The notes under the pieces: model-generated
The model's database searches: none
What the model was told of the DNA's origin: nothing
Seen by the model: only the letters and a program-made list of their open reading frames with translations
In this document: piece after piece, positions 1 to 63,957 of the stretch
How the letters are laid out: the number at the start of each line of letters is the position of its first letter
Position numbering within the stretch: the first letter of the stretch is position 1
Assembly: GCF_003001995.1 (NCBI RefSeq)
Contig: NZ_PVNB01000022.1
Coordinates: 1-63,957 of the forward strand
Origin: Orenia metallireducens
GTDB taxonomy: Bacteria; Bacillota; Halanaerobiia; Halobacteroidales; Halobacteroidaceae
Direction of reading: 5' to 3'
DNA: 63,957 bases
Translations under genes and position numbers: made by a program

Positions 1-131
1 GTCCAATCAATCCACCAAGTGGATGTCCTTTTCATACAAGGTGCCCTTTTGCTACTGAGAAATGTAAGAGAGAGGTACCAAGCTTTGAAGAGAAGGTTGA
101 TGGACACTTTGCTGCCTGCCATTATTCCTGA
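1..131 (+). CDS. Oligopeptide/dipeptide ABC transporter ATPase, C-terminal end (partial)
   Basis: The window opens inside a reading frame (first full codon at 3) that ends with TGA at 129-131. The 42 visible residues carry the Cys-rich tail typical of OppD/OppF/DppD/DppF ATPases (oligo_HPY region): [15 protein letters not shown], then a second Cys in EKCK and the ending HFAACHYS. The family energises peptide import at the inner face of the membrane. Only the C-terminus is visible, so the choice between the D and F subunits is open. A peptide-binding lipoprotein lies 1.5 kb downstream and could be the matching receptor, although a regulator gene and a terminator separate them. Confidence 0.85.
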
Positions 132-175
132 TTATTCCCATTGGTATTGTAAAAATATAGCTTTTATATAAACTG

Positions 176-204
176 TTGACAAAGTATATCAATAATATTA
201 TAAT
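176..204 (+). promoter_or_regulatory. Sigma-A-type promoter for the HTH regulator
   Basis: A consensus TTGACA at 176-181 and TATAAT at 199-204 are separated by exactly 17 bases. The transcript would start near 211 and run into the regulator gene at 369. Confidence 0.75.
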
Positions 205-368
205 TATAAAAAACAGTGAATAAATATTAAAAAAGTTGTAAGTTGGGCAAATTGGGAGGAGTAGAGTAGTTGAGTTGGAGTTTAGGTTTTAGACTAGTAT
301 AAGTAAATACTTTTATAAGTCAGTTCAAGACTTAATAGCAGAGTTGAGATTATAAGGAGGTCAATCGC

Positions 369-1043
369 ATGAGTAGTGCAGTAGAAGAGTGTGTTTTGTA
401 TGACTTGACCAAGAAGGAGAAGGTAATTTATTTAGCCCAAAAGGACCCTTTTTTAAAAGTAGAAAGGATTTCCCAGTTGGCTGAAACAACCCCCCATTAT
501 GTCAGAACAGTCCTGTCAGAAGCTAATTTATCATTAACTAAGTTAAGAAAACAGTATGCTCAAAGATTAAAGAATAAAAAAAGAGCAAACAAATTTCTGT
601 TAGATATTCTGTCTACTGATAAGTTTGATAAGTTAGATTTGACTAAAGAAGAGGGAGTAGTCTTAAATAAGACTGAATATTATTCTGATTTATTCAAAGG
701 GTGTAGAGATTTTTTAGAGAGAACGGTACTATTTAGAGAAGAAGGGCTCCCAATAATGATAAATAGTACTTTTATTTCTGATGGTTTACAGAAATTTGAT
801 GAGCTAGACAATAGGAAAGATCTATTTATTTCAGAGAATAAGGTTAGAGTAGAGATGAGCAATGATATTGTGGCTAACTTATTAGAGATTAATATTGGTA
901 TTCCTGTTCTAATTTTAGAGAAGGAGATTTATATTTCTAAAAAATTAAAAGGCTTTGATCTACTTTATCTTATTCCAGAGAGAGTAGAGTTGTTGTTAAA
1001 AGAGAATAATCATCAGATATCAGTACTCAAATGTAAGCATTAG
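369..1043 (+). CDS. HTH transcriptional regulator with UTRA-like C-terminus
   Basis: A 224-residue protein. Residues about 14-60 form a helix-turn-helix with the pattern KKEKVIYLAQKDPFLKV, then TTPHYVRTVLSEANLSL and LRKQYA, which resembles the DeoR/FapR/GntR type. The C-terminal third (IGIPVLILEKEIYISKKLKG) has the beta-strand pattern of a UTRA effector domain, but this is a weak resemblance. A clear paralogue lies at 8866-9546, and the two genes bracket the peptide-binding protein and the two nucleotide-scavenging lipoproteins. Start: AAGGAGG ends about seven bases before ATG. The ligand is unknown; a role in controlling the bracketed genes is inference from position. Confidence 0.7.
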   Translation: MSSAVEECVLYDLTKKEKVIYLAQKDPFLKVERISQLAETTPHYVRTVLSEANLSLTKLRKQYAQRLKNKKRANKFLLDILSTDKFDKLDLTKEEGVVLNKTEYYSDLFKGCRDFLERTVLFREEGLPIMINSTFISDGLQKFDELDNRKDLFISENKVRVEMSNDIVANLLEINIGIPVLILEKEIYISKKLKGFDLLYLIPERVELLLKENNHQISVLKCKH

Positions 1044-1050
1044 TGATCAC

Positions 1051-1085
1051 AGCAGTTAGCCATAGTTGGTTAGCTGTTTTTTATT
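1051..1085 (+). terminator. Rho-independent terminator after the regulator
   Basis: CAGTTAGCC pairs with GGTTAGCTG (two G-U pairs) around ATAGTT and is followed by TTTTTTATTT, just after the stop at 1043. Confidence 0.75.
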
Positions 1086-1099
1086 TCATCTAAAAATTA

Positions 1100-1206
1100 T
1101 TGACAAGTCATGTTAATTTTATTATAATCAAAGATAAATGAGAATAATTTGGCTAGTTCATAATTATTTATTTTTATCCCAATCTAAAGCATCTACTTTA
1201 GATTAC
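1100..1206 (+). promoter_or_regulatory. Promoter and short leader/attenuator upstream of the peptide-binding protein
   Basis: TTGACA (1100-1105) and TATAAT (1123-1128) have a 17-base spacer. About 50 bases after the expected start there is a 9-bp hairpin, AATCTAAAG (1181-1189) with CTTTAGATT (1196-1204), followed by a moderately T-rich stretch. It could end a short RNA or attenuate transcription of the gene at 1605, about 400 bases downstream. The promoter is solid; the attenuator role is inference. Confidence 0.55.
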
Positions 1207-1305
1207 TTTGTTTTGGATATATTTTTAAATATAAAATGACTTACATAAGTATGTATAAATATTAATGTTTTAGAATTGATTATGTTAGTAGAAGAAGTGA
1301 TGGAA

Positions 1306-1409
1306 TATAGAGATATTAAGACAGTAACGAGTAACAAGTGATGAGAGAAGATTTTTACTAGTTACCTGTCACTCATCATTGATCAATAAACTGTCGCAAT
1401 ATACCCATA
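1306..1409. repeat. Dispersed terminal-inverted-repeat hairpin element, copy 1
   Basis: The left end TATAGAGATATTAAGACA and the right end TGTCGCAATATACCCATA are imperfect inverted repeats. The inner part holds degenerate self-complementary words such as AAGTGATGAG and GTCACTCATCA. The same ends recur near 3349-3633, 18529-18669, 24275-24613, 31395-31508 and 43286-43394. All copies are intergenic. They contain no open reading frame, so the element resembles a MITE or a large REP. Confidence 0.7.
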
Positions 1410-1604
1410 GTCTAATATTATTTTACTAATATAAGTGATTAATTAATGTAAATCTAGATAAAGATAATAAGTAATTACTGCTTAGTAATTAATAAAAAGA
1501 ATTATAAAATCCACTTTAAAATGGAATATTTATAATTAAGAGGTCAATAAAGTAGTCAATTGCTTTAATGATAAATCAAATTATCAAGGAGGAAATAAGT
1601 AGAG

Positions 1605-3272
1605 ATGATGAAAAAGAGATTAAGTATATTATTAGTAGTAGCCTTAATGGCAGTTTTAGTTACTGCTTGTGGAGGTAATCAAGAAGGAAAAGTAGAAAAA
1701 GATAGTAAAAATAAGCAAGAAGTCGCAAAAGAAGTTAGTGAACAGGATAAATATGGAGGTGTCTTCCAAGGTCGTGTGAAGGCTGACCCACCAACATTGG
1801 ATCCAGCTATGGCAACAGATACTACGTCTAGTAGAGTGATTAGAAATATCTTTGATGGTTTGGTTCAGTTTGACAAAGATTTAAATGTGATTCCAGCGAT
1901 AGCTAAAAGTTGGAATATAAGTGAGGATTCTTTAGTTTGGACCTTTAACTTAAGAAAAGGTGTTAAGTTCCATAATGGAAGAGAAGTGAAAGCAGATGAC
2001 TTTGTTTATACATTTACAAGAATTTTAAATTCTAAGACCAAGTCTCCGCGCACATGGCTGTTTGAAGGGGTTAAGGGTGCTAAGGAATTTATGGAAGGTA
2101 AAGCGGATAAGGTAACTGGACTAAAGGTTCTTGATGATTATACATTCCAAGTAACTTTAGCTGAGCCGTTTACTCCGTTTTTATCGGTGTTAGCAATGGA
2201 GAATGCTTATGTAGTACCTCGAGAAGAGGTTGAAAAATATGGTGAAGAATTTGCTCAATATCCAGTTGGAGCAGGTCCATTTAAATTTGTTGAATGGAAG
2301 CATGATGATAAAGTTGTATTAGAGAAGAATGAAGATTATTATGTAGAAGGTCGTCCTTATTTAGATAAGGTTGTTTATAGAATTATTCCAGAAGGTTCTT
2401 CAGCCTTTGCTGAGTATGAGCAAGGGAATGTTTATCAAAATGTAGATGATGATTTACCAGCAGGACAGATAACAAGAATAATGGATCCTAATGGAGACTT
2501 TGCTGTTGATTTTAAAAGTATTCCTAGGTTAGGGACATTCTATATTGGGTTTAATACTCAAAAGGAACCTTTCAATAATAAAAAAGTACGTCAGGCAATA
2601 AACTATGCGGTAAATAGAAAGGTTCTTGCAGCGGTAGTTATGAATGGAGTTGTAAAACCTGCTAACGGGATCTTACCTCCCACAATGCCAGGATATAATC
2701 CAGATTTAGAAGGCTATGAATATAATTTAGAGAAAGCTAAGAAATTATTAGCAGAGGCAGGTTATAAAGATGGATTACCTGGTCAATTTGAATTAGCTTA
2801 TAATACAGATAAGAAGAATCAAAGAATTGTTGAAGCTATACAGTCTAACTTAAAACAAATTGGGGTTAATGTAAGATTAATTAATATGGATTGGGGTACT
2901 TATATTAAGAAGGTGGATAATGGAGAAACTCAAATGTATAGATTAGCTTGGATTGCTGATTATCCAGATCCAGATAACTTCTTGTATGTATTATTTCATT
3001 CTAAAAATGCTGGACCAGGTGGAAATGGAGCATTTTATAAGAACTCAGAAGTCGATCAGATGTTGGATAAAGCCCGTAGTATGAAACCAGGTAAAGATAG
3101 AATTGCTCTATATCAAAAAATTGAAAAACAGATTGTAGAGGATGCACCATGGATTCCAGTGTATTATTATACAGCACCGATTTTGGTGAAACCATTTGTT
3201 AATAACTATGTATTTACAGCTCAATCAGCACTACCATTGACAAATGTTTGGATAGACCCAAATCATAGATAG
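1605..3272 (+). CDS. Extracellular solute-binding protein family 5 (peptide-binding lipoprotein)
   Basis: A 555-residue lipoprotein. The signal peptide ends in lipobox LVTAC with the acylated Cys near residue 22. The mature part opens with the family-5 pattern KADPPTLDPAMATDTTSS and contains NIFDGLVQFD, TFNLRKGVKFHNG, and the C-terminal APWIPVYYY typical of OppA/DppA. It binds short peptides or similar ligands outside the membrane and delivers them to an ABC importer. The tail of a peptide ABC ATPase lies at 1-131, consistent with a nearby opp/dpp locus. Start: AAGGAGG lies about 12 bases before ATG 1605, and a second ATG follows directly at 1608. The real ligand cannot be told from sequence. 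Confidence 0.9.
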   Translation: MMKKRLSILLVVALMAVLVTACGGNQEGKVEKDSKNKQEVAKEVSEQDKYGGVFQGRVKADPPTLDPAMATDTTSSRVIRNIFDGLVQFDKDLNVIPAIAKSWNISEDSLVWTFNLRKGVKFHNGREVKADDFVYTFTRILNSKTKSPRTWLFEGVKGAKEFMEGKADKVTGLKVLDDYTFQVTLAEPFTPFLSVLAMENAYVVPREEVEKYGEEFAQYPVGAGPFKFVEWKHDDKVVLEKNEDYYVEGRPYLDKVVYRIIPEGSSAFAEYEQGNVYQNVDDDLPAGQITRIMDPNGDFAVDFKSIPRLGTFYIGFNTQKEPFNNKKVRQAINYAVNRKVLAAVVMNGVVKPANGILPPTMPGYNPDLEGYEYNLEKAKKLLAEAGYKDGLPGQFELAYNTDKKNQRIVEAIQSNLKQIGVNVRLINMDWGTYIKKVDNGETQMYRLAWIADYPDPDNFLYVLFHSKNAGPGGNGAFYKNSEVDQMLDKARSMKPGKDRIALYQKIEKQIVEDAPWIPVYYYTAPILVKPFVNNYVFTAQSALPLTNVWIDPNHR

Positions 3273-3282
3273 TAATTATTTT

Positions 3283-3314
3283 AGAGCAGTCGGCGTTAAG
3301 CTGACTGCTCTTTT
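3283..3314 (+). terminator. Rho-independent terminator after the peptide-binding protein
   Basis: AGAGCAGTCGGC pairs with GCTGACTGCTCT (one mismatch) around GTTAA, followed by TTTT, 10 bases after the stop. Confidence 0.85.
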
Positions 3315-3348
3315 GCTATAATTGGATAAGCTATTGGTTGATACTCCT

Positions 3349-3633
3349 TAGATAGATATTAAAACAGTAATGAGTGATGAGTAGATAAGAAAAATTTTAT
3401 TAACAATTTCTCCTCCCGGTTCTCAAATAATAGAGACTCTTCGTGGGATTGATATTTTTAAATCCCCTACTAGTTTCAAGAAACTCTCCGTGATTATAAA
3501 GTTTCTCAAAAACATGAAACTTTATTTCTCCTCAGGTCGGGTTAAAAGAACCCGAAGAACAAGTGATGAGAAGAGATTTTAACTCGTTAACCGTCACTTG
3601 TCACTGATTACTAAAGTATTGCAATATATCCAT
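3349..3633. repeat. Dispersed hairpin element, copy 2 (composite, long)
   Basis: The ends match the family: GATAGATATTAAAACAGTAA on the left and GTATTGCAATATATCCAT on the right. The interior (about 3382-3545) is longer than in copy 1 and contains nested hairpins, including AAGTTTCTC/GAAACTTT and GGGTT/AACCC, plus words like AAGTGATGAG and CACTTGTCACTGATTAC near the ends. It fills most of the 530-base gap between the peptide-binding and 5'-nucleotidase genes. Confidence 0.6.
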
Positions 3634-3802
3634 TAAATCTTATTACCTATATTGAAATTAAACTAGAAAAAACATGTATAACAACATCGTTATTAACAAT
3701 TATTAACATGATATTAAACTTTCCGTAATATTAAGTCTATATAATCATAAGTGGATTTTTATAACTTTTATTAGCAAAATTAGATATAATGGAGGGAAAA
3801 GC

Positions 3803-5593
3803 ATGTTAATAAGAAGAAAAGTGAATAAGTTATTGATTTTTTCTATGGTGATTTTAAGTTTAATGACATTGGTAGGTTGTAGTGATGACAATAGTAGTAA
3901 TAAGGATATTGCTTCTGGTAAAGTGGTTGATTTTAATGGAATAGGTGTTGAAGGAGTAAAGTTAAATAAGGGAAGTATTACTGTTACAACAGATAAAGAA
4001 GGAAGATGGAATATATCAGGATTAAAAGAAGGAGATGTAGTTACTCCAAGTAAAGTTGGATATTCTTTTGAACCCAAAGATTACAGAGTGACAGATGGAA
4101 AAGATAGTGGAATTATTTTTACTGCTACTAAAAAATTAGAAAGAAAACAAGGTGAATTGTACATAGCCCATACCAATGATATTCATGGTAGGGTAGAAGA
4201 AGGAAAGTATGATGGAATGGGGTTAGCAAAGGTTAAGACAAAAATAGATGAACTAAAAGCAGAAAGAGATGTATTAGTACTAGATGCAGGAGACACAATT
4301 CATGGGCAGACTATAGTTCAACTATCAAAGGGAGAGAGTATGATTGAAATTATGAATGCTATAGGGTATGATGCTATGGCAGCTGGAAATCATGATTTCA
4401 ACTATGGGCAAGAGAGATTGGTTGAATTGGATGGAATAGCAGATTTTCCGATTTTATCAGCAAATGTTTACAAAGATAATGGAGATAGATTATTATCACC
4501 TTACAAAATTAAAGAGATAGAAGGGAATAAGGTTGGTATATTTGGACTTTCCACTCCAGAGACAACTTATAAAACCCATCCTAATAATGTAAAAGGCTTA
4601 GAGTTTAAAAACCCTATAGAAGAAGCGAAAATTATGGTAAATCAACTCCAAGCTGAAGGATGTACTATTATTATAGCACTTAGTCACTTAGGATTAGATG
4701 AATCTAGTGAACATACTAGTGAGATGGTAGCAGAGCAAGTTAAAGGTATAGATGTAATTGTTGATGGTCATAGTCATACAAAATTAACAGAAGGTAAGCA
4801 AGTAAAGGAAACATTAATTGTTCAGTCTCAGGAGTATGATAAGAATCTTGGGATAGTTGATATCACAGTAGATCAAGCTGGTGAGATTTCTATTAAGGCA
4901 AGTTTATTTACCAAAGAAGAAGCAGCTAATTTAGAAGAAGATGCAGACATTAAGTCTATAGTAGAAGAGATTAATGCTGAAAATGATGAGGTATTATCAG
5001 AAATAGTAGGAAGTACAGAGGTATTATTAGATGGAGCAAGAGAGAATGTTAGGACAGGTGAGACCAATCTTGGAAATTTAATTACAGATGCTATGTTGAA
5101 TGAGACAGGTGCCGATATAGCTATAACAAATGGTGGAGGAATCAGAGATTCAATAGATGAAGGTGATATTACACTAGGAGAGATTATTACAGTGTTACCT
5201 TTTGGTAATTATGTAGTTGTCAAAGAACTATCAGGTGCAGAGATTAAAGCAGCTATTGAACATGGTATTTCAGCTTATCCAGAAAGTCTAGGTGCATTTC
5301 CTCATATTGCTGGGATGAAGGTTAAGTTTAATCCAAGTAAGGAAGCTGGAAATAGAGTTGTTGAGATAACTGTGAATGGAAAAGTTTTTGATGAAAATGA
5401 GTCTTATCAGGTGGCAACCAATGACTTTATGGCAGCTGGTGGAGACGATTATACAATGTTTGCTGATGATAGTATAGTAGGAGAATATGATGGATTAGAC
5501 CAAGTATTAAATAACTATATTCAAAGTCTAGCAGATCAAACTGTAACAGCAGATATTGCAAAAATTGAAGGAAGAATTGAAGTTGTAGAGTAA
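3803..5593 (+). CDS. 5'-nucleotidase / 2',3'-cyclic phosphodiesterase family lipoprotein
   Basis: A 596-residue surface lipoprotein with lipobox LVGC. Residues about 35-110 form a small carboxypeptidase-regulatory or Ig-like domain, shared with the neighbouring nuclease. The calcineurin-like metallophosphatase domain follows, with HTNDIHG near 123, DAGDTIHG, GNHDF near 195 and DGHSHT, all metal-binding motifs. The C-terminal 5'-nucleotidase domain has NLGNLITDAM, ITNGGGIRDSI and MAAGGDDY. It removes phosphate from extracellular nucleotides. Together with the nuclease 150 bases downstream it could convert DNA or RNA to nucleosides and phosphate. RBS GGAGGG lies seven bases before ATG. Confidence 0.92.
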   Translation: MLIRRKVNKLLIFSMVILSLMTLVGCSDDNSSNKDIASGKVVDFNGIGVEGVKLNKGSITVTTDKEGRWNISGLKEGDVVTPSKVGYSFEPKDYRVTDGKDSGIIFTATKKLERKQGELYIAHTNDIHGRVEEGKYDGMGLAKVKTKIDELKAERDVLVLDAGDTIHGQTIVQLSKGESMIEIMNAIGYDAMAAGNHDFNYGQERLVELDGIADFPILSANVYKDNGDRLLSPYKIKEIEGNKVGIFGLSTPETTYKTHPNNVKGLEFKNPIEEAKIMVNQLQAEGCTIIIALSHLGLDESSEHTSEMVAEQVKGIDVIVDGHSHTKLTEGKQVKETLIVQSQEYDKNLGIVDITVDQAGEISIKASLFTKEEAANLEEDADIKSIVEEINAENDEVLSEIVGSTEVLLDGARENVRTGETNLGNLITDAMLNETGADIAITNGGGIRDSIDEGDITLGEIITVLPFGNYVVVKELSGAEIKAAIEHGISAYPESLGAFPHIAGMKVKFNPSKEAGNRVVEITVNGKVFDENESYQVATNDFMAAGGDDYTMFADDSIVGEYDGLDQVLNNYIQSLADQTVTADIAKIEGRIEVVE

Positions 5594-5741
5594 TTTTTCT
5601 GTAAATAAGATGTTAGTTTTAGAGTGCTAAACTTGAGAAAAAATTATAACTTTGCCCTATGAGAGTTGAGTAATATTCTATGGTTTAATGACTAAAATTG
5701 GCTTCTTATAGGGTAATATATTATTTAATTGGAGGTTTTTT

Positions 5742-8462
5742 ATGTTAAGAAGGTTGAAAGGACATAAGTTAATAATATTATCAGCCTTAATTATGAGTTT
5801 ACTAATAATGGTAGGATGTAGTAGTAATAATGATGATGATTCTGTTGAGGATAAGAGTTATTCAGTTTCAGGAAAAGTTGTTGATATTAATGAGAATGGA
5901 GCTAAAGATGTAATTTTAAGCTTTACTAATGGAAATGGGACAGCAACAACTAAGAAGCAAGGAGAATGGAGTAAAGATCAATTAAAAGGAAAGGGAGTTG
6001 TTACTCCAGCTAAAACTGGATATAAATTTAGTCCAGAGAGTAGAGAAATAAGTAAGCAAGATGATAATGTTGACTTTATAGCTAAAAAAGTTCCTGCTAC
6101 TTATATAGAAGCTTTCTGCCCAGATTATAATAGTTCTCAAGCTGATTCAAATGGAGCATGGATTGATATTAAGTTTAATGATGTATCAGCTTTACCAGCT
6201 GCGTGGTTATTAAAGGCTGGTAATTATAAGCATGTCAATGAGTTGATGAATAGTATTGATATTTCAGGGTGGAGCCTAAATAATGGAGATACAATCAGAG
6301 TTTATTCAAAAGGAGCAAAAGTTAACACAGATGAAACAGATTTGAAGTATAAAACAGCATCTAAGTATTTTGCTAATTATCAATATGGAATTATATGGTT
6401 AGAAGATGAACAAGGAACAATAATTGATATCGTTGCCTATACAACAAGTTCAAATTCAAAGGGATATTGGCTTTCAGAAAATGGTGATAATCCAGTAGCA
6501 ATTTTGGATAAAGCTGTAGTTGCAGAAAAATGGAATGGTAGTAAGTTAGCAGATGCTTTTGAAGCAGGAGATATTTCTAATTCTTATATTAAGTTAAAAG
6601 ATGTAGTAGTAGGTGATGGACAGAAGAATAGTGATTGGACAACAGTAGATGAAGGAGATGGTGAAAATTTACCTGATGGTGCAGTAAGTGCTGAGATTTA
6701 TGAAATTCAGGGATCTAGCCATGAGAGTGCAATGAAAGATGAGCCAGTCAAAGGTGTTGATGGAATTGTAACTGCCAAAGATAAGACTGGATTTTATATG
6801 CAAGAATTAGATTCTGATAATGATGATGCTACTTCGGAAGCAATTTATGTCTTAAGTGATAAAGCAGTAGAAGTAGGAGATAAAGTAATTGTTGCTGGTA
6901 TTGTACAAGAGTATGCAATCCCTCATACAGCTGATGAATGGTGGATTGATATACCACGACAATTAACTATAACTGCTATTGAGGCAAGTCAAGTTGAAGT
7001 TCAATCTCACGGAAATGATTTGCCAAATCCTATTATTTTAGGAACTGATAGGAGTATTCCAGAGAATAGTATTGATGATGATAGTTTCGATAGTTTTGAT
7101 ATAACAGAGGATGCTATTGACTTCTATGAATCTTTAGAAGGGATGAGAGTACAAGTGGATAATGCCTTAGTTATTGGACCTACTGAGTATGGACAGACAG
7201 CTGTACTTCCTAACAGTGGAGATTATAACAGTGGTGCTAGAACAGAATTTGGTGGAGTTTTAATTGCAGAAGGTGACTTTAATCCAGAGAGAATTATTGT
7301 TGAAGCTGAAACATTAACTAAATTTTTCGATTATAGATATGCTAAATCTTTTGATTTAGGTGCTAAATTTATAAAGCCTATCGTTGGAATTATAAGTTAT
7401 GATGAAGGAAAGTATATGCTTTATAATACAGCAGATTATTCAAGTTATAGTGAAGATGACATTTATACAAAAGCTAATAATAGTAAGAAGGATGTTACGA
7501 CAATTAACTATGCAAAAGATAAATTAACAATTGCTAGCTTTAATGTTGAGAATTTAAGTGCAGAGTCTAAGTCTAGTAAAATTGAAGGAATAGCTAATTC
7601 TATTGTTACTAATCTTAAAAATCCAGATATCATTGGGTTGGTAGAGATTCAAGATAATAACGGAGAAACCGATAATGGCGTAGTTGTAGCTGATAAAACT
7701 TATAATGCTTTGATTTCTACAATCTCTAATGTGGGCGGGGCAACTTATGACTATGTCAACATTGATCCAGAGGATGATCAAGATGGTGGAGCTCCAGGTG
7801 GAAATATTCGAGTAGGATTTATCTATAGAACTGATAGAGTAGATTTTATAGCAAAAGGTAGTGCAACTGCTACAGATGATGTTTTGGTAGAAGGAAGTGG
7901 GGAGAATATTACTTTATCTTTAAATCCAGGTAGAATTGACCCAACTAATAATGCCTTTGATGATAGTAGAAAGCCTTTAGCAGCAGAGTTTGAATTTAAG
8001 GGAGAGAAAGTATTTATGATTGCTAATCACTTTAATTCCAAAGGGGGAGATGCTCCTCTATTTGGAAATGAACAACCACCTGTATTGGTCAGTGAGAATC
8101 AGAGAAGGGAGCAGGCAGAGGTAGTTAATCAATTTGTACAAGAGATATTAGCTGCTAACTCAGATGCAAATGTAGTAGTACTAGGAGATTTGAATGACTT
8201 TCAATTCTCTGAAGCTGTAGATACCCTTGCTGGAAGTCAATTAACCAATATGATGGAACAATTAGATGATAGTGATAGATTTACTTATGTTTATGAAGGA
8301 AATTCACAAGTATTAGACCATATTCTAGTAAGTGATAGTTTAGTGGGGTCTACAGAGGTAGATGCAATCCATATCAACTCAGTTTATGCTGAGTATGGTC
8401 CTATTGGAATAGTTAGTGACCATGATCCAATAATGGTTCAAATTTCTAATTTGGGGAATTAA
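5742..8462 (+). CDS. Extracellular nuclease lipoprotein (ExeM/NucH-like)
   Basis: A 906-residue lipoprotein with lipobox MVGC. Residues about 40-115 repeat the Ig-like domain of the preceding 5'-nucleotidase. A lamin-tail-like segment follows (ISGWSLNNGDTIRVY, YGIIWLEDEQG), then an OB-like region with GVDGIVTAKDKTGFYMQE, typical of secreted nucleases. The C-terminal endonuclease/exonuclease/phosphatase domain begins near residue 600 with IASFNVENLS and has IIGLVEIQDN, NHFNSKGGD, LGDLNDF and SDHDPIM, which supply the catalytic Asn, Glu, Asp and His residues. It should degrade DNA or RNA outside the cell. RBS GGAGG precedes the ATG. The fold assignment is firm; the substrate is inferred. Confidence 0.88.
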   Translation: MLRRLKGHKLIILSALIMSLLIMVGCSSNNDDDSVEDKSYSVSGKVVDINENGAKDVILSFTNGNGTATTKKQGEWSKDQLKGKGVVTPAKTGYKFSPESREISKQDDNVDFIAKKVPATYIEAFCPDYNSSQADSNGAWIDIKFNDVSALPAAWLLKAGNYKHVNELMNSIDISGWSLNNGDTIRVYSKGAKVNTDETDLKYKTASKYFANYQYGIIWLEDEQGTIIDIVAYTTSSNSKGYWLSENGDNPVAILDKAVVAEKWNGSKLADAFEAGDISNSYIKLKDVVVGDGQKNSDWTTVDEGDGENLPDGAVSAEIYEIQGSSHESAMKDEPVKGVDGIVTAKDKTGFYMQELDSDNDDATSEAIYVLSDKAVEVGDKVIVAGIVQEYAIPHTADEWWIDIPRQLTITAIEASQVEVQSHGNDLPNPIILGTDRSIPENSIDDDSFDSFDITEDAIDFYESLEGMRVQVDNALVIGPTEYGQTAVLPNSGDYNSGARTEFGGVLIAEGDFNPERIIVEAETLTKFFDYRYAKSFDLGAKFIKPIVGIISYDEGKYMLYNTADYSSYSEDDIYTKANNSKKDVTTINYAKDKLTIASFNVENLSAESKSSKIEGIANSIVTNLKNPDIIGLVEIQDNNGETDNGVVVADKTYNALISTISNVGGATYDYVNIDPEDDQDGGAPGGNIRVGFIYRTDRVDFIAKGSATATDDVLVEGSGENITLSLNPGRIDPTNNAFDDSRKPLAAEFEFKGEKVFMIANHFNSKGGDAPLFGNEQPPVLVSENQRREQAEVVNQFVQEILAANSDANVVVLGDLNDFQFSEAVDTLAGSQLTNMMEQLDDSDRFTYVYEGNSQVLDHILVSDSLVGSTEVDAIHINSVYAEYGPIGIVSDHDPIMVQISNLGN

Positions 8463-8506
8463 GAAGAGATTAAATTAGCTATTGTCAATTGAATATTGTA
8501 TATAGT

Positions 8507-8534
8507 AACCCAGAGTTAATTCTCTGGGTTATTA
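8507..8534 (+). terminator. Terminator after the nuclease gene
   Basis: AACCCAGAG and CTCTGGGTT form a perfect 9-bp stem around TTAATT. The following tract (ATTATGATTAAT) is only weakly T-rich. Confidence 0.65.
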
Positions 8535-8838
8535 TGATTAATAAGGATAAAGGAAAACTATTTATTATTTGCTTTCATATTTATTACATTTAAAAAAAAC
8601 AAATATTCTTATTGAATATACAATAGCATCTTCATCTCTATTTTGTTTTTATATTTGGTATCTTTATTTAATATATTTAACAAAAATGAGGTGAAGTTTT
8701 TCTGTTATAATTAATATTTAGTTATTTTTATAATTTTTTTAGTATCAAAGTTTTTTGAATTACTTAGTTTTGGGTTTTTTCTTTTTACTTTAAAAAATGA
8801 TGTATAAAATAGCATAAGTTAGGAATAATACTCCTAAG
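8535..8838. other. AT-rich intergenic gap
   Basis: About 300 bases of very AT-rich sequence with no convincing frame on either strand. A TATAAT-like hexamer at 8705-8710 has no clear -35 partner. No hairpin with a T-run was seen. Confidence 0.6.
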
Positions 8839-8865
8839 ATGAAAGATATAAAAGGAGTGAAAACT

Positions 8866-9546
8866 ATGAAGATGGAAGAGTTAACTAAAAAGGAACAGAT
8901 TATTAATTTTGCTCGTCATGATCCTTTTCTAAAGATTAGTGATATAGCTGAGAATGTTGAGACCACACCAAGGTATGTGAGAACAATTTTATCAGAGGCG
9001 AATATATCCTTGATGGAGTTAAGAGAGAAGTATGCTCGTAATATGGAACAGCGTTTGGCAGGAAAGGAGAGTAACTTACAAAAGGCAACAGTACGTTTAT
9101 TAAAAGAAGATGGAGATATTAAAGTTAGTGAGATAACATTACAGAGGATCTCTAATTTTGATTGTAGAGAATTGATGAAGACTCATCCTGATGAGGAATT
9201 ATATAAGATTACTCAAAAGAAGTTAATAGATGGTAAACCTTATAGTTTACAAGAGATTATCACTTATTTAAGTACTGATATTAATCAAGAGAGAATAGCT
9301 AATTTAGATTCTTTATATGAATTATTTGGCAATAAAGGTGTTGAAGGATTTAAATTTAGAAGTAATGTTGTACAAGTAGAGTCTTATAATCCATTAATAT
9401 CAACTAACTTAGGTTTGAAAGAAGAAGATCCAATTATAAAAAGTCAGCGTCTGATTTTGATTGATAAGATGCCAATTGGTGTAGAAAATTTCTACTTTGA
9501 TGCTAATAGTATTCAATTGGTCTTCCCAGGAGAATTGGTAGTATAG
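8866..9546 (+). CDS. HTH transcriptional regulator, paralogue of the gene at 369
   Basis: A 226-residue protein. Its N-terminal HTH (KKEQIINFARHDPFLKI, TTPRYVRTILSEANISL, LREKYARNME) is closely similar to that of the gene at 369. The C-terminus (NPLISTNLGLKEEDPIIKSQ, then DKMPIGVENFYFD) fits a UTRA-like effector domain better than its paralogue does. An upstream in-frame ATG at 8839 exists, but AAAGGAG at 8851-8857 sits inside that extension and points to ATG 8866. The pair of paralogues brackets the nucleotide-scavenging genes. The effector is unknown. Confidence 0.7.
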   Translation: MKMEELTKKEQIINFARHDPFLKISDIAENVETTPRYVRTILSEANISLMELREKYARNMEQRLAGKESNLQKATVRLLKEDGDIKVSEITLQRISNFDCRELMKTHPDEELYKITQKKLIDGKPYSLQEIITYLSTDINQERIANLDSLYELFGNKGVEGFKFRSNVVQVESYNPLISTNLGLKEEDPIIKSQRLILIDKMPIGVENFYFDANSIQLVFPGELVV

Positions 9547-9602
9547 TAGTTACTAGCTGTTAGCCTCTAGCCACTAGCTAATAGCTAGAAGCCAATATAC
9601 TA

Positions 9603-9630
9603 TTGACTTTTGGATTTGATATGTTATAAT
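9603..9630 (+). promoter_or_regulatory. Promoter of tRNA-Leu
   Basis: TTGACT (9603-9608) and TATAAT (9625-9630) with a 16-base spacer lie 12 bases before the mature tRNA. Confidence 0.75.
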
Positions 9631-9642
9631 TATAGAGGAATT

Positions 9643-9729
9643 GCCGAGATGGCGGAACTGGCAGACGCGTAGTGTTGAGGGCGCTATGGTCACTTGACCG
9701 TGTGGGTTCAAATCCCACTCTCGGCACCA
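9643..9729 (+). tRNA. tRNA-Leu (anticodon GAG)
   Basis: Acceptor arms GCCGAGA and TCTCGGC pair. The anticodon stem-loop TAGTG-TTGAGGG-CGCTA gives anticodon GAG. A long variable arm (class II) and an encoded CCA end are present. Confidence 0.93.
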
Positions 9730-9792
9730 ATAAATTCAGTTAACAATTTACAATTAATAATGAATAGTTAAACTTAAAACATTTAACTATTA

Positions 9793-9907
9793 CTACTTAT
9801 TATTAGATAGTTGTATATTTTTCGGCGGTGGTTGGGCGACTAGTCGTCGGTTAAAATTTAATAGATAATTTAAAAGCATACTCATTTTTAATGAGTATGC
9901 TTTTTTT
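9793..9907. repeat. Small terminator-bearing element, copy A
   Basis: Conserved blocks in order: an AT-rich 5' block ending in TTGTATATT (about 9793-9830), a GC-richer core with GCGACTAGTCGTCGG, then GTTAAAATTTAATAGA, and a strong hairpin AGCATACTCAT/ATGAGTATGCT with a T7 run (9872-9907). Relatives lie at 13380-13487, 14268-14398 and, with only the 3' half, 12085-12157. The hairpin also serves as terminator for the convergent abcF gene. Whether the element is a small RNA with a TATATT -10 box or a mobile repeat is open. Confidence 0.5.
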
Positions 9908-9912
9908 AATCA

Positions 9913-11640
9913 TTATTGTTTTTGTTGTAATTTTCTTTTCTTTTTGAGTAGTTCTTCAAATTGCATTTCTAACTTTTCATATTGAGAATCGTCTTTAGTT
10001 GATTCGCTTAATCTTCCTAATACAGCAGCAATTTCATTTTCAATTAATTTTAGATCATTTCTCCTGTCTAAGGAATCATTCTGCTCTTGCTGTTTTTTAT
10101 ATTCTTCCAATCCAAGCTGTACCTTCTTTATTTTATTATTTTTAAATATTAATAGTTGCTTAGAAATCTTATTTAGAAAATATCTATCATGAGAAACAAA
10201 TAAGATAGTACCCTGATAATCTGTTAAAGCACCTTCTAGCTCTTCACGACTATATAAATCTAAATGATTAGTAGGTTCATCTAAAATTAAGATGTCTATT
10301 TTTTGTAAAATTAAATCTGCCAATTTAATCTTAGTCCTTTGGCCCATGCTGAGTTCTTTAGTAGGCTTTTCTAATAATAATTCATCAATGTCTAGATTGG
10401 CTAATAAAGTTCTTGCCTTAGCTGTGTAAAAACCTTGGACGGAATCCATATTTTCTAAAGGGGATTTCTCTAAATCTAAACTACTTAATTCTTGGCTCAA
10501 ATAACCTATTTTAGCAGAGGGACTAATCCAGACTTCTCCTTGGTCAGTTATTTCTTGGTTCAAAATAATTTTGAATAAAGTAGTCTTACCACAGCCATTA
10601 GGACCGATTAAAGCAATTCTCTCTCCATGTTGAATAATAAAAGAACTATTTTTAAATAAAATTTTATTATTATAACTTTTACTAATATTTCTTGTTTCTA
10701 TTAATCTCTTTCCATGTTTATTGGGGTCAGTAAAATTAAAATTTATTTTTGGTTCTTCTTTAGGTTTTTTTACTCCTTCTTCTTTCATTTGTTCTAAGCG
10801 TTTTAATTTTGATTTAACCTGCTTATCCATTTTCTTAGCTTTAACTCGGTTAAACTCTTTACCTCCTTTTTTATTTCCAGATTCAAGAGCTGCTTGTCGT
10901 GATTCACGATGAGCTTTATTAGACCAATTGTTTAACTGTTTAATCTTTTCCTCTATCTTAGCTTCTTTTTTCTTTAATACACTATATTGATGCATTTTCT
11001 CTTCATACCTTTTTTTCTTCTTACATCTATAATCTGAATAATTACCTTGATATTCAAGGACTTTACCATCTTCTAATTCAATAATTCGTTCTACAGTCTG
11101 ATCTAAAAAATAGCGATCATGTGAGATAACTAAAATAGCTCCCTTATAGTTTTTTAGTTCTTGAATCAACCAATCTCGCCCTTTAGCATCAAGGTGGTTA
11201 GTAGGTTCATCTAAAAGTAATATATCTGGCTTTGTAGCATAAACTTTGGCTAAAGCTAATTTTGTTTTTTCACCACCACTTAAATTATTAACTCGATTTT
11301 GATTCCAGCTTTGTAGGTCATCTAATCCTAGATAACTACTTGTCTTTAAAAAGTTATTTACTTCATTTACTCCTTGATTATATATATCATTAAAAATATT
11401 GGTAGTATAAGCAGTAGATTGTGCTAAATGTCCTATTTTAATATTATCTCTATATTGAGTTATATTACCTTCATCTGGAGTTAACTTGCCTAATATAATA
11501 TTAGCTAAAGTAGTTTTTCCAGCTCCATTCTTTCCTACTAAGCCTATCCGATCTCCAACTTTAATACTTAAATCTACCTTCTTAAGTACTTCTTGATTAG
11601 CAAAACTTTTCTTTATTTTATAGCAATTTAATAATTCCAT
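9913..11640 (-). CDS. ABC-F ribosomal-protection ATPase
   Basis: A 575-residue soluble protein with two ABC cassettes and no membrane segment. Cassette 1 has GKNGAGKTTL, signature LSGGEKTKLALAK and DILLLDEPTNHLD. The linker contains NWSNKAHRESRQAA, typical of the antibiotic-resistance ABC-F group (Vga/VmlR type). Cassette 2 has GPNGCGKTTL, LSMGQRTKIKLA and DILILDEPTNHLD. The family binds the ribosomal E site and dislodges peptidyl-transferase drugs. An upstream in-frame ATG ends at 11670, but GAGGGA ahead of ATG 11640 marks the better start. The long leader with two terminators supports drug-induced expression. The drug class cannot be read from the sequence. Confidence 0.87.
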   Translation of the reverse strand: MELLNCYKIKKSFANQEVLKKVDLSIKVGDRIGLVGKNGAGKTTLANIILGKLTPDEGNITQYRDNIKIGHLAQSTAYTTNIFNDIYNQGVNEVNNFLKTSSYLGLDDLQSWNQNRVNNLSGGEKTKLALAKVYATKPDILLLDEPTNHLDAKGRDWLIQELKNYKGAILVISHDRYFLDQTVERIIELEDGKVLEYQGNYSDYRCKKKKRYEEKMHQYSVLKKKEAKIEEKIKQLNNWSNKAHRESRQAALESGNKKGGKEFNRVKAKKMDKQVKSKLKRLEQMKEEGVKKPKEEPKINFNFTDPNKHGKRLIETRNISKSYNNKILFKNSSFIIQHGERIALIGPNGCGKTTLFKIILNQEITDQGEVWISPSAKIGYLSQELSSLDLEKSPLENMDSVQGFYTAKARTLLANLDIDELLLEKPTKELSMGQRTKIKLADLILQKIDILILDEPTNHLDLYSREELEGALTDYQGTILFVSHDRYFLNKISKQLLIFKNNKIKKVQLGLEEYKKQQEQNDSLDRRNDLKLIENEIAAVLGRLSESTKDDSQYEKLEMQFEELLKKKRKLQQKQ

Positions 11641-11667
11641 AGTATCCCTCTTTTCTTTAAAAATAGT

Positions 11668-11704
11668 CAAAAAATAAAAAGACCACGGGTCAATAAACCC
11701 GTGG
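11668..11704 (-). terminator. Second attenuator terminator in the abcF leader
   Basis: On the minus strand CCACGGGT and ACCCGTGG form a perfect 8-bp stem around TTATTG, followed by TCTTTTTATTTTTT. It lies only about 30 bases before the abcF start, so it must be conditionally read through. Confidence 0.85.
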
Positions 11705-11730
11705 TTAGTGTTGAAAGCATATATAGCATA

Positions 11731-11758
11731 TAAAAAACCATGGGTCTAAACCCATAGC
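11731..11758 (-). terminator. First attenuator terminator in the abcF leader
   Basis: On the minus strand CTATGGGT pairs with ACCCATGG (one G-U) around TTAG, followed by TTTTTTA. It precedes the second terminator by about 30 bases and shares its GGGTTTA/ACCC core. Confidence 0.8.
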
Positions 11759-11901
11759 CTAGAAATTAGCTATAAATATTTTATCTACATGAGTTTATTA
11801 ATCTAATAACTCTATTTTCCTTAAAATAGATATACTAATTCCTTGGTTACAAAGGAATTAATTCTCTAATGTTGAGAAAATAGAATATTAAGTTTGATAA
11901 G

Positions 11902-11922
11902 TTAGATTAATAAAAACTTCAT
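11902..11922 (-). CDS. Leader peptide of abcF (candidate uORF)
   Basis: On the minus strand a short frame reads MKFLLI and stops at 11902-11904. AGGAGG at 11939-11944 is 16 bases from this ATG, which is long. An in-frame ATT at 11929-11931 would have a 7-base spacing and give the peptide INTMKFLLI. The sequence right after the uORF (TTAATCTAAC, CTATTTTC) is complementary to GAAAATAG and TTAGATTAA further down the leader, as expected for ribosome-stalling attenuation. Short, so moderate confidence. Confidence 0.45.
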   Translation of the reverse strand: MKFLLI

Positions 11923-11962
11923 TGTATTAATATTTAAGCCTCCTGATTAGATATTTACTAAT

Positions 11963-11991
11963 ATTATACTTTTAATATATTTGATTGTCAA
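11963..11991 (-). promoter_or_regulatory. Promoter of the abcF transcript
   Basis: On the minus strand a perfect TTGACA (11986-11991) and TATAAT (11963-11968) with a 17-base spacer. It gives a leader of about 315 bases before the abcF start. Confidence 0.85.
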
Positions 11992-12084
11992 GTATTTTAA
12001 AATTATCAAAATTAAATGTATTGTGATTTTTAAAAAGATATTGTATAAAAAATATAATAAAGTAATGATTTCAAAACAGGAGAA

Positions 12085-12157
12085 TAAGTTGATTAGAATT
12101 TAATAGAGAGAATAGTAAGCATACTCGAGATGATGAGGTATGCTTACTATTTTTAAC
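12085..12157. repeat. Small terminator-bearing element, copy D (3' half)
   Basis: TTAGAATTTAATAGAGAGAA aligns with the matching block of copy A at 9850, and both continue into AAGCATACTC. The hairpin AATAGTAAGCATAC/GTATGCTTACTATT followed by TTTTT (about 12109-12157) is a strong terminator. The 5' block of the element is not recognisable here. The stretch CAGGAGAATAAG-TTG-ATT-AGA-ATT-TAA upstream could be a four-codon leader frame, but this is speculative. Confidence 0.45.
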
Positions 12158-12383
12158 AAAGATTATTAGTTTACTTGATTTTATTTATTTTATATTCTAT
12201 CATCAAATATCAGCAGCTAAAATATTACTATAGATTATATCAGTAATTATTTTAGATTTACCCTCTGCTTTCAATTTCTTTGATTATTCAAGTTAAACTG
12301 CAAAAAGACTTGAATTTATCCCTGTAAATGTCATTATCTATATTATAAAATTTATACAAACAGGAAGAAAAGGAGTTGTAATT
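12158..12383. other. Intergenic gap with a possible gene scrap
   Basis: There is no complete gene. On the minus strand 12203-12283 is an open stretch of 26 codons (SKKLKAEGKSKIITDIIYS and onward) ending in TGA. Its composition looks coding, but it has no start or recognised family, so it may be a scrap of a lost gene. Confidence 0.3.
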
Positions 12384-13131
12384 ATGAATATTAAACAGAT
12401 TCGAAATGCTACAATAGTGGTTCAATATGAAGGGAAGAAGTTTTTGATTGATCCAGTTTTGGCAGACAAGGATGCATATCCACCTTTTCCGACAAGATCA
12501 ATTTAATCCTTTAGTTAGCTTGCCAACATCAATTGATAATATTATTAATGTAGATGCTGTAATTCTAACTCATTTACATTTAGATCACTTTGATGAGGTT
12601 GCTAAAGACTTATTGCCAAAAGATATAAAAGTATTTGTACAAGATAAAAAAGATGCTAAAGAATTAAGAGATGCCGCTTTTAAAAATATAGAAATTTTGC
12701 ATAAAGATACAGTTTATGAAGATATCAAATTAGCTAAAACTCCAGGTCAGCATGGAAGAGGGGAAATATTAAAGATTGCTGGCAATGTATGTGGTGTTGT
12801 TTTCAAACACCCAAATGAAAAAACTTTATATGTAGCTGGAGATACTATCTGCTATGAAGGTGTTCGAGAAGTGATTGCTACTCATAAGCCAGAAATTATC
12901 GTTGTAAATGCTGGTGACAATCAATTCTTAGACAGCGATTCTCTAATCATGGGAAAAGATGATATCTATGAAGTATACAAGACTGCACTTAATGCAAAAA
13001 TCATTGCTAGTCATATGGAAGCTATCAATCACTGGACATTATCAAGAGAAGAATTAAAAAGCTTTATTAATGAAAAAGGAATCTCTTCTGATGTTTTAGT
13101 ACCAGATGATGGAGAAGAATATACATTTTAA
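12384..13131 (+). pseudogene. MBL-fold metal-dependent hydrolase, frameshifted
   Basis: An RBS AGGAG precedes ATG 12384, which opens MNIKQIRNATIVVQYEGKKF and continues FLIDPVLADKDAYPPFP, the usual start of UlaG-like MBL hydrolases, but this frame stops with TAA at 12504-12506. The rest of the protein continues in another frame (QFNPLVSLPTSIDNIINVDA, then LTHLHLDHFDE, the HxHxDH zinc motif, later YVAGDTI and SHMEAINHWTL) to 13131. A net one-base insertion or two-base deletion near 12470-12500 explains it. It could be a real pseudogene or a sequencing error. A short start at 12448 would lack the first beta-strand. Confidence 0.75.
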
Positions 13132-13159
13132 AAATAATAAAAATTTTATAGATAAATAG

Positions 13160-13206
13160 AAAAGCAGGTAATATCCATAGCATAGTATGGTATTATCTGC
13201 TTTTAG
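13160..13206 (+). terminator. Terminator after the MBL gene
   Basis: AAAAGCAGGTAATA pairs with TATTATCTGCTTTT around a loop of about 19 bases. It is nearly symmetric, so it may also act for minus-strand transcription. Confidence 0.6.
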
Positions 13207-13390
13207 TCGTTTCATTAATAATAACAGTTAATTTATAATTTACATAGTTATTTAAGTTTATCAAGAACTTATCTAACAGCTCATTAGAGGGAAATTTACA
13301 TTCAAGAAGATAACAACCGTCCCCACTAATCTTATAGTAATGTTTATTTACGAGATATCTCTGGGCAACAATGAATTTGAATACTCTTAC
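13193..13390 (-). pseudogene. Lrp/AsnC-family regulator, C-terminal remnant
   Basis: The minus strand is open for 65 codons from 13390 to a TAA at 13193-13195, with no start codon. The translation contains YYKISGDGCYLLECKFPSNE, then LLDKFLINLNNYVNYKLTVI and INETTKSR. This is the RAM (ligand-binding) domain pattern of Lrp/AsnC regulators: an alternating strand, a G-x-C/D-Y-L-L core, and a helix of the LxxFLxxLxxY type. The N-terminal HTH half is missing, and the frame is cut by a stop exactly where element copy B begins. It is most likely a decayed gene fragment. The family call is from pattern memory only. Confidence 0.55.
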
Positions 13391-13487
13391 TTAGTATTCA
13401 ATAATTGTATATTATTAGCGACAATTGGATGGCAGGATCTCAGTTAAAATTTTATAGAGACATATACCTTATAATGGGTATGTTTTT
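13380..13487. repeat. Small terminator-bearing element, copy B
   Basis: The 5' block CTTACTTAGTATTCAATAAT then TGTATATTATTA is nearly the same as in copy C. The core GCGACAATTGGATGGCAGGA aligns with copy A. GTTAAAATTTTATAGA follows, then the hairpin CATATACC/GGGTATG with TTTTT (13461-13487). Confidence 0.55.
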
Positions 13488-13662
13488 CTGATTATGTTTA
13501 ATCATCTTGGCAAAAGCATAACAAATTATAATTTAACTAAGGTAGATTTGATTTTAAAGGTATCTATAAGGATTGTCTTGAATTTTATATTAATCTTTTA
13601 TATAATCACTTAAAAGTTTATCTATAGAAGATGGAAAAATTCCTATGAAAGGTGTGAAGAAT

Positions 13663-14226
13663 ATGAACTGGATTAACTCAATTAAAGAGTATAGACCATA
13701 TAATAATCAGGAAAGAAAAGATAAGGGAGTAATTTTAAAGTGTTTAGATATGTTTGATGATGTTCTAACAAGGGATAATGAAGTTGCACATATTACAAGT
13801 TCTGGCTTTGTAGTGAATAAGGCTAGAGATAAAGTTTTAATGATATATCATAATATTTTTGATTCATGGTCATGGACAGGAGGACATGCAGATGGAGAGA
13901 GTGATTTATTACAGGTAGCAATTAAGGAAGCTAATGAAGAAACTGGTATTAAGAAGATTAATCCTATTAGTCAAGATATTATCTCGCTTGATATTTTTCC
14001 TGTGTTAGCTCATATAAAGAATGGAAACTATGTTTCTTCACATTTGCATTTATCAGTTGCTTATTTAATTGAGGCAGATGAGAATGAAGAGCTTATTATT
14101 AAAGCAGATGAGAATAGTGATGTTAAATGGATAGCAATAGATGAAGTAGAGAGATATTCTAATGAACCCCATATGATTGGAGTATATAAAAAAATTATAT
14201 CTAAAATTGAAAAACAGTCATTGTAG
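13663..14226 (+). CDS. NUDIX hydrolase
   Basis: A 187-residue protein with a NUDIX box GGHADGESDLLQVAIKEANE followed by ETGI. The usual REUXEE Arg is replaced by Lys (AIKEANEETGI), which is unusual but conservative. The C-terminal half (HLHLSVAYLIEADENEEL, then DVKWIAIDEV) is typical of the fold. The family hydrolyses nucleoside diphosphates linked to another group; the substrate is unknown. An in-frame ATG at 13645 lies upstream, but AAAGGTGTG sits inside that extension, so ATG 13663 is preferred. It is a lone gene with an element on each side (copies B and C). Confidence 0.88.
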   Translation: MNWINSIKEYRPYNNQERKDKGVILKCLDMFDDVLTRDNEVAHITSSGFVVNKARDKVLMIYHNIFDSWSWTGGHADGESDLLQVAIKEANEETGIKKINPISQDIISLDIFPVLAHIKNGNYVSSHLHLSVAYLIEADENEELIIKADENSDVKWIAIDEVERYSNEPHMIGVYKKIISKIEKQSL

Positions 14227-14267
14227 TGTAATAAAGATTTGCTTTATATATTAAGCATAGTTTTGTC

Positions 14268-14398
14268 TTACTCAATTTTGAATAATTGTATATTTTTATG
14301 ATTTATAGGGTGAGAGTTATCGGTGAAAGAAAGGGGATACGGCAAAATTTTATAAGTCAATTTAGAAATATACTCCAAATTTTGGGGTATATTTTTTT
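14268..14398. repeat. Small terminator-bearing element, copy C
   Basis: The 5' block CTTACTCAATTTTGAATAAT then TGTATATT is highly similar to copy B. The core differs and is longer (GGGTGAGAGTTATCGGTGAA onward). CAAAATTTTATAAG follows, then hairpin ATATACTCC/GGGGTATAT with a T7 run (14367-14398), which can end transcription of the NUDIX gene. Confidence 0.5.
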
Positions 14399-14700
14399 AT
14401 TTGGTTATTTTTTTGATTTTATCAGAGGAATTTATTACTTAATGTATAATATATGATTATAACAACGAAAAAATGACAAATGTCGATAATTATAGCTAAG
14501 AGATTTATTTTCATATTTATCATTAGATATCAAGGGAGAGGTTAATTCTTCCTTGATTATTATTTAAGTATATTAATAGCTTTAAGGTTCTTTTAGAATT
14601 ATTAGATAAAGAGTAAAGAAAGGAGTTGAGATTTTATTAAATGAGGATATTAGTATCGATACAAATGGATATAAAATTTTAAAGAAATTCTGCCTGAGGA
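14399..14700. other. Intergenic gap upstream of the chemoreceptor
   Basis: The gap is AT-rich. A possible hairpin ATCAAGG/CCTTGAT lies at about 14528-14557 with a weak T-tract. AAAGGAGTTGAG at 14617-14628 is followed by an open frame without ATG (ILLNEDISIDTNGYKILKKF) that ends just before the chemoreceptor. It would need an ATT start and is probably not real. No sigma-D promoter was convincing. Confidence 0.35.
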
Positions 14701-14709
14701 GGCTTTAAA

Positions 14710-16635
14710 ATGGTGAAAAGAATTAAAGATTTGAGTATAGGCACTAAAATTTCTAGTAGCTTTACAGTTTTAATCATTCTAAGTATTATAATGGTTTTTG
14801 TAGGTTATTCTAGCTTAAAATTAATCTCTCATAAAGTTAAAATCAGTGAAGAAGCAAATAATATAGCAGAATTAATCTTAGATATGAGGATAAAAGAAGT
14901 CAAATTTATGAGAACTGGTGACAAAAATAGAGATAAAGAGGTAAATGATTTATTGGATAAAGCTATAAATAGAATAGAAAGTCTAGAGAAAAAAGTAGAC
15001 AAACAAATTGAAAGAGAAGAGATTAATCAGATTAAAGAGTTAATTACAAACTTTAAAATTTCCTTTAATAATTATGCAAAAAGTACATATCAACAACAAG
15101 ATTACAGAAGAACCTTTGTTAAAGAGGAAGAAGAGTTAATTGAACCATTATATAGCCTATCTAGGCTTCAGAATCAAGCGTTAGGAGAATTTATAAAAGA
15201 GGGTAAATTATTATCAGATATAGAAATAAAAAGAGAAAATATAATGATAATTGAAAATATAATCAGGTTTATTAATGAAATAGGTAAGCAGGAAAGAAAT
15301 TTGGTGATTAATTTTGCTAATGATCAGAAGGAGAAGGAATATATTAATCAGACTTTAAGCTACTTTGATAAAGCCAAAGAGGAGTTAGTAAATGGGATAT
15401 TTAAAGAAGAGATGAATAGTGATCAAGTAGAAGAACTATTAGCTGCTCTAAAAGATGGAAGAGATGCCTTTAATGATGTTGTAATTACTGAATTGACAAA
15501 GAATCAGCAAAAGAAAGCTATGGTTGAATTAGGAGATAAGGTAGTTACTAAGGCTAAAGAATTATCTGAGAATAAAGAAATCGAAATTAAAGAATCAGTA
15601 AAGTCTGGTATTGAACATTTAATAATAATATCAATTGTTGGAATAATAATTGGAATTATTTTTTCCATAGTAATTACTAAAGCAGTCAGCAAGCCTGTAT
15701 TAAGTGTTATGAAATTTTTAAAAGAGATGGCTCAAAATGGTGGTGATCTAACTAAAAGAATTGCTGTCGATTCTCAAGACGAGGTTGGACGTTTAAGCTA
15801 TTGGTTCAATGCCTTTGTAGATCAGTTACATGATATTATCTTAAAATTAAGGGATGATTCTGAAGAGTTATCAGCATATAGTGAGGAGTTATCATCTTCC
15901 TCTGAGGAAGGAAGTGCTGGTATTGAGGATACTCGTCGATTAATAGAAGGAATGGTGGCTCATATTCAACAGATATCGGCAAGTGCTCAAGAGGTAACAG
16001 GCTATGCCCAACAGACCAGTGCTCAAACTGAGTTTGGTAATAGAAATATTGAAGAGACTATAGGTAGTATTCAAGGGATTAATCAGGCTGTAGAAAGAGC
16101 TGTCAAGTCTATAGCTAATCTGGAAGTAAATTCTGAAGAGATAGGTAAAATTATAGAGTTAATTACTAGTATTGCGGAGCAGACCAATTTATTGGCTTTA
16201 AATGCAGCAATAGAAGCAGCTAGAGCTGGTGAACATGGGATGGGGTTTTCTGTAGTAGCAGATGAGATTAGAAGCCTTGCTGAAGAGACTGCTAAAGCCA
16301 CTCAGGATATTTCTGCTTTAATTAACAATATTCAAAAACAAACAAAGGATAGTATTGAAATGATTAGAAAGGTAGAGAGGAAGGCGAATGAAGGGGAGCG
16401 TATTGCTCAAAAGACAAGTAGCGTCTTTGAAGAGATTAAAGTGGCAAGTGAACAGACTTCAGCCCATATTGAAGATACAGCTCAATCGACTCAGCAGTTA
16501 GTAGCAGATACAGACCAGATTATGATTTCAGCTGAAGATATTGAAAGAATGTCTACAGAGTTAAGTACTTCTTCTCAAGAATTATCAGGTATGGCAGAAA
16601 GCTTGCAGAGTTTAATTAGCAAGTTTAAGATTTAA
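14710..16635 (+). CDS. Methyl-accepting chemotaxis protein
   Basis: A 641-residue membrane receptor. TM1 lies at about residues 15-37, followed by a long helical periplasmic/extracellular sensor of about 260 residues (four-helix or HBM-like). TM2 lies at about 300-325 ([20 protein letters not shown]), then HAMP ([28 protein letters not shown]). The cytoplasmic signalling hairpin tip is [20 protein letters not shown] followed by [17 protein letters not shown]. It senses a ligand and controls CheA. The C-terminus has no obvious NWETF pentapeptide. RBS GAGGAGG lies about nine bases before ATG. The next gene, 70 bases downstream, is an HD-GYP phosphodiesterase, so the two may share a transcript. 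Confidence 0.93.
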
Positions 16636-16704
16636 GAGGTTTTACTGAGCTAGAAAGTGGGAGAGTATGGCTTTCAATTTTATAATTATAAGGAGGATAT
16701 AAAA

Positions 16705-17772
16705 GTGTATCTAGCTAGTGTAGATGGCTTAAAAGAAGGGGATGTATTGGCTAAGAAGATATATAATGCAGATGGACAGTTGTTATTAGAGACGGGTAAA
16801 AGATTGAATAGACATTATATTAATAAGTTAAAAGCTCTTGGTCTTACTCACATCTATCTTAAGGATAATAGATTAAAGGAGATAAAAAAAGAGGATATTG
16901 AGATAATACCTGATAAGATAAAAGAAGAAGCAATAATTATAGCTAGAGAATCTTTTAAGAGAATAAGTAGTGGTAACATAAAGTTAAGTAAGAAAGAAGA
17001 AGATCAATTAAATAAATTAATTACTGATATAATTAATAGTACAATTAGTAATAAGAATATACTTAATTGCCTTAAAGATGTAAGGGTATTAGAGGATGAG
17101 TTATTCTTCCATCTGACCAATGTTGCTGTACTCTCTTTAGTAGTGGGTAAGAAGTTAGGGTATAGCAAGGAAGCTCTTTTTGAATTAGGGATAGGTGCAT
17201 TTTTACATGATATAGGTAAGATCAGAATTTCTCCAGAAATTTTAAATAAACCTGGTAAACTTAGTGAGGAAGAGTTTGAAGAGATTAAAAAGCATACAAT
17301 TTATGGATATGAGATTTTAAGTAATATGGAAGGAATTTCAGAATCTTCGGCTCGTATTGCTTATTTACATCATGAGCGGTGTGATGGTTCTGGTTATCCT
17401 AAAGGAATAACTAAAAGGTATATCGATGAATATGCAAAGATTGTAGCTATTGCAGATGTATTTGATGCTATGATGAATGATAGAGCCTATCGTGCTTCAA
17501 TTAAGGTAAAAGAGGTAATTGAGTATATGTATACTGCCTTTACAGAAAACAAGATGGATAGAGATTTATTAGCGATATTTTTAAAAATGATAACTCCTTA
17601 TCCCATAGGAACGACAGTTAGATTAAGTATTGGTTGTGAGGCAGTAGTAACTCAAGTAAATGAAGCTATGATGCTTAGACCGATAGTTAAGGTCTTAAAT
17701 TTTAATGGATTAGACAAAGAGTTAGAGATTGATTTATCTGAGGATTTAGATATTGATATTATAGATGATTAA
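16705..17772 (+). CDS. HD-GYP domain protein (c-di-GMP phosphodiesterase type)
   Basis: A 355-residue cytoplasmic protein. The N-terminal 60 residues (LASVDGLKEGDVLAKKIYNA) are the small domain common in front of HD-GYP proteins. The HD-GYP domain has GAFLHDIGKI (HD pair), KKHTIYGYEIL, LHHERCDGSGYPKG (the HHE and GYP motifs) and ADVFDAMMNDRAYR. All signature residues are intact, so c-di-GMP hydrolysis is likely. GTG 16705 is chosen because AAGGAGG ends eight bases ahead; a longer in-frame GTG at 16657 has no such site. Placement after a chemoreceptor suggests a motility or biofilm role. Confidence 0.9.
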   Translation: MYLASVDGLKEGDVLAKKIYNADGQLLLETGKRLNRHYINKLKALGLTHIYLKDNRLKEIKKEDIEIIPDKIKEEAIIIARESFKRISSGNIKLSKKEEDQLNKLITDIINSTISNKNILNCLKDVRVLEDELFFHLTNVAVLSLVVGKKLGYSKEALFELGIGAFLHDIGKIRISPEILNKPGKLSEEEFEEIKKHTIYGYEILSNMEGISESSARIAYLHHERCDGSGYPKGITKRYIDEYAKIVAIADVFDAMMNDRAYRASIKVKEVIEYMYTAFTENKMDRDLLAIFLKMITPYPIGTTVRLSIGCEAVVTQVNEAMMLRPIVKVLNFNGLDKELEIDLSEDLDIDIIDD

Positions 17773-17844
17773 CTGTATTTGTAGAGAATCTGAGAAAGAT
17801 TTTAATTAGAATTATCGGATTATCCTAATCTAGGCTCTATAAGA

Positions 17845-17872
17845 GAACCCCCACTAAAATTCAGTGGGGGTA
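17845..17872 (-). terminator. Strong hairpin between convergent genes
   Basis: ACCCCCACT and AGTGGGGGT form a perfect 9-bp GC-rich stem around AAAATTC. There is no long T-run on either side; TTCTCTT follows on the minus strand. It lies between the ends of the HD-GYP gene and the minus-strand repeat gene and probably serves both. Confidence 0.6.
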
Positions 17873-17908
17873 TCTATAATTTCTAATTATAGATATGCTA
17901 ATTTTTAT

Positions 17909-18232
17909 TTATCTTCTCCTTCTATCACGGTCCCAATCTCTGTCACGGTCCCAATCTCTATCACGGTCCCAATCTCTGTCACGGTCCCAATCTCTGTCAC
18001 GGTCCCAATCTCTATCATGGTCCCAATCTCTGTCACGGTCCCAATCTCTATCATGGTCCCAATCTCTGTCACGATCCCAATCTTTGTCACGATCCCAATC
18101 TCTGTCACGGTCCCAATCTCTGTCACGGTCCCAATCTCTGTCACGATCCCAATCTTTGTCACGGTCCCAGTCTCTGTCACGGTCCCATCTATCTCTGTCT
18201 CGTCTACCTCTATCTCTGCGATATCTTCCCAT
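17909..18232 (-). CDS. Asp-Arg-Asp-Arg-Asp-Trp hexapeptide repeat protein (candidate spore-coat protein)
   Basis: A 107-residue protein made almost only of D, R and W. After [16 protein letters not shown] come 14 hexapeptides of the form D-R/H-D-R/K-D-W and a basic tail DRDRRRR. The DNA is an 18-bp tandem repeat with silent and conservative variation, so the frame is under some selection. The minus frame is chosen because AAAGGAGGG lies seven bases before its ATG; the open plus-strand frames have no ribosome site. A sigma-K-like promoter (18264-18272 with GT at 18290) lies just upstream, and the gerK operon is the next locus. No family was recognised. A coat or condensate-forming polyampholyte is inference. 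Confidence 0.72.
17926..18195. repeat. 18-bp in-frame tandem repeat
   Basis: About 14-15 copies of the unit GGTCCCAATCTCTGTCAC read on the plus strand, with point variants (TATCATGG, CACGATCC, AATCTTTG). There are no spacers, so this is not a CRISPR array. It encodes the DRDRDW repeats on the minus strand. Copy number is expected to vary between strains by slippage. Confidence 0.92.
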
Positions 18233-18263
18233 TAACGTTCCCTCCTTTCATCTCTTTTGTTAT

Positions 18264-18291
18264 TATAATATGGAAAACGATTAAAAAATGT
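18264..18291 (-). promoter_or_regulatory. Sigma-K-like promoter of the repeat gene
   Basis: On the minus strand AC is followed by 17 bases and then CATATTATA, matching the Bacillus sigma-K pattern AC-N16/17-CATANNNTA. The transcript would start about 25 bases before the gene. The motif is short and could arise by chance in AT-rich DNA. Confidence 0.45.
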
Positions 18292-18528
18292 TAACATATA
18301 AACCAATATTTACATTAAAATCAATTTTATAAATTGATAAAGTAGTGTGTGCCTGAGCAATATAGAGGCAATTTTTACAGAATATTAGTTAGAGATGAAG
18401 AATAAGTCTTTATTTTTAGCTATGCATTTTTATAGATAATAATTATCTTAGATATGTAAATAATAGTGGTATGATCTAAATACTAACTAGTATATTTACA
18501 TCTTGTGATAATAGAAAAACTGATACAG

Positions 18529-18669
18529 TATAGAAATATTACGACACTTTGCAACTAAGTATAAGGCTAAGATTAAGTTTGAGTAAATCATAAAAACACT
18601 GCTTAAACTATCCTTAGACTTATACTTAATCTTATACTTAAACTCAAAAAGTGTCGCAATATACTCATA
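18529..18669. repeat. Dispersed hairpin element, copy 3
   Basis: This is the best-preserved ends pair: TATAGAAATATTACGACACT on the left and AGTGTCGCAATATACTCATA on the right, self-complementary over about 22 bases with few mismatches. The interior is also a long imperfect hairpin (AAGTATAAGGCTAAGATTAA against ACTTATACTTAATCTTATAC). It sits in the gap before gerKA. Confidence 0.78.
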
Positions 18670-18753
18670 AAAAGACACTATTTATATTGAAAATTAACCA
18701 AGATAACAGGCTATATTTAATTGATAATATATTAAATGGAGGATTTTTCAATA

Positions 18754-20322
18754 ATGATATTAGATAAATTAAAAAATATATTTGGAATTAAAAATAAAGA
18801 GCAGAAGATAGATGATATAGTATCTGCTAAAGTAATCGCTATATCTAAATCTCTACATAAGAATAAGAACTCCTTAGAGAAGATATTTTCAAAAAGTGAT
18901 GATTTAATCTATAGAAAGATTTATTTAGAAAATAGCAATACTTCTTTATTATTGGTATGCATCGATGGAATGGTGGAAAGAGATTTAATTGCTGATCATA
19001 TATTAACTCCTCTACAACTAGAAGATAATAAGGGAGATATTACAATTAATTTAGAAAAAATCAAGGAAAAGCTAATAACCACTTTAGAAGTAGAAATAAG
19101 TAAGGGTTTTCAACAATTGACACGTTCTTTATTATCAGGCAATACCTTGTTATTTATTGAAGGGTATAAGCAGGCTCTGATGATTGGGACAACAGGATGG
19201 GAGGCAAGGAGTATAGAATCTCCTGCGTCTGAAGAGACTATTGGAGGTTCCCGGGAAGGTTTTATAGAATCAATCAAAACCAATATATCTTTGATTAGAA
19301 AAAGAATCAAAACCCCTAAATTAGCAGTAGAATTATTAGAAGTAGGTCGTAAAACAAGGACAAATATAGCTCTTGTCTATCTTAAAGGTGTGATTAATCA
19401 TGAATTAGTTGGTGAGGTCAGAAATAGGATTGAAGAGATCGATACTGATGGTATAGTAGGTAGTTCTCAAATAGAACAATTAATTGAGAATCATAAATGG
19501 AGCATATTTCCTCAGATTATGTCAACAGAAAGAGTTGATAAGACTGTAGGTAGTATATTAGAAGGAAGGATTACTATTATTGTAGATGGGACTCCCTTTG
19601 TCTTAATTGCACCAGTAACCTTTGCTACCTTTCTAAATAGTCCTGATGATTACTATGAAAGAAGTATTACTAGTTCTGCTATGCGGGTTGTCAGATATAT
19701 CAGTTATGTTTTAACAACGACTCTTCCTGCTCTTTATCTAGCTTTAACAGCGTATCATCCTGGAATGATACCAACTCCTTTAGTTCTAACAATTACAGAA
19801 AGTAGAATGGGATTGCCTTTTCCTACTATTGTAGAGGTTTTAATCATGGAGTTTACCTTAGAGATCTTAACAGAAGCGAGTATCAGATTACCTAGACCTA
19901 TTGGACAAGCAGTGAGTATTGTAGGAGGTTTGGTAATTGGTCAAGCGGCTGTACAGGCAGGAATCGTTAGTCCTTTAATTATTATTGTAGTCTCATTAAC
20001 TGCTTTAACCTCTTTTGTAATTCCTGTGTATAGCTTTACCCTAAGTAATAGGTTAATCAGATTTCCTTTAATAATTATGGGAGGTTTAGCAGGGTTATAT
20101 GGTATCTTTATGGGTTGGATCTTTATATTAATTCATCTTGCTTCCATAGAGAGTTTTGGGGTAAGATATCTTGGTGATTTTTCTCCTTATAAGCTAGAGC
20201 ATTTAAAAGATACTATTATTAAAGTACCACAGGGTTGGATGACCCAACGACCTGAGATATTAAATGTGGAAGATACTAAAAAACAAGATATCGAAAAGGC
20301 TAGGATGATAGTTGATGAGTAG
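18754..20322 (+). CDS. gerKA: Spore germination protein, GerA family A subunit
   Basis: A 522-residue membrane protein of the GerAA/GerKA family. The N-terminal cytoplasmic half of about 250 residues contains LLVCIDGMVERDLI, GNTLLFIEG and ESPASEETIGGSREGF, the family hallmark. The C-terminal half has about five TM segments with TESRMGLPFPTIVEVL and IGQAVSIVGGLVIGQAAVQA. With the B and C subunits it forms the germinant receptor in the spore inner membrane. An upstream in-frame ATG at 18736 precedes the RBS; GGAGG (18738-18742) points to ATG 18754. The stop overlaps the start of the B gene. The K-type symbol is by resemblance only. Confidence 0.9.
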   Translation: MILDKLKNIFGIKNKEQKIDDIVSAKVIAISKSLHKNKNSLEKIFSKSDDLIYRKIYLENSNTSLLLVCIDGMVERDLIADHILTPLQLEDNKGDITINLEKIKEKLITTLEVEISKGFQQLTRSLLSGNTLLFIEGYKQALMIGTTGWEARSIESPASEETIGGSREGFIESIKTNISLIRKRIKTPKLAVELLEVGRKTRTNIALVYLKGVINHELVGEVRNRIEEIDTDGIVGSSQIEQLIENHKWSIFPQIMSTERVDKTVGSILEGRITIIVDGTPFVLIAPVTFATFLNSPDDYYERSITSSAMRVVRYISYVLTTTLPALYLALTAYHPGMIPTPLVLTITESRMGLPFPTIVEVLIMEFTLEILTEASIRLPRPIGQAVSIVGGLVIGQAAVQAGIVSPLIIIVVSLTALTSFVIPVYSFTLSNRLIRFPLIIMGGLAGLYGIFMGWIFILIHLASIESFGVRYLGDFSPYKLEHLKDTIIKVPQGWMTQRPEILNVEDTKKQDIEKARMIVDE

Positions 20323-21403
20323 AGAGTTAGAGAGTATCAATATCTGTTCCTTTATTATCCATGGAATGATCAGTATTAGGCTTTTAAGTATACCAAGGGC
20401 TATTGTAGAGTATGCAGAGAATGATAGTTGGATATCAGTATTAATTATGGGGGGATATGCTTTATTAATAGGTTATTTATTTTATTGGTTAGGACTTAGA
20501 TATAAAAGTCTTACTTTTTCTCAGATTTGTGAAAAAGTATATGGAAAGTTTTTTGGTAAAATTATCATCCTTGGAATTGCTATTTATACTATAATCTCTT
20601 TTAGTTTGGGAATCAGACTTTTTACCGATGGTATCCGAATCTTTCTATTGGATACAACACCAATAATATTTATAATAACTATTATGATATTAGCCTGTCT
20701 ATATTGCTTATTAAAAGGAGTTAGAACAATTAGTATTATTTTAGATATGCTATTGCCACTGATATTAGCTTTTATCTTACTTTTGGTTTTCTTGTCTTTA
20801 AAGAATGTTAAATTTATTCATTTAAGACCTTTCTTTTATGGGGGAGTTAAACCAATCTTACAGGGTGCTCGTGAGATGGCAGATCCTTTTTTAACAGTAG
20901 GAATTATTGGCTATGTGCTACCTTATTTTAAAAATTTTAAAAAGATGAAAAAATGGATAGCAATTAGTGTTAGCATCAGTGTAGCTGTATATACTATAAT
21001 TTTATTGCTGTGTATTATGGCCTTTGGTAGTACTGAAATCAAGTATTTAATCTTTCCCACTATCACTTTATCTAAATCAATAATGCTAGAAAGCAATATT
21101 CTAGAGAGGGCTGAAAGTTTATATATGGCAGCCTGGATTCCTATTACCTTTAGTACTTTATTATTATTTTACCTAGCTTCTACCCTTAATTTAAAGGCAT
21201 TTTTTAATACAAAAAAGGATAGAGTTATTATTTTCAGTCAAGTTCCGTTATTTTTAGTGCTAGCTTTATATCCTGATAATATTTCAGAAGTATTTTATCT
21301 TATCGGTTGGAATGAAGATTTGGGACAGTTATTAATATTTTTAATAGTTCCTTTAACAGCAATGATTGAATTTTTTAAGGAAAGGAGGAAAAATTTAAAA
21401 TGA
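20315..21403 (+). CDS. gerKB: Spore germination protein, GerA family B subunit
   Basis: A 362-residue integral membrane protein with about ten TM segments, in the endospore germination permease branch of the APC superfamily. ISIRLLSIPRAIVEYAENDS near the N-terminus is the typical first segment. It likely binds the germinant. ATG 20315 lies inside the last codons of gerKA, and the end overlaps the gerKC start by four bases (ATGA type), so the three genes are translationally coupled. An alternative TTG lies one codon upstream. Confidence 0.9.
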   Translation: MSRELESINICSFIIHGMISIRLLSIPRAIVEYAENDSWISVLIMGGYALLIGYLFYWLGLRYKSLTFSQICEKVYGKFFGKIIILGIAIYTIISFSLGIRLFTDGIRIFLLDTTPIIFIITIMILACLYCLLKGVRTISIILDMLLPLILAFILLLVFLSLKNVKFIHLRPFFYGGVKPILQGAREMADPFLTVGIIGYVLPYFKNFKKMKKWIAISVSISVAVYTIILLLCIMAFGSTEIKYLIFPTITLSKSIMLESNILERAESLYMAAWIPITFSTLLLFYLASTLNLKAFFNTKKDRVIIFSQVPLFLVLALYPDNISEVFYLIGWNEDLGQLLIFLIVPLTAMIEFFKERRKNLK

Positions 21404-22638
21404 AATTTTTATTAAGTAGATACTCTAAGCTATTTCTATCTTTATTATTTATAATTATCATGATAGGATGCTGGGATTATAAAGAGATTGAAAATAGAGG
21501 ATATGTTTTAGGAATAGCTATAGATAAGCCTAAGCCACTTCCTAAGGGCTATGAAAATGACCAATCCTATCAAGAGGAGAAAAAATTAGAAAGGATGGAA
21601 TTACAACAAGGAGAGCCTAGATATGCCTATACTATTCAAATTCCGATTCTGCCCAAGGCGCAAGTTAAGCCTATCGGTGGAGGAGGAGGAGGGGGAGGGG
21701 CAGAAAGCTCTAGATCATGGGATTTAACTTTATTAGGTAATTCTTTTTTTGAAGCAAATCGAGAATTTTCTACTAGATTAAATTATGCTCCCTTCTATGA
21801 ACATCTAAAAGTTATTATTATTAATGAAAAAGTTGCTAGAGAGGGAATTATACCTCCTTTAGATATGATTCTACGGGATCCTGAAATGAGAAGAAGGACT
21901 AAAGTTTTTGTTACATCTGAAGAGGCACATAAGATCTTAGATGTTACACCAAGAATAGATGACTATGCTGCTATGTACTTAGCAGATCTTCCTCGAAATG
22001 CTACTAAAACCTCTAGAATGCCTCATATTACAGATTTGGGAGAGGTTGCAGAGAGTCTACATGGACAGGTGGATTTTGGCTTGCCAATAGTTATTTCTAC
22101 CAGTGATGAGATTAAGATAATAGGAGCAGCAGCTTTTAAAGGAGACAAGATGGTAGGAAGATTAAGTGGAATTCAGACTATTTATGCTAAATGGATTAGA
22201 GATGCAATTAAGGGTGGAGTTATTGTAATCAAAGCACGTCATAATCCTAATATTTTACTAACCTTAGAGCTAAAAAAAGTAAAGACAAAGCTAAGACCAA
22301 TTGTAGATGGTGATAATGTTAAAATATTAATTAAATCTAAGGCTGTAATTAACTTAGCTGAAGAATCAGAAACTCGTTATAAAGATGCTTTAAAGCAAGA
22401 TTTTATAAAAAATATAGAGCAAGGAGCAAAGGATGAAATTGAAAGTAATATTAAAGAAACAATTAAATATGTTCAACAGGAGTTAGGAGCTGATATATTT
22501 CATTTTAAGGTTATCTTACAAAAATTTGCACCAAAGACTTGGGAGCAGGTAGAAGATGATTGGTATGAAGTCTTTAGAAATTTGGATATTGTAGTTGATG
22601 TAGATGTTGAGTTAGAGTATATTGGAACTGTAAAGTAA
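21400..22638 (+). CDS. gerKC: Spore germination lipoprotein, GerA family C subunit
   Basis: A 412-residue lipoprotein with lipobox MIGC and the family start CWDYKEIENRGYVLGIAID. The remainder follows the Ger(x)C pattern (PFYEHLKVIIINEKVAREG, then RDPEMRRRTKVFV, and a C-terminal domain with WEQVEDDWYEVFRN). Odd feature: a run of eight Gly codons at 21676-21700 (PIGGGGGGGG), encoded by a purine-rich slippery tract, within a surface loop. RBS AAGGAGG precedes the ATG. It completes the germinant receptor operon. Confidence 0.9.
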   Translation: MKFLLSRYSKLFLSLLFIIIMIGCWDYKEIENRGYVLGIAIDKPKPLPKGYENDQSYQEEKKLERMELQQGEPRYAYTIQIPILPKAQVKPIGGGGGGGGAESSRSWDLTLLGNSFFEANREFSTRLNYAPFYEHLKVIIINEKVAREGIIPPLDMILRDPEMRRRTKVFVTSEEAHKILDVTPRIDDYAAMYLADLPRNATKTSRMPHITDLGEVAESLHGQVDFGLPIVISTSDEIKIIGAAAFKGDKMVGRLSGIQTIYAKWIRDAIKGGVIVIKARHNPNILLTLELKKVKTKLRPIVDGDNVKILIKSKAVINLAEESETRYKDALKQDFIKNIEQGAKDEIESNIKETIKYVQQELGADIFHFKVILQKFAPKTWEQVEDDWYEVFRNLDIVVDVDVELEYIGTVK

Positions 22639-22757
22639 TTATAGGTTTTAGATATTAAATAATATGTTTTTTATAATTATGAACTTTAGAATATTTTGAA
22701 TAGTAAAGGATGAACAAAAGCAAATTAAATTATAATCAATTCCATTTCTTAAAATAA

Positions 22758-22786
22758 TTGCAGGTACGGATAATATACTATATAAT
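22758..22786 (+). promoter_or_regulatory. Promoter of the NADH oxidase gene
   Basis: TTGCAG (22758-22763) and a perfect TATAAT (22781-22786) with a 17-base spacer, about 40 bases before the gene. Confidence 0.6.
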
Positions 22787-22827
22787 ATTAATAGTAGTAA
22801 TTCCTATTATTTAAAGGAGGGTTATTA

Positions 22828-24156
22828 ATGAAGATAGCAGTTATAGGGTGTACCCATGCAGGTACTGCTGCGATAGTCAATGCAGCTAAGTTATACCCAC
22901 AAGCAGAGATAACCGTTTATGAAAGAAATGATAATATCTCATTTCTATCTTGTGGAATAGCATTATATGTTGGTGGTATAGTAAAAGATGTAGAAGGACT
23001 ATTTTATTCCTCTCCAGAGGAGTTAGCTAATTTGGGAGTTAAGACAAAGATGGGTCATGATGTACTGAATGTGGATATAGATAATAAGCAACTTAAGGTT
23101 AAGGATTTGGATAGTGGAGAAGAGTTTGAGGATGGTTTTGATAAACTGATTATCACAACAGGGTCTTGGCCAATTATTCCTAAATTAGAAGGTATAGATC
23201 TGGACAATATAGTCTTATCTAAGAACTTCTATCATGCAAATGATATTATTGAAAAGGCCAAAAATACTAAGAATATAGTGGTAGTAGGTGCTGGATATAT
23301 AGGTGTTGAATTAGTAGAATCCTTTGAACGAAATGGTAAGAATGTGACCTTAATAGATATGGAGGATCGAATTTTAAATAAGTATTTAGACCAAGAGTAT
23401 ACTGATGTTGCTGAACAGTCCTTTAGAGAGCACGGAGTTACCTTAGCCTTGGGTGAAACTGTTAATAAATTTGAAGGTAGTGAAGGTAAGGTTTCAAAGG
23501 TAGTTACAGATAAAGGAGAATATGAAGCTGATTTAGTAATTATGTGTATTGGTTTTAAACCAAATACAGAGTTATTTAAAGGGCAGATTGATATGTTAGA
23601 TGATGGTGCAATTATAGTTGATAACTACATGCGTACTAGCAAAGAAGATGTATTTGCAGCAGGGGACTGTTGTGCTGTTAGATATAACCCTACAGAGGAG
23701 TATCGCTATATTCCATTAGCTACAAATGCAGTCCGGATGGGAACATTAGTTGCTAGAAACTTGGTAGAAGAGAGAACAAAGTATATGGGAACTCAAGGTA
23801 CTTCAGGTATTAAGATATATAATCACAATATTGCCGCTACAGGGCTAACAGAGCTTTCAGCTAAAGAGGCAGGGCTTGAAGTAGAAACAGTAACGGTTAC
23901 AGATAATTATCGCCCTGAATTTATGCCTACATATGATGAGGCCATCTTAAAGGTTGTCTATGAGAAAGATTCTAAAAGAATTGTAGGAGCTCAGCTGATG
24001 TCAGAGACAGATTTAACTCAATCTATCAATACAATGTCAGTGGTAATTCAAAATAAGATGACTATAGATGAGTTAGCCTTTGTTGACTTCTTCTTCCAGC
24101 CTCACTTCAATAAGCCATGGAACCTACTTAACTTAGCAGGATTGAATGCTGAGTAA
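22828..24156 (+). CDS. nox: FAD-dependent NADH oxidase / CoA-disulfide reductase family
   Basis: A 442-residue flavoprotein. The N-terminal FAD motif is IAVIGCTHAGTAA. FLSCGIALYVGG carries the single redox Cys near 42 that defines the Nox/CoADR group. The NADH-binding motif is VVVGAGYIGVELVE. VFAAGDCCAV is the second FAD contact, and the C-terminal dimerisation domain has HNIAATGLTE and FFFQPHFNKPWN. It likely reduces O2 to water with NADH, protecting an anaerobe from oxygen; reduction of CoA disulfide or polysulfide is the alternative. RBS AAAGGAGGG is seven bases before ATG. Monocistronic, with its own promoter and terminator. Confidence 0.9.
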   Translation: MKIAVIGCTHAGTAAIVNAAKLYPQAEITVYERNDNISFLSCGIALYVGGIVKDVEGLFYSSPEELANLGVKTKMGHDVLNVDIDNKQLKVKDLDSGEEFEDGFDKLIITTGSWPIIPKLEGIDLDNIVLSKNFYHANDIIEKAKNTKNIVVVGAGYIGVELVESFERNGKNVTLIDMEDRILNKYLDQEYTDVAEQSFREHGVTLALGETVNKFEGSEGKVSKVVTDKGEYEADLVIMCIGFKPNTELFKGQIDMLDDGAIIVDNYMRTSKEDVFAAGDCCAVRYNPTEEYRYIPLATNAVRMGTLVARNLVEERTKYMGTQGTSGIKIYNHNIAATGLTELSAKEAGLEVETVTVTDNYRPEFMPTYDEAILKVVYEKDSKRIVGAQLMSETDLTQSINTMSVVIQNKMTIDELAFVDFFFQPHFNKPWNLLNLAGLNAE

Positions 24157-24210
24157 TTTGCTGACTTAGAGGTTGATGTAGCTTTTAATAAAATTAAATT
24201 ATTAAACTTT

Positions 24211-24241
24211 GAGCATTCCTTTAAAGGGGTGCTCTTTTTTT
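24211..24241 (+). terminator. Terminator after nox
   Basis: GAGCA-TTCC-TTTAAA-GGGG-TGCTC hairpin followed by a T7 run. Confidence 0.85.
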
Positions 24242-24274
24242 AATTTAATAGTTTTTACTGGTGAGCTGATGTAA

Positions 24275-24613
24275 TATAGAGATATTAAGACACTTTCGTA
24301 TCTTAGTTGACAGTGCACAGTTGACGGTTGATAGTTAAAGGGCTTTAAAGATTTTTATACTGAAGAAAATTATTATTTGAACGAAGCAAAAATTGAATTA
24401 AAATTTAAATTTAATCAAAATCTTAACTAGAGAGAGTTTAATTTTCTTCTAGACCGGGCTGTTTTGCCACGGAAGGTTCTGTGAACCTGTAGGTTTGGTG
24501 ACTTTTAGGTCAATGCTAAAAGTCACTCGGGAAAAAGCTGATAATCTTTCCCGAAAAATATTTTAATAATTTTGTTCACTTTTAAAAAGTGAACAGTGTT
24601 GCAATATACCTAT
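24275..24613. repeat. Dispersed hairpin element, copy 4, carrying a nested second element
   Basis: The ends TATAGAGATATTAAGACACT and AGTGTTGCAATATACCTA match the family. The interior (about 24340-24540) is a different dispersed element that recurs inverted at 39540-39746 (GAACGAAGCAA, AGTTTAATTTTCTTCTAGAC and a TGACTTTTAG/CTAAAAGTCA hairpin). Copy 4 is thus an element within an element. Confidence 0.65.
24340..24537 (+). repeat. Nested dispersed structured element (forward copy)
   Basis: Order of blocks: CTTTAAAG, AATTATTATTTGAACGAAGC, an AT-rich stretch, AGAGAGTTTAATTTTCTTCT then AGAC, and a hairpin TGACTTTTAG-GTCAATG-CTAAAAGTCA (24499-24525). The inverted copy at 39540-39746 has the same blocks with compensatory changes in the hairpin. 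Confidence 0.65.
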
Positions 24614-24732
24614 TAACCGTCATTTCCATTATTAGAAAATATTAAACTGAAAAAATTTTCATAGACGAAAGAAAGGATAATCAAATCATAGAGTAGAATA
24701 TTAAGACTAGCAAAGGATTGCTATATTATTTC

Positions 24733-24746
24733 AGAAAACGTTTTCA
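24733..24746 (+). promoter_or_regulatory. cre-like (CcpA) operator upstream of the amylase
   Basis: AGAAAACGTTTTCA matches 13 of 14 positions of the cre consensus TGWAANCGNTNWCA and contains the palindrome GAAAACGTTTTC. It lies about 180 bases before the amylase start. A LacI-family operator other than CcpA is possible. Confidence 0.6.
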
Positions 24747-24928
24747 CAATATCTTCTTAGATAGATACTGATATAAATTTAATAAGAGTAAGATAGTAGT
24801 TACTTTTGTTGGATTTTATATATTAATGAGTAAGTTTTATAAGCTATTAAAATAGACTAACTTGTATAAGAACCTATAAGGCTATCTATTATGAAATTTA
24901 CTTAAAATGGCTCAAGGAGGTTATATTA

Positions 24929-27826
24929 ATGAAGAAAAGAATTTTATGTTATTTATTACTAGTAGTTGCTCTACTCTTTTCAGCATGTAATCAAGAAGAA
25001 TCACTTCAAAATCCAGCTAAAATAGTTATCAAGGTAGTTGATGAAGCTGGAGAAGAAGTAGCTAATGCTGATGTCAGTCTAGAAGGGATAGCTACTGCTA
25101 AGACTGGTGATCAAGGTCTAGTAGTTTTTGATGGGATTAGACAGTCAAAGTTAAAAGCTATAATATCTAAAGCAGGGTATGATAGTGAGAAGGAGAAGTT
25201 AAAGTTAACAGATTTAAGCACAAAATTAACTGTTAAGTTAACTAGAACAGAGTTAGACAAAGATGAGATGGTCATAGTTGATGCTAAATACTATATTGAT
25301 ATTGATGACAATGTACTCAAACTCTTATTTAAGACCAATCCAGCTAATAGGGTTAATCTTTATCTAGGAGAGAGTAGTGATAGCTTAGTTAAGGTTAAAA
25401 GTAATATAAATTATGATAATCAAGGTCTTAAGCTGGAAGGGCTTACACCTAACCAGACTTATTATTATAAGATAGAGGCTATAAATGGTGAGAATACTAT
25501 TTCAACTGAAGTTTCATCTTTTAAGAAGATGAGCGCTACAAATAACTGGTCTCCTGCTAAGTGGCCTAGAGAGTCTATCTTCTATGAAGTCTTTGTCAGG
25601 AGTTTTTATGATGGTAATGGAGACCAGATTGGAGATTTTGTAGGATTAAAAGAAAAGCTACCTTATCTTAAAGAACTAGGAGTAGATGCATTATGGTTGA
25701 TGCCAATCAATGATAGCCCAAGCTATCATGGCTATGATGTAGTTGATTATTATGATACCAATCCTGATTATGGAACTTTAGAAGAGTTTCAAGAGTTTTT
25801 GCAGACTGCTCATGAGAATGGTATTAAGGTAATTATGGACTTGGTAGTAAATCATACTTCTAGTAGGAATCCATGGTTTGAAAGTTCAGCCTATGAAGAT
25901 GGGAGTCAGTATAGGGATTATTATGTCTGGCAAGATGAATTTGATGATGTAAATGAGCGAGGACCTTGGGGGCAGAGGGTCTGGTATCAGAGTTCTACTA
26001 AAAAAGCCTATTATGCTGATTTTTGGGATCAGATGCCTGATTTGAATTTCTCCAATCCAGAGGTTAGAGCAGAGATGAAACAGATAGCTAGATTCTGGCT
26101 AGACCCAAATAATGATGGGGACTTCTCCGATGGAGTAGATGGATTTAGGTTAGATGCAGCTAAGCATATTGATGATAAAGATAGTGATGTAACCCACAAT
26201 TGGTGGCAGGAGTTCAATACAGCTGTAAAAGAGGTCAATCCTAATGCCTTCTTAGTAGGGGAAAACTGGGCTGAAACCGATAAGATGGCACGTTTCTTTG
26301 AAGATTTAGATGCTTCTTTTAACTTCAGTTTAGCAGATAGAATGATAGAGGTTGCAAATGGAGAAAATGTTGATATTATTAAAGAGTTAAAAGAGATTCA
26401 TGCCAAATATAGTAGCTACTCTGATAGGTTCATCGATGCTACCTTCTTAAGGAATCATGATCAAAATAGAGTAGCAGCAGAGTTATCTGCTAGTGAGGAT
26501 AAGATGAAATTGGCAGCTTCTTTATTGTTGACCTTACCAGGAACACCATTTATCTATTATGGTGAAGAGATAGGACAAATAGGGGCTAAGCCTGATGATA
26601 ACATTAGAGAGCCCTTTGATTGGTATAGTGATGCCAAAGGTAAGGGTATGACTACAATGGATAAAGGGGGTTTTTACCATCCAATGGCTTATACTAAAGC
26701 CAATGATGGAATCTCCTTAGAGGAGCAGGAAGGTGTAGCAGGAAGTCTATTTGAACATTATAAGAGATTAATTAGAGTTAGAAAAGCTAATCCAGCCTTC
26801 TTCTCTAGTGCAAACTATACTAAGCTAGATATTAGTGGTCCAAATTATATCTATAAGGTAGAATCACCTCAAAATGATTATGACTTTTTTGTTCTTCATA
26901 ATTTAAGTAATTCACTACAAAAGATTGAGATAAATGCCGCTGCCTATGAGCTACTGACAGCTACTACTTATAATGCTTCAGATATCTTAGAAGTGCCTGC
27001 TTATGGAACGGTAATTTTAAAGAGTAAAGCTACAGGAAGCGAGCTATTTAATGTTAAAAAAGTTGTATTTAGCTATCAAGCAGAATCTAATGTAGATAAA
27101 GTGCTATTGCTAGGAGATATAGCTAGCTGGAAGATTAAAGATGGAATTGAGATGGAGAATAAAGACAATGATGGAAGCTATGAGGTTGAATTGAACTTGA
27201 TCCCAGGTAACTATAAGTATCAATTCGTTACAGAGACTGAAACTGTAGAACCGAATATACCACTTAGCTCTGATGGTCAGAAGAACCAGATTCAAATCAA
27301 TAAGAGTGATGGTAAAGAGACTATCGATCATACCTTTAGCTTTGATTTGCCAGAGGATGTTGATGAAGATGCTAGAGTGAGTTTGGCAGGAGAATTTAAT
27401 GGCTGGAATCCCCATGCTACTGAAATGACTGACAGAGATGGTGATGGAATTTGTGAGGTAACTATAAAATTATCACCTGGAGAATACCAATACAAATTTG
27501 TCATTAATGGTGGGGAGCGTTGGATTTCTGACCCCAAAGCTAATAAATACAGTAATGACGGTAATCGAAATAGTATCGTTACAATTGGAGGACATACTTT
27601 TAGCTATAATCCAGACCAAGCTATTGATGGTGTGATGCTAATAGGGGATATGAATGATTGGAGATTTTATGAGACTATTTTAAGAGAGGATGCTAATACA
27701 GGTAGATATGAGGCTAGCCTCTGGTTAGAGCCTGGGCAATATCAGTATCAGTTGATTGAACTAAAGACTGAACTTGATCCTAATGCAGAGCAAGTTGATG
27801 GTACCAATATTATTACAGTAGAATAA
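24929..27826 (+). CDS. GH13 alpha-amylase-type lipoprotein with three starch-binding-like domains
   Basis: A 965-residue surface lipoprotein with lipobox FSAC. A carboxypeptidase-regulatory/Ig-like domain (about 30-105) and an fn3-like domain (about 115-195) precede the GH13 barrel (about 205-620). All four GH13 regions are present: DLVVNHTS near 304, DGFRLDAAKH (nucleophile Asp near 409), GENW (acid/base Glu near 446) and LRNHDQ near 510. After an all-beta domain come three CBM48/AMPK-type modules: VLLLGDIASWK, VSLAGEFNGWNPH and VMLIGDMNDWR. It should cleave alpha-glucans at the cell surface. RBS AAGGAGG is eight bases before ATG. The cre-like site upstream suggests catabolite repression. 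Confidence 0.92.
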   Translation: MKKRILCYLLLVVALLFSACNQEESLQNPAKIVIKVVDEAGEEVANADVSLEGIATAKTGDQGLVVFDGIRQSKLKAIISKAGYDSEKEKLKLTDLSTKLTVKLTRTELDKDEMVIVDAKYYIDIDDNVLKLLFKTNPANRVNLYLGESSDSLVKVKSNINYDNQGLKLEGLTPNQTYYYKIEAINGENTISTEVSSFKKMSATNNWSPAKWPRESIFYEVFVRSFYDGNGDQIGDFVGLKEKLPYLKELGVDALWLMPINDSPSYHGYDVVDYYDTNPDYGTLEEFQEFLQTAHENGIKVIMDLVVNHTSSRNPWFESSAYEDGSQYRDYYVWQDEFDDVNERGPWGQRVWYQSSTKKAYYADFWDQMPDLNFSNPEVRAEMKQIARFWLDPNNDGDFSDGVDGFRLDAAKHIDDKDSDVTHNWWQEFNTAVKEVNPNAFLVGENWAETDKMARFFEDLDASFNFSLADRMIEVANGENVDIIKELKEIHAKYSSYSDRFIDATFLRNHDQNRVAAELSASEDKMKLAASLLLTLPGTPFIYYGEEIGQIGAKPDDNIREPFDWYSDAKGKGMTTMDKGGFYHPMAYTKANDGISLEEQEGVAGSLFEHYKRLIRVRKANPAFFSSANYTKLDISGPNYIYKVESPQNDYDFFVLHNLSNSLQKIEINAAAYELLTATTYNASDILEVPAYGTVILKSKATGSELFNVKKVVFSYQAESNVDKVLLLGDIASWKIKDGIEMENKDNDGSYEVELNLIPGNYKYQFVTETETVEPNIPLSSDGQKNQIQINKSDGKETIDHTFSFDLPEDVDEDARVSLAGEFNGWNPHATEMTDRDGDGICEVTIKLSPGEYQYKFVINGGERWISDPKANKYSNDGNRNSIVTIGGHTFSYNPDQAIDGVMLIGDMNDWRFYETILREDANTGRYEASLWLEPGQYQYQLIELKTELDPNAEQVDGTNIITVE

Positions 27827-27839
27827 ACTATGAATTTTT

Positions 27840-27871
27840 GGCCCTTGGAAGATTCCAGGGGTCTTTTTATT
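27840..27871 (+). terminator. Terminator after the amylase gene
   Basis: GGCCCTTGG pairs with CCAGGGGTC (wobble pairs) around AAGATT, followed by TTTTTATT. Confidence 0.75.
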
Positions 27872-28051
27872 GGTTTTATGCAGGAAAATTTTTTCTTTTA
27901 TCGTAATGATGATAACAAGAATCAGTACAGTTATTTCTATAATATAGTTACTTCTACCCTTAATAGTTTAGAGGTATAAATAATAAGGATATATTAAACT
28001 ATATATAAGAAGGTTATTTTGTTCAACCACAGTTTAGAGGGGGATGATAAT

Positions 28052-28948
28052 ATGCAAATAGGGATTATTGGTTTAGGAAAGATGGGGAAGAATCTGGCAT
28101 TAAACTTATTAGACCATGGCCATCAAGTGATAGGCTATGATATGAGCTCTGAAGGTTTAGAGATAGCTAGGAAGGAAGGAATTGAATGTGCTAATAGTTT
28201 AGAAGAATTAATAGAAAGTCTTTCAAGAAGAAGGGCTATCTGGATGATGATACCTGCTGGTGATCCAGTAGATGATACAATTAAGAAATTAGTACCATTA
28301 TTAGCCGAAGATGATATTATTATAGATGGTGGGAACTCAAATTTTAATAATACTTTAAGAAGAAATGAATACCTTAATCAAAAAGGAATCCATTTAGTCG
28401 ATGCTGGAACCAGTGGAGGTGTTGAAGGTGCTAGACATGGAGCCTGTATGATGATAGGGGCAGAGAATGATGTCTTTGCTTATTTAGAAGAGGTATTTAA
28501 AGGTGTAAATGTAGAAAAAGGCTACTTACATACAGGTCCAACAGGCAGTGGACATTTTACTAAGATGGTTCATAATGGCATTGAGTATGGTATCTTACAA
28601 GCTATTGGAGAGGGCTTTGAGATTCTTGAGGCCAGTGATTTTGATTTAGATTATAAAGAGATTGCAAGGGTTTGGAATCATGGCTCTGTAATTAGAAGTT
28701 GGTTGATGGAGTTGACTGAGAGTGCCTTTAGTAAAGATCCAAACTTAGAAGAGATAAAAGGTGTGGTTAACTCTTCTGGGGAAGGGTTATGGACAGTGGA
28801 AGAAGCTCTTAAGCTTAAGGTGCCAGTTCCTGTAATTGCTAACTCCCTTTTTGTCAGATATCGTTCTCAACAAGAGGATACCTTTTCAGGGAAGGTGATA
28901 GCAGCATTAAGAAATGAATTTGGAGGTCATAAGGTTGAAAAGAGATAA
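28052..28948 (+). CDS. gnd: 6-phosphogluconate dehydrogenase, decarboxylating (short GndA/YqeC type)
   Basis: A 298-residue protein. The N-terminal Rossmann motif is IGIIGLGKMGKNLA. DGGNSNF binds the substrate, VDAGTSGGVEGA is the family signature, and HNGIEYG follows the catalytic Lys (TKMVHNGIEYG). The length fits the short bacterial type rather than the 470-residue type. It converts 6-phosphogluconate to ribulose 5-phosphate with NAD(P). The frame opens at 28019 (TTG), but GAGGGGG before ATG 28052 marks the start. zwf overlaps its end, so the oxidative pentose phosphate branch is one operon. Confidence 0.93.
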   Translation: MQIGIIGLGKMGKNLALNLLDHGHQVIGYDMSSEGLEIARKEGIECANSLEELIESLSRRRAIWMMIPAGDPVDDTIKKLVPLLAEDDIIIDGGNSNFNNTLRRNEYLNQKGIHLVDAGTSGGVEGARHGACMMIGAENDVFAYLEEVFKGVNVEKGYLHTGPTGSGHFTKMVHNGIEYGILQAIGEGFEILEASDFDLDYKEIARVWNHGSVIRSWLMELTESAFSKDPNLEEIKGVVNSSGEGLWTVEEALKLKVPVPVIANSLFVRYRSQQEDTFSGKVIAALRNEFGGHKVEKR

Positions 28949-30413
28949 ATTAGAATCCTGCCAGTTTATAATTTTTGGTGGCACAGGAGATCTGACTCAC
29001 CGTAAGTTGATTCCAGCTTTTTATAATCTGCTAGACCAAGGGTTACTACCTGAAGAATTTTCTATAGTGGCTACTGGTAGGTCTATTGATAATCGAGAAG
29101 AGTATTTAGCAAGTTTATATCAGTCATTACACAAATTTGTTAAAAAAGAGATAAAAGAAGATATATGGAATGCTTTACAGAAAAAGATCTATTATAAGTC
29201 CTTTGATATCTTAAATGAAGGTGGATATCAGAATTTAAAGAAGATTTTAGATGAGAAATCTCAAAGTAAAGCTAGAAGAATCTTTTATTTAGCAATGCCT
29301 CCACGCTTTTTTGGAACTATTGTAAGTTCTCTAGAGAAGTATAAGTTGCTTGATTTCTCTAAGCCATCTTGGCCTAAGGTAGTTATTGAAAAGCCCTTTG
29401 GCTATGATCTTAAATCGGCAACTGAATTGAATCAACAAATAACCGGTGTATTTCCAGAAGAGAATATCTATCGGATTGATCATTACTTAGGTAAAGAGAT
29501 GTTACAGAGCATGATGATGATTCGCTTTGCCAATTTAGTTTTTGAAGCTGTCTGGGATAACAAGTATATAGATAATATACAGATTATCTCTAATGAGAAG
29601 GTTGGAGTAGGCCAGCGAGGTGGATACTATGAGAAGTCTGGAGCACTGCGAGATATGGTACAAAATCACATGTTACAGATTTTAGCCCTAACTGCAATGG
29701 AAGCTCCAGCAGATATGAGTACAGAGTCAATTAGGGCTGAAAAGATAAAGGTTTTAAAATCATTAGCTGATTTAGATATTGAGCAGATTGACAGTTATGT
29801 GATAAGAGGTCAATATGATGTAGGGAAGATAGATGGTGAGGAGGTAACTGCATATTGGAATGAAAGAAATGTTGCTGATGATTCTAGCACAGAGACCTTT
29901 GTAGCTCTGAAATTATTTGTAGATAATCTTCGCTGGTCTGGTGTGCCTTTTTATATCAAAACAGGAAAGAGGTTGCCTAATAAAGTAACCAAGGTGATTA
30001 TTGAATTTAAATCTTCTTTTCACCCTTCTTATCATAAAGAATTCAATGATTTAAGTCCTAATCTTCTAGTAATCAAGATTCAACCTGAGGAAGGGATTAG
30101 CTTTGAATTCAATGCTAAAAAGCCAGGTACTAAAGCAAAGATTGTTCCAGTCAAGATGGACTTCTGCCAAAACTGTCAGGTTGGTTTTAATTCTCCCGAA
30201 GCCTATGAAAGATTAATACATAGTGTAATCATTGGAGACCAGACTCTATTTACCCATTGGGATGAAGTAGAGTACTCTTGGAGATTTGTTGACCAGATAG
30301 CTCAAGCTTGGTCAGAAAGTAAATCACAATTACCAAGCTATCCTGCAGGTAGTAATGGACCAAAGGAGGTTGAGGAACTTCTGAAGAGAGATAATCGCAA
30401 ATGGTGGGAATAG
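28935..30413 (+). CDS. zwf: Glucose-6-phosphate 1-dehydrogenase
   Basis: A 492-residue protein with the nucleotide motif FGGTGDLTHRKL, the catalytic signature RIDHYLGKEM, VIEKPFG and the C-terminal PFYIKTGKRL. It oxidises glucose 6-phosphate to the lactone, feeding gnd. TTG 28935 is chosen because GGAGG (28921-28925) lies nine bases ahead; the in-frame ATG at 28914 has no site. The start lies inside the last codons of gnd (14-base overlap), implying translational coupling. Confidence 0.94.
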   Translation: MKRDKLESCQFIIFGGTGDLTHRKLIPAFYNLLDQGLLPEEFSIVATGRSIDNREEYLASLYQSLHKFVKKEIKEDIWNALQKKIYYKSFDILNEGGYQNLKKILDEKSQSKARRIFYLAMPPRFFGTIVSSLEKYKLLDFSKPSWPKVVIEKPFGYDLKSATELNQQITGVFPEENIYRIDHYLGKEMLQSMMMIRFANLVFEAVWDNKYIDNIQIISNEKVGVGQRGGYYEKSGALRDMVQNHMLQILALTAMEAPADMSTESIRAEKIKVLKSLADLDIEQIDSYVIRGQYDVGKIDGEEVTAYWNERNVADDSSTETFVALKLFVDNLRWSGVPFYIKTGKRLPNKVTKVIIEFKSSFHPSYHKEFNDLSPNLLVIKIQPEEGISFEFNAKKPGTKAKIVPVKMDFCQNCQVGFNSPEAYERLIHSVIIGDQTLFTHWDEVEYSWRFVDQIAQAWSESKSQLPSYPAGSNGPKEVEELLKRDNRKWWE

Positions 30414-30634
30414 TTATATAGATATAGCGTCTAGATTGAACATGATAATTGCATATAATTGTTATAAATATTATTCAAATTCCATTAAGTTCTATTTAAT
30501 TCCACAGATATAATTGATATAATTATAGTAGCCTTTCTTTTATAAACAATCTTATACATTAATTAATATTAGCTTTAATAGATTATTTTTACCAATATAT
30601 ACAGCAAAAAAATTAGCAGTGGAAGGATGATTTG

Positions 30635-31312
30635 ATGAAGAAGCAGATATTATTAGTGGTCATTGGATTGATCTTCTTTTCAAATTCTATAGTAATGGCA
30701 GAAGAAAGGATAGAGTTCAATGGAGGAGTTACATACAATAACTTTGTTTACTCTGACATTGACAGTGGCAAGTTAAATGATGATTATTGGGTAAGAGAAT
30801 CCTTAAATAATGGTACTGGTTTTTATTTAGAAGGGCTAGTTTGGCTAGGTAATAAATGGGGAATAGGAGGTGGGATAGATAGAGCAAGTTCTTCTTGGTC
30901 TTCCTTTGAAACCTATGCAGATAGCAGTAGAAGCGATTATCTATCTAAATATGATTTAGACGGATACTATGGTAAACTATCCTATAAATTAAGTGATGAG
31001 ATTAGATTAAATCTTGGTATCAGCAAGCATAACTTTGTGGAAAAATATAGTGAGGATAATTCTTGGGAGAATGGAGCTTTTAATGAAGCTGTTGTAGATG
31101 GAGATGGATTGGGATACTTATTAGAAGCCCAAGTTGATTATCCAGTTAATGACCATCTTGCTTTAATTGGAAGTTTCGGTTATAGAAAAGCAGACATTGA
31201 TGTAAAGAGAGTATATGATTGGAATCAAAATAAACTGGTTGAAAGTCAAGAAGATAATACTATTGGAGTAGATGGATTACGAGCGGGGATTAATCTGGCA
31301 CTTAAATTTTAA
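30635..31312 (+). CDS. Outer-membrane beta-barrel-like protein
   Basis: A 225-residue protein with a cleavable signal peptide (KKQILLVVIGLIFFSNSIVM-AEE). The mature part is rich in Gly, Ser, Asp and aromatics and shows alternating amphipathic strands (GGVTYNNFVYSD, GKLSYKLSDEIRLNLGISKH, LIGSFGYRKADIDVKRV). It ends in NLALKF, a terminal Phe preceded by alternating hydrophobics, the classical signal for barrel insertion by BamA. About eight strands can be drawn (OmpA/OmpW-like size). This supports an outer membrane in the host. RBS GGAAGGATGA precedes ATG 30635. Specific function unknown. Confidence 0.7.
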   Translation: MKKQILLVVIGLIFFSNSIVMAEERIEFNGGVTYNNFVYSDIDSGKLNDDYWVRESLNNGTGFYLEGLVWLGNKWGIGGGIDRASSSWSSFETYADSSRSDYLSKYDLDGYYGKLSYKLSDEIRLNLGISKHNFVEKYSEDNSWENGAFNEAVVDGDGLGYLLEAQVDYPVNDHLALIGSFGYRKADIDVKRVYDWNQNKLVESQEDNTIGVDGLRAGINLALKF

Positions 31313-31320
31313 TAATATTG

Positions 31321-31350
31321 AAAAGAGCAGGCTGAGCCTGCTCTTTTTTT
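31321..31350 (+). terminator. Terminator after the beta-barrel gene
   Basis: AAGAGCAGGC-TGA-GCCTGCTCTT followed by a T-run; a perfect stem. Confidence 0.92.
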
Positions 31351-31394
31351 ATGGGTAAGGTAAATAGCTTATGCTAATAAAGCAATTGATATAA

Positions 31395-31508
31395 TACAGA
31401 GAAAAAGTGGTATTTAGGAGGTAGGTAGGCAGGCAGGGGTTAGGAAAATCCAACTACCTAACCACCTAACCCCTAACTACCAAAGTAAAAATGTCGCAAT
31501 ATACCCAT
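31395..31508. repeat. Dispersed hairpin element, copy 5
   Basis: The right end TGTCGCAATATACCCAT is identical to copy 1; the left end TACAGAGAAAAAGTGG is diverged. The interior is an unrelated but self-complementary sequence: GGTAGGTAGGCAGGCAGGGG then TTAGG, against CTACCTAACCACCTAACCCC then TAACTACC. Confidence 0.7.
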
Positions 31509-31603
31509 TAAGCCTCATTTCATATAAAAATATAAGTTAATCTTACTTTCCATAATTCACCACCTAACCTTTAGCTGAATAGACTATCTAAAGGAGGTGG
31601 ATT

Positions 31604-31957
31604 ATGGGATTTTTTTCTTGGGCTAAAAAGATAAAAAGCAAGATAGCTAGTTTATTTAAGCGAGAGTGCCATTGTAGGAATAAGGATGTAACCAAGCTAA
31701 ATTTAGATGGGTTAGAGATATTTTTAGAGAGATGCTTTGCTTATGATAAACCCCATGAAGTTACAATTATTGTTCCAAGGGCTGAGTTGAGAAAGAAGAT
31801 AAAAAAAGGTGAGGACATGGAGGAAATTGAGATATTATTAAATAGTATTACAGTTGTTTCTTCTCCACAAAGACCTCCTCATGAGGGTGAAGATGATCAA
31901 GATCAATTACCAAAACCACCTGAAATACCACGAAGAAGTATCAATTCAAATGAATAA
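31604..31957 (+). CDS. Hypothetical protein next to the sleB-ypeB operon
   Basis: A 117-residue protein that I do not recognise. The N-terminus is a short amphipathic, Lys-rich helix (GFFSWAKKIKSKIASLFKR), followed by CHC and one more Cys, a compact alpha/beta-like middle (VTIIVPRAELRKKIKKG) and a disordered acidic/Pro tail (RPPHEGEDDQDQLPKPPEIP). No signal peptide; peripheral membrane binding by the helix is possible. RBS AAAGGAGG is seven bases before ATG. It sits 70 bases before sleB in the same direction, so it may be spore-related by position only. Confidence 0.6.
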   Translation: MGFFSWAKKIKSKIASLFKRECHCRNKDVTKLNLDGLEIFLERCFAYDKPHEVTIIVPRAELRKKIKKGEDMEEIEILLNSITVVSSPQRPPHEGEDDQDQLPKPPEIPRRSINSNE

Positions 31958-32026
31958 CTTTTTTGAATATTTGATAGACTAAAAGCAAAATATAATAGAG
32001 AAAAGAAACTAATAAAGGAGGTAAAA

Positions 32027-32503
32027 ATGAAGAAGTTAGCAGTATTTTTAGTCGTTATGTTATTAATTGGTACAGGTGTATTCTTTTATTATGCTCAACC
32101 TGAAGCTAATATTGAAGAAAGTGAGGCGGCATCAAGCTTTCAAAGTCTATCTCCTGAAATGCAGTTATTTGCTAGAACTCTTGATGCAGAAGCCCGAGGA
32201 GAGCCATATATTGGTCAAGTTGCAGTAGGCGCGGTGATTATGAATCGCATTCGTGATTCTAGATTCCCTAACACTCTATCAGGGGTAATTTATCAGCCTT
32301 GGGCATTTACAGCAGTAGCTAGAGGCCATATTTGGGAAGAGACTCCAAGCGATCAGATTGTAAAAGCTACCTTAGCGGCCTATCGTGGTTGGGATCCAAC
32401 TTATGGTTGTGTTTATTATTACAATGCAGCAAAAGTAGAAACTAATTGGATTTTCTCTCGTAAGACTGTAAGAACAATAGGTAAGCATATCTTTGCTAAA
32501 TAG
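32027..32503 (+). CDS. sleB: Cell wall hydrolase SleB (spore cortex-lytic enzyme)
   Basis: A 158-residue protein with an N-terminal signal/anchor (LAVFLVVMLLIGTGVFFYYA) and a complete hydrolase_2 domain: FARTLDAEARGEPYIGQVAV, VIMNRIRDSRFPNTL, GVIYQPWAFTAV and YYYNAAKV. The Glu in AEARGE is the expected catalytic acid. It lacks the N-terminal peptidoglycan-binding repeat of Bacillus SleB, so it is the short form. It degrades spore cortex during germination. The next gene, two bases beyond its stop region, encodes YpeB, its usual partner. RBS AAAGGAGG precedes ATG. Confidence 0.9.
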   Translation: MKKLAVFLVVMLLIGTGVFFYYAQPEANIEESEAASSFQSLSPEMQLFARTLDAEARGEPYIGQVAVGAVIMNRIRDSRFPNTLSGVIYQPWAFTAVARGHIWEETPSDQIVKATLAAYRGWDPTYGCVYYYNAAKVETNWIFSRKTVRTIGKHIFAK

Positions 32504-32514
32504 GAGTGATAAAT

Positions 32515-33954
32515 TTGGATTTTAAAACAATAGGTATAGTGATGTTGGTATTTGCTTTAGCCGCAGTAGGATATTGGGGATATAATCAATATGGTGCAAT
32601 GCAGAATGTTCAAAAGGATTTAGAGAGTGAATTAAATAATAGGTATGAGAATGCTTTTCAAGGTCTAAATCATCATATAGATGCTTTGGAATCAGAGCTA
32701 GGTACAGTCATGGTAGCTCAAGCTGCTGACAACCTATCTGTAAATCTATCTAATATCTGGCGCTCAGCCTATTCGGCACAAGAAGATATTGGACAACTTC
32801 CTCTTAGTGATAGCTCTTTGGACAATACCAAATCCATGCTACATAGGATCTTGCAATATACAAATCACTTGGACAAAAAGGTTGTTGATGGTGGATTAAG
32901 TGATAAAGATAAGAAGATGTTAAACTCTTTTTATAAAAATGTTATGGTGGCAAATAAGAATTTAGAGGGTATCCATGATAAGATGCTACAGAAGAACTTT
33001 AAATGGTATGACAAAAAGAGAGTTAAGATGGACTCAGATGCTGACCAACAATATTCTGCCAGTCCTTTAGCTGGTTTAGTAGAGTTGGATAAGAGTTTGA
33101 AGTTAGATGAAATTCAAAAAGAATTAGAAGCGATCTTCCCAGATGGGGGAATTGAATTAAATGATAGAGATATTACCTTAGCTTTAACAGAGGTTCAAGG
33201 TAAGACAGTAAATCAAAAACAAGCAATTCAAACAGCTAAGAGATTCATTAATAATCCGGAACAGTACAAGTATAATATTATAGATAAAGAACAGCTTAAG
33301 GTTAATGGTAGAACTATTGAAACCCATTTGCCAGCCCATTCAATTCAAGCAACAAATAAGAATAATAAGAATGAAAAAGTTTATATTGATGTCAGTAAAA
33401 AGGGTGGACAGGTAATCTCTTTGTTAAATAGTCGTGCAACTAAGGGCAAGAAGATAACTGAAGAGCAAGCTGAAGCCAAAGCTGCAGAGTTTTTAAAGAA
33501 GAATGGATATGAGCATATGGAGGTTGTCTCAAGTAAACCTTTCAATGATATTGCTATGATTGTACTTGCTCCTGTGCAGAAGGCTGGACAATATGGTGTA
33601 ATTATTACTCCAGATTCAGTAAGTACAGAGGTAGCAATGGATAATGGTGAAGTAATAGGTTTTAATGGTATCGAGTATCTATTACACCATAAAGATAGAC
33701 CAGAGAGTATGCTAATACCTAAATTCAGTATGGAAGAAGCTAAAAAGAAGATAAGTTCTAACCTGAATATAACCCATGAAAGATTAGTTATAGATACTCA
33801 TGGTGGTGGAAAAGAGGTATTATGCTATGAGTTCATTGGTGAAATAGGGGATGGACAAGGAGATGCCAATTATAGAGTTCATATCAATGCTATAACAGGT
33901 AAAGAAGAGGTAGTACATGGTGTTGATGATGATTTTTATAAGAATGTAAAGTAA
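32515..33954 (+). CDS. ypeB: Germination protein YpeB
   Basis: A 479-residue protein with an N-terminal TM anchor (IGIVMLVFALAAVGYWGY), a helical N-domain (about 30-190) and C-terminal PepSY-type repeats (TAKRFINNPEQYKYNII, ITEEQAEAKAAEFLKKNGYE, YRVHINAITGKEEVVHGVDD). This is the YpeB layout and length. It is needed for stable SleB in the spore. TTG 32515 is preferred because AGGAG (32502-32506) has an 8-base spacing; the in-frame GTG at 32506 overlaps that site. Confidence 0.9.
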   Translation: MDFKTIGIVMLVFALAAVGYWGYNQYGAMQNVQKDLESELNNRYENAFQGLNHHIDALESELGTVMVAQAADNLSVNLSNIWRSAYSAQEDIGQLPLSDSSLDNTKSMLHRILQYTNHLDKKVVDGGLSDKDKKMLNSFYKNVMVANKNLEGIHDKMLQKNFKWYDKKRVKMDSDADQQYSASPLAGLVELDKSLKLDEIQKELEAIFPDGGIELNDRDITLALTEVQGKTVNQKQAIQTAKRFINNPEQYKYNIIDKEQLKVNGRTIETHLPAHSIQATNKNNKNEKVYIDVSKKGGQVISLLNSRATKGKKITEEQAEAKAAEFLKKNGYEHMEVVSSKPFNDIAMIVLAPVQKAGQYGVIITPDSVSTEVAMDNGEVIGFNGIEYLLHHKDRPESMLIPKFSMEEAKKKISSNLNITHERLVIDTHGGGKEVLCYEFIGEIGDGQGDANYRVHINAITGKEEVVHGVDDDFYKNVK

Positions 33955-33968
33955 ATTAATCTTTAATT

Positions 33969-34018
33969 TAAGCCTAAGATTAGCTGATGTTTACAACATT
34001 AATTTTAGGCTTAAATTT
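33969..34018 (+). terminator. Long hairpin after ypeB
   Basis: AATTTAAGCCTAA pairs with TTAGGCTTAAATT around about 24 bases. The T-content downstream is modest (CCATTTCTTTTTC). Confidence 0.6.
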
Positions 34019-34042
34019 CCATTTCTTTTTCTAAAAAACTTC

Positions 34043-34071
34043 TTGACGTAACTATTGAGATTGTATATAAT
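34043..34071 (+). promoter_or_regulatory. Promoter of the tRNA array
   Basis: TTGACG (34043-34048) and TATAAT (34066-34071) with a 17-base spacer, 15 bases before tRNA-Val. Confidence 0.85.
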
Positions 34072-34085
34072 AATATTTGTGTTAA

Positions 34086-34161
34086 GGGCGAATAGCTCAG
34101 TTGGGAGAGCACCTGCCTTACAAGCAGGGGGTCACAGGTTCAAGTCCTGTTTCGCCCACCA
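34086..34161 (+). tRNA. tRNA-Val (anticodon TAC)
   Basis: Acceptor GGGCGAA with TTCGCCC, anticodon arm CCTGC-CTTACAA-GCAGG, TTCAAGT T-loop, encoded CCA. Confidence 0.95.
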
Positions 34162-34255
34162 TTTATTTAGCCATTAGCTACTGGCTATTAGCTTCTAGTC
34201 AGATTTTAAAGATTTAGCCAGAGGCCAACAGCTAGAAGCAAAAAGCTAACAATAC

Positions 34256-34332
34256 GGGGATGTGGTGGAGTTGGTTACCACGCCGGCCTGTCACGCCGGA
34301 GGTCGCGAGTTCGAGTCTCGTCATCCTCGCCA
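34256..34332 (+). tRNA. tRNA-Asp (anticodon GTC)
   Basis: Acceptor GGGGATG with CATCCTC (one G-U), anticodon loop CTGTCAC, discriminator G and encoded CCA. The spacer before it (34166-34250) holds inverted words such as AGCTTCTAG and CTAGAAGC. Confidence 0.95.
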
Positions 34333-34446
34333 TTTTAATGTAAAGAATAACTAATAAAGAACAAATAATAATTTAGAAGATAAAATTATAAAAAGAATTT
34401 ATGTTTGATTATTCATTGTTCATTATTATTTATTATTTGAACTTAT

Positions 34447-34522
34447 GGCGAAATAGCTCAGTCGGTAGAGCAGAGGATTGAAAATCCTCGTGTCCCCGGT
34501 TCAAGTCCGGGTTTTGCCACCA
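34447..34522 (+). tRNA. tRNA-Phe (anticodon GAA)
   Basis: Acceptor GGCGAAA with TTTTGCC, anticodon arm GAGGA-TTGAAAA-TCCTC, encoded CCA. The 110-base spacer before it is an AT-rich imperfect palindrome. Confidence 0.95.
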
Positions 34523-34534
34523 TTTCAATACTAT

Positions 34535-34610
34535 GCGAAAGTAGCTCAGTTGGTAGAGCATCTCGTTGCCAACGAGAAGGTCGCGAGTTCGAGTCTCGTC
34601 TTTCGCTCCA
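34535..34610 (+). tRNA. tRNA-Gly (anticodon GCC)
   Basis: Acceptor GCGAAAG with CTTTCGC, anticodon arm TCTCG-TTGCCAA-CGAGA, discriminator T, encoded CCA. Confidence 0.95.
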
Positions 34611-34699
34611 TCGAAAACCTTGGTTTAAATACGCAAGGTAGTTTTCGATGCTAGGTCATCGAGACCGTCGCATCTTTAACTGTTTTTTCAAAAAAGTAT

Positions 34700-34774
34700 G
34701 GCGGCATAGCCAAGTGGTAAGGCAGAGGACTGCAAATCCTTTACTCCCCAGTTCAAATCTGGGTGCCGCCTCCA
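34700..34774 (+). tRNA. tRNA-Cys (anticodon GCA)
   Basis: Acceptor GGCGGCA with TGCCGCC, anticodon loop CTGCAAA, encoded CCA. A hairpin TCGAAAACCTTG/CAAGGTAGTTTTCGA lies in the spacer before it (34611-34650). Confidence 0.95.
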
Positions 34775-34812
34775 TTAAAATGATTTAATTAAACATTTTG
34801 CCTAAGTATTAT

Positions 34813-34901
34813 GCCGAGGTGGCGGAATAGGCAGACGCACCGGACTTAAAATCCGGTGGGATTTAACTCCCGTGTCGGTTCGAGTCCGACCCTCGGTACC
34901 A
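34813..34901 (+). tRNA. tRNA-Leu (anticodon TAA)
   Basis: Acceptor GCCGAGG with CCTCGGT, anticodon arm CCGGA-CTTAAAA-TCCGG, long variable arm, encoded CCA. Confidence 0.95.
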
Positions 34902-34920
34902 CTTTTTAATTTAATATTGT

Positions 34921-34996
34921 GGGGATATAGCTCAGTTGGGAGAGCGTTACGTTGACATCGTAGAGGTCAGTGGTTCGAGACCGCTTATCCCCACCA
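34921..34996 (+). tRNA. tRNA-Val (anticodon GAC)
   Basis: Acceptor GGGGATA with TATCCCC, anticodon arm TTACG-TTGACAT-CGTAG, encoded CCA. It is the last gene of the array. Confidence 0.94.
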
Positions 34997-35004
34997 TTTA
35001 TTAC

Positions 35005-35036
35005 AACACTCAAAGAGGAGTGTTTTTTTTATTTTT
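35005..35036 (+). terminator. Terminator of the tRNA array
   Basis: AACACTC-AAAGA-GGAGTGTT followed by TTTTTTTTATTTTTTT. Confidence 0.9.
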
Positions 35037-35207
35037 TTGTAACAATATAATAATAAGGAACAAAAACAAAAAGATAATAAAAGGAGAATTAATTATTTTA
35101 ATGAAATATATTTAATAAATCATACTAACAATAAACATGACGTCCTATTAATAAATTAGAGAAGCTTAATATAAGCTAGTTCTAGAATAAGGAGGTTAAT
35201 TATAATT

Positions 35208-35783
35208 ATGGAATTAAATACAAATAAATTGGTAGCTAAAGCCTTAGAAGTAGCAGCTAGAGCTCATTATGGTGATATGAGAAAAGGCAAAGAAGAGGAT
35301 GTCCCTTATATTGTTCATCCTGTGGAAGTAGCTATGATTCTTCAAGAAAATGGAATTGAAGAAGATGTAATAGCTGCTGCTTTATTACATGATACCCTTG
35401 AAGATACAGAGTTAACAGAGAAAGACTTAAAAACTATCTTTAATGATAGAATAGCTGAGCTGGTTATAGGTGCTTCAGAAAAGTTAGAAGATAGAGATAA
35501 TACTCCGTGGGAAGAAAGAAAAGAACATACAATTAATTATTTAAAAACTATCAATGATATTGATATAAAGTATATTGCTTGTGCTGATAAATTAGCCAAT
35601 ATTAGAAGTATGATTAGAGATTATGATGAGATTGGTGATGAGCTTTGGAGTATATTTAATAGAGGCTATGAGAAGCAGAAGTGGTATTATGAGAGCTTAG
35701 TTGAAAGTTTAGTCCAACTTAAGGGGATTAAGATGTATGAGCAGTTTAAGTTAGCTGTTAAATATCTCTTTTCTCAAGAATAA
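35208..35783 (+). CDS. HD-domain phosphohydrolase, small alarmone hydrolase (SAH)-like
   Basis: A 191-residue single-domain protein with the SpoT/RelA-type HD order: YIVHPVEVAMIL, AAALLHDTLEDT (HDxxED) and ACADKLANIRSM (the last metal-binding Asp and the NxR pattern). No synthetase or TGS/ACT domain is present. Such proteins usually hydrolyse (p)ppGpp, but other nucleotides are possible. RBS AAGGAGG is about ten bases before ATG. It sits directly behind the tRNA array with its own untranslated region. Confidence 0.8.
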   Translation: MELNTNKLVAKALEVAARAHYGDMRKGKEEDVPYIVHPVEVAMILQENGIEEDVIAAALLHDTLEDTELTEKDLKTIFNDRIAELVIGASEKLEDRDNTPWEERKEHTINYLKTINDIDIKYIACADKLANIRSMIRDYDEIGDELWSIFNRGYEKQKWYYESLVESLVQLKGIKMYEQFKLAVKYLFSQE

Positions 35784-35816
35784 GGGATAACTATTAATTT
35801 TTAATAGTTAAAGGTG

Positions 35817-35848
35817 AGCATGCTCTAGCAAAAGAGTGTGCTTTTACT
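35817..35848 (+). terminator. Terminator after the HD gene
   Basis: AGCATGCTCT pairs with AGAGTGTGCT (wobble) around AGCAAA, followed by TTTTACTTT. Confidence 0.7.
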
Positions 35849-35858
35849 TTCTAATATA

Positions 35859-35887
35859 TTGACAAAAGCAAATATTATCTGTATAAT
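35859..35887 (+). promoter_or_regulatory. Promoter upstream of the nitroreductase gene
   Basis: TTGACA (35859-35864) and TATAAT (35882-35887) with a 17-base spacer. The leader would be about 240 bases and contains a GTAAC/GTTAC hairpin near 35987 without a convincing T-run. No known riboswitch was recognised in it. Confidence 0.75.
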
Positions 35888-36135
35888 TATACCGTGTTGA
35901 TAGAGTAAAATTTTCATTATTTACCTAATTAAAGCTAGGTGGTTATGAAGAGATTAAATTTTTTTAATTAAATTGTAACAAAAAAAGTTACAGTTATAAT
36001 TTATTTGATTTAAATAGAATAAGATTTAAGAATTTTTGTTAATCTAGTAGTATGTGTTACTAGTTTTACACACTAATCTTACTTAGTTTATTATAAGTTT
36101 ATATAGTAAAAGATAATATAAAGGGGATGAAAATT

Positions 36136-36654
36136 ATGGAATTTTTACAATTGGCTAAAAAGAGATATTCAGCAAGAAAGTATAGTTCTAAAAAGGTTGA
36201 AGAGGAGAAGTTACTTAAAATATTGGAAGCAGGTAGGGTTGCTCCTACAGCAACAAATGGTCAGCCTCAACGTCTTGTTGTAGTACAGCAAGAAGATGGG
36301 CTAAATAAACTAAAAAAAGGAGCAAAAATATTTGGTGCACCCTTAGCTATTATAGTCTGTGCAGATCATGATAAGACTTGGAAGAGACCCTTTGACAATA
36401 TGGATACTGCAGATATTGATGCCAGTATAGTTACTGACCATATGATGCTGCAAGCTACAGAGCTTGGACTTGGAAGTGTATGGGTCTGTTACTTTGACCC
36501 AGAAGTTATAAGAGCAGAGTTTAATATTCCAGAAAATATTGAACCTATCAATATTCTAGTTATAGGCTATGCAGAAGGAGAAGAGGCATCTTCAGATAGA
36601 CATGATCAAGCTAGAAATCCTTTAGAAGAGACAGTCTACTATGAAAGCTTTTAA
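36136..36654 (+). CDS. Nitroreductase family protein
   Basis: A 172-residue FMN-dependent oxidoreductase. RYSARKYSSKKV at the N-terminus, APTATNGQPQRLVVVQ (FMN phosphate site), DHMMLQATELGLGSVWVCYF and the C-terminal INILVIGYAEGE are the family pattern. It is of the short single-domain kind found in anaerobes. An in-frame ATG nine bases upstream overlaps the RBS GGGGATGA, so ATG 36136 is preferred. An iron-sulfur flavoprotein gene follows, so both may serve redox detoxification. Confidence 0.88.
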   Translation: MEFLQLAKKRYSARKYSSKKVEEEKLLKILEAGRVAPTATNGQPQRLVVVQQEDGLNKLKKGAKIFGAPLAIIVCADHDKTWKRPFDNMDTADIDASIVTDHMMLQATELGLGSVWVCYFDPEVIRAEFNIPENIEPINILVIGYAEGEEASSDRHDQARNPLEETVYYESF

Positions 36655-36803
36655 AGGTTTGCTATGATAAATTCAGAGGTTTAAGATAAAATATAACTTG
36701 GTATATTCAGATTTTTAATGTGGATTAAGACATTGATCAGTTTAGTTATAACTATGGCTTAATTAAGTTATAGATAAAAACTATATAAATGGAGGTAGAA
36801 TTT

Positions 36804-37439
36804 ATGAAAGTAGTAGCTTTTAATGGAAGTCCTAATCAAGAAGGAAACACTTATCATGGACTAAAAATAGTTGCTGATGAGCTTAATCAAGAGGGAATAG
36901 AAACAGAGATTATTCAGGTAGGTAATAAGACAATTAGAGGTTGTATCCACTGTAATCAATGTGCTAAAAATAAAGATGAAAGATGTGTACTACCAAATGA
37001 TGAGGTTAATCAGTGGATTCAGAAGATGAAAGAGGCAGATGGGGTGCTGTTAGGCTCACCAGTACATTATTCAGCAATTGCAGGTACTATGAAATCATTT
37101 TTGGATAGAGCTTTTTATGTAATAGGTGTCAATGATAGTATGTTAAGGCATAAAGTCGGTGCAGCAATTGTAGCGGTAAGGCGATCAGGGGGGCTACCGA
37201 CCTTTAATCAATTAAACAACTATATTAATTACTCAGAAATGTTAATGCCAACCTCAAATTATTGGAATGTTACCCATGGTACACGACCTGGGCAAGCTTT
37301 AGAGGATAAAGAGGGTGTACAGATTATGAGAGTACTTGGAAAGAATATGGCTTGGCTTATGAAGTTAGTTGAGAATGGAAAAGATAAAATTCCAGCACCA
37401 GAAAGGGAATCAAAAACCTTTATGAACTTTATTAGATAA
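36804..37439 (+). CDS. NAD(P)H-dependent FMN reductase / iron-sulfur flavoprotein-like
   Basis: A 211-residue flavodoxin-fold protein. FNGSPNQEGNTYHGL is the FMN phosphate loop, LGSPVHYSAIAGTMKSFLDR binds the ring, and CIHCNQCAKNKDERCVLPND is a compact Cys motif like that holding a 4Fe-4S cluster in iron-sulfur flavoproteins. The Cys pattern C-x2-C-x2-C-x7-C is complete. RBS GGAGGT precedes ATG 36804; the in-frame ATG at 36789 includes that site. The electron partner is unknown. Confidence 0.85.
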   Translation: MKVVAFNGSPNQEGNTYHGLKIVADELNQEGIETEIIQVGNKTIRGCIHCNQCAKNKDERCVLPNDEVNQWIQKMKEADGVLLGSPVHYSAIAGTMKSFLDRAFYVIGVNDSMLRHKVGAAIVAVRRSGGLPTFNQLNNYINYSEMLMPTSNYWNVTHGTRPGQALEDKEGVQIMRVLGKNMAWLMKLVENGKDKIPAPERESKTFMNFIR

Positions 37440-37540
37440 GTATGATTGATATTATCATCAAAGCCACTTCCTTTAGCAGTATATAAGTACTAAAAATAAC
37501 ATATAATATTATAGATTTGATTTTCTAAGGGAGTGGTACA

Positions 37541-38434
37541 ATGCCTATAATTGAAATAGGTACTAGTCGTTATGCTGAGTGTTTAAGACAGAGATTAGAT
37601 TTTGAATTAGAGTTTTTAAAAGAGGATGGTATCATAATTGAGATAGATGAGTTTGGTCATGGAGATCTCTGTATATTTACCTGTAAATGTTCTTTTGCTA
37701 AGGGTGAGCTAGATAATCTCTTTACTATATTTAAGGAATATATTGCAAATGCCTTATCAGATGTGATAATTAATGATTTAGAAGAAGAAATATTGATAAA
37801 AATATTAAAGAGTAACTATAAAGATTTCTCCAAGCAGGAACGAAAAGAGATTTTAAAAATGGCAATAGACCGATTGAACTTTTTAGTCTCTAAGGAGGAA
37901 GAAGATATAATCTCTAAAATACAACGTAAAAATCGTATCTTACTAGAGATTTTAGATTATTTAGAAGAGACCAATGAGATTACTTTAGAAGGGTTTATTC
38001 GCTTTAGACTAAGAGATTATTTAACTGAACTAGAAGTTGCTATTGATAGGGCGGTAGAAGATTTTGTGGTAGAGAAGGAATATGAAGAGTTTATACATTT
38101 ATTAAAATATTTTATAGATAGTCAAGAGGCAAAGAATAAATTAATTCATGTAGTAAAGATCAATAATGGCCATTTTAAGCTATTAGACCAAGATGAAAGG
38201 CTTGTGGAGAATACATATTTAGATGAACATATCTTAAATATGGTCGATTGTGAGTTGGATTATGAAGACTTATTGATTAGTGCTTTAATTACTGCTGCTC
38301 CTGAAGAGATTATTCTCCATTTTAAAGAGCCAATCTCTTTGTTAAAGACCTTACAGAATGTATTTACTGATAAGATATCTATCTGTTTAGGCTGTAAGTA
38401 CTGCAAAATAGATAAATTTAATGAATCTGAATAA
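37541..38434 (+). CDS. ytxC: YtxC-like sporulation protein
   Basis: A 297-residue cytoplasmic protein with the YtxC pattern: FIRFRLRDYLTELEVAIDRA and VVEKEYEEFIHLLKYFIDSQ in the middle. Its place upstream of thrS matches the Bacillus subtilis ytxC-ytxB-thrS order, which supports the call. The molecular role is unknown even in Bacillus. The C-terminus has CLGCKYC, an unusual Cys pair motif. The ATG follows AAGGGAGTGG. Confidence 0.72.
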   Translation: MPIIEIGTSRYAECLRQRLDFELEFLKEDGIIIEIDEFGHGDLCIFTCKCSFAKGELDNLFTIFKEYIANALSDVIINDLEEEILIKILKSNYKDFSKQERKEILKMAIDRLNFLVSKEEEDIISKIQRKNRILLEILDYLEETNEITLEGFIRFRLRDYLTELEVAIDRAVEDFVVEKEYEEFIHLLKYFIDSQEAKNKLIHVVKINNGHFKLLDQDERLVENTYLDEHILNMVDCELDYEDLLISALITAAPEEIILHFKEPISLLKTLQNVFTDKISICLGCKYCKIDKFNESE

Positions 38435-38439
38435 AGACC

Positions 38440-38468
38440 TTGTCAAATTAAAGATCAAATTGTATAAT
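38440..38468 (+). promoter_or_regulatory. Promoter of the DUF445 gene
   Basis: TTGTCA (38440-38445) and TATAAT (38463-38468), 17-base spacer, just after the ytxC stop. Confidence 0.65.
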
Positions 38469-38502
38469 TATAATTGATTTTATCAGAAGGCGAGGGATAT
38501 AT

Positions 38503-39102
38503 ATGGCTTGGAAACTTACATTTTTACCGATTATTGGAGCTTTAATCGGCTGGATTACCAATTATTTAGCTATCAAGCTACTCTTTAAACCATATGAACC
38601 TGTTAAAATACCTTTATTAAATTTTCAATTACAGGGAATACTACCAAAAAGGCGTGAAGAGTTGGCTAAAAAGGTTGGAGAGATTGTAGAAAAAGATTTA
38701 CTTCCTAAAGAGGAGTTAGAGAGGGAATTAGCAGGTCTAGAGGTAAAAGATGATATTAAAGAGGCTATTGTAAGAATAATTGATGAAAAAGCTGAGAAGA
38801 AGATACCTCCATTTATTCCTGATAATTTTAAGGTGATGATTATAAACTTCTTAAAAGAGATGGTCAATAAGGATTTAGATCCATATCTTGATCAACTTAT
38901 GGATAAATTTAAAGACAAGGTTGTAAATGAGGTTGATATAGCTAAATTAGTAGAAGCAGAGATTGGTAATTTTGAAATGAAAGAATTAGAAGAGTTAGCA
39001 CTAGAAGTTGCTAGTAAAGAATTAAAACACATTGAGGTTTTAGGAGCCATTTTAGGCTTTATAGTTGGAATTGGACAAGCATTAATTGTAGCTAATTTCT
39101 AA
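38503..39102 (+). CDS. DUF445 family membrane protein
   Basis: A 199-residue protein with the DUF445 start LPIIGALIGWITNYLAIKLL then FKPYEPVKI, followed by LQGILPKRREELAKKVGEIV. A charged helical middle and a C-terminal TM segment (HIEVLGAILGFIVGIGQALI) follow, so both ends lie in the membrane. It is shorter than the usual 370-residue Bacillus YheB form. The function of the family is not known; sporulation links exist for some members. The RBS is weak (GGCGAGGG). Confidence 0.8.
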   Translation: MAWKLTFLPIIGALIGWITNYLAIKLLFKPYEPVKIPLLNFQLQGILPKRREELAKKVGEIVEKDLLPKEELERELAGLEVKDDIKEAIVRIIDEKAEKKIPPFIPDNFKVMIINFLKEMVNKDLDPYLDQLMDKFKDKVVNEVDIAKLVEAEIGNFEMKELEELALEVASKELKHIEVLGAILGFIVGIGQALIVANF

Positions 39103-39109
39103 ATTTAAC

Positions 39110-39138
39110 TTGACAGCAAAATTAATTATACGTATAAT
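39110..39138 (+). promoter_or_regulatory. Promoter of the thrS T-box transcript
   Basis: TTGACA (39110-39115) and TATAAT (39133-39138) with a 17-base spacer. Confidence 0.85.
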
Positions 39139-39149
39139 TTTAATAAGAT

Positions 39150-39430
39150 AATAGAATTAAAAAAACTATGAAGAGGACGAGTAAGTTAAAGATTTTCTTA
39201 ACAGAGAATGGAGATTATCAGCTGGAAGTCTCCTAAGAATATTTAACCCAAAACCACCTCTGAGTTGACACCTGAACCTTAAAGATAAGTATTAGGGTGC
39301 TCCGGTAAAAGCCGTTATCTTAAAATGAGCGAAATTTATCTATTCTCTATGTTCTTTAGGGGTAGTATGAATTTAATTAGAGTGGAACCACGAATCCTAC
39401 GTCTCTAAATTTAGAGATGGGGATTTTTTG
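39150..39430 (+). ncRNA. T-box leader of thrS
   Basis: The T-box sequence AGAGTGGAACCACG lies at 39379-39392. The terminator AATCCTACGTCTCTA/TAGAGATGGGGATT with a T6 run lies at 39393-39428. Stem I starts around GAAGAGGACGAG and closes with CCTCT near 39257. The codon just 5' of that arm is ACC (39253-39258 reads ACCACC), consistent with a threonine specifier. Uncharged tRNA-Thr should prevent termination. Confidence 0.88.
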
Positions 39431-39439
39431 TTTTTTGTA

Positions 39440-39816
39440 GTTGTTTATTTATGGTAAAAAACAAATATATTTGTTTTTTATAATTAGGGTGGTATACTTG
39501 ATACTTTCATTTTGAAAAGTTAGTAAACTTTCTTAGGTTGCGCCTAAGGGCGCCTTACTTTTGGCATTGCCCCAAAAGTAAGCAAAAAGTCTAGAAAAGA
39601 ATTAAAACTCACTACGCAATCAACATTTATTGAAGTTAATAATTTTTAGTGTTCTAATTCAAAAATTATATTGTTATTATTATTTATTTAGAATACTTGC
39701 TTCGTTCAAACAATAATTCTTTTCGCCTCTAAAGACTTTAAATATTAAACCAACAATGTCTTATTAGCTATTTTAAGTATCATTTTAATACAACTAATAT
39801 ATAAGGAGGAATAAAA
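39440..39816. other. Long spacer between the thrS T-box terminator and thrS
   Basis: About 390 bases separate the T-box terminator from thrS, which is unusually long. Most of it (39540-39746) is an inverted copy of the nested dispersed element. AAACAAATATATTTGTTTTTTAT at 39460-39481 is a further palindrome. No gene is seen. Confidence 0.7.
39540..39746 (-). repeat. Nested dispersed structured element (inverted copy)
   Basis: Read on the minus strand: TTTAAAGTC, AATTATTGTTTGAACGAAGC, AT-rich DNA, AGTGAGTTTTAATTCTTTTC then TAGAC, and hairpin CTTACTTTTGG-GGCAATG-CCAAAAGTAAG (39554-39582), then a second hairpin TTAGG/CCTAA. It aligns block by block with the forward copy at 24340-24537. Confidence 0.65.
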
Positions 39817-41730
39817 ATGAGTCAAGTAAAAGTTACTTTACCAGATGGTTCAAGTCGGGGGTATGAACAAGGAACTACAGTCAAGGATGTTGCCTTTGAT
39901 ATTGGTTCTCGACTAGGAAGGGCTTCGATAGCAGGAAAGATCAATGGAGAGGCTGTTGATATATCTTATAAAATAGAAGAGGATGTAGATTTAGAGCTGA
40001 TTACTCTTGGGTCTGATGAAGGATTAGAGGTTTATCGTCATACTGCTGCTCATGTTTTGGCTCAAGCGGTAAAGAGCTTATATAAAGATGTTAAGTTGGC
40101 AATAGGACCTACAATTGCTGATGGTTTCTATTATGACTTTGATATGGAAGAGAGATTATCGGAAGATGATTTTGATAAGATTGAAAAAGAGATGAAGAAG
40201 ATTATCAATGAAAAGAATGAGATTGAACGAAAAGTAGTCTCTAAAGAAGAAGCAATTAAGGTGATGAAGGAGCTAGGCGAAGATTACAAGGTAGAGTTGA
40301 TTGAAGACCTAGATGATGAGACTGTAACTTTATATACTCAAGGTGAATTTACAGACTTATGCCGTGGACCTCATCTACCATCAACAGGTAAGCTTAAGAA
40401 TAATGCTTTTAAATTACTAAATGTAGCAGGAGCATATTGGCGAGGCGATGAGAATAATAAGATGCTACAGAGAGTCTATGCAACTGCTTTTTATAAGAAG
40501 GATGAGTTAGAAGAGCATTTAGAGAGACTAGAAGAAGCCAAGCAACGTGATCATAGAAAGTTAGGAAGAGAGTTAGACTTATTTAGTCTACAAGAAGAGG
40601 GGCCTGGATTCCCGTTCTTCCATCCAAAAGGTATGGTTTTGAGAAATCAATTAGTTAATTTTTGGAAAGAAGAGCATCGTAAGGCTGGATATGCAGAGAT
40701 TAAAACTCCAATCATCTTAAATCAGAGTTTATGGCAGCAATCTGGACACTGGGATCACTATCGAGATGATATGTACTTTACTAAGATTGATGATGGAGAT
40801 TATGCTGTTAAGCCAATGAACTGTCCTGGTGGTATTTTGGTCTATAAGCATAAAAAACATAGTTATCGAGAATTACCAATCAGAATGGCAGAGTTAGGGT
40901 TAGTTCACCGCCATGAATTATCAGGAGCTTTACATGGATTGATGAGAGTTAGAAACTTTACTCAAGATGATGCTCATATCTTCTGCTTACCTGATCAAAT
41001 TAAAGATGAATTAACAGGAGTTATTAAGTTAGTTGATAGGATTTATAGTGCTTTTGGTTTTAAGTATAAGGTAGAGTTAAGTACTAAACCAGAAAAAGCA
41101 ATGGGGTCTGATGAATTATGGGAAAGAGCAGAATCGGCTCTAGAAGAAGTAATTAAGGATAATGATTTAGATTATAAACTAAATCCTGGAGATGGAGCTT
41201 TCTATGGTCCAAAGATTGATTTCCATTTAGAAGATTGTTTAGGACGTACTTGGCAATGTGGGACTATTCAGCTTGATTTTCAAATGCCAGAGAGATTTGA
41301 TTTAAGTTATGTTGGTAGTGATGGTGAAGAACATAGACCTGTTATGATTCACCGTGCTATTTTAGGAAGTTTAGAACGTTTTATGGGAATTCTAATTGAG
41401 CACTATGCAGGGGCTTTTCCAACTTGGTTAGCACCAGTACAGGTTCAAATTATTCCTATTACAGATAATCATATTGATTATGCATATCGGGTTAAAGATC
41501 AATTGGCTAAAGAGGGAGTTAGAGTTGAAGTTGATGACCGTCAAGAGAAGGTTGGATACAAGATTAGAGAAGCACAGGTTCAACAGGTTCCTTATATGTT
41601 AATTGTTGGTGATAATGAAGTTGAAGATAAGACAGTATCTGTTAGACACCGTCGTGAGGGTGATATAGGTGCTGTTAAAATTGATAAGTTTAAAGAAGAT
41701 GTTGTAGAGGAGATTAAGAATAAAGAATAA
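39817..41730 (+). CDS. thrS: Threonyl-tRNA synthetase
   Basis: A 637-residue class II synthetase. An N-terminal TGS domain (KVTLPDGSSRGYEQGTTVKD) precedes the editing domain with HTAAHVLAQAV. In the catalytic core MNCPGGILVYKHKKHSYREL (motif 2 region), RVRNFTQDDAHIFC and motif 3 HRAILGSLERFMGILIEHYA are present. The C-terminal anticodon domain ends GAVKIDKFKEDVVEEIKN. Zinc ligands Cys (MNCPG) and the two His are in place. It charges tRNA-Thr. RBS AAGGAGGA precedes ATG. It is controlled by the T-box upstream. Confidence 0.97.
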   Translation: MSQVKVTLPDGSSRGYEQGTTVKDVAFDIGSRLGRASIAGKINGEAVDISYKIEEDVDLELITLGSDEGLEVYRHTAAHVLAQAVKSLYKDVKLAIGPTIADGFYYDFDMEERLSEDDFDKIEKEMKKIINEKNEIERKVVSKEEAIKVMKELGEDYKVELIEDLDDETVTLYTQGEFTDLCRGPHLPSTGKLKNNAFKLLNVAGAYWRGDENNKMLQRVYATAFYKKDELEEHLERLEEAKQRDHRKLGRELDLFSLQEEGPGFPFFHPKGMVLRNQLVNFWKEEHRKAGYAEIKTPIILNQSLWQQSGHWDHYRDDMYFTKIDDGDYAVKPMNCPGGILVYKHKKHSYRELPIRMAELGLVHRHELSGALHGLMRVRNFTQDDAHIFCLPDQIKDELTGVIKLVDRIYSAFGFKYKVELSTKPEKAMGSDELWERAESALEEVIKDNDLDYKLNPGDGAFYGPKIDFHLEDCLGRTWQCGTIQLDFQMPERFDLSYVGSDGEEHRPVMIHRAILGSLERFMGILIEHYAGAFPTWLAPVQVQIIPITDNHIDYAYRVKDQLAKEGVRVEVDDRQEKVGYKIREAQVQQVPYMLIVGDNEVEDKTVSVRHRREGDIGAVKIDKFKEDVVEEIKNKE

Positions 41731-41755
41731 GTTTAAATCAATAGTTAGATTTTAG

Positions 41756-41783
41756 AATCAGAGAACATTTTTGTTCTCTGATT
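41756..41783 (+). terminator. Hairpin after thrS
   Basis: AATCAGAGAAC and GTTCTCTGATT form a perfect 11-bp stem around ATTTTT; the following T-tract is weak. Confidence 0.75.
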
Positions 41784-41842
41784 CATATATTAATAAGGTC
41801 AATTATATACTAGTGGTAGGAGCTAAACTTAATAAATTTCAC

Positions 41843-41871
41843 TTGACACAATTTTTAATATATAGTATACT
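41843..41871 (+). promoter_or_regulatory. Promoter of the infC operon
   Basis: TTGACA (41843-41848) and TATACT (41866-41871) with a 17-base spacer. Confidence 0.8.
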
Positions 41872-41879
41872 GTTAAAGG

Positions 41880-42030
41880 AAAACAAAGCAGAAGTCATCC
41901 GCTTCTCACCTAGAGAATAGAGTCTTTGGGTTAATAGAGTTAGACATATTAGTGCTTTAATTTATGATATTAAGGTATTTTCATGTTTAAATCTGTCAGC
42001 GGGATGACCATATGGGGTCATCTTTTTTCT
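41880..42030 (+). ncRNA. L20-type autoregulatory leader of infC-rpmI-rplT
   Basis: The conserved 5' segment CAGAAGTCATCCGCTTCTCACC and the 3' GCGGGATGACC are complementary in part, as in the Bacillus infC leader. The leader ends in terminator GATGACC/GGGTCATC with TTTTTTC at 42003-42028. Ribosomal protein L20 is expected to stabilise the terminator. Confidence 0.8.
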
Positions 42031-42058
42031 TTTTTAAATTTTAGGAGGTGCATATAAA

Positions 42059-42574
42059 ATTAGTACGGATTTAAGAACTAATGAGCGAATTCGTGCTCGC
42101 GAAATCAGAGTTGTTGGTAATGATGGTGAGCAGATAGGAATTATGCCTTTAAAGCAGGCTTTAAGTATTGCTGAAGAGAAGACTTTAGATTTAGTAGAGG
42201 TAGCTCCTCAAGCTAAGCCACCAGTTTGTAAGATTATGGATTATGGTAAGTATAAGTATGAGCAAGCTAAAAAAGCTAAAGAGGCTAAAAAGAATCAAAA
42301 TATCATGAAGGTTAAAGAAGTCCAAATGAGTGTTAAGATTGAAGATCATGACTTCAATGTTAAAGTCAATATGGCAAAGAGATTCTTAGAAAATAAAGAT
42401 AAAGTTAAGGTTAGAATTCGCTTCCGAGGAAGAGAAATCGCACATAAAGACATTGCTTATGATTTAATGAAGAGGTTTGCAGAAGAGGTTAAAGATTTAG
42501 GTCAAGTATCTAGTGGACCAAGTATGGAAGGTAGACATATGTTAATGTTTATTACTCCAACAACTGATAAGTAA
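42059..42574 (+). CDS. infC: Translation initiation factor IF-3, with AUU start
   Basis: A 171-residue protein when read from ATT 42059: (M)[20 protein letters not shown] and on through [20 protein letters not shown], the IF-3 signature region, to [17 protein letters not shown] (42043-42048) lies ten bases before the ATT, and the conserved [12 protein letters not shown] would be lost with the first ATG at 42143. The AUU start is the classic IF-3 self-regulation device. IF-3 binds the 30S subunit and checks start codons. Confidence 0.93.
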
Positions 42575-42620
42575 TCTCTTAGTGATTGTTGCAAATAACC
42601 GAGAGGAGGAAATAATAGAT

Positions 42621-42818
42621 ATGGGTAAAATGAAGACAAGAAAAGCAGTAAAGAAGAGATTCAAGAAGACTGGAACAGGTAAATTTAAGAAAACTAAAGC
42701 TTTTGCTCAGCACATCATGACTAAAAAAAGTTCTAAGAGAAAAAGAAACTTCAGAAAAGGTGAAGTAGCAGCTAAAGCAGATGAAAAGAGAATTGCAAGA
42801 GCATTACCATACGAATAG
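42621..42818 (+). CDS. rpmI: Ribosomal protein L35 (bL35)
   Basis: A 65-residue basic protein starting [20 protein letters not shown], with the bL35 pattern [23 protein letters not shown] 42621 follows GAGGAGG by ten bases; the frame is open further upstream, but no RBS fits there. It lies between infC and rplT in the universal order. Confidence 0.96.
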
Positions 42819-42843
42819 AGAGAAAGATTAAGGAGGAAATATA

Positions 42844-43197
42844 ATGCCACGAGTTACACGAGGTAATAGAAGAAGAAAAAGAAGAAAGAAGATATTAAAG
42901 TTAGCTAAAGGCTACTTTGGTTCTAAAAGTAAATTATACGTACCAGCTACTGAGCAGGTATTAAAATCTTTAAACTATGCTTATAGAGATAGAAAGCAGA
43001 AGAAGAGAAACTTCAGAAGATTATGGATTACAAGAATCAATGCTGGTGTAAGACCACACGGACTTTCTTACAGCAAATTTATCTATGGTTTAAAGCAAGC
43101 TAATGTTGATATTAACAGAAAGATGTTATCTGAATTAGCTATCCATGATAATGATTCCTTCGTAGAATTAGTTAACTTAGCTAAAGAGAATATATAA
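42844..43197 (+). CDS. rplT: Ribosomal protein L20 (bL20)
   Basis: A 117-residue basic protein: [60 protein letters not shown]. Standard length. It binds 23S rRNA early in assembly and should also repress its own operon through the leader at 41880-42030. RBS AAGGAGG precedes ATG. Confidence 0.97.
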
Positions 43198-43203
43198 TTG
43201 TTA

Positions 43204-43240
43204 AAATCCCTAGAGCTTATTGGCCTAGGGATTTTTATTT
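43204..43240 (+). terminator. Terminator after rplT
   Basis: AAATCCCTAG pairs with CTAGGGATTT around a loop containing AGCTTATTGGC, followed by TTATTTATT. Confidence 0.85.
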
Positions 43241-43285
43241 ATTAGTTAGCTATAGTAGTTGTATTTTAATATGATTGGTATTTTT

Positions 43286-43394
43286 TATAGATATATTGTG
43301 ATAGCTTAAGGCTAAGTCTAAATAAGGAATTAAAACAACAGTGATTCATGACTTCCTCAAGCTTAAACTTAGTTAAAAAGTGTCGTAATTTCCT
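43286..43394. repeat. Dispersed hairpin element, copy 6 (decayed ends)
   Basis: TATAGATATATTGTGATAGC on the left and AAAAAGTGTCGTAATTTCCT on the right match the family with several changes. The interior has GCTTAAGGCTAAGTCTA against CAAGCTTAAACTTAG, the same words seen in copy 3 and in the riboswitch just downstream. Confidence 0.6.
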
Positions 43395-43447
43395 GCTATT
43401 ATCTCATTTTTGCTATTATTTAAAGGTATGATATTGATAGATTTACC

Positions 43448-43477
43448 TTGACATTTATTCAGATTAGTGGTTATAAT
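43448..43477 (+). promoter_or_regulatory. Promoter of the first c-di-AMP riboswitch transcript
   Basis: TTGACA (43448-43453) and TATAAT (43472-43477) with an 18-base spacer. Confidence 0.75.
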
Positions 43478-43494
43478 AACATTAACAAAATTGA

Positions 43495-43700
43495 ATAGCT
43501 ACTTTAATCGCTGAATTCTATATCAAATATAGGAGCGGGGGACCCACTTTCTTTTGGGGCGAATCCATTATTGAGTTCAGGCTTAAGTCTGAGGTTAAGT
43601 AATTTGCTTAATCTTAAACTAAAGCTAAGACTCAAATGGTAAGGTTACCTTTAATCTGAGTCCGACAGCTAACCTCGTAAGTGTTGAAAAGGGGTAGGTC
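43495..43700 (+). ncRNA. c-di-AMP (ydaO/yuaA) riboswitch 1
   Basis: It contains the ydaO core in order: ATCGCTGAATTCT, GGAGCGGGGGACCCA, GGGGCGAATCC, GGTAAGGTTACC, TCTGAGTCCGACAGCTAACC and CTCGTAAGTGTTGAAAAGGG. The variable arm between GAATCC and GGTTACC is a long hairpin made of CTTAAG-type words. A terminator follows at 43811-43841. Binding of c-di-AMP should switch off the kinase-trk operon. Confidence 0.93.
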
Positions 43701-43810
43701 GTAGTATATCTGAAAATGAGATATTTATATTTCTGTGCTTTGTTTTGATGTAGATAGCATAGGTTATTTATATTATAGTCATTATCAGATATATACCTTA
43801 TAGACGTTAA

Positions 43811-43841
43811 AAGGCTATAGCTACCTGCTATAGCCTTTTTT
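43811..43841 (+). terminator. Riboswitch-linked terminator before the kinase-trk operon
   Basis: AGGCTATAG-CTACCTG-CTATAGCCT followed by TTTTTTAA, 56 bases before the kinase gene. Confidence 0.88.
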
Positions 43842-43896
43842 AATTATAAAATAAATTAATTTCATTTAGTCAATAATAGCCTTGTGAGGTGGTGCA

Positions 43897-45741
43897 ATGA
43901 TTAGAAATTTGAGCCTAAAGACAAAAATTCTATTAGGGTATATAGTTATTATCTTGATTACAATTGGTGTTGCTCTGTGGTCTATTAGTAATTTTATGAC
44001 CTTAAATGAAGCCATACATGATATTATGGTGGAAAATTATCGAAGTGTTATCGCTGCTGAAAAGATGGTAGAATCTCTAGAAAGGCAGGATAGTGCAGAG
44101 TTAATCTTTATCTTTGGACAAAAAGATAAAGCCTTAGATATATTTCAGGAGAATCAGATGCAGTTTATGAAGTATTTATCAAGAGCAGAGGATAATATCA
44201 CAATTCCTGATGAAGAGAAGATTATCAAAGATATTAATGAAGGTTATCAAGCCTATCTAGATAAGTTTTGGAATTTACGTCAGTTAGCTAATGAAAATCA
44301 AATTCAGAAGATACAAGATTATTATCTTGAGGAATCAATGCCTCAATTTGAGAAGGTAAAGAATGAGACTAGAAAGTTGTTAATGGTTAATCAAGAACAT
44401 ATGAAAGAATCACAACAAAAAGCTAATAATAATGCTAGCCAAGCAATTTATTCTACAATAGTATTTTCTGTACTTGCAGTAATTTTAGCTATTGTGCTTG
44501 GGATTTATATCTCAAATCTGATTATTAGACCGACTAAGAGATTAACTGAGATAGTCAAAGAGGTGGCTGATGGAGATTTAGAACAAGTAATTGAAATTGA
44601 TACTAAAGATGAGATTGGAGAATTGGCAGCAGAGTTTAATAGTATGACCCAAAGATTAAGAGAGTATGAAGAGATGAATGTATCTAAATTAATTGCTGAG
44701 AAGAACAAATCAGAAGGTATAGTTAAGAGTATCTCTAGTCCTTTATTGGTGACTGATGATGAGAATAAGATTTTATTGATTAATCCTCGAGCTGAAAAGT
44801 TATTTAAGCTCGAGGAAGAGGATGTATTAGGTAATCACTTCTTAGAGACGATTAAAGAGGAGAGGATATTTTCTTTGATTAGTGAGACTTTAAGTTCAGG
44901 TTCAGAGCAGTCTGGTAAGGATAGTAGGGTGATTAAGTTTGAACAGAAGAATAAAGAGCTTTATTTTAGAGTTACTACAACTCCTGTAAAGAATAAAAGT
45001 GGAGATACTAAGCTAGTAGTAACCTTACTTGATGATATTACTCATCTTAAAGAGGTTGATGAGATGAAGTCAGAATTTGTCTCTATGGTCTCCCATGAAT
45101 TTAGAACTCCTCTGACATCTATGAATATGGGTATCAGCATGCTCTTAGAAGGAAGCATTGGTGAAGTAAATGATAATCAGAAGGAACTATTAGAAGTAGC
45201 CAAAGAGGATTGTGAGCGTTTAAATAACTTAGTAGATGACTTATTAGACTTATCAAAGATAGAGTCAGGAGAGATCAACCTAGAATTTGATAATATACAA
45301 GTAGAAAAGATATTTGAGGCATCAATCAAGCCCTTTGTTGACCAAGCAGAAAATAAAGGGGTAGAGCTAGTAGCAGAAGGAACAGATAATTTAGCAGTTC
45401 ATGCTGATTTGAATAAGATTACTTGGGTTATTACTAATCTAATAGGTAATGCTCTTCGTTATACTAATTCAGGTGACCAGATTAAGCTTTCAGCTGAGAA
45501 GAAGGGGCATAAAGTCCATATCTCTGTTACTGATACAGGAGAGGGAATTCCTAAAGAGTATCAGCATAAAATCTTTGATAAATTTGTCAGAGTAGGAGGA
45601 GATAAGGATAAGGATACTGGTTCTGGTTTAGGTTTAGCTATCTCTAAAGAGATGATTGAAGCCCATGGTGGTAGAATCTGGGTTGAAAGTGAAGTGGGAG
45701 AGGGTACTAGATTTACCTTTACTCTTAAATTACCAAAGTAG
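43897..45741 (+). CDS. Sensor histidine kinase (4HB sensor-HAMP-PAS-HisKA-HATPase)
   Basis: A 614-residue membrane kinase. TM1 lies at about 12-32 and a four-helix extracellular sensor at 33-185. TM2 (TIVFSVLAVILAIVLGIYIS) is followed by HAMP (IIRPTKRLTEIVKEVADGDL), PAS (about 270-375), HisKA with SHEFRTPLT (phospho-His near 400), and HATPase with NLIGNALRYT, DTGEGIPKE and GSGLGLAISKEM. The overall layout resembles ResE/PhoR/WalK-type kinases. It is the first gene of an operon with two response regulators and a Trk potassium system, all behind a c-di-AMP riboswitch. Potassium, turgor or osmolarity sensing is inference. RBS GAGGTGG precedes ATG. Confidence 0.92.
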   Translation: MIRNLSLKTKILLGYIVIILITIGVALWSISNFMTLNEAIHDIMVENYRSVIAAEKMVESLERQDSAELIFIFGQKDKALDIFQENQMQFMKYLSRAEDNITIPDEEKIIKDINEGYQAYLDKFWNLRQLANENQIQKIQDYYLEESMPQFEKVKNETRKLLMVNQEHMKESQQKANNNASQAIYSTIVFSVLAVILAIVLGIYISNLIIRPTKRLTEIVKEVADGDLEQVIEIDTKDEIGELAAEFNSMTQRLREYEEMNVSKLIAEKNKSEGIVKSISSPLLVTDDENKILLINPRAEKLFKLEEEDVLGNHFLETIKEERIFSLISETLSSGSEQSGKDSRVIKFEQKNKELYFRVTTTPVKNKSGDTKLVVTLLDDITHLKEVDEMKSEFVSMVSHEFRTPLTSMNMGISMLLEGSIGEVNDNQKELLEVAKEDCERLNNLVDDLLDLSKIESGEINLEFDNIQVEKIFEASIKPFVDQAENKGVELVAEGTDNLAVHADLNKITWVITNLIGNALRYTNSGDQIKLSAEKKGHKVHISVTDTGEGIPKEYQHKIFDKFVRVGGDKDKDTGSGLGLAISKEMIEAHGGRIWVESEVGEGTRFTFTLKLPK

Positions 45742-45750
45742 GTGGTTAGG

Positions 45751-46110
45751 TTGAATAAAATATTAGTAGTTGAAGATAGTAAGAATATTGTAACTGTGTT
45801 AAAAATATGTTTAACAAATGCAGGATATGAGGTTAAAGTTGTATCTGATGGGGTAGATGCTGTGGATACAGCCTTTGAATGGGAGCCGGATTTAATCTTA
45901 TTAGATATTAAGATTCCTAAGATGAATGGATTCTTAGTCTGTGAGACTTTGAAGAAGGATGAGTCGACAGCTCAGATACCTATATTAATGATGAGTGCTA
46001 AGGCAGAGGAAGAGGATATTAAGAAGGCTTATGATTTGGGAGCTGATGATTATATTATCAAGCCAGTTGAGCCTAATAAGCTGTTAGAGAAGATTGCATC
46101 TTATCTATAA
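45751..46110 (+). CDS. Single-domain response regulator
   Basis: A 119-residue receiver domain: KILVVEDSKNIVTVLKICLT, phospho-acceptor Asp52 in DLILLDIKIP, MMSAKA (Thr/Ser switch) and the conserved Lys in DDYIIKPVEP. There is no output domain, so it may relay phosphate or act by protein contact. The frame is open from GTG 45742, but AGGTGG overlaps that codon; TTG 45751 has the better spacing. The gene directly follows the kinase. Confidence 0.9.
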   Translation: MNKILVVEDSKNIVTVLKICLTNAGYEVKVVSDGVDAVDTAFEWEPDLILLDIKIPKMNGFLVCETLKKDESTAQIPILMMSAKAEEEDIKKAYDLGADDYIIKPVEPNKLLEKIASYL

Positions 46111-46131
46111 CTAAAAAAGGGGAGATATACA

Positions 46132-46827
46132 ATGGATAAAAAGAAGATTCTGATTATTGATGATGAGAAGAATATTAGAATTACTTTAAAGCAGTGCCTG
46201 AACCAAGAATATGAAGTAGTTACAGGTGTCAATGGTGAAGATGGATTAGAAAAGTTCAAAGATAATAATTTTGACCTTGTATTACTTGATATGAAGTTAC
46301 CAGGAATTGATGGAATTGAAGTCCTAAAGAGACTAAAAGAGTTGGATAATAATGTCAGTATCGTTATGATTACTGGTTTTGGAACAATAGAGACAGCAGT
46401 AGAGACTATGAAGCTGGGAGCAGTAGATTATTTAAGAAAACCTTTTGCGCCTAATGAAATTAGAGAGATAGTTAAAGAGGTATTAGATAGACAGAACCTA
46501 GCAGTATCTGATGAAGAATTGAATAGTTATGAAGATTATTTAAGCTATGCTAAATCTGCGATTAGTAAGCGTGATTTCACTAAAGGTTATGATTATTTAC
46601 AGAAAGCAGTTGGTCTAGATGCTACTAAACCAGAAGCCTTTAATTTGATGGGAGTAATTATGGAGCTACAAGATAATCTGTCAGAGGCTCAAAAGAATTA
46701 TAGAGCTGCATTGTCTCTAGACCCAGCTTATCGTCCAGCCCAAGAGAATTTAGAGAGAAGTACTCAGTTTGATTATCAGAAAGATGGTATCAATCTAGGT
46801 GAGGAAATCGATAAGGAAGGTGAATAG
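46132..46827 (+). CDS. Response regulator with TPR output region
   Basis: A 231-residue protein. An N-terminal receiver (ILIIDDEKNIRITLKQCLNQ, Asp53 in LVLLDMKLPG, MITGFGTIETAVETMKLGA and the Lys in YLRKPF) is NtrC/AtoC-like. The C-terminal 90 residues form about two TPR units (YLQKAVGLDATKPEAFNLMG, EAQKNYRAALSLDPAYRPAQ). No AAA+ or DNA-binding domain is present, so output is likely by protein interaction. It is followed three bases later by a TrkA-N gene, which makes the potassium system a plausible target. Confidence 0.88.
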   Translation: MDKKKILIIDDEKNIRITLKQCLNQEYEVVTGVNGEDGLEKFKDNNFDLVLLDMKLPGIDGIEVLKRLKELDNNVSIVMITGFGTIETAVETMKLGAVDYLRKPFAPNEIREIVKEVLDRQNLAVSDEELNSYEDYLSYAKSAISKRDFTKGYDYLQKAVGLDATKPEAFNLMGVIMELQDNLSEAQKNYRAALSLDPAYRPAQENLERSTQFDYQKDGINLGEEIDKEGE

Positions 46828-46829
46828 TT

Positions 46830-47228
46830 ATGTATATTGTAGTTATAGGTTGTGGTAGGAGTGGTTCTTATCTAGCTAATCAACTATCTAAAGCAGGAGA
46901 AGATGTTGTGGTAATAGATAAGAAGTTTGGGTCTTTTGATAGATTATCAGCAGAATTTACAGGCTTTACAATAAATGGAGATGCTACTGAAATAGAGACA
47001 TTAAAGTCGGCTAAATTTGATAAAGCCGATGTAGTGGTAATTACTACTGACAATGATAATGTTAACGCAATGATTGCTCAAATAGCCAGTGAATTATATC
47101 AGATTCCAAAGGTGATGGTTAGGCTCTTAGATCCAGAAAAAGAAGTTATTTATCACAATTTAAATGTGATTACAATGAGTCCTACAAATTTATTGGTAGA
47201 TAAATTTACAAGAGAGATTATTGGATAA
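46830..47228 (+). CDS. TrkA-N (RCK_N) domain protein, short
   Basis: A 132-residue protein holding only the NAD-binding RCK_N domain: YIVVIGCGRSGSYLANQLSK, VVVIDKKFGSFDRL, INGDATEIETLKSA, VVITTDNDNVNAMIAQIA. There is no RCK_C domain, unlike the 215-220-residue relatives. It could assemble with the full-length TrkA encoded 13 bases downstream to make a mixed ring. Start ATG follows AAGGTGA. Confidence 0.88.
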   Translation: MYIVVIGCGRSGSYLANQLSKAGEDVVVIDKKFGSFDRLSAEFTGFTINGDATEIETLKSAKFDKADVVVITTDNDNVNAMIAQIASELYQIPKVMVRLLDPEKEVIYHNLNVITMSPTNLLVDKFTREIIG

Positions 47229-47240
47229 TAGGGAGAGATT

Positions 47241-47903
47241 ATGATGAGAATTATAATGGTTGGTGGAGGAAAGGTGATTTATTACTTAGCTAAGAACTTC
47301 TTGGCTAAAGGGTATCAAGTCTCTATAGTAAATAAAGATAATGAGTACTGTAAGGTCTTAGCTCGCGAGCTTAATTGTTTAGTGATTAATGGTGATGGTT
47401 CTAAACCTGATGCCTTAAGGCAAGCAGAGGCTGATAAGGCAGATGCAATCTTGTCATTGACTGGCAATGACCCTGATAATTTATTTATCTGCCAATTAGC
47501 TCAAAAAGAATTTGGTGTGCCTAAAACCTTCTCGGTGGTCAATAATCCAGATAATGAGAAGATATTCAAAGAATTAGGGGTAGAGACTATTTTTAATACA
47601 ACAAAATTGATTTCAATATTGATTGAGCAGAGAGTCGAAGTAGCTGATGTCAATAATTTATTATCGATTGAAGAGGGTAGAATCAATATCTCTCAAGTTA
47701 TTTTACAAAAAAGCTCACCAGTTTTAGGTAAAACTTTAAAGGAGATTAATCTTCCTAGAGATATAGTTTTTGGCTGTATTATTAGAGGAGAGGAAGTCGT
47801 TATTCCTAAAGGTGATACTCAGCTATCAGAGGGAGATAAGGTATTAATTATTACTCTGCCAGAGAATCAAGGAGAGGCCTTTGCTGCATTATCTGGTGAG
47901 TAA
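47241..47903 (+). CDS. trkA: Trk potassium uptake regulatory protein TrkA (RCK_N + RCK_C)
   Basis: A 220-residue protein. RCK_N shows IIMVGGGKVIYYLAKNF, VINGDGSKPDALRQAEA and ILSLTGNDPDNLFICQLA. RCK_C (about 135-220) ends GDKVLIITLPENQGEAF. It gates the channel encoded next. The Rossmann glycine pattern (GGGKV) lacks the usual third G, as in some second-half TrkA domains, which supports pairing with the 132-residue protein as two halves of a larger TrkA. Confidence 0.88.
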   Translation: MMRIIMVGGGKVIYYLAKNFLAKGYQVSIVNKDNEYCKVLARELNCLVINGDGSKPDALRQAEADKADAILSLTGNDPDNLFICQLAQKEFGVPKTFSVVNNPDNEKIFKELGVETIFNTTKLISILIEQRVEVADVNNLLSIEEGRINISQVILQKSSPVLGKTLKEINLPRDIVFGCIIRGEEVVIPKGDTQLSEGDKVLIITLPENQGEAFAALSGE

Positions 47904-47921
47904 GAAGCGGAGGAATTTAAG

Positions 47922-49397
47922 ATGAGATATAAGAATATTATTAGAGAACGATACAAGTTAATAATAAAGTATATCGGAATGTTAACGATGGCAATTGGTG
48001 GATTTTTATTACTACCACTGCTGGTCTTACCTTTTTACCCAGAAGAGGTAATTTATATAGAGGCTTTTTTAACTCCAGCTGCTATCTTTTTTGGGATAGG
48101 GTTTTTACTGTGGAAGTTAACCTCTGTTAAGGATGACGTTACCCTTTCCTTAAAGGAAGGAGGAATTATAGTTCTAATCTCTTGGATTGTAGCTATTATA
48201 GCCTCTGCTATACCTTTTATGATTACAGGGGAGCTGAACTTCACTCAAGCTATCTTTGAGGCTACTAGTGGTTGGACAACGACAGGGTTATCGGTAGTTG
48301 ATGTAACTAAGGCTTCTCATGTCTTCTTGATGTGGAGAAGTATTATGCAGTTCTTTGGAGGGGTAGGATTAATAGTAGTAATGTTATCTTCTGTTTTGCA
48401 TCCTTATGGCTTTGGATTATATAATGCGGAGGGTAGAAGTGACCAACTATTACCTCATGTTAAGAAATCGACTAAGGCTATTATGTATATTTACTTAGGG
48501 TATATTATTGGAGGGACTATTCTTTATGTGATAGCGGGAATGGGAGTCTTTGATGCAATTAATCATGCTATTCCTGCTTTATCTACAGGTGGGTTCTCAA
48601 CTAAGGCTGATAGTATCGGTCATTGGAATAGCTTGCCAATAGAGATGGTAACTTGGCTATTAATGATATTTGGAACGATTAATTTTGCTACCCACTTTGC
48701 ATTGTTAAAAGGGAAGTTTAAGGTCTTTTTTAAGAATGGTGAGATTAGACTGCTATTATTCATTATCGCTATCTTTACTCCAATTGTCAGTTATTTTTCT
48801 TTAAGTGGCTTATATACAAGTCTGCCTGCTACAGTTAGACGAGGGTTCTTTGAAGTAGTATCTGCTATTTCAACTACAGGATTCTCTTTAGATACTTTCA
48901 GTAATTGGAATCAATTTGGTGTTTTAGCGATGGTCTTATTGATGTGGATTGGTGGTGGAACTGGTTCTACAGCAGGTGGTATTAAGTTATATAGAATTTA
49001 TCTGATGATAAAGTCGGTCTGGTGGGAATTAAAGGGATACTTCTTGCCTCCAAACTCTGTAGTAGAGAATTATATCTGGAGAGGAGAACAGAAATTATAC
49101 ATTAAAGCAGAATATATTCGGGAAACAGCCAATTATATCTTTTTATATATGGCTACATACTTTATTGGAGTCTTAATTTACTTAGCTTATGGATATGGTT
49201 TGACAGAATCGATGTTTGAGTTCGCTTCTTCTGTAGGTACTGTTGGACTATCAATTGGAATTACTAGTCCTGATGCACCTGTGGGAATTTTGTGGACTCA
49301 GACAGTTGGAATGTTTCTAGGAAGACTGGAGTTTTTAGTAATCTTCTTTGCTATTGCCAAGATAGTTAAGGATGCTAAGTATTTAGCTACAGAATAG
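47922..49397 (+). CDS. trkH: Trk-type potassium channel subunit TrkH
   Basis: A 491-residue membrane protein with four M1-P-M2-like repeats and two additional N-terminal TM segments, typical of TrkH rather than KtrB. Filter regions: EATSGWTTTGLSV, ALSTGGFSTKA, AISTTGFSLD and ASSVGTVGLSIG. GGGTGSTAGGIKLYR precedes the last repeat. It imports K+ with regulation by TrkA. It closes the six-gene operon behind the c-di-AMP riboswitch and is followed by a terminator. Confidence 0.93.
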   Translation: MRYKNIIRERYKLIIKYIGMLTMAIGGFLLLPLLVLPFYPEEVIYIEAFLTPAAIFFGIGFLLWKLTSVKDDVTLSLKEGGIIVLISWIVAIIASAIPFMITGELNFTQAIFEATSGWTTTGLSVVDVTKASHVFLMWRSIMQFFGGVGLIVVMLSSVLHPYGFGLYNAEGRSDQLLPHVKKSTKAIMYIYLGYIIGGTILYVIAGMGVFDAINHAIPALSTGGFSTKADSIGHWNSLPIEMVTWLLMIFGTINFATHFALLKGKFKVFFKNGEIRLLLFIIAIFTPIVSYFSLSGLYTSLPATVRRGFFEVVSAISTTGFSLDTFSNWNQFGVLAMVLLMWIGGGTGSTAGGIKLYRIYLMIKSVWWELKGYFLPPNSVVENYIWRGEQKLYIKAEYIRETANYIFLYMATYFIGVLIYLAYGYGLTESMFEFASSVGTVGLSIGITSPDAPVGILWTQTVGMFLGRLEFLVIFFAIAKIVKDAKYLATE

Positions 49398-49465
49398 AGG
49401 ATGATAAAAGATTAGATTGAATTTCTGGTATATAAAATGTTAAAATAGAAGAAGGTAATGATAAA

Positions 49466-49502
49466 AAACAAAAGATTAGTTAACTAATCTTTTGTTTTTA
49501 TT
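49466..49502 (+). terminator. Terminator after the kinase-trk operon
   Basis: AACAAAAGATTAG-TTAA-CTAATCTTTTGTT followed by TTTATT; a perfect 13-bp stem. Confidence 0.92.
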
Positions 49503-49523
49503 GTTGAACAACTTTAATTGGGG

Positions 49524-50876
49524 GTGATTAAGATTTCTGATAAATTATGCAATGAGTTAATTGGAGAGCTGAAAAAAGATAATAAAGGATTACATAGTTG
49601 GTTGGAGACGATTCATCCTATAGATTTAGCAGAAACTATAACTGATTTAAATGATGATGAGCTTCTCCAATTTTATAAAAGAGTTGATACTGAATTAATG
49701 GCAGAAGTTTTGGAACAGGCTGAAGATGATTTTCAAGCTAGGTTTTTAAGGTTACTTGATATAAAAGATATCATTAGTATCTTCAATTATATGGCTACTG
49801 ATGATATAACAGATATAATAGGAAACTTAACCTTTGCTGAAAGCAAGAAGATATTGAATATGATGAAGGAAGAAGATTCTGGAGCCATTCGCAAGCTATT
49901 AGGATATGATGAAGAGTCAGCTGGAGGATTGATGACCACAGAGTTTATTGCTCTTAAGGAGAGTCTGACCACTATCGAAGCGCTGACAAAGATTAAGAGG
50001 ATAAGCCCTACAACAGAAGTTATTCGTTCTATTTTTGTTTTAGATGATTCTAAAAAGTTAGTAGGAGTTGCTGATTTAAGAGATATCTTAGTAGCTAAAG
50101 AGGAAACTCTATTAAGGGATATAGCAAATACTAACGTAATTTCTGTTACACCTGATATAGATCAAGAGGAGGTTGCTTTATTAGTAGCCAAATATGATTT
50201 AACTGCTATTCCAGTAATCAGCCGTAAAGGGATTATGCTAGGAATTATTACCGTTGATGATATTATTGATGTTATCGAAGAAGAGAATACTGAGGATATT
50301 CTTAAATTAGGTGGTGTAAGTGAAGAAGAGAGGATAGATAGCTCTCTAATGATCTCTATTCGTAGAAGATTGCCTTGGTTATTAATAAATTTAGTAACAG
50401 CTTTTTTGGCTGCATATACTGTAGGCTTATTTGAGGATGTGATTGCCCAAGTGGTTGCATTGGCAGCAGCGATGCCGATTGTAGCAGGTATGGGTGGCAA
50501 TGCTGGTACTCAGACTTTATCGATTACAATTAGAAGTATAGCATTAGGTGAATTGGAACTAAAGGAGAGCTGGAAGATAGTCTTTAAAGAGATATTGCTG
50601 GGATTGATTCATGGTGCAGCAACAGGTGTTGTAACAGGAGTTATTCTTTATTTTGTCTATGGTAACCCATATTTGGGATTGATAATCTTATTGGCAATGA
50701 TTTGTAATTTAATAATAGCAGGATTGAGTGGCTTTTTGATTCCCCTTGGTTTAAAGATAGTCGGGATAGACCCAGCCTTAGCTTCTGCAATTATTTTGAC
50801 TACTGCCACTGATGTCTTTGGTTTCTTTATCTTCTTGGGCTTGGCTAAAGTATTTCTTAATTTTTTAATTGTTTGA
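49524..50876 (+). CDS. mgtE: Magnesium transporter MgtE
   Basis: A 450-residue membrane protein. An N-terminal MgtE_N superhelical domain (ETITDLNDDELLQFYKRVDT) is followed by a CBS pair (about 130-250: LMTTEFIALKESLTTIEALT, VISVTPDIDQEEVALLVAKY) and the membrane domain with PIVAGMGGNAGTQTLSITIR, the MgtE pore signature. It carries Mg2+ gated by the CBS domains. Start is uncertain: GGGGGTGA (49520-49527) overlaps TTG 49518 and GTG 49524, while an in-frame ATT at 49533 is correctly spaced. The coordinates use the GTG. No M-box leader fits in the short gap upstream. Confidence 0.93.
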   Translation: MIKISDKLCNELIGELKKDNKGLHSWLETIHPIDLAETITDLNDDELLQFYKRVDTELMAEVLEQAEDDFQARFLRLLDIKDIISIFNYMATDDITDIIGNLTFAESKKILNMMKEEDSGAIRKLLGYDEESAGGLMTTEFIALKESLTTIEALTKIKRISPTTEVIRSIFVLDDSKKLVGVADLRDILVAKEETLLRDIANTNVISVTPDIDQEEVALLVAKYDLTAIPVISRKGIMLGIITVDDIIDVIEEENTEDILKLGGVSEEERIDSSLMISIRRRLPWLLINLVTAFLAAYTVGLFEDVIAQVVALAAAMPIVAGMGGNAGTQTLSITIRSIALGELELKESWKIVFKEILLGLIHGAATGVVTGVILYFVYGNPYLGLIILLAMICNLIIAGLSGFLIPLGLKIVGIDPALASAIILTTATDVFGFFIFLGLAKVFLNFLIV

Positions 50877-50937
50877 TATTTTTGATTAATTTCAGAATAA
50901 GACTATATTCATATAATTATGAGGGGATAGGAGTAAT

Positions 50938-51561
50938 ATGATTGAGCTTTTAATTATATTAAAAGGTTTGCTTATAGGTATGATAGTATCGTTACCAATT
51001 GGTCCTCTTGGTCTTATATCGATACAAAGAACTTTAAATAAAGGCTGGAGAGCTGGTTTTCTATCTGGTCTTGGTGGGGCATTATCAGATTTATGCTATT
51101 CATCACTAGCTATTTTGGGTATGGGACTTATTGACGATTTTTTAGAAAAGAATAGATATTTTTTTAATGGTGTAACAGGTGTTCTGTTTTTAATTGTTGG
51201 AGTCAATATTATTATCAAAGCTATAGGAGATAAAGAGCTAGAAGAGGAGAAAGAAGTAATTCATCCAGCTTTATCGACATTTTTGATGGGGCTATCCAAT
51301 CCAATGACCTTTCTTATCTTTTTGGCCATATTTGCTAAAATGGGTATAGATGTAGAGTCTGAAAATTTAATAGAAAGTATAGTCTTTATTATTTCTATCT
51401 TTATGGGTTCTACTATCTTCTGGTTCTTCACTACTAATTGGCTAAAGATATCTAAGAAGGATTATGAGGTCGATAAGCTTATTTTTTTTGAAAAGTTAAT
51501 TGGGATAATGATTACTCTGTTTGGGTTGTTTAGTTTGCTAAAAATAATATTTAAATTTTAA
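50938..51561 (+). CDS. LysE/RhtB family exporter
   Basis: A 207-residue membrane protein with six TM segments. The N-terminal pattern LKGLLIGMIVSLPIGPLGLI followed by IQRTLNKGWRAGFLSGLGGA is the LysE hallmark, and FLMGLSNPMTFLIFLAIFA is the second-half signature. The family exports amino acids or other small solutes. The RBS is AGGAGT before ATG. The two phospholipid genes follow 17 bases downstream in the same direction, so all three may be co-transcribed. Confidence 0.85.
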   Translation: MIELLIILKGLLIGMIVSLPIGPLGLISIQRTLNKGWRAGFLSGLGGALSDLCYSSLAILGMGLIDDFLEKNRYFFNGVTGVLFLIVGVNIIIKAIGDKELEEEKEVIHPALSTFLMGLSNPMTFLIFLAIFAKMGIDVESENLIESIVFIISIFMGSTIFWFFTTNWLKISKKDYEVDKLIFFEKLIGIMITLFGLFSLLKIIFKF

Positions 51562-51578
51562 TTATTTAAGGGGGAGTC

Positions 51579-52238
51579 ATGAAAAAATTTTGGATTAGTA
51601 ATTTAATGAAACAATTAGTACCTACATTGATAATCGATTTATTATTATGGCTTGGATTTATTAAATTGGAGAGTAAGCTATTATTAACTTTAGCAATTTT
51701 GGGAATTTTATTTGCTTGCTTCTCTATCTGGTTCTTTAGAAACCCTAAGAGGAATGTACCAGACCTTCCTAATTCTCTAATATCTCCTGCAGATGGAAAG
51801 ATAGTAGCGATAAAGAAGGAGAAGGATAATTTCTTTTTTGAAGGTAGAGAAGTAACACGTATTAGTATTTTTCTAAATGTCTTTAACGTACACATTAATC
51901 GAATTCCAATTGATGGAGAGATAGTTTATGAAAATTATAATCATGGTAAATTTATAAATGCTTTTAGTGAAAAAGCATCCTTAGATAATGAACAGAATAT
52001 GATAGGGATAAAAACAAAGCATGGAAATATATTAGTTAAACAGATAGCAGGGCTTATTGCTAGAAGAATTATATCGGTTAAAGGATTGGGCGATGAGGTT
52101 AAGCAAGGTCAGATTTATGGTATGATTAAATTTGGCTCTAGAACTGATATTTTAATTGAAGAGGATATCAATATCAAAGTTAATATAGGTGACAAAGTAA
52201 AAGGTGGCGAAACAATAATAGGTGATTTCTATGAATAG
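51579..52238 (+). CDS. psd: Phosphatidylserine decarboxylase proenzyme (short type)
   Basis: A 219-residue membrane-associated enzyme of the short Psd form. Two N-terminal hydrophobic helices are followed by FFRNPKRNVPDLPNSLISPA and DGKIVAI, then ISIFLNVFNVHINRIPIDGE (active-site His region) and KFGSRTDI, where cleavage between Gly and Ser would make the pyruvoyl group. It converts phosphatidylserine to phosphatidylethanolamine. The pssA gene overlaps its stop by eight bases. Confidence 0.92.
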   Translation: MKKFWISNLMKQLVPTLIIDLLLWLGFIKLESKLLLTLAILGILFACFSIWFFRNPKRNVPDLPNSLISPADGKIVAIKKEKDNFFFEGREVTRISIFLNVFNVHINRIPIDGEIVYENYNHGKFINAFSEKASLDNEQNMIGIKTKHGNILVKQIAGLIARRIISVKGLGDEVKQGQIYGMIKFGSRTDILIEEDINIKVNIGDKVKGGETIIGDFYE

Positions 52239-52944
52239 GATAGAGAAGAGATTTGTTATTCCTAATATTATAACTGGGGCAAATATGTTGCTTGGGTTTT
52301 TGAGTATAATCATGTCCTTTCAAGGTGATTTGTTAAAGGCATCTTGGTTGATAGTTATGGCTATGGTGGCAGATGGATTAGATGGTAAGACGGCAAGAGC
52401 CTTAGATGGTTTTAGTGAATTTGGTAAGGAATTTGATTCTTTTTGTGATGCTGTCTCTTTTGGTATGGCACCTGCAATCTTGATATACTCTATATTAATG
52501 GAGCAGGTGGCATTAAAAGAGCTAATTATACCTCTTTCTTTTTTATATCTTCTCTGTGGGGTATTAAGGTTAGTCAAATTCAATATTATAACAGAGGCAT
52601 CAAAGGATAAAGCCGATTTTATAGGGATGCCTATTCCTACTGCAGCAGGCTTAGTTGCTTCTTATAATATCTTCTCTAATGCAGTATGGGGTGAATTAGT
52701 TCAAATAAATCTATTTTTAATTTTGGCATTCTTTGTTTCTATACTTATGGTCAGTGCTATAACCTTTAAAAGTATCTCTAAAACCTTTAGAGTATTAGGT
52801 TCTAAAGGGCTACTGGCTTTATTGATACTTGTTGCTGTATTTGCAAAATATCTACTATTTCCTTTTGGATTATCCTACTTCTTGGTTAATAGCTTTAACT
52901 TTATAAAAGAGAAGAGGTTTATCTCAAAAGAAGAAGTGAGTTAA
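52231..52944 (+). CDS. pssA: CDP-diacylglycerol-serine O-phosphatidyltransferase
   Basis: A 237-residue membrane enzyme with the CDP-alcohol phosphatidyltransferase motif DGLDGKTARALDG, then EFGKEFDSFCD (D-G-x2-A-R-x8-G-x3-D-x3-D). About seven TM segments. It makes phosphatidylserine for Psd. ATG 52231 is chosen: AGGTGA (52220-52225) is correctly spaced and the in-frame GTG at 52222 overlaps it. Psd and PssA thus form a phosphatidylethanolamine unit. Confidence 0.92.
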   Translation: MNRIEKRFVIPNIITGANMLLGFLSIIMSFQGDLLKASWLIVMAMVADGLDGKTARALDGFSEFGKEFDSFCDAVSFGMAPAILIYSILMEQVALKELIIPLSFLYLLCGVLRLVKFNIITEASKDKADFIGMPIPTAAGLVASYNIFSNAVWGELVQINLFLILAFFVSILMVSAITFKSISKTFRVLGSKGLLALLILVAVFAKYLLFPFGLSYFLVNSFNFIKEKRFISKEEVS

Positions 52945-52978
52945 TTATAATAAAAAATTAATTGTTAAACTACTCTTC

Positions 52979-53007
52979 TTTACAACAATTTTAAATTATA
53001 GTATAAT
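52979..53007 (+). promoter_or_regulatory. Promoter of the second c-di-AMP riboswitch transcript
   Basis: TTTACA (52979-52984) and TATAAT (53002-53007), 17-base spacer. Confidence 0.75.
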
Positions 53008-53024
53008 GAACAAAATAATTAAAT

Positions 53025-53222
53025 AGTAAACGCTTAATCCTAATAGGAGCGGGGGAACCACTTTTTGGGGTGAATCTAATAATCAGTTTGAGTTTGAGTT
53101 AAAATAATGAGTAGTTCATAATTTACTTATACTTAATCTTAAACTTAGTCTTGATTATTAGTAGGGCTATCCTTTTAGTCCGAATCCGACAGCTAACCTC
53201 GTCAGCGTGAAAGGGAGACCAG
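53025..53222 (+). ncRNA. c-di-AMP (ydaO/yuaA) riboswitch 2
   Basis: Core elements in order: ACGCTTAATCCTAATA, GGAGCGGGGGAACCA, TGGGGTGAATCT, AGGGCTATCC, AGTCCGAATCCGACAGCTAA and CCTCGTCAGCGTGAAAGGG. The variable arm is an imperfect hairpin with CTTATACTTAATCTTAAACT, almost identical to a word in dispersed element copy 3. A terminator follows at 53232-53258. It should make ktrB/ktrA expression fall when c-di-AMP is high. Confidence 0.94.
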
Positions 53223-53231
53223 TTAAGTATA

Positions 53232-53258
53232 TGCATAGGGTGTCCTATGTCTTTTTTT
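53232..53258 (+). terminator. Riboswitch-linked terminator before ktrB
   Basis: TGCATAGG-GTGT-CCTATGT followed by CTTTTTTTATTTT. Confidence 0.85.
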
Positions 53259-53321
53259 ATTTTATGGCTAATTTTTACATTTGAAATAGTGGTGACTGTT
53301 AACAGAAAGAGAGGTTTGAAT

Positions 53322-54656
53322 ATGAAGAGAAGGTTGAGTATCCATAATCTAACTCCAGCTCAGGTACTATCCTTGGGTTATTTGGTTGTAATACTGTTAG
53401 GTGCTATACTACTAACTTTACCTATAGCAACAACAAATGGTGAGGGCATGAACTTCTTAGATTCAGTCTTTACAGCTACTTCTGCTACAGCTGTAACAGG
53501 ATTGATTGTTGAGAATACAAGTACCTTCTTTACCGTATTTGGGCAGGTAGTAATTTTATGTTTAATCCAAATTGGTGGATTGGGAATTATGTGTATGTCT
53601 ACTTTATTTGCTCTTTTATTAGGGAAGAAGATTACTTTAAGAGAGAGATTAATCATTCAACAGGATTTAGACCAGTTTGAATTATCAGGAATTATTAGGA
53701 TAGTAAAGTACGTAATTGGTGTCACTTTTGCCATTGAAGGTATTGGTGCATTTATCTTATTTATTAGATTTTTATTTGATATGCCAGCAGGAAAGGCTTT
53801 GTATTTTGGTATCTTCCATTCAATTTCTGCTTTTAATAATGCTGGATTTGATATCTTTGGTAATAGTTTGGAGAACTTTACTGGTGATATTATCGTTAAC
53901 TTAGTGATTACATCCTTGATTGTCTTAGGTGGAATTGGATTTGCTGTGATTGCTGAGGTCTATTCAGGTAAGAGATTTAAGAATTTTTCCTTACAGACTA
54001 AGCTGGTATTGAGTGTAACAGCTATTTTACTTATTGTAGGAACTATTATCTCCTTTATTTTAGAGTACTCTAATCCAGCAACTATAGGGAACTTGCCTTT
54101 AGGAGAGAAGGTTATAGCTTCTTACTTCTTATCAGTTACTCCAAGAACAGCTGGCTTTAATACTGTTCCAACGGGAGCGCTGAGAAGTTCTACAATATTC
54201 TTTACGATTATATTAATGTTTATCGGTGCTAGTCCTGGTTCGACTGGGGGTGGAGTTAAGACGACTACCTTTGGAGCTTTAGCTGCTGTATTATATTCTA
54301 GAGCAACTGGTAGAGATGATATTGAGTTATTTAAGAGAAGACTAGGAAAAGAGACTATTTATAATGCTCTCTCAATTGTTTTGATTGCATTATTGTTGGT
54401 AGTGACAGTGACTATGATCTTAACTATAACTGAAGAAGCTGAGTTCTTAGACTTATTTTTTGAAGCTGTCTCAGCCTTTGGTACTGTTGGACTATCTACT
54501 GGGGTAACTGGCAGTCTATCAATTATAGGTAGAATTGTAATAATCCTGACTATGTTTGCAGGTAGGGTAGGTCCATTGACGATTGCTTTGGCTATTGGTG
54601 AAAGAAAGGATAAAGTTAATATCAGGTATCCAAAAGAGAAGATTTTAGTTGGATAA
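53322..54656 (+). CDS. ktrB: KtrB-type potassium channel subunit (copy 1)
   Basis: A 444-residue membrane protein with four M1-P-M2 repeats; filter loops TATSATAVTGLIV, SISAFNNAGFDIFGN, TPRTAGFNTV and AVSAFGTVGLSTG. MFIGASPGSTGGGVKTTTFG is the family-typical loop before the last repeat. It takes up K+ or Na+/K+ together with the KtrA ring encoded 15 bases downstream. ATG 53322 follows AGAGAGGT. The longer in-frame ATG at 53247 lies inside the riboswitch terminator and is unlikely. Confidence 0.94.
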   Translation: MKRRLSIHNLTPAQVLSLGYLVVILLGAILLTLPIATTNGEGMNFLDSVFTATSATAVTGLIVENTSTFFTVFGQVVILCLIQIGGLGIMCMSTLFALLLGKKITLRERLIIQQDLDQFELSGIIRIVKYVIGVTFAIEGIGAFILFIRFLFDMPAGKALYFGIFHSISAFNNAGFDIFGNSLENFTGDIIVNLVITSLIVLGGIGFAVIAEVYSGKRFKNFSLQTKLVLSVTAILLIVGTIISFILEYSNPATIGNLPLGEKVIASYFLSVTPRTAGFNTVPTGALRSSTIFFTIILMFIGASPGSTGGGVKTTTFGALAAVLYSRATGRDDIELFKRRLGKETIYNALSIVLIALLLVVTVTMILTITEEAEFLDLFFEAVSAFGTVGLSTGVTGSLSIIGRIVIILTMFAGRVGPLTIALAIGERKDKVNIRYPKEKILVG

Positions 54657-54671
54657 GGGAGGTCTAGATTA

Positions 54672-55319
54672 ATGAAGCAATTTATGGTTGTAGGTTTAGG
54701 TAGATTTGGTTCAAGTGTAGCAACTACCTTGGCTAGTAAAGGTTATGATGTTTTGGTTGTTGATTCAGATGCAGATAAGGTTCAAGAGATTAGTGGATTG
54801 GTAACTCATGCAGTACAGGCAGATGCGACTGATGAGGATGCCCTTAAGACTTTGGGAGTGAATAATTTTGATATTGCTATAGTTAGTATTGGAACAAATA
54901 TTCATGCTAATATCTTGGCTACACTGATATTAAAGGAACAAGGTGTCAAGTATGTTGTTGTAAAGGCCCAAGATACGTTACATGGTAAGTTACTAACTAA
55001 AGTAGGTGCTGATAAGATAGTCTATCCAGAGCGTGATATGGGAGTTAGGGTAGCTAATAATTTGGTTTCTGCTAATGTACTTGATTATATTGAATTGGCT
55101 CCAGGTTATAGCATTGCAGAGGTTGTGGCCTCTGATAAGTTATCTGGGAAGTCTTTGGCTGAAACAGATATTAGAGGAAAGTTTGGAGTAAATGTAATAG
55201 CTATTAAGAATGAGCATAAGGTTAATGTCTCACCAGAGGCGACTGATGCAATTGAGCCTGGTGATATTTTAGTGGTAATGGGACATGAAGATGGCTTAAG
55301 GCTTTTAAAAGAATATTAG
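54672..55319 (+). CDS. ktrA: KtrA-type RCK regulatory subunit (copy 1)
   Basis: A 215-residue cytoplasmic protein. RCK_N: FMVVGLGRFGSSVATTLASK, VVDSDADKVQE, VQADATDEDALKTLGV. RCK_C (about 135-215): YSIAEVVASDKLSGKSLAET, LVVMGHEDGLRLL. The RCK_C domain of KtrA proteins is a known c-di-AMP receptor, so this system may be under RNA-level and protein-level control. It follows ktrB closely and ends at a strong terminator. Confidence 0.94.
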   Translation: MKQFMVVGLGRFGSSVATTLASKGYDVLVVDSDADKVQEISGLVTHAVQADATDEDALKTLGVNNFDIAIVSIGTNIHANILATLILKEQGVKYVVVKAQDTLHGKLLTKVGADKIVYPERDMGVRVANNLVSANVLDYIELAPGYSIAEVVASDKLSGKSLAETDIRGKFGVNVIAIKNEHKVNVSPEATDAIEPGDILVVMGHEDGLRLLKEY

Positions 55320-55324
55320 AGGAA

Positions 55325-55358
55325 AACTGACCAACAGATGTTGGTCAGTTTTTTTATG
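55325..55358 (+). terminator. Terminator after ktrA copy 1
   Basis: AACTGACCAAC-AGAT-GTTGGTCAGTT followed by TTTTTAT. Confidence 0.93.
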
Positions 55359-55431
55359 TCTTAGTAAATAAAATGTCATTATTATATTTATTCTTGTGCT
55401 AGTGAAGAATATAATATCGGTATTGAGTAGG

Positions 55432-55449
55432 GTCTGGTCGCGACCAGAC
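55432..55449. promoter_or_regulatory. Perfect 18-bp palindrome, possible operator
   Basis: GTCTGGTCGCGACCAGAC is a perfect inverted repeat, with flanks GAGTAGG and TCTACA extending it imperfectly. It has no T-tract, is GC-rich in an AT-rich gap, and lies 150 bases before the second ktrB. A repressor site or a hairpin are both possible. Confidence 0.5.
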
Positions 55450-55598
55450 TCTACAGTTAAAAAATCATATAATAAAAATTATAAATATGCTACATAACCC
55501 TTTCTATATAAAAAATTAGTTCTGACAAAATAAATTTATAGTAAAGTTATAATCTTATTCGATTTAGGTAATATTAAGGGCAGAGTATTTAACAGGAG

Positions 55599-56936
55599 GT
55601 GAGATTAATTCTTGCAAAGACAAAGTGGCTAACTCCAGCTCGTTTTTTGACTATGGGTTATTTGATAGTTATCAGTATAGGGGCTTTTTTATTATCGTTG
55701 CCAATGGCTACAGTAAATGGACAGGGTTTGAATTTAGTTGATGCATTGTTTACGGCCACTTCAGCTACTGCGGTAACTGGGTTGATAGTAGTAGATACAG
55801 CTACCTATTTAACTCGTTTTGGACAGAGTGTGGTATTGTTACTTATTCAGATTGGTGGTTTTGGCTTTATGACTACATCTACATTATTTGCATTATTATT
55901 AGGAAGAAAGATTACTTTTCGAGAGAGGATAATTATTAGAGAGGAGTTGAATCATTTTAGCTTATCTGGAGTTATCAAGTTAGCCCGTTATGTGATTGTA
56001 TTGACTCTAGCTATTGAGTTAAGTGGTGCTTTATTGCTTTTTTTTAAGTTCAAAAATAATTTACCACTTTCTCAGGCGATTTTCTTCTCTGTTTTTCATG
56101 CTATTTCTGCCTTCTGTAATGCAGGCTTTGCCCTCTTCAGTAATAGTTTAGAGAACTTCATTGGAGATTACTATATTAATTTTGTAATAACTACCTTATT
56201 TATTTTAGGTGGGCTTGGTTTTGCTGTTATTGCCGATTTATATCAAAAGAGAAGGTTCAAAGCTCTATCCTTAAATAGTAAGTTGGTATTAGTAACTACA
56301 CTTATTTTAATTTTAATTGGTACTATCGGTATCTTTCTATTAGAATTGTCTAATCCTGATACTTTTGGAGAGTTAACTTTAAAGGATGAACTAATCTCTG
56401 CATATTTTCAAGGGGTCACTCCTAGAACAGCAGGTTTTAATACAATTCCAATCGGTAAGCTGACCCAAGGTAGTCTCTTTTTAATTATTATACTAATGTT
56501 TATTGGAGCTTCACCTGGTTCAACAGGAGGAGGATTGAAGACGACTACAATTGGGGTATTAATAGTTGCTACATATTCATTAATAATAGGTAAACAGGAT
56601 GTAGAGTTATTTAAGAGGAGGCTATCACAGATTACAGTTTATAAGGCTTTAGCGGTGACGATAGTCTCTTTATTGGTAATTATTATGGCAACATTAACCT
56701 TATCAATTACTGAGCGCTTTGATTTTATCCATGTATTTTTTGAGACGGTATCAGCTTATGCCACAGTTGGTTTATCTACAGGTATAACTGGAGATTTAAG
56801 TACTATTGGAAGGGTTTTAATTACAATTATAATGTTTACTGGACGAGTAGGTCCATTGACTTTGGCTATGGCACTTGGAGAGAGAGAGAAGAATAATAAG
56901 ATTAGATATCCAGAGGAGAAGATATTAATTGGATAG
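55599..56936 (+). CDS. ktrB: KtrB-type potassium channel subunit (copy 2)
   Basis: A 445-residue paralogue of the gene at 53322, with the same loops: TATSATAVTGLIV, AISAFCNAGFALFSN, TPRTAGFNTI, MFIGASPGSTGGGLKTTTIG and TVSAYATVGLSTG. No c-di-AMP riboswitch is seen upstream, unlike copy 1. Start is uncertain: AGGAGG (55594-55599) overlaps the GTG at 55599, whereas an in-frame ATT at 55608 is spaced eight bases from it and would start the protein at ILAKTKWLTPARFL. The coordinates use the GTG. Confidence 0.93.
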   Translation: MRLILAKTKWLTPARFLTMGYLIVISIGAFLLSLPMATVNGQGLNLVDALFTATSATAVTGLIVVDTATYLTRFGQSVVLLLIQIGGFGFMTTSTLFALLLGRKITFRERIIIREELNHFSLSGVIKLARYVIVLTLAIELSGALLLFFKFKNNLPLSQAIFFSVFHAISAFCNAGFALFSNSLENFIGDYYINFVITTLFILGGLGFAVIADLYQKRRFKALSLNSKLVLVTTLILILIGTIGIFLLELSNPDTFGELTLKDELISAYFQGVTPRTAGFNTIPIGKLTQGSLFLIIILMFIGASPGSTGGGLKTTTIGVLIVATYSLIIGKQDVELFKRRLSQITVYKALAVTIVSLLVIIMATLTLSITERFDFIHVFFETVSAYATVGLSTGITGDLSTIGRVLITIIMFTGRVGPLTLAMALGEREKNNKIRYPEEKILIG

Positions 56937-56951
56937 TTAGGAGGGAAAGTT

Positions 56952-57599
56952 GTGAGGCAGTTTATAGTCGTTGGTTTAGGGCGGTTTGGATATAGTGTTG
57001 CCAAAACTTTAGCTGATAAGCATTATGATGTTTTAGCAATTGATACTGATGAGGAGAAGATACAAGAGATTAGTAGTATTGTAACCCATGCTGTACAAGC
57101 AGATGCTACTGATGAGGAAGCTTTAAAGACCTTAGGAGCTAGCAATTTTGATGTAGCGGTAGTTAGTATCGGTGAGAATATCCATGCAAATATCTTAGCT
57201 ACCTTGATTTTAAAGGAGTTGGGGGTCAAGAGTGTAGTTGTCAAGGCTAAAGACCAGCTACATGGAAAGGTATTAGGTAAGGTTGGAGCAGACAGAATTG
57301 TCTATCCTGAGAGGGATATGGGGATGAGAATAGCGAATAATTTAATTTCATCTAATGTTTTAGAGTATATAGAATTGGCTCCTAACTATAGTGTGGTGGA
57401 GATTGCAGCTGATGAGAATATGTATAATAAAAATCTATTGGATTTACAGTTAAGAAGTCGCTTTGGAGTTAATGTTATGGCGATTAAGAGCCAAGATGGG
57501 ATAGATATCTCACCACGAGCTGAAAGTAAGATTAAAGCTGGTGATACTTTAATAGTAATGGGTGATAATGATAGCCTTGATGAACTAAGGAAGATGTAG
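56952..57599 (+). CDS. ktrA: KtrA-type RCK regulatory subunit (copy 2)
   Basis: A 215-residue paralogue of the protein at 54672: FIVVGLGRFGYSVAKTLADK, VLAIDTDEEKIQEISSIVTH, VQADATDEEALKTLGASNFD, and an RCK_C end LIVMGDNDSLDELRKM. Start GTG with AGGAGGG upstream. It follows ktrB copy 2 by 15 bases, the same spacing as in copy 1, so the pair arose by tandem duplication. The sugar kinase gene follows 16 bases later and is probably co-transcribed. Confidence 0.94.
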   Translation: MRQFIVVGLGRFGYSVAKTLADKHYDVLAIDTDEEKIQEISSIVTHAVQADATDEEALKTLGASNFDVAVVSIGENIHANILATLILKELGVKSVVVKAKDQLHGKVLGKVGADRIVYPERDMGMRIANNLISSNVLEYIELAPNYSVVEIAADENMYNKNLLDLQLRSRFGVNVMAIKSQDGIDISPRAESKIKAGDTLIVMGDNDSLDELRKM

Positions 57600-57615
57600 A
57601 AAGGAAGGGATTATT

Positions 57616-58560
57616 TTGATTACGACTTTAACCATTAATCCTGCTGTTGATTATACTGTAAAGGCACCAGAATTAAGGTTGGGAAAGGTTAATAGAGTAG
57701 AATTTGTTAATAAGGCTGCGGCAGGTAAGGGAATTAATGTCTCTAAAGGAGTAAAAAACTTAGGAGAAGAGACTATGGCTTTAGGCTGTATAGGTGGTGA
57801 TAGTGGTCAATTTATAGTTGGTAGACTAAAAGAGCTGGAGATAAGTAGTGATTTTACTTGGATACAGGATGATACTAGGATTAATATGAAAGTGATTGAT
57901 GATTTAGGTCATGAGACCAAGATTAATCAATTAGGCTCTGAGGTGCCTAAAGAAGTACTGGATGTTATTGAAGAAAAGGTTATAGCTGCTATAGGTGAGA
58001 GTGAAATTATTGTTTTGGCTGGAAGCTTGCCACCAGACTGTCCCGAGGATTTTTATCAAAAATTAATCAAGAAGATTAAAGAAGAGAATAATAATGTTAA
58101 AGTCTTTCTTGATGCCTCTCAAGCACCTTTAAAGTTAGCGTTAGAAGCTAAACCTAGCCTGATTAAACCAAATCTTAGAGAGCTAGGAGAAATCTATGGT
58201 AAGGAGCTATCAGTAGAGGAAGCTGTTGGAATCAGTAAAACTTTAGTCGAAGATGGAATTGAGATGGTGCTAGTTTCTTTGGGAGCAGAAGGAGCAATTT
58301 TGACAACTAAGGAAGGTACTTTAAAAGCCACTCCTCCAGAAGTAGAAGTAGTCAGTACAATAGGAGCAGGTGACAGTGTAGTAGCTGCTATGGCAGTAGC
58401 TTATCTCAATGATTATAAGTTAGAGGAGATGTTTAGATTTGCAATAGCTATGAGTATAGCAACTATCTTGCGACCAGGAGCAGAGATGGGAAGATTAGAA
58501 GAAGTAAATCAATATTTAGGTGAAATAAAGATTGATAAATTAGAATTATTAGAGTGCTAA
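57616..58560 (+). CDS. 1-phosphofructokinase / PfkB-family sugar-phosphate kinase
   Basis: A 314-residue PfkB-fold kinase. TLTINPAVDYTVKAPELRLG at the start, AAAGKGINVSKGVKNLG (first PfkB signature), LAGSLPPDCPEDFY and the catalytic STIGAGDSVVAAMAVAY motif match FruK/LacC/PfkB proteins. It phosphorylates fructose 1-phosphate, tagatose 6-phosphate or fructose 6-phosphate; the choice cannot be made here because no fru PTS gene is adjacent. Start TTG with AAGGAAGGG six bases upstream. It lies at the end of the ktr operon. Confidence 0.88.
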   Translation: MITTLTINPAVDYTVKAPELRLGKVNRVEFVNKAAAGKGINVSKGVKNLGEETMALGCIGGDSGQFIVGRLKELEISSDFTWIQDDTRINMKVIDDLGHETKINQLGSEVPKEVLDVIEEKVIAAIGESEIIVLAGSLPPDCPEDFYQKLIKKIKEENNNVKVFLDASQAPLKLALEAKPSLIKPNLRELGEIYGKELSVEEAVGISKTLVEDGIEMVLVSLGAEGAILTTKEGTLKATPPEVEVVSTIGAGDSVVAAMAVAYLNDYKLEEMFRFAIAMSIATILRPGAEMGRLEEVNQYLGEIKIDKLELLEC

Positions 58561-58632
58561 TCACTATTTGTATTAATATAATAAATTATGATATAATAAC
58601 TCGTGTTATTATCAGAAGGGAGTTATTATAGA

Positions 58633-59436
58633 ATGAAGATATCTAGTTTTACAAATGATAGAATTAAATATTTGCGTTCTTTGTATCGTACTAAGTATAT
58701 TAGACAAGAGGGTAAGTTTGTTTTAGAAGGTGTTAGAATTATCGAAGAAGCAATTAAGGAAGATGTAAATATAGAGCAGGTCTTTTATTCAGATTACTTA
58801 ATTAGAAATCAGCGAGGAGAAGAGTTATTAGCCGCCCTAAGAGATATGGGTATAGATATAATCGAGGTTGATGATGAGATTATTCAGAAGGTTGCTGATA
58901 CCGAAAGCCCTCAAGGGATAGTAGCGATTGTAGAACAAGTTAACTATAGTCTAGCTGATATATTAACAGGAGATAATAAGCTGATTTTGATAGTTGATCA
59001 AGTGCAAGATCCAGGAAATTTGGGCACAATCATTAGAACTGCCGATGCAGCAGGTCTAGATGGTGTGATTACTACTAAAGGAACTGTAAGTCTTTATAAT
59101 CAGAAGACTATTCGGGCTACTATGGGTTCTTTGTTTAGGGTTCCTGTTTATCGGGCAAGTGATATAGGTGAATTGAAGAATATCTTAGATGATAGTGGGG
59201 TTAAGGTTGTGGTTGGAGATATTAATGGTGATAAGTATCACTTTGAAGTTAATTATTCATCATCTACAGCGATTGTTGTAGGCAATGAAGGAAGTGGTCC
59301 AAGGGATGAGTTGATAGAATTTGCTGACCAATTAATCAAGATACCTTTAGTTGGTGATGCTGAATCTTTGAATGTAGCTATGGCTGCAGGGATAATGGTC
59401 TATGAGGCTGTAAGGCAGAGAATAGTGATTAAGTAA
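58633..59436 (+). CDS. TrmH/SpoU-family RNA 2'-O-ribose methyltransferase
   Basis: A 267-residue SPOUT enzyme. An N-terminal substrate-binding domain (KYLRSLYRTKYIRQEGKFVL then EGVRIIEEA) is followed by the knotted catalytic domain with VDQVQDPGNLGTIIRTADAA (motif 1), IVVGNEGSGPRDELIE (motif 2) and IPLVGDAESLNVAMAAGIMV (motif 3). It methylates rRNA, by analogy with YsgA. Placement directly upstream of pheS matches the Bacillus ysgA-pheS-pheT order. ATG 58633 follows GAAGGGAG; an in-frame upstream ATG-less extension to 58603 is unlikely. Confidence 0.92.
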   Translation: MKISSFTNDRIKYLRSLYRTKYIRQEGKFVLEGVRIIEEAIKEDVNIEQVFYSDYLIRNQRGEELLAALRDMGIDIIEVDDEIIQKVADTESPQGIVAIVEQVNYSLADILTGDNKLILIVDQVQDPGNLGTIIRTADAAGLDGVITTKGTVSLYNQKTIRATMGSLFRVPVYRASDIGELKNILDDSGVKVVVGDINGDKYHFEVNYSSSTAIVVGNEGSGPRDELIEFADQLIKIPLVGDAESLNVAMAAGIMVYEAVRQRIVIK

Positions 59437-59464
59437 TCAGTAAGCAATCACCAACATTTTAACC

Positions 59465-59493
59465 TTGTGATTATTTGAGAGCTATGATATAAT
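59465..59493 (+). promoter_or_regulatory. Promoter of the pheST T-box transcript
   Basis: TTGTGA (59465-59470) and TATAAT (59488-59493) with a 17-base spacer. Confidence 0.75.
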
Positions 59494-59547
59494 TTTAAAC
59501 AAATTGAATTGTAATATCTTTAAAAGTTACATAATAAATTTAATATG

Positions 59548-59916
59548 ATTAAAAGCTGTGAAGGAGAGAGTAGCTTAGAACTTATTTTATCAGGGAGAGG
59601 ATACCATAGACTGAGAGTATCCTTAAAATCATGCTAAGTGAAGTTCACTCTGGAGCTACTGGCTGAAAAGCAAATAATAATTAATAAATAGAATTTAAAA
59701 TGTTTATTATATATTCTTTGTTATTTATTATTTAAATAATTTCAAGTAGGCTATGTCGGTCTTCTGCCGTTATCAGAAATTGAGAGAATCTATAAACTGG
59801 TAATTAGTTATTAGTAAGTAGTAGCTAGTGATTAGAACCTAACAATTATAGATTAAGCAAGGTGGTACCGCGGAAGATAAACTCTTTCGTCCTTAATTAA
59901 GGATGAAAGAGTTTTT
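59548..59916 (+). ncRNA. T-box leader of pheS-pheT, with inserted palindromes
   Basis: The T-box motif AAGGTGGTACCGCGG lies at 59859-59873. The terminator AAACTCTTTCGTCCTTAATT with AAGGATGAAAGAGTTTTTG lies at 59879-59916. The specifier is TTC (59644-59646) in GAAGTTCACTC, for phenylalanine. The leader is long (about 370 bases) because of two insertions: an AT-rich palindrome at about 59670-59745 and a TAGT-word stretch at about 59800-59840. Confidence 0.88.
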
Positions 59917-59984
59917 GTTTTTATAATCTTAATTTAGAGGGAGTTTAATAATAATCTTAAATAATTTATAAGGAGGATTTAGAG

Positions 59985-61004
59985 ATGGAAGAGAAGATAA
60001 GAGGTTTGCAACAAGAAGCTATTGATGCTATTAAAACTGTTGATAACCTAGAAAGATTAGAAGAATTAAGAATCAAGTATTTGGGTAAAAAGGGAGAGCT
60101 GACTCAGATTCTAAGGGGGATGGGTAGTTTATCTCCAGAAGAGAGGCCAGTAGTTGGTAAGTTGGTTAATATAGTAAAGGGAGAATTGAATAAGCTCCTT
60201 AGTGAAAAAGAAGCTACCTTAAAAGAACTTGCTAAGCAAGAACGTTTGAAATCAGAAGGTATCGACGTTACTTTGCCAGGTAAGAGAAGAAAGCTAGGAA
60301 AGCAGCATCCTTTAACTTTAGCTTTTAATGAGATTAAAGAGCTGTTCTTAGGTTTAGGCTTTGAGATTGCTGAAGGGCCTGAAGTAGAGAAGGATTATTA
60401 TAACTTTGAGGCTTTAAACTTTCCTGCAAATCATCCAGCAAGGGATATGCAAGATACTTTTTATGTGGGTGGAGATGTATTGTTAAGGACCCATACCTCT
60501 GGTGTACAGGTTAGAACTATGGAAAAGACTGAACCGCCAATTAGAGTTATTGCCCCAGGTAGAGTTTACCGTTCTGATGAAGTAGATGCTACTCACAGTC
60601 CAGTATTCCATCAGGTTGAAGGACTAATGATAGATAAAGATATATCCTTTGCTAATTTAAAGGCGATATTAATTAAAGTAGTACATGAGTTATTTGGTAC
60701 AGATAGAGAGGTTAGATTTAGACCAAGTTACTTCCCGTTTACTGAACCAAGTGCTGAGGTTGATGTATCTTGTGCTAGTTGTGGTGGAGAAGGATGTAGA
60801 ATTTGCTCTGGTACAGGTTGGTTAGAGATTTTAGGTTCAGGTATGGTTCATCCCAATGTATTGGAGATGTCAGGGATAGACTCAGAAGAGTATAGTGGAT
60901 TTGCCTTTGGTATTGGAGTAGAGAGGATTGCTATGTTGAAGTATGGAATTGATGATATGAGATTATTATATGAGAATGATATTAGATTTTTAGAGCAATT
61001 TTAA
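59985..61004 (+). CDS. pheS: Phenylalanyl-tRNA synthetase alpha subunit
   Basis: A 339-residue protein. An N-terminal coiled coil (about 1-90) precedes the class II core: [20 protein letters not shown] (motif 1), [20 protein letters not shown] (motif 2) and [20 protein letters not shown] (motif 3). A Cys cluster ([20 protein letters not shown]) suggests a bound zinc as in many bacterial PheS. It makes an alpha2-beta2 enzyme with PheT. RBS AAGGAGG precedes ATG. Confidence 0.97.
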
Positions 61005-61077
61005 AATCAGTAATTAGTGACTAGTGATTAGTTTAAAAACTTCAAAGATAATATGGATTATTAAAAGGAGGATGGAG

Positions 61078-63480
61078 ATGAAAGTTTCTTATAAATGGTT
61101 GAAGGAATATGTAGATTTTGATTATACACCAGAAGAGTTGGCTGAAAAGTTGACCTTAGCTGGATTAGAGGTTGATGGGATTGAATATAAAGGAAGAGAG
61201 ATTAAAGATATAGTAGTAGGGCAGATAAAAGAGAAGGTTTCTCATGAGAATGCTGATAAATTATCGGTCTGTAAGGTTGATGTAGGTCAAGATGAAGAGT
61301 TGCAGATAGTATGTGGTGCTAAGAATATGGATGTTGGTGACAGGGTTCCTGTTGCAGTAGTTGGAACAACTATGCCAAATGGTATGAAAATTAAGAAGGC
61401 TAAACTAAGAGGTGTGACTTCTTTTGGCATGATGTGCTCTACTAATGAGTTAGAGCTTCCTGATGACGGAGTAGATGGTCTATTTATCTTGCCAGAGGAT
61501 GCTGTTATAGGAAATAAGCTAGTTGATGAGTTGGGTATTGATGATATAGTGATTGAATTGGATTTAACACCTAACTTTGCACATTGTTTAAGTATGATTG
61601 GAGTAGCAAGAGAAGTCTCGGCAATGACAGGTAATGAATTGAAGTTACCTACAGCAGAAGTTGCAGAGATAGAAGAGGAGATAAATGATTGGGTTAAAGT
61701 AGAGGTTGAAGAGAATGAACTTTGTCCTCGTTATGCAGGTAGAGTAATTACCGGTGTAGAGGTAAAAGAGTCACCATTATGGCTAAAGAAGAGGCTAGAA
61801 TCTGCAGGAGTTAGACCGATTAATAATATTGTTGATGTAACTAACTTCATTCTAATGGAGCTTGGTCAACCATTACATGCCTTCGATTATGCTAAACTAG
61901 AGGGGAATAAGGTTGTGGTTAGAACTGCTAAAGCTGGAGAGAAACTGACTACTCTAGATGATGAAGAGAGAGTGTTAAATGAAGATATGTTGGTAATTGC
62001 CGATGCCCAAAAAGCAGTTTGTGTAGCAGGAGTAATGGGTGGAGCTAATAGTGAAGTAACTGATGAGACTACTACTATCTTTTTAGAGAGTGCTAACTTT
62101 AACCCGGTATCTGTACGAAAGACCTCTAAAGAGTTAGGTATACATAGTGATTCATCACACCGTTTTGAACGTGGTGTTGATATTAATATAGTAGAACTTG
62201 CTTTAGATAGAGCTGCTCAATTGATTGCAGAGCTAAGTGGTGGGCAAGTAATCAAAGGTAAGCAAAATATCTATCCTATACCTTTTGAAGAAAAAGTTAT
62301 CGAGGTTAGACCAAGAAGGGTAAGTAAATTATTAGGTGCAGAGTTTGCTAAAATTAGAATCAGGACCTTATTAGAGAAACTACACTTTGAAGTTGAAGAT
62401 ATGGGTGATGTATTAGCAGTTAAAGTTCCTGCTTTCCGTGTAGATGTAGAGCAAGAAATTGATTTAGTTGAAGAGATAGCTAGATTATATGGGTATGATA
62501 AGATAGAAGCTGTACAACCAAGTGGAGATATCACTCAAGGTAAGAAGACTTGGAAGCAGAAGGTGGAGGATAAGACTAGAGAATTATTAGCTAGTTTAGG
62601 ATTATTAGAAGTACAGAATTATTCCTTTATAAACCCTAATTTCTTTAATAAGATTAATTTAGCTGAAGATTCTTCTCTAAGAAAGTCTGTTAAATTGAGT
62701 AATCCTATTGGTTATGAATATAGTGTGATGAGAACAACATTACTTCCAGGTGTTTTGGAGAATGTCTCTTTCAATGCCAATCGTAATGCTGAGAATATAG
62801 CCCTATTTGAATTGGGTAAAGTATTTACTCCTGTAGAGAATAAAAAGTTACCTTTAGAAAAATTACAATTAACAGGGGCTGTTATGAATAAAGATTTAGA
62901 AGATCCTTGGAATTTAAATGCTCCAGGTTTCTTTTATCTAAAAGGGATATTAGAAAAGTGTTTTGAAGCTTTAGCTGTAAATGATGTAGAATTTATTGCT
63001 GGAGAACATCCAACACTCCATCCAGGAAGAACAGCTCAGATTAAGATAGGGGATAAAGTATCTGGATATTTAGGGGAATTGCATCCTGATGTCCAAGAAA
63101 ACTATAAGTTAGAAGAGAGAGTTACAATCTTTGAGTTAGACTTCTCTGCGATTATAGATAATGCAACTTTTGCTAGGGAGTATATCTCACTACCTAAATA
63201 TCCTGCTTCAACTAGAGATATTGCATTATTAGTTGAGGATAAGGTGAGTAGTAAAGATATCGAAGGTATTATAATAAGATTAGGTAAGGATATTTTAGAG
63301 TCAGTTAAGTTGTTTGACCTATATCAAGGGGAACAGGTTCCAGCAGGATATAAGAGCTTAGCTTATTCATTGATTTATAGAAGAGCAGATAGAACATTAA
63401 CTGATAAAGAAGTGAACAAAGTTCAAGCTAAAATAGAGGAGGAGTTATATAATAAATTAGGAGCAAAGATTAGAGAATAG
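61078..63480 (+). CDS. pheT: Phenylalanyl-tRNA synthetase beta subunit
   Basis: An 800-residue protein of the full bacterial size. Order: start MKVSYKWLKEYVDFDYTPEE, EMAP-like tRNA-binding domain (about 40-150; CKVDVGQDEELQIVCGAKNM), B3/B4 editing domain (about 210-380; ESPLWLKKRLESAGVRPINN, HRFERGVDI), B5 domain, the core-like domain (LYGYDKIEAVQPSGD) and the C-terminal FDX-ACB anticodon domain (LPKYPASTRDIALLVEDKVS). ATG 61078 is six bases from GGAGG; ATG 61072 and a longer frame from 61024 are less likely. A TAGTGATTAG-word stretch lies between pheS and pheT. Confidence 0.97.
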   Translation: MKVSYKWLKEYVDFDYTPEELAEKLTLAGLEVDGIEYKGREIKDIVVGQIKEKVSHENADKLSVCKVDVGQDEELQIVCGAKNMDVGDRVPVAVVGTTMPNGMKIKKAKLRGVTSFGMMCSTNELELPDDGVDGLFILPEDAVIGNKLVDELGIDDIVIELDLTPNFAHCLSMIGVAREVSAMTGNELKLPTAEVAEIEEEINDWVKVEVEENELCPRYAGRVITGVEVKESPLWLKKRLESAGVRPINNIVDVTNFILMELGQPLHAFDYAKLEGNKVVVRTAKAGEKLTTLDDEERVLNEDMLVIADAQKAVCVAGVMGGANSEVTDETTTIFLESANFNPVSVRKTSKELGIHSDSSHRFERGVDINIVELALDRAAQLIAELSGGQVIKGKQNIYPIPFEEKVIEVRPRRVSKLLGAEFAKIRIRTLLEKLHFEVEDMGDVLAVKVPAFRVDVEQEIDLVEEIARLYGYDKIEAVQPSGDITQGKKTWKQKVEDKTRELLASLGLLEVQNYSFINPNFFNKINLAEDSSLRKSVKLSNPIGYEYSVMRTTLLPGVLENVSFNANRNAENIALFELGKVFTPVENKKLPLEKLQLTGAVMNKDLEDPWNLNAPGFFYLKGILEKCFEALAVNDVEFIAGEHPTLHPGRTAQIKIGDKVSGYLGELHPDVQENYKLEERVTIFELDFSAIIDNATFAREYISLPKYPASTRDIALLVEDKVSSKDIEGIIIRLGKDILESVKLFDLYQGEQVPAGYKSLAYSLIYRRADRTLTDKEVNKVQAKIEEELYNKLGAKIRE

Positions 63481-63494
63481 ATAAGATGCTTCCT

Positions 63495-63526
63495 GGGTAC
63501 CATATTATTGCGGTACCCTTTTTTTA
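63495..63526 (+). terminator. Terminator after pheT
   Basis: GGGTACC-ATATTATTGC-GGTACCC followed by a T7 run. Confidence 0.92.
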
Positions 63527-63532
63527 ATTTTC

Positions 63533-63561
63533 TTGACAATCACTAGACTAGATGTTAATAT
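63533..63561 (+). promoter_or_regulatory. rRNA-type promoter P1
   Basis: TTGACA (63533-63538) and TAATAT (63556-63561), 17-base spacer. First of five tandem promoters at the window end; followed by GTCGCT. Confidence 0.8.
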
Positions 63562-63603
63562 AATAAACGTCGCTTGAGAGAAAAAAGAAGATTTAAACTT
63601 TTC

Positions 63604-63632
63604 TTGACAATTATGATTAAAGATGTTAAATT
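63604..63632 (+). promoter_or_regulatory. rRNA-type promoter P2
   Basis: TTGACA (63604-63609) and TAAATT (63627-63632), 17-base spacer; upstream AAACTTTTC block shared with P4. Confidence 0.75.
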
Positions 63633-63669
63633 ATTAGATGTGCTATGAAAGAGTTATTTTAGTTTTCTC

Positions 63670-63698
63670 TTGACGAGATTCAGTGCGTTTGATAAACT
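63670..63698 (+). promoter_or_regulatory. rRNA-type promoter P3
   Basis: TTGACG (63670-63675) and TAAACT (63693-63698), 17-base spacer; followed by TTGTCGCTTG. Confidence 0.75.
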
Positions 63699-63742
63699 AT
63701 ATCTTGTCGCTTGTTAAGAAGTCTTTTGTCTTATAAAACTTC

Positions 63743-63771
63743 TTGACAGAGATTCTTTAGAATGTTATGAT
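63743..63771 (+). promoter_or_regulatory. rRNA-type promoter P4
   Basis: TTGACA (63743-63748) and TATGAT (63766-63771), 17-base spacer; followed by TTGTCGCTAA. Confidence 0.8.
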
Positions 63772-63806
63772 TAATGACGTTGTCGCTAAAAACTTTTAAA
63801 AAGTTA

Positions 63807-63835
63807 TTGACAACTGAAATGAGATTTGATAAGAT
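63807..63835 (+). promoter_or_regulatory. rRNA-type promoter P5
   Basis: TTGACA (63807-63812) and TAAGAT (63830-63835), 17-base spacer. Then ATGTCGCT and, at 63871-63895, GGTCTTTGAAAACTAAACAA, which resembles the leader before 16S rRNA in Firmicutes. The rRNA genes themselves must begin beyond the window. Confidence 0.8.
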
Positions 63836-63957
63836 ATTAAATGTCGCTACTAAAGGTGGCATTAAATTTGGTCTTTGAAAACTAAACAATGCAAGTTTTG
63901 ACCAAGCGTAATATAGAGCTAATCAAACTTTTGTTATTAAATGTGTATTCACATTTA

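Follow-up and report, generated by a model that had tools for sequence, protein, structure and literature searches.

A 63,957-nt stretch of the Orenia metallireducens genome (contig NZ_PVNB01000022.1, referred to here as the window) carries on its minus strand a short gene that consists almost entirely of an 18-bp repeat. This locus raises the question of whether the array is translated and, if so, which process its product serves. The ORF list holds an intact reading frame of 107 aa with an ATG start and no internal stop (Table 1). An initial sequence-only reading had described 14 tandem hexapeptides, and this was confirmed: TRF gives an 18-bp period with 14.8 copies and 91% matches, by far the strongest array of the window, and the hexapeptide units number exactly 14 in perfect phase (10 DRDRDW, two DRDKDW, and two DHDRDW). 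The variation is mostly synonymous or conservative, as had been proposed, with seven synonymous changes, all at Asp third positions, and four conservative ones (R to K or R to H) among 11 departures from the unit consensus. Trp is present in every unit. The composition is D47 R37 W15 K2 H2 with little else, and Ser and Thr are absent. The protein had been called near-neutral, which does not quite hold, as the computed pI is 4.9 and the charge about −8 at pH 7, making it mildly acidic. The RBS and the hairpin behind the gene were both recovered where they had been expected.

Table 1. Features of the repeat gene and its surroundings, in window coordinates.
Feature	Position	Strand	Remarks
CDS, 107-aa repeat protein	17909..18232	-	16-aa leader + (D[RH]D[RK]DW)14 + DRDRRRR
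Leader, 16 aa	18185..18232	-	resembles YmaF starts within the genus (MGRYQRDRDRRR, MGKYQRDRERRR)
Array of 14 18-bp units encoding D[RH]D[RK]DW	17933..18184	-	TRF and unit count
C-terminal DRDRRRR and stop	17909..17932	-	congener ends likewise
RBS GAAAGGAGGG (contains GGAGG)	18240..18249	-	7 nt before ATG; conserved in congener G001
Sigma-K/sigma-E-like promoter, AAC (18292-18290)-N17-CATATTATA (18272-18264)	18264..18292	-	common to YmaF genes
Conserved 100-bp upstream block	18233..18332	-	39/50 and 43/50 identical to G001; holds RBS, promoter and TAAAATTGATTTtAATGTAAATATTGG
Terminator-like hairpin ACCCCCACTGAATTTTAGTGGGGGT, then TCTCTT; T-rich tail	17847..17871	-	sole terminator-like match in the region
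Divergent gerA/gerK-type germinant receptor operon (GerA, spore permease, GerAC)	18736..22638	+	neighbour, outside the unit

Pfam assigns no family to the repeat protein or to its orthologue in a congener (G001), and NCBIfam returns only low-complexity look-alikes, among which matches to MSCRAMM/SdrC and to splicing factors were rejected as low complexity only. No mention of the DRDRDW motif was found in the literature searched. An AF2 run on the repeat gave no structure, and the repeat is probably disordered. The earlier statement that no family contains this repeat therefore stands for the free-standing protein. It fails for the repeat itself, which occurs on the tails of YmaF proteins. What appears to be new is a free-standing, tail-only protein without a Pfam or NCBIfam description, while the YmaF family behind it is known.

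This link emerged from a search of relatives, in which the 18-bp DRDRDW unit was found as the C-terminal tail of His-rich YmaF (PF12788) proteins in two other families of Halanaerobiia. One of these loci (L003; PF12788 E-value 2e-23) encodes 14 DRDRDW units and one DRDRDC, and the other (L004; 5e-22) comes from a GenBank Halanaerobiales MAG. Looser D/R/W tails recur behind YmaF domains over two further families (genomes G039, G040, and G050). The YmaF genes of the window genome (G000), of G001, and of a third genome of the genus (G002) are tail-less, with two in tandem in G000 and G001. Within the unit, the Arg codons follow the order CGT first and AGA second in the window, in G001, and in G023, a genome with a tailed YmaF, and the order is CGG/AGA in G030, another such genome. 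The window gene thus carries tandem DRDRDW units in the codon order of YmaF tails. Since only 9% of the Arg codons of neighbouring genes are CGT, the common order favours common descent of the unit in the repeat gene and the YmaF tails over pure convergence; the YmaF tails of G023 and G030 could themselves be convergent.

The N-termini also agree. The repeat protein starts with MGRYRRDR and the YmaF proteins of the genus with MGRYQRDR, MGKYQRDR, or VGRYRRDR, and 20-22 of the first 24 nt are identical between the leader and the YmaF genes. The leader pattern ATGGGNMRNTAYMRNMGNGAY matches only repeat and YmaF genes in the three genomes of the genus, against a chance expectation of about 0.1 (estimated by hand). 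An MG[RKN]Y start, which the repeat protein possesses, is typical of Halanaerobiia YmaF, as a trait of the lineage rather than a Pfam criterion. The His-rich YmaF domain (HxH pairs, T-G-P-A-I core) is absent from the repeat protein at the Pfam cut-off, so the protein is not filed as YmaF and is treated as a YmaF-associated, tail-only relative. In comparison with the tailed YmaF proteins of L003 and L004, it has the same unit and codon order, a similar MG[RKN]Y.RDR start, and the same promoter/RBS layout, but consists of leader and tail only, whereas the tailed proteins carry the His-rich domain.

YmaF occurs in 97 of 398 sampled genomes of the phylum. In Clostridioides difficile, expression of the YmaF homologue CD3620 falls to 0.04 in a sigK mutant and the protein is marked as spore-associated by proteomics (PMC3789822), and a YmaF-family protein is an E-cadherin-binding candidate on the spore surface (PMC13339774). 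In Bacillus subtilis, ymaF has an early-sporulation promoter (PMC4410918) and was a hit in germination Tn-seq (PMC6568419). No biochemical function of YmaF was found in the literature searched, nor was a relative of solved structure; the structure model is of low confidence and beta-rich, and Foldseek returned no significant match. In some distant YmaF proteins from other genomes of the phylum (L110, L111), the tail is a different low-complexity sequence, rich in Cys, Asp, and Gly/Arg, so that variable tails may be a general feature of the family.

The repeat and YmaF genes also resemble each other upstream. Over the 100 bases preceding the ATG, the window and G001 agree at 82 positions, and similarity farther upstream is at background. 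When repeat and YmaF genes are aligned upstream of their starts, they share gTAACa-N16/17-CATAtnATAa a short distance ahead of the RBS. The exact pattern AAC-N17-CATATTATAA has two sites in G000, one before the repeat gene and one before a YmaF gene, and two in G001 before the counterparts of these genes; the one match in G002 is unconnected with spore genes. Reversed-pattern controls gave 1-2 matches per genome, so that the promoter argument lies in the genes preceded and not in the number of sites. The combined pattern CATANNATA-RBS-RTGGG gave 10 matches over the three genomes, seven of which are all five YmaF and both repeat genes, and none in the control; like the leader pattern, these promoter patterns are short sequences designed after the alignment was seen, and their genome-wide scope is that of pattern searches. 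Promoters of C. difficile sigma-K have been described with AC and CATATAAT boxes, and one sigma-E promoter as ATA-N16-CATATATA (PMC3789822). The repeat gene matches the AC / CATAnnnTA sequence of the sigma-K regulon at a spacing of 16-17 before its RBS, and by sequence the repeat and YmaF sites are a better fit to sigma-K than to sigma-E. The sigma-K-like promoter suspected at the outset is thus borne out, being conserved in the congener and common to YmaF genes. Among the points against the explanation given below is the state of sigK itself. In the draft assembly G000, only the N-terminal half of this gene was seen, next to a recombinase gene, and a search of the assembly did not recover the remainder.

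The gene has an intact orthologue in G001 (L005:1489-1719), which encodes 76 aa with nine DRDRDW units and diverges from the same gerKA. The leader is nearly the same in the two proteins and the RRRR end is the same, while the repeat number is nine versus 14. Thus, of the comparisons suggested with the sequence-only reading, the search of relatives led to YmaF tails in Halanaerobiia and the repeat count differed between congeners, and the homologue is not a frameshifted remnant without RBS or frame, as it would be at a spurious locus, but an intact gene with its RBS conserved. In G002, YmaF is present and the repeat protein absent, which implies that the repeat protein is dispensable; the syntenic place there lacks both gerK and the repeat gene. 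Free-standing repeat proteins are known only from the two species of G000 and G001. A search for DWDRDRDW over about 85,000 species genomes yielded 29 stretches, among which a long regular tandem array was found only in a Halanaerobiales YmaF (same genome as G023); the rest comprise isolated motifs, short runs, stretches in other frames, and D/R-rich proteins that are unrelated. One match in viral contigs was judged to be chance.

Several other accounts of the array have to be weighed against descent from a YmaF tail. The array DNA is open in further frames, including plus-strand frames that would read SQSLSR or VTVPIS repeats, and the changes inside the array are just as well tolerated when it is read as antisense SQSLSR (nine synonymous and two non-synonymous), so array substitutions alone are not decisive for strand or frame; third codon positions of the DRDRDW frame hold most of the variation in all four genes compared (7/11, 7/8, 14/17, and 9/9). 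The minus-strand frame is settled instead by the G001 orthologue, the conserved upstream 100 bp, the in-frame fusions to YmaF, which fix both strand and frame, and the leader, RBS, and promoter on that strand. These signals and the terminator all lie on the minus strand, and all save the terminator are conserved. Rfam returned no family for the array, and we regard plus-strand coding or a non-coding array as very improbable. A more serious contender, though still an unlikely one, is that the array is an in-frame minisatellite driven by slippage within a dispensable small gene, whose protein is made and has no specific role or only provides bulk. The copy number of 14 versus nine, the lack of the gene in G002, and the finding that D/R-rich low-complexity repeats arise repeatedly in unrelated proteins all agree with such an origin. 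Mere slippage would not account for non-synonymous changes that are few and conservative, nor for a Trp retained throughout the window array. In addition, conservation between species extends to the leader, the RRRR end, the RBS, and the promoter but not to the flanks, and D/R/W tails recur on YmaF in two further families.

The divergent gerK operon suggests a different function, that of a spore protein of the germination apparatus coupled to the germinant receptor. The two are divergent neighbours in G000 and G001, and both are missing from the syntenic place in G002. In G001 (L079/L005, C7), however, gerKA is truncated near residue 325 and both gerKB and gerKC are missing, the next gene being the oxidoreductase that in the window follows gerKC, and the repeat gene is whole. 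Since G001 lost most of gerK yet kept the repeat gene, the neighbourhood is weak evidence of function, and the 3-kb loci of tailed YmaF in G023 and G030 contain no ger genes; coupling to gerK is accordingly improbable. The original proposal of a spore protein survives through the promoter held in common with YmaF genes and the YmaF tails, while adjacency to gerK as its basis does not. Just as doubtful is that the protein binds nucleic acids or ribonucleoproteins, like the RD stretch of NELF-E or U1-70K, and has no place in the coat. The RD stretch of NELF-E is the sole sequence match among solved structures (E about 1e-6), but this match is compositional only, the repeat protein is net acidic, and both the association with YmaF and the sporulation promoter argue for the spore surface.

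The best explanation of the locus, and in our judgement a probable one, is that the window gene encodes a real, translated low-complexity protein derived as a detached and expanded YmaF-type tail, which would be a mother-cell, sigma-K-dependent coat component beside YmaF and a disordered polyampholyte with Trp "stickers". The gene would be transcribed late in sporulation by sigma-K RNA polymerase in the mother cell, along with the tail-less YmaF paralogues. The MG[RKN]Y-RDR leader would serve as a common docking or addressing end of the repeat protein and YmaF, and the two would reach the forespore surface together. There, the D/R polyampholyte, with a Trp per six residues, would act as a multivalent sticker chain through Arg-Asp pairing and Arg-Trp and Trp-Trp contacts, and would pack alongside YmaF in the coat or exosporium, where it would fill space or form cross-links. 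Where relatives have the fused form, a single chain would combine both functions. The Trp at each sixth residue would, speculatively, help to hold contacts at high salt.

Joint action of YmaF and the repeat is predicted from their fusion in some families and separation in this genus. This pattern, together with analogies from two known systems, suggests co-expression with YmaF and filling or cross-linking of the coat. In CotG of B. subtilis, a coat protein, charged tandem repeats dominate as they do in the window protein (CotB has comparable SKR repeats). Charged repeats of the CotG type act as spacers that affect coat permeability (PMC9765600), and those of CotG are positively charged, Ser-rich, and phosphorylated by CotH (PMC7821199). 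In contrast, the window protein is net negative, has no Ser or Thr and only the two Lys, and thus falls outside the CotG family. The RD/RED dipeptide repeats of NELF-E, U1-70K, and Arabidopsis EMB1579 form an alternating Arg/Asp polyampholyte, as in the window protein, and RED repeats promote condensate formation in EMB1579 (PMC7413564). These are eukaryotic nuclear proteins without regular Trp, however, and the likeness is compositional.

A more specific version of the detached-tail reading, offered tentatively and with less confidence, is that a YmaF-type coat protein was split into two chains, one a folded, His-rich head and the other a free polyampholyte with Trp stickers, the latter of which would form a coat layer by condensation via its spaced Trp residues. 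If true, this would constitute a bacterial counterpart of the eukaryotic RD/RED condensate repeats, as a coat material of a halophile lineage. For YmaF, a widespread but uncharacterised sporulation family, the repeat protein suggests a partner and a two-module design of His-rich head and polyampholyte tail. The DRDRDW repeat is also a nearly ideal natural sticker-spacer polymer with a six-residue period.

Similar low-complexity sequences were encountered elsewhere. Low-complexity ORFs rich in D/R/W also occur in other Firmicutes; one example, a Clostridium sp. Marseille-P2415 ORF (L054; NRDWDCNRDWGRNGDW...), contains short-period D/R/N/G/W repeats in a relative of spore-formers. It differs from the window protein in its irregular repeat and Cys-rich end, no link to YmaF was seen at this locus, and its repeat is probably convergent. 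A second match in the window genome itself (contig C20, L002), to a D/S/A/V-rich protein, was rejected as a relative because the similarity is compositional only. This 345-aa protein (G000:C20:53630-53860, ORF 1387-2424; also L010 in G001) consists largely of Asp/Val/Ala and Ser/Glu/Asp repeats, lies downstream of a 281-aa ORF, and is likewise of extreme low complexity.

With regard to sigK in the genus, the N-terminal fragment in G000 (L140, C31:28000-38000, 2748-4482) directly adjoins a gene for a large serine recombinase in convergent orientation. G002 has the two halves on separate contigs (L142 2263-3978 and L143 4185-4625), with a recombinase gene adjoining the N-terminal half. In G001 (L141 1615-2340 and 7184-7648), an intact sigK is followed about 5 kb downstream by a duplicate of its C-terminal part. 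These arrangements are consistent with a skin-type element, which appears to interrupt the gene in this genus.

The layout of sigma-K-like promoter and RBS recurs before a 30-aa ORF, VGDYGNRAEGGSYVFVIFLILILLLLGGEY (L135; G000:C36:33902-33945), which has no Pfam or NCBIfam match and by eye looks similar to the tiny YjcZ-type transmembrane proteins of spores. The block TAAAATTGATTTtAATGTAAATATTGG (18305-18332), which lies upstream of the −35 element of the repeat gene, is nearly identical in both species and may serve as a site for a regulator. A long imperfect palindrome (TAAGTATAAGGCTAAGATTAAGTTTGAG ... CTTAATCTTATACTTAAACTC) is visible by eye at 18545-18665, in the intergenic region that separates the repeat gene from gerKA.
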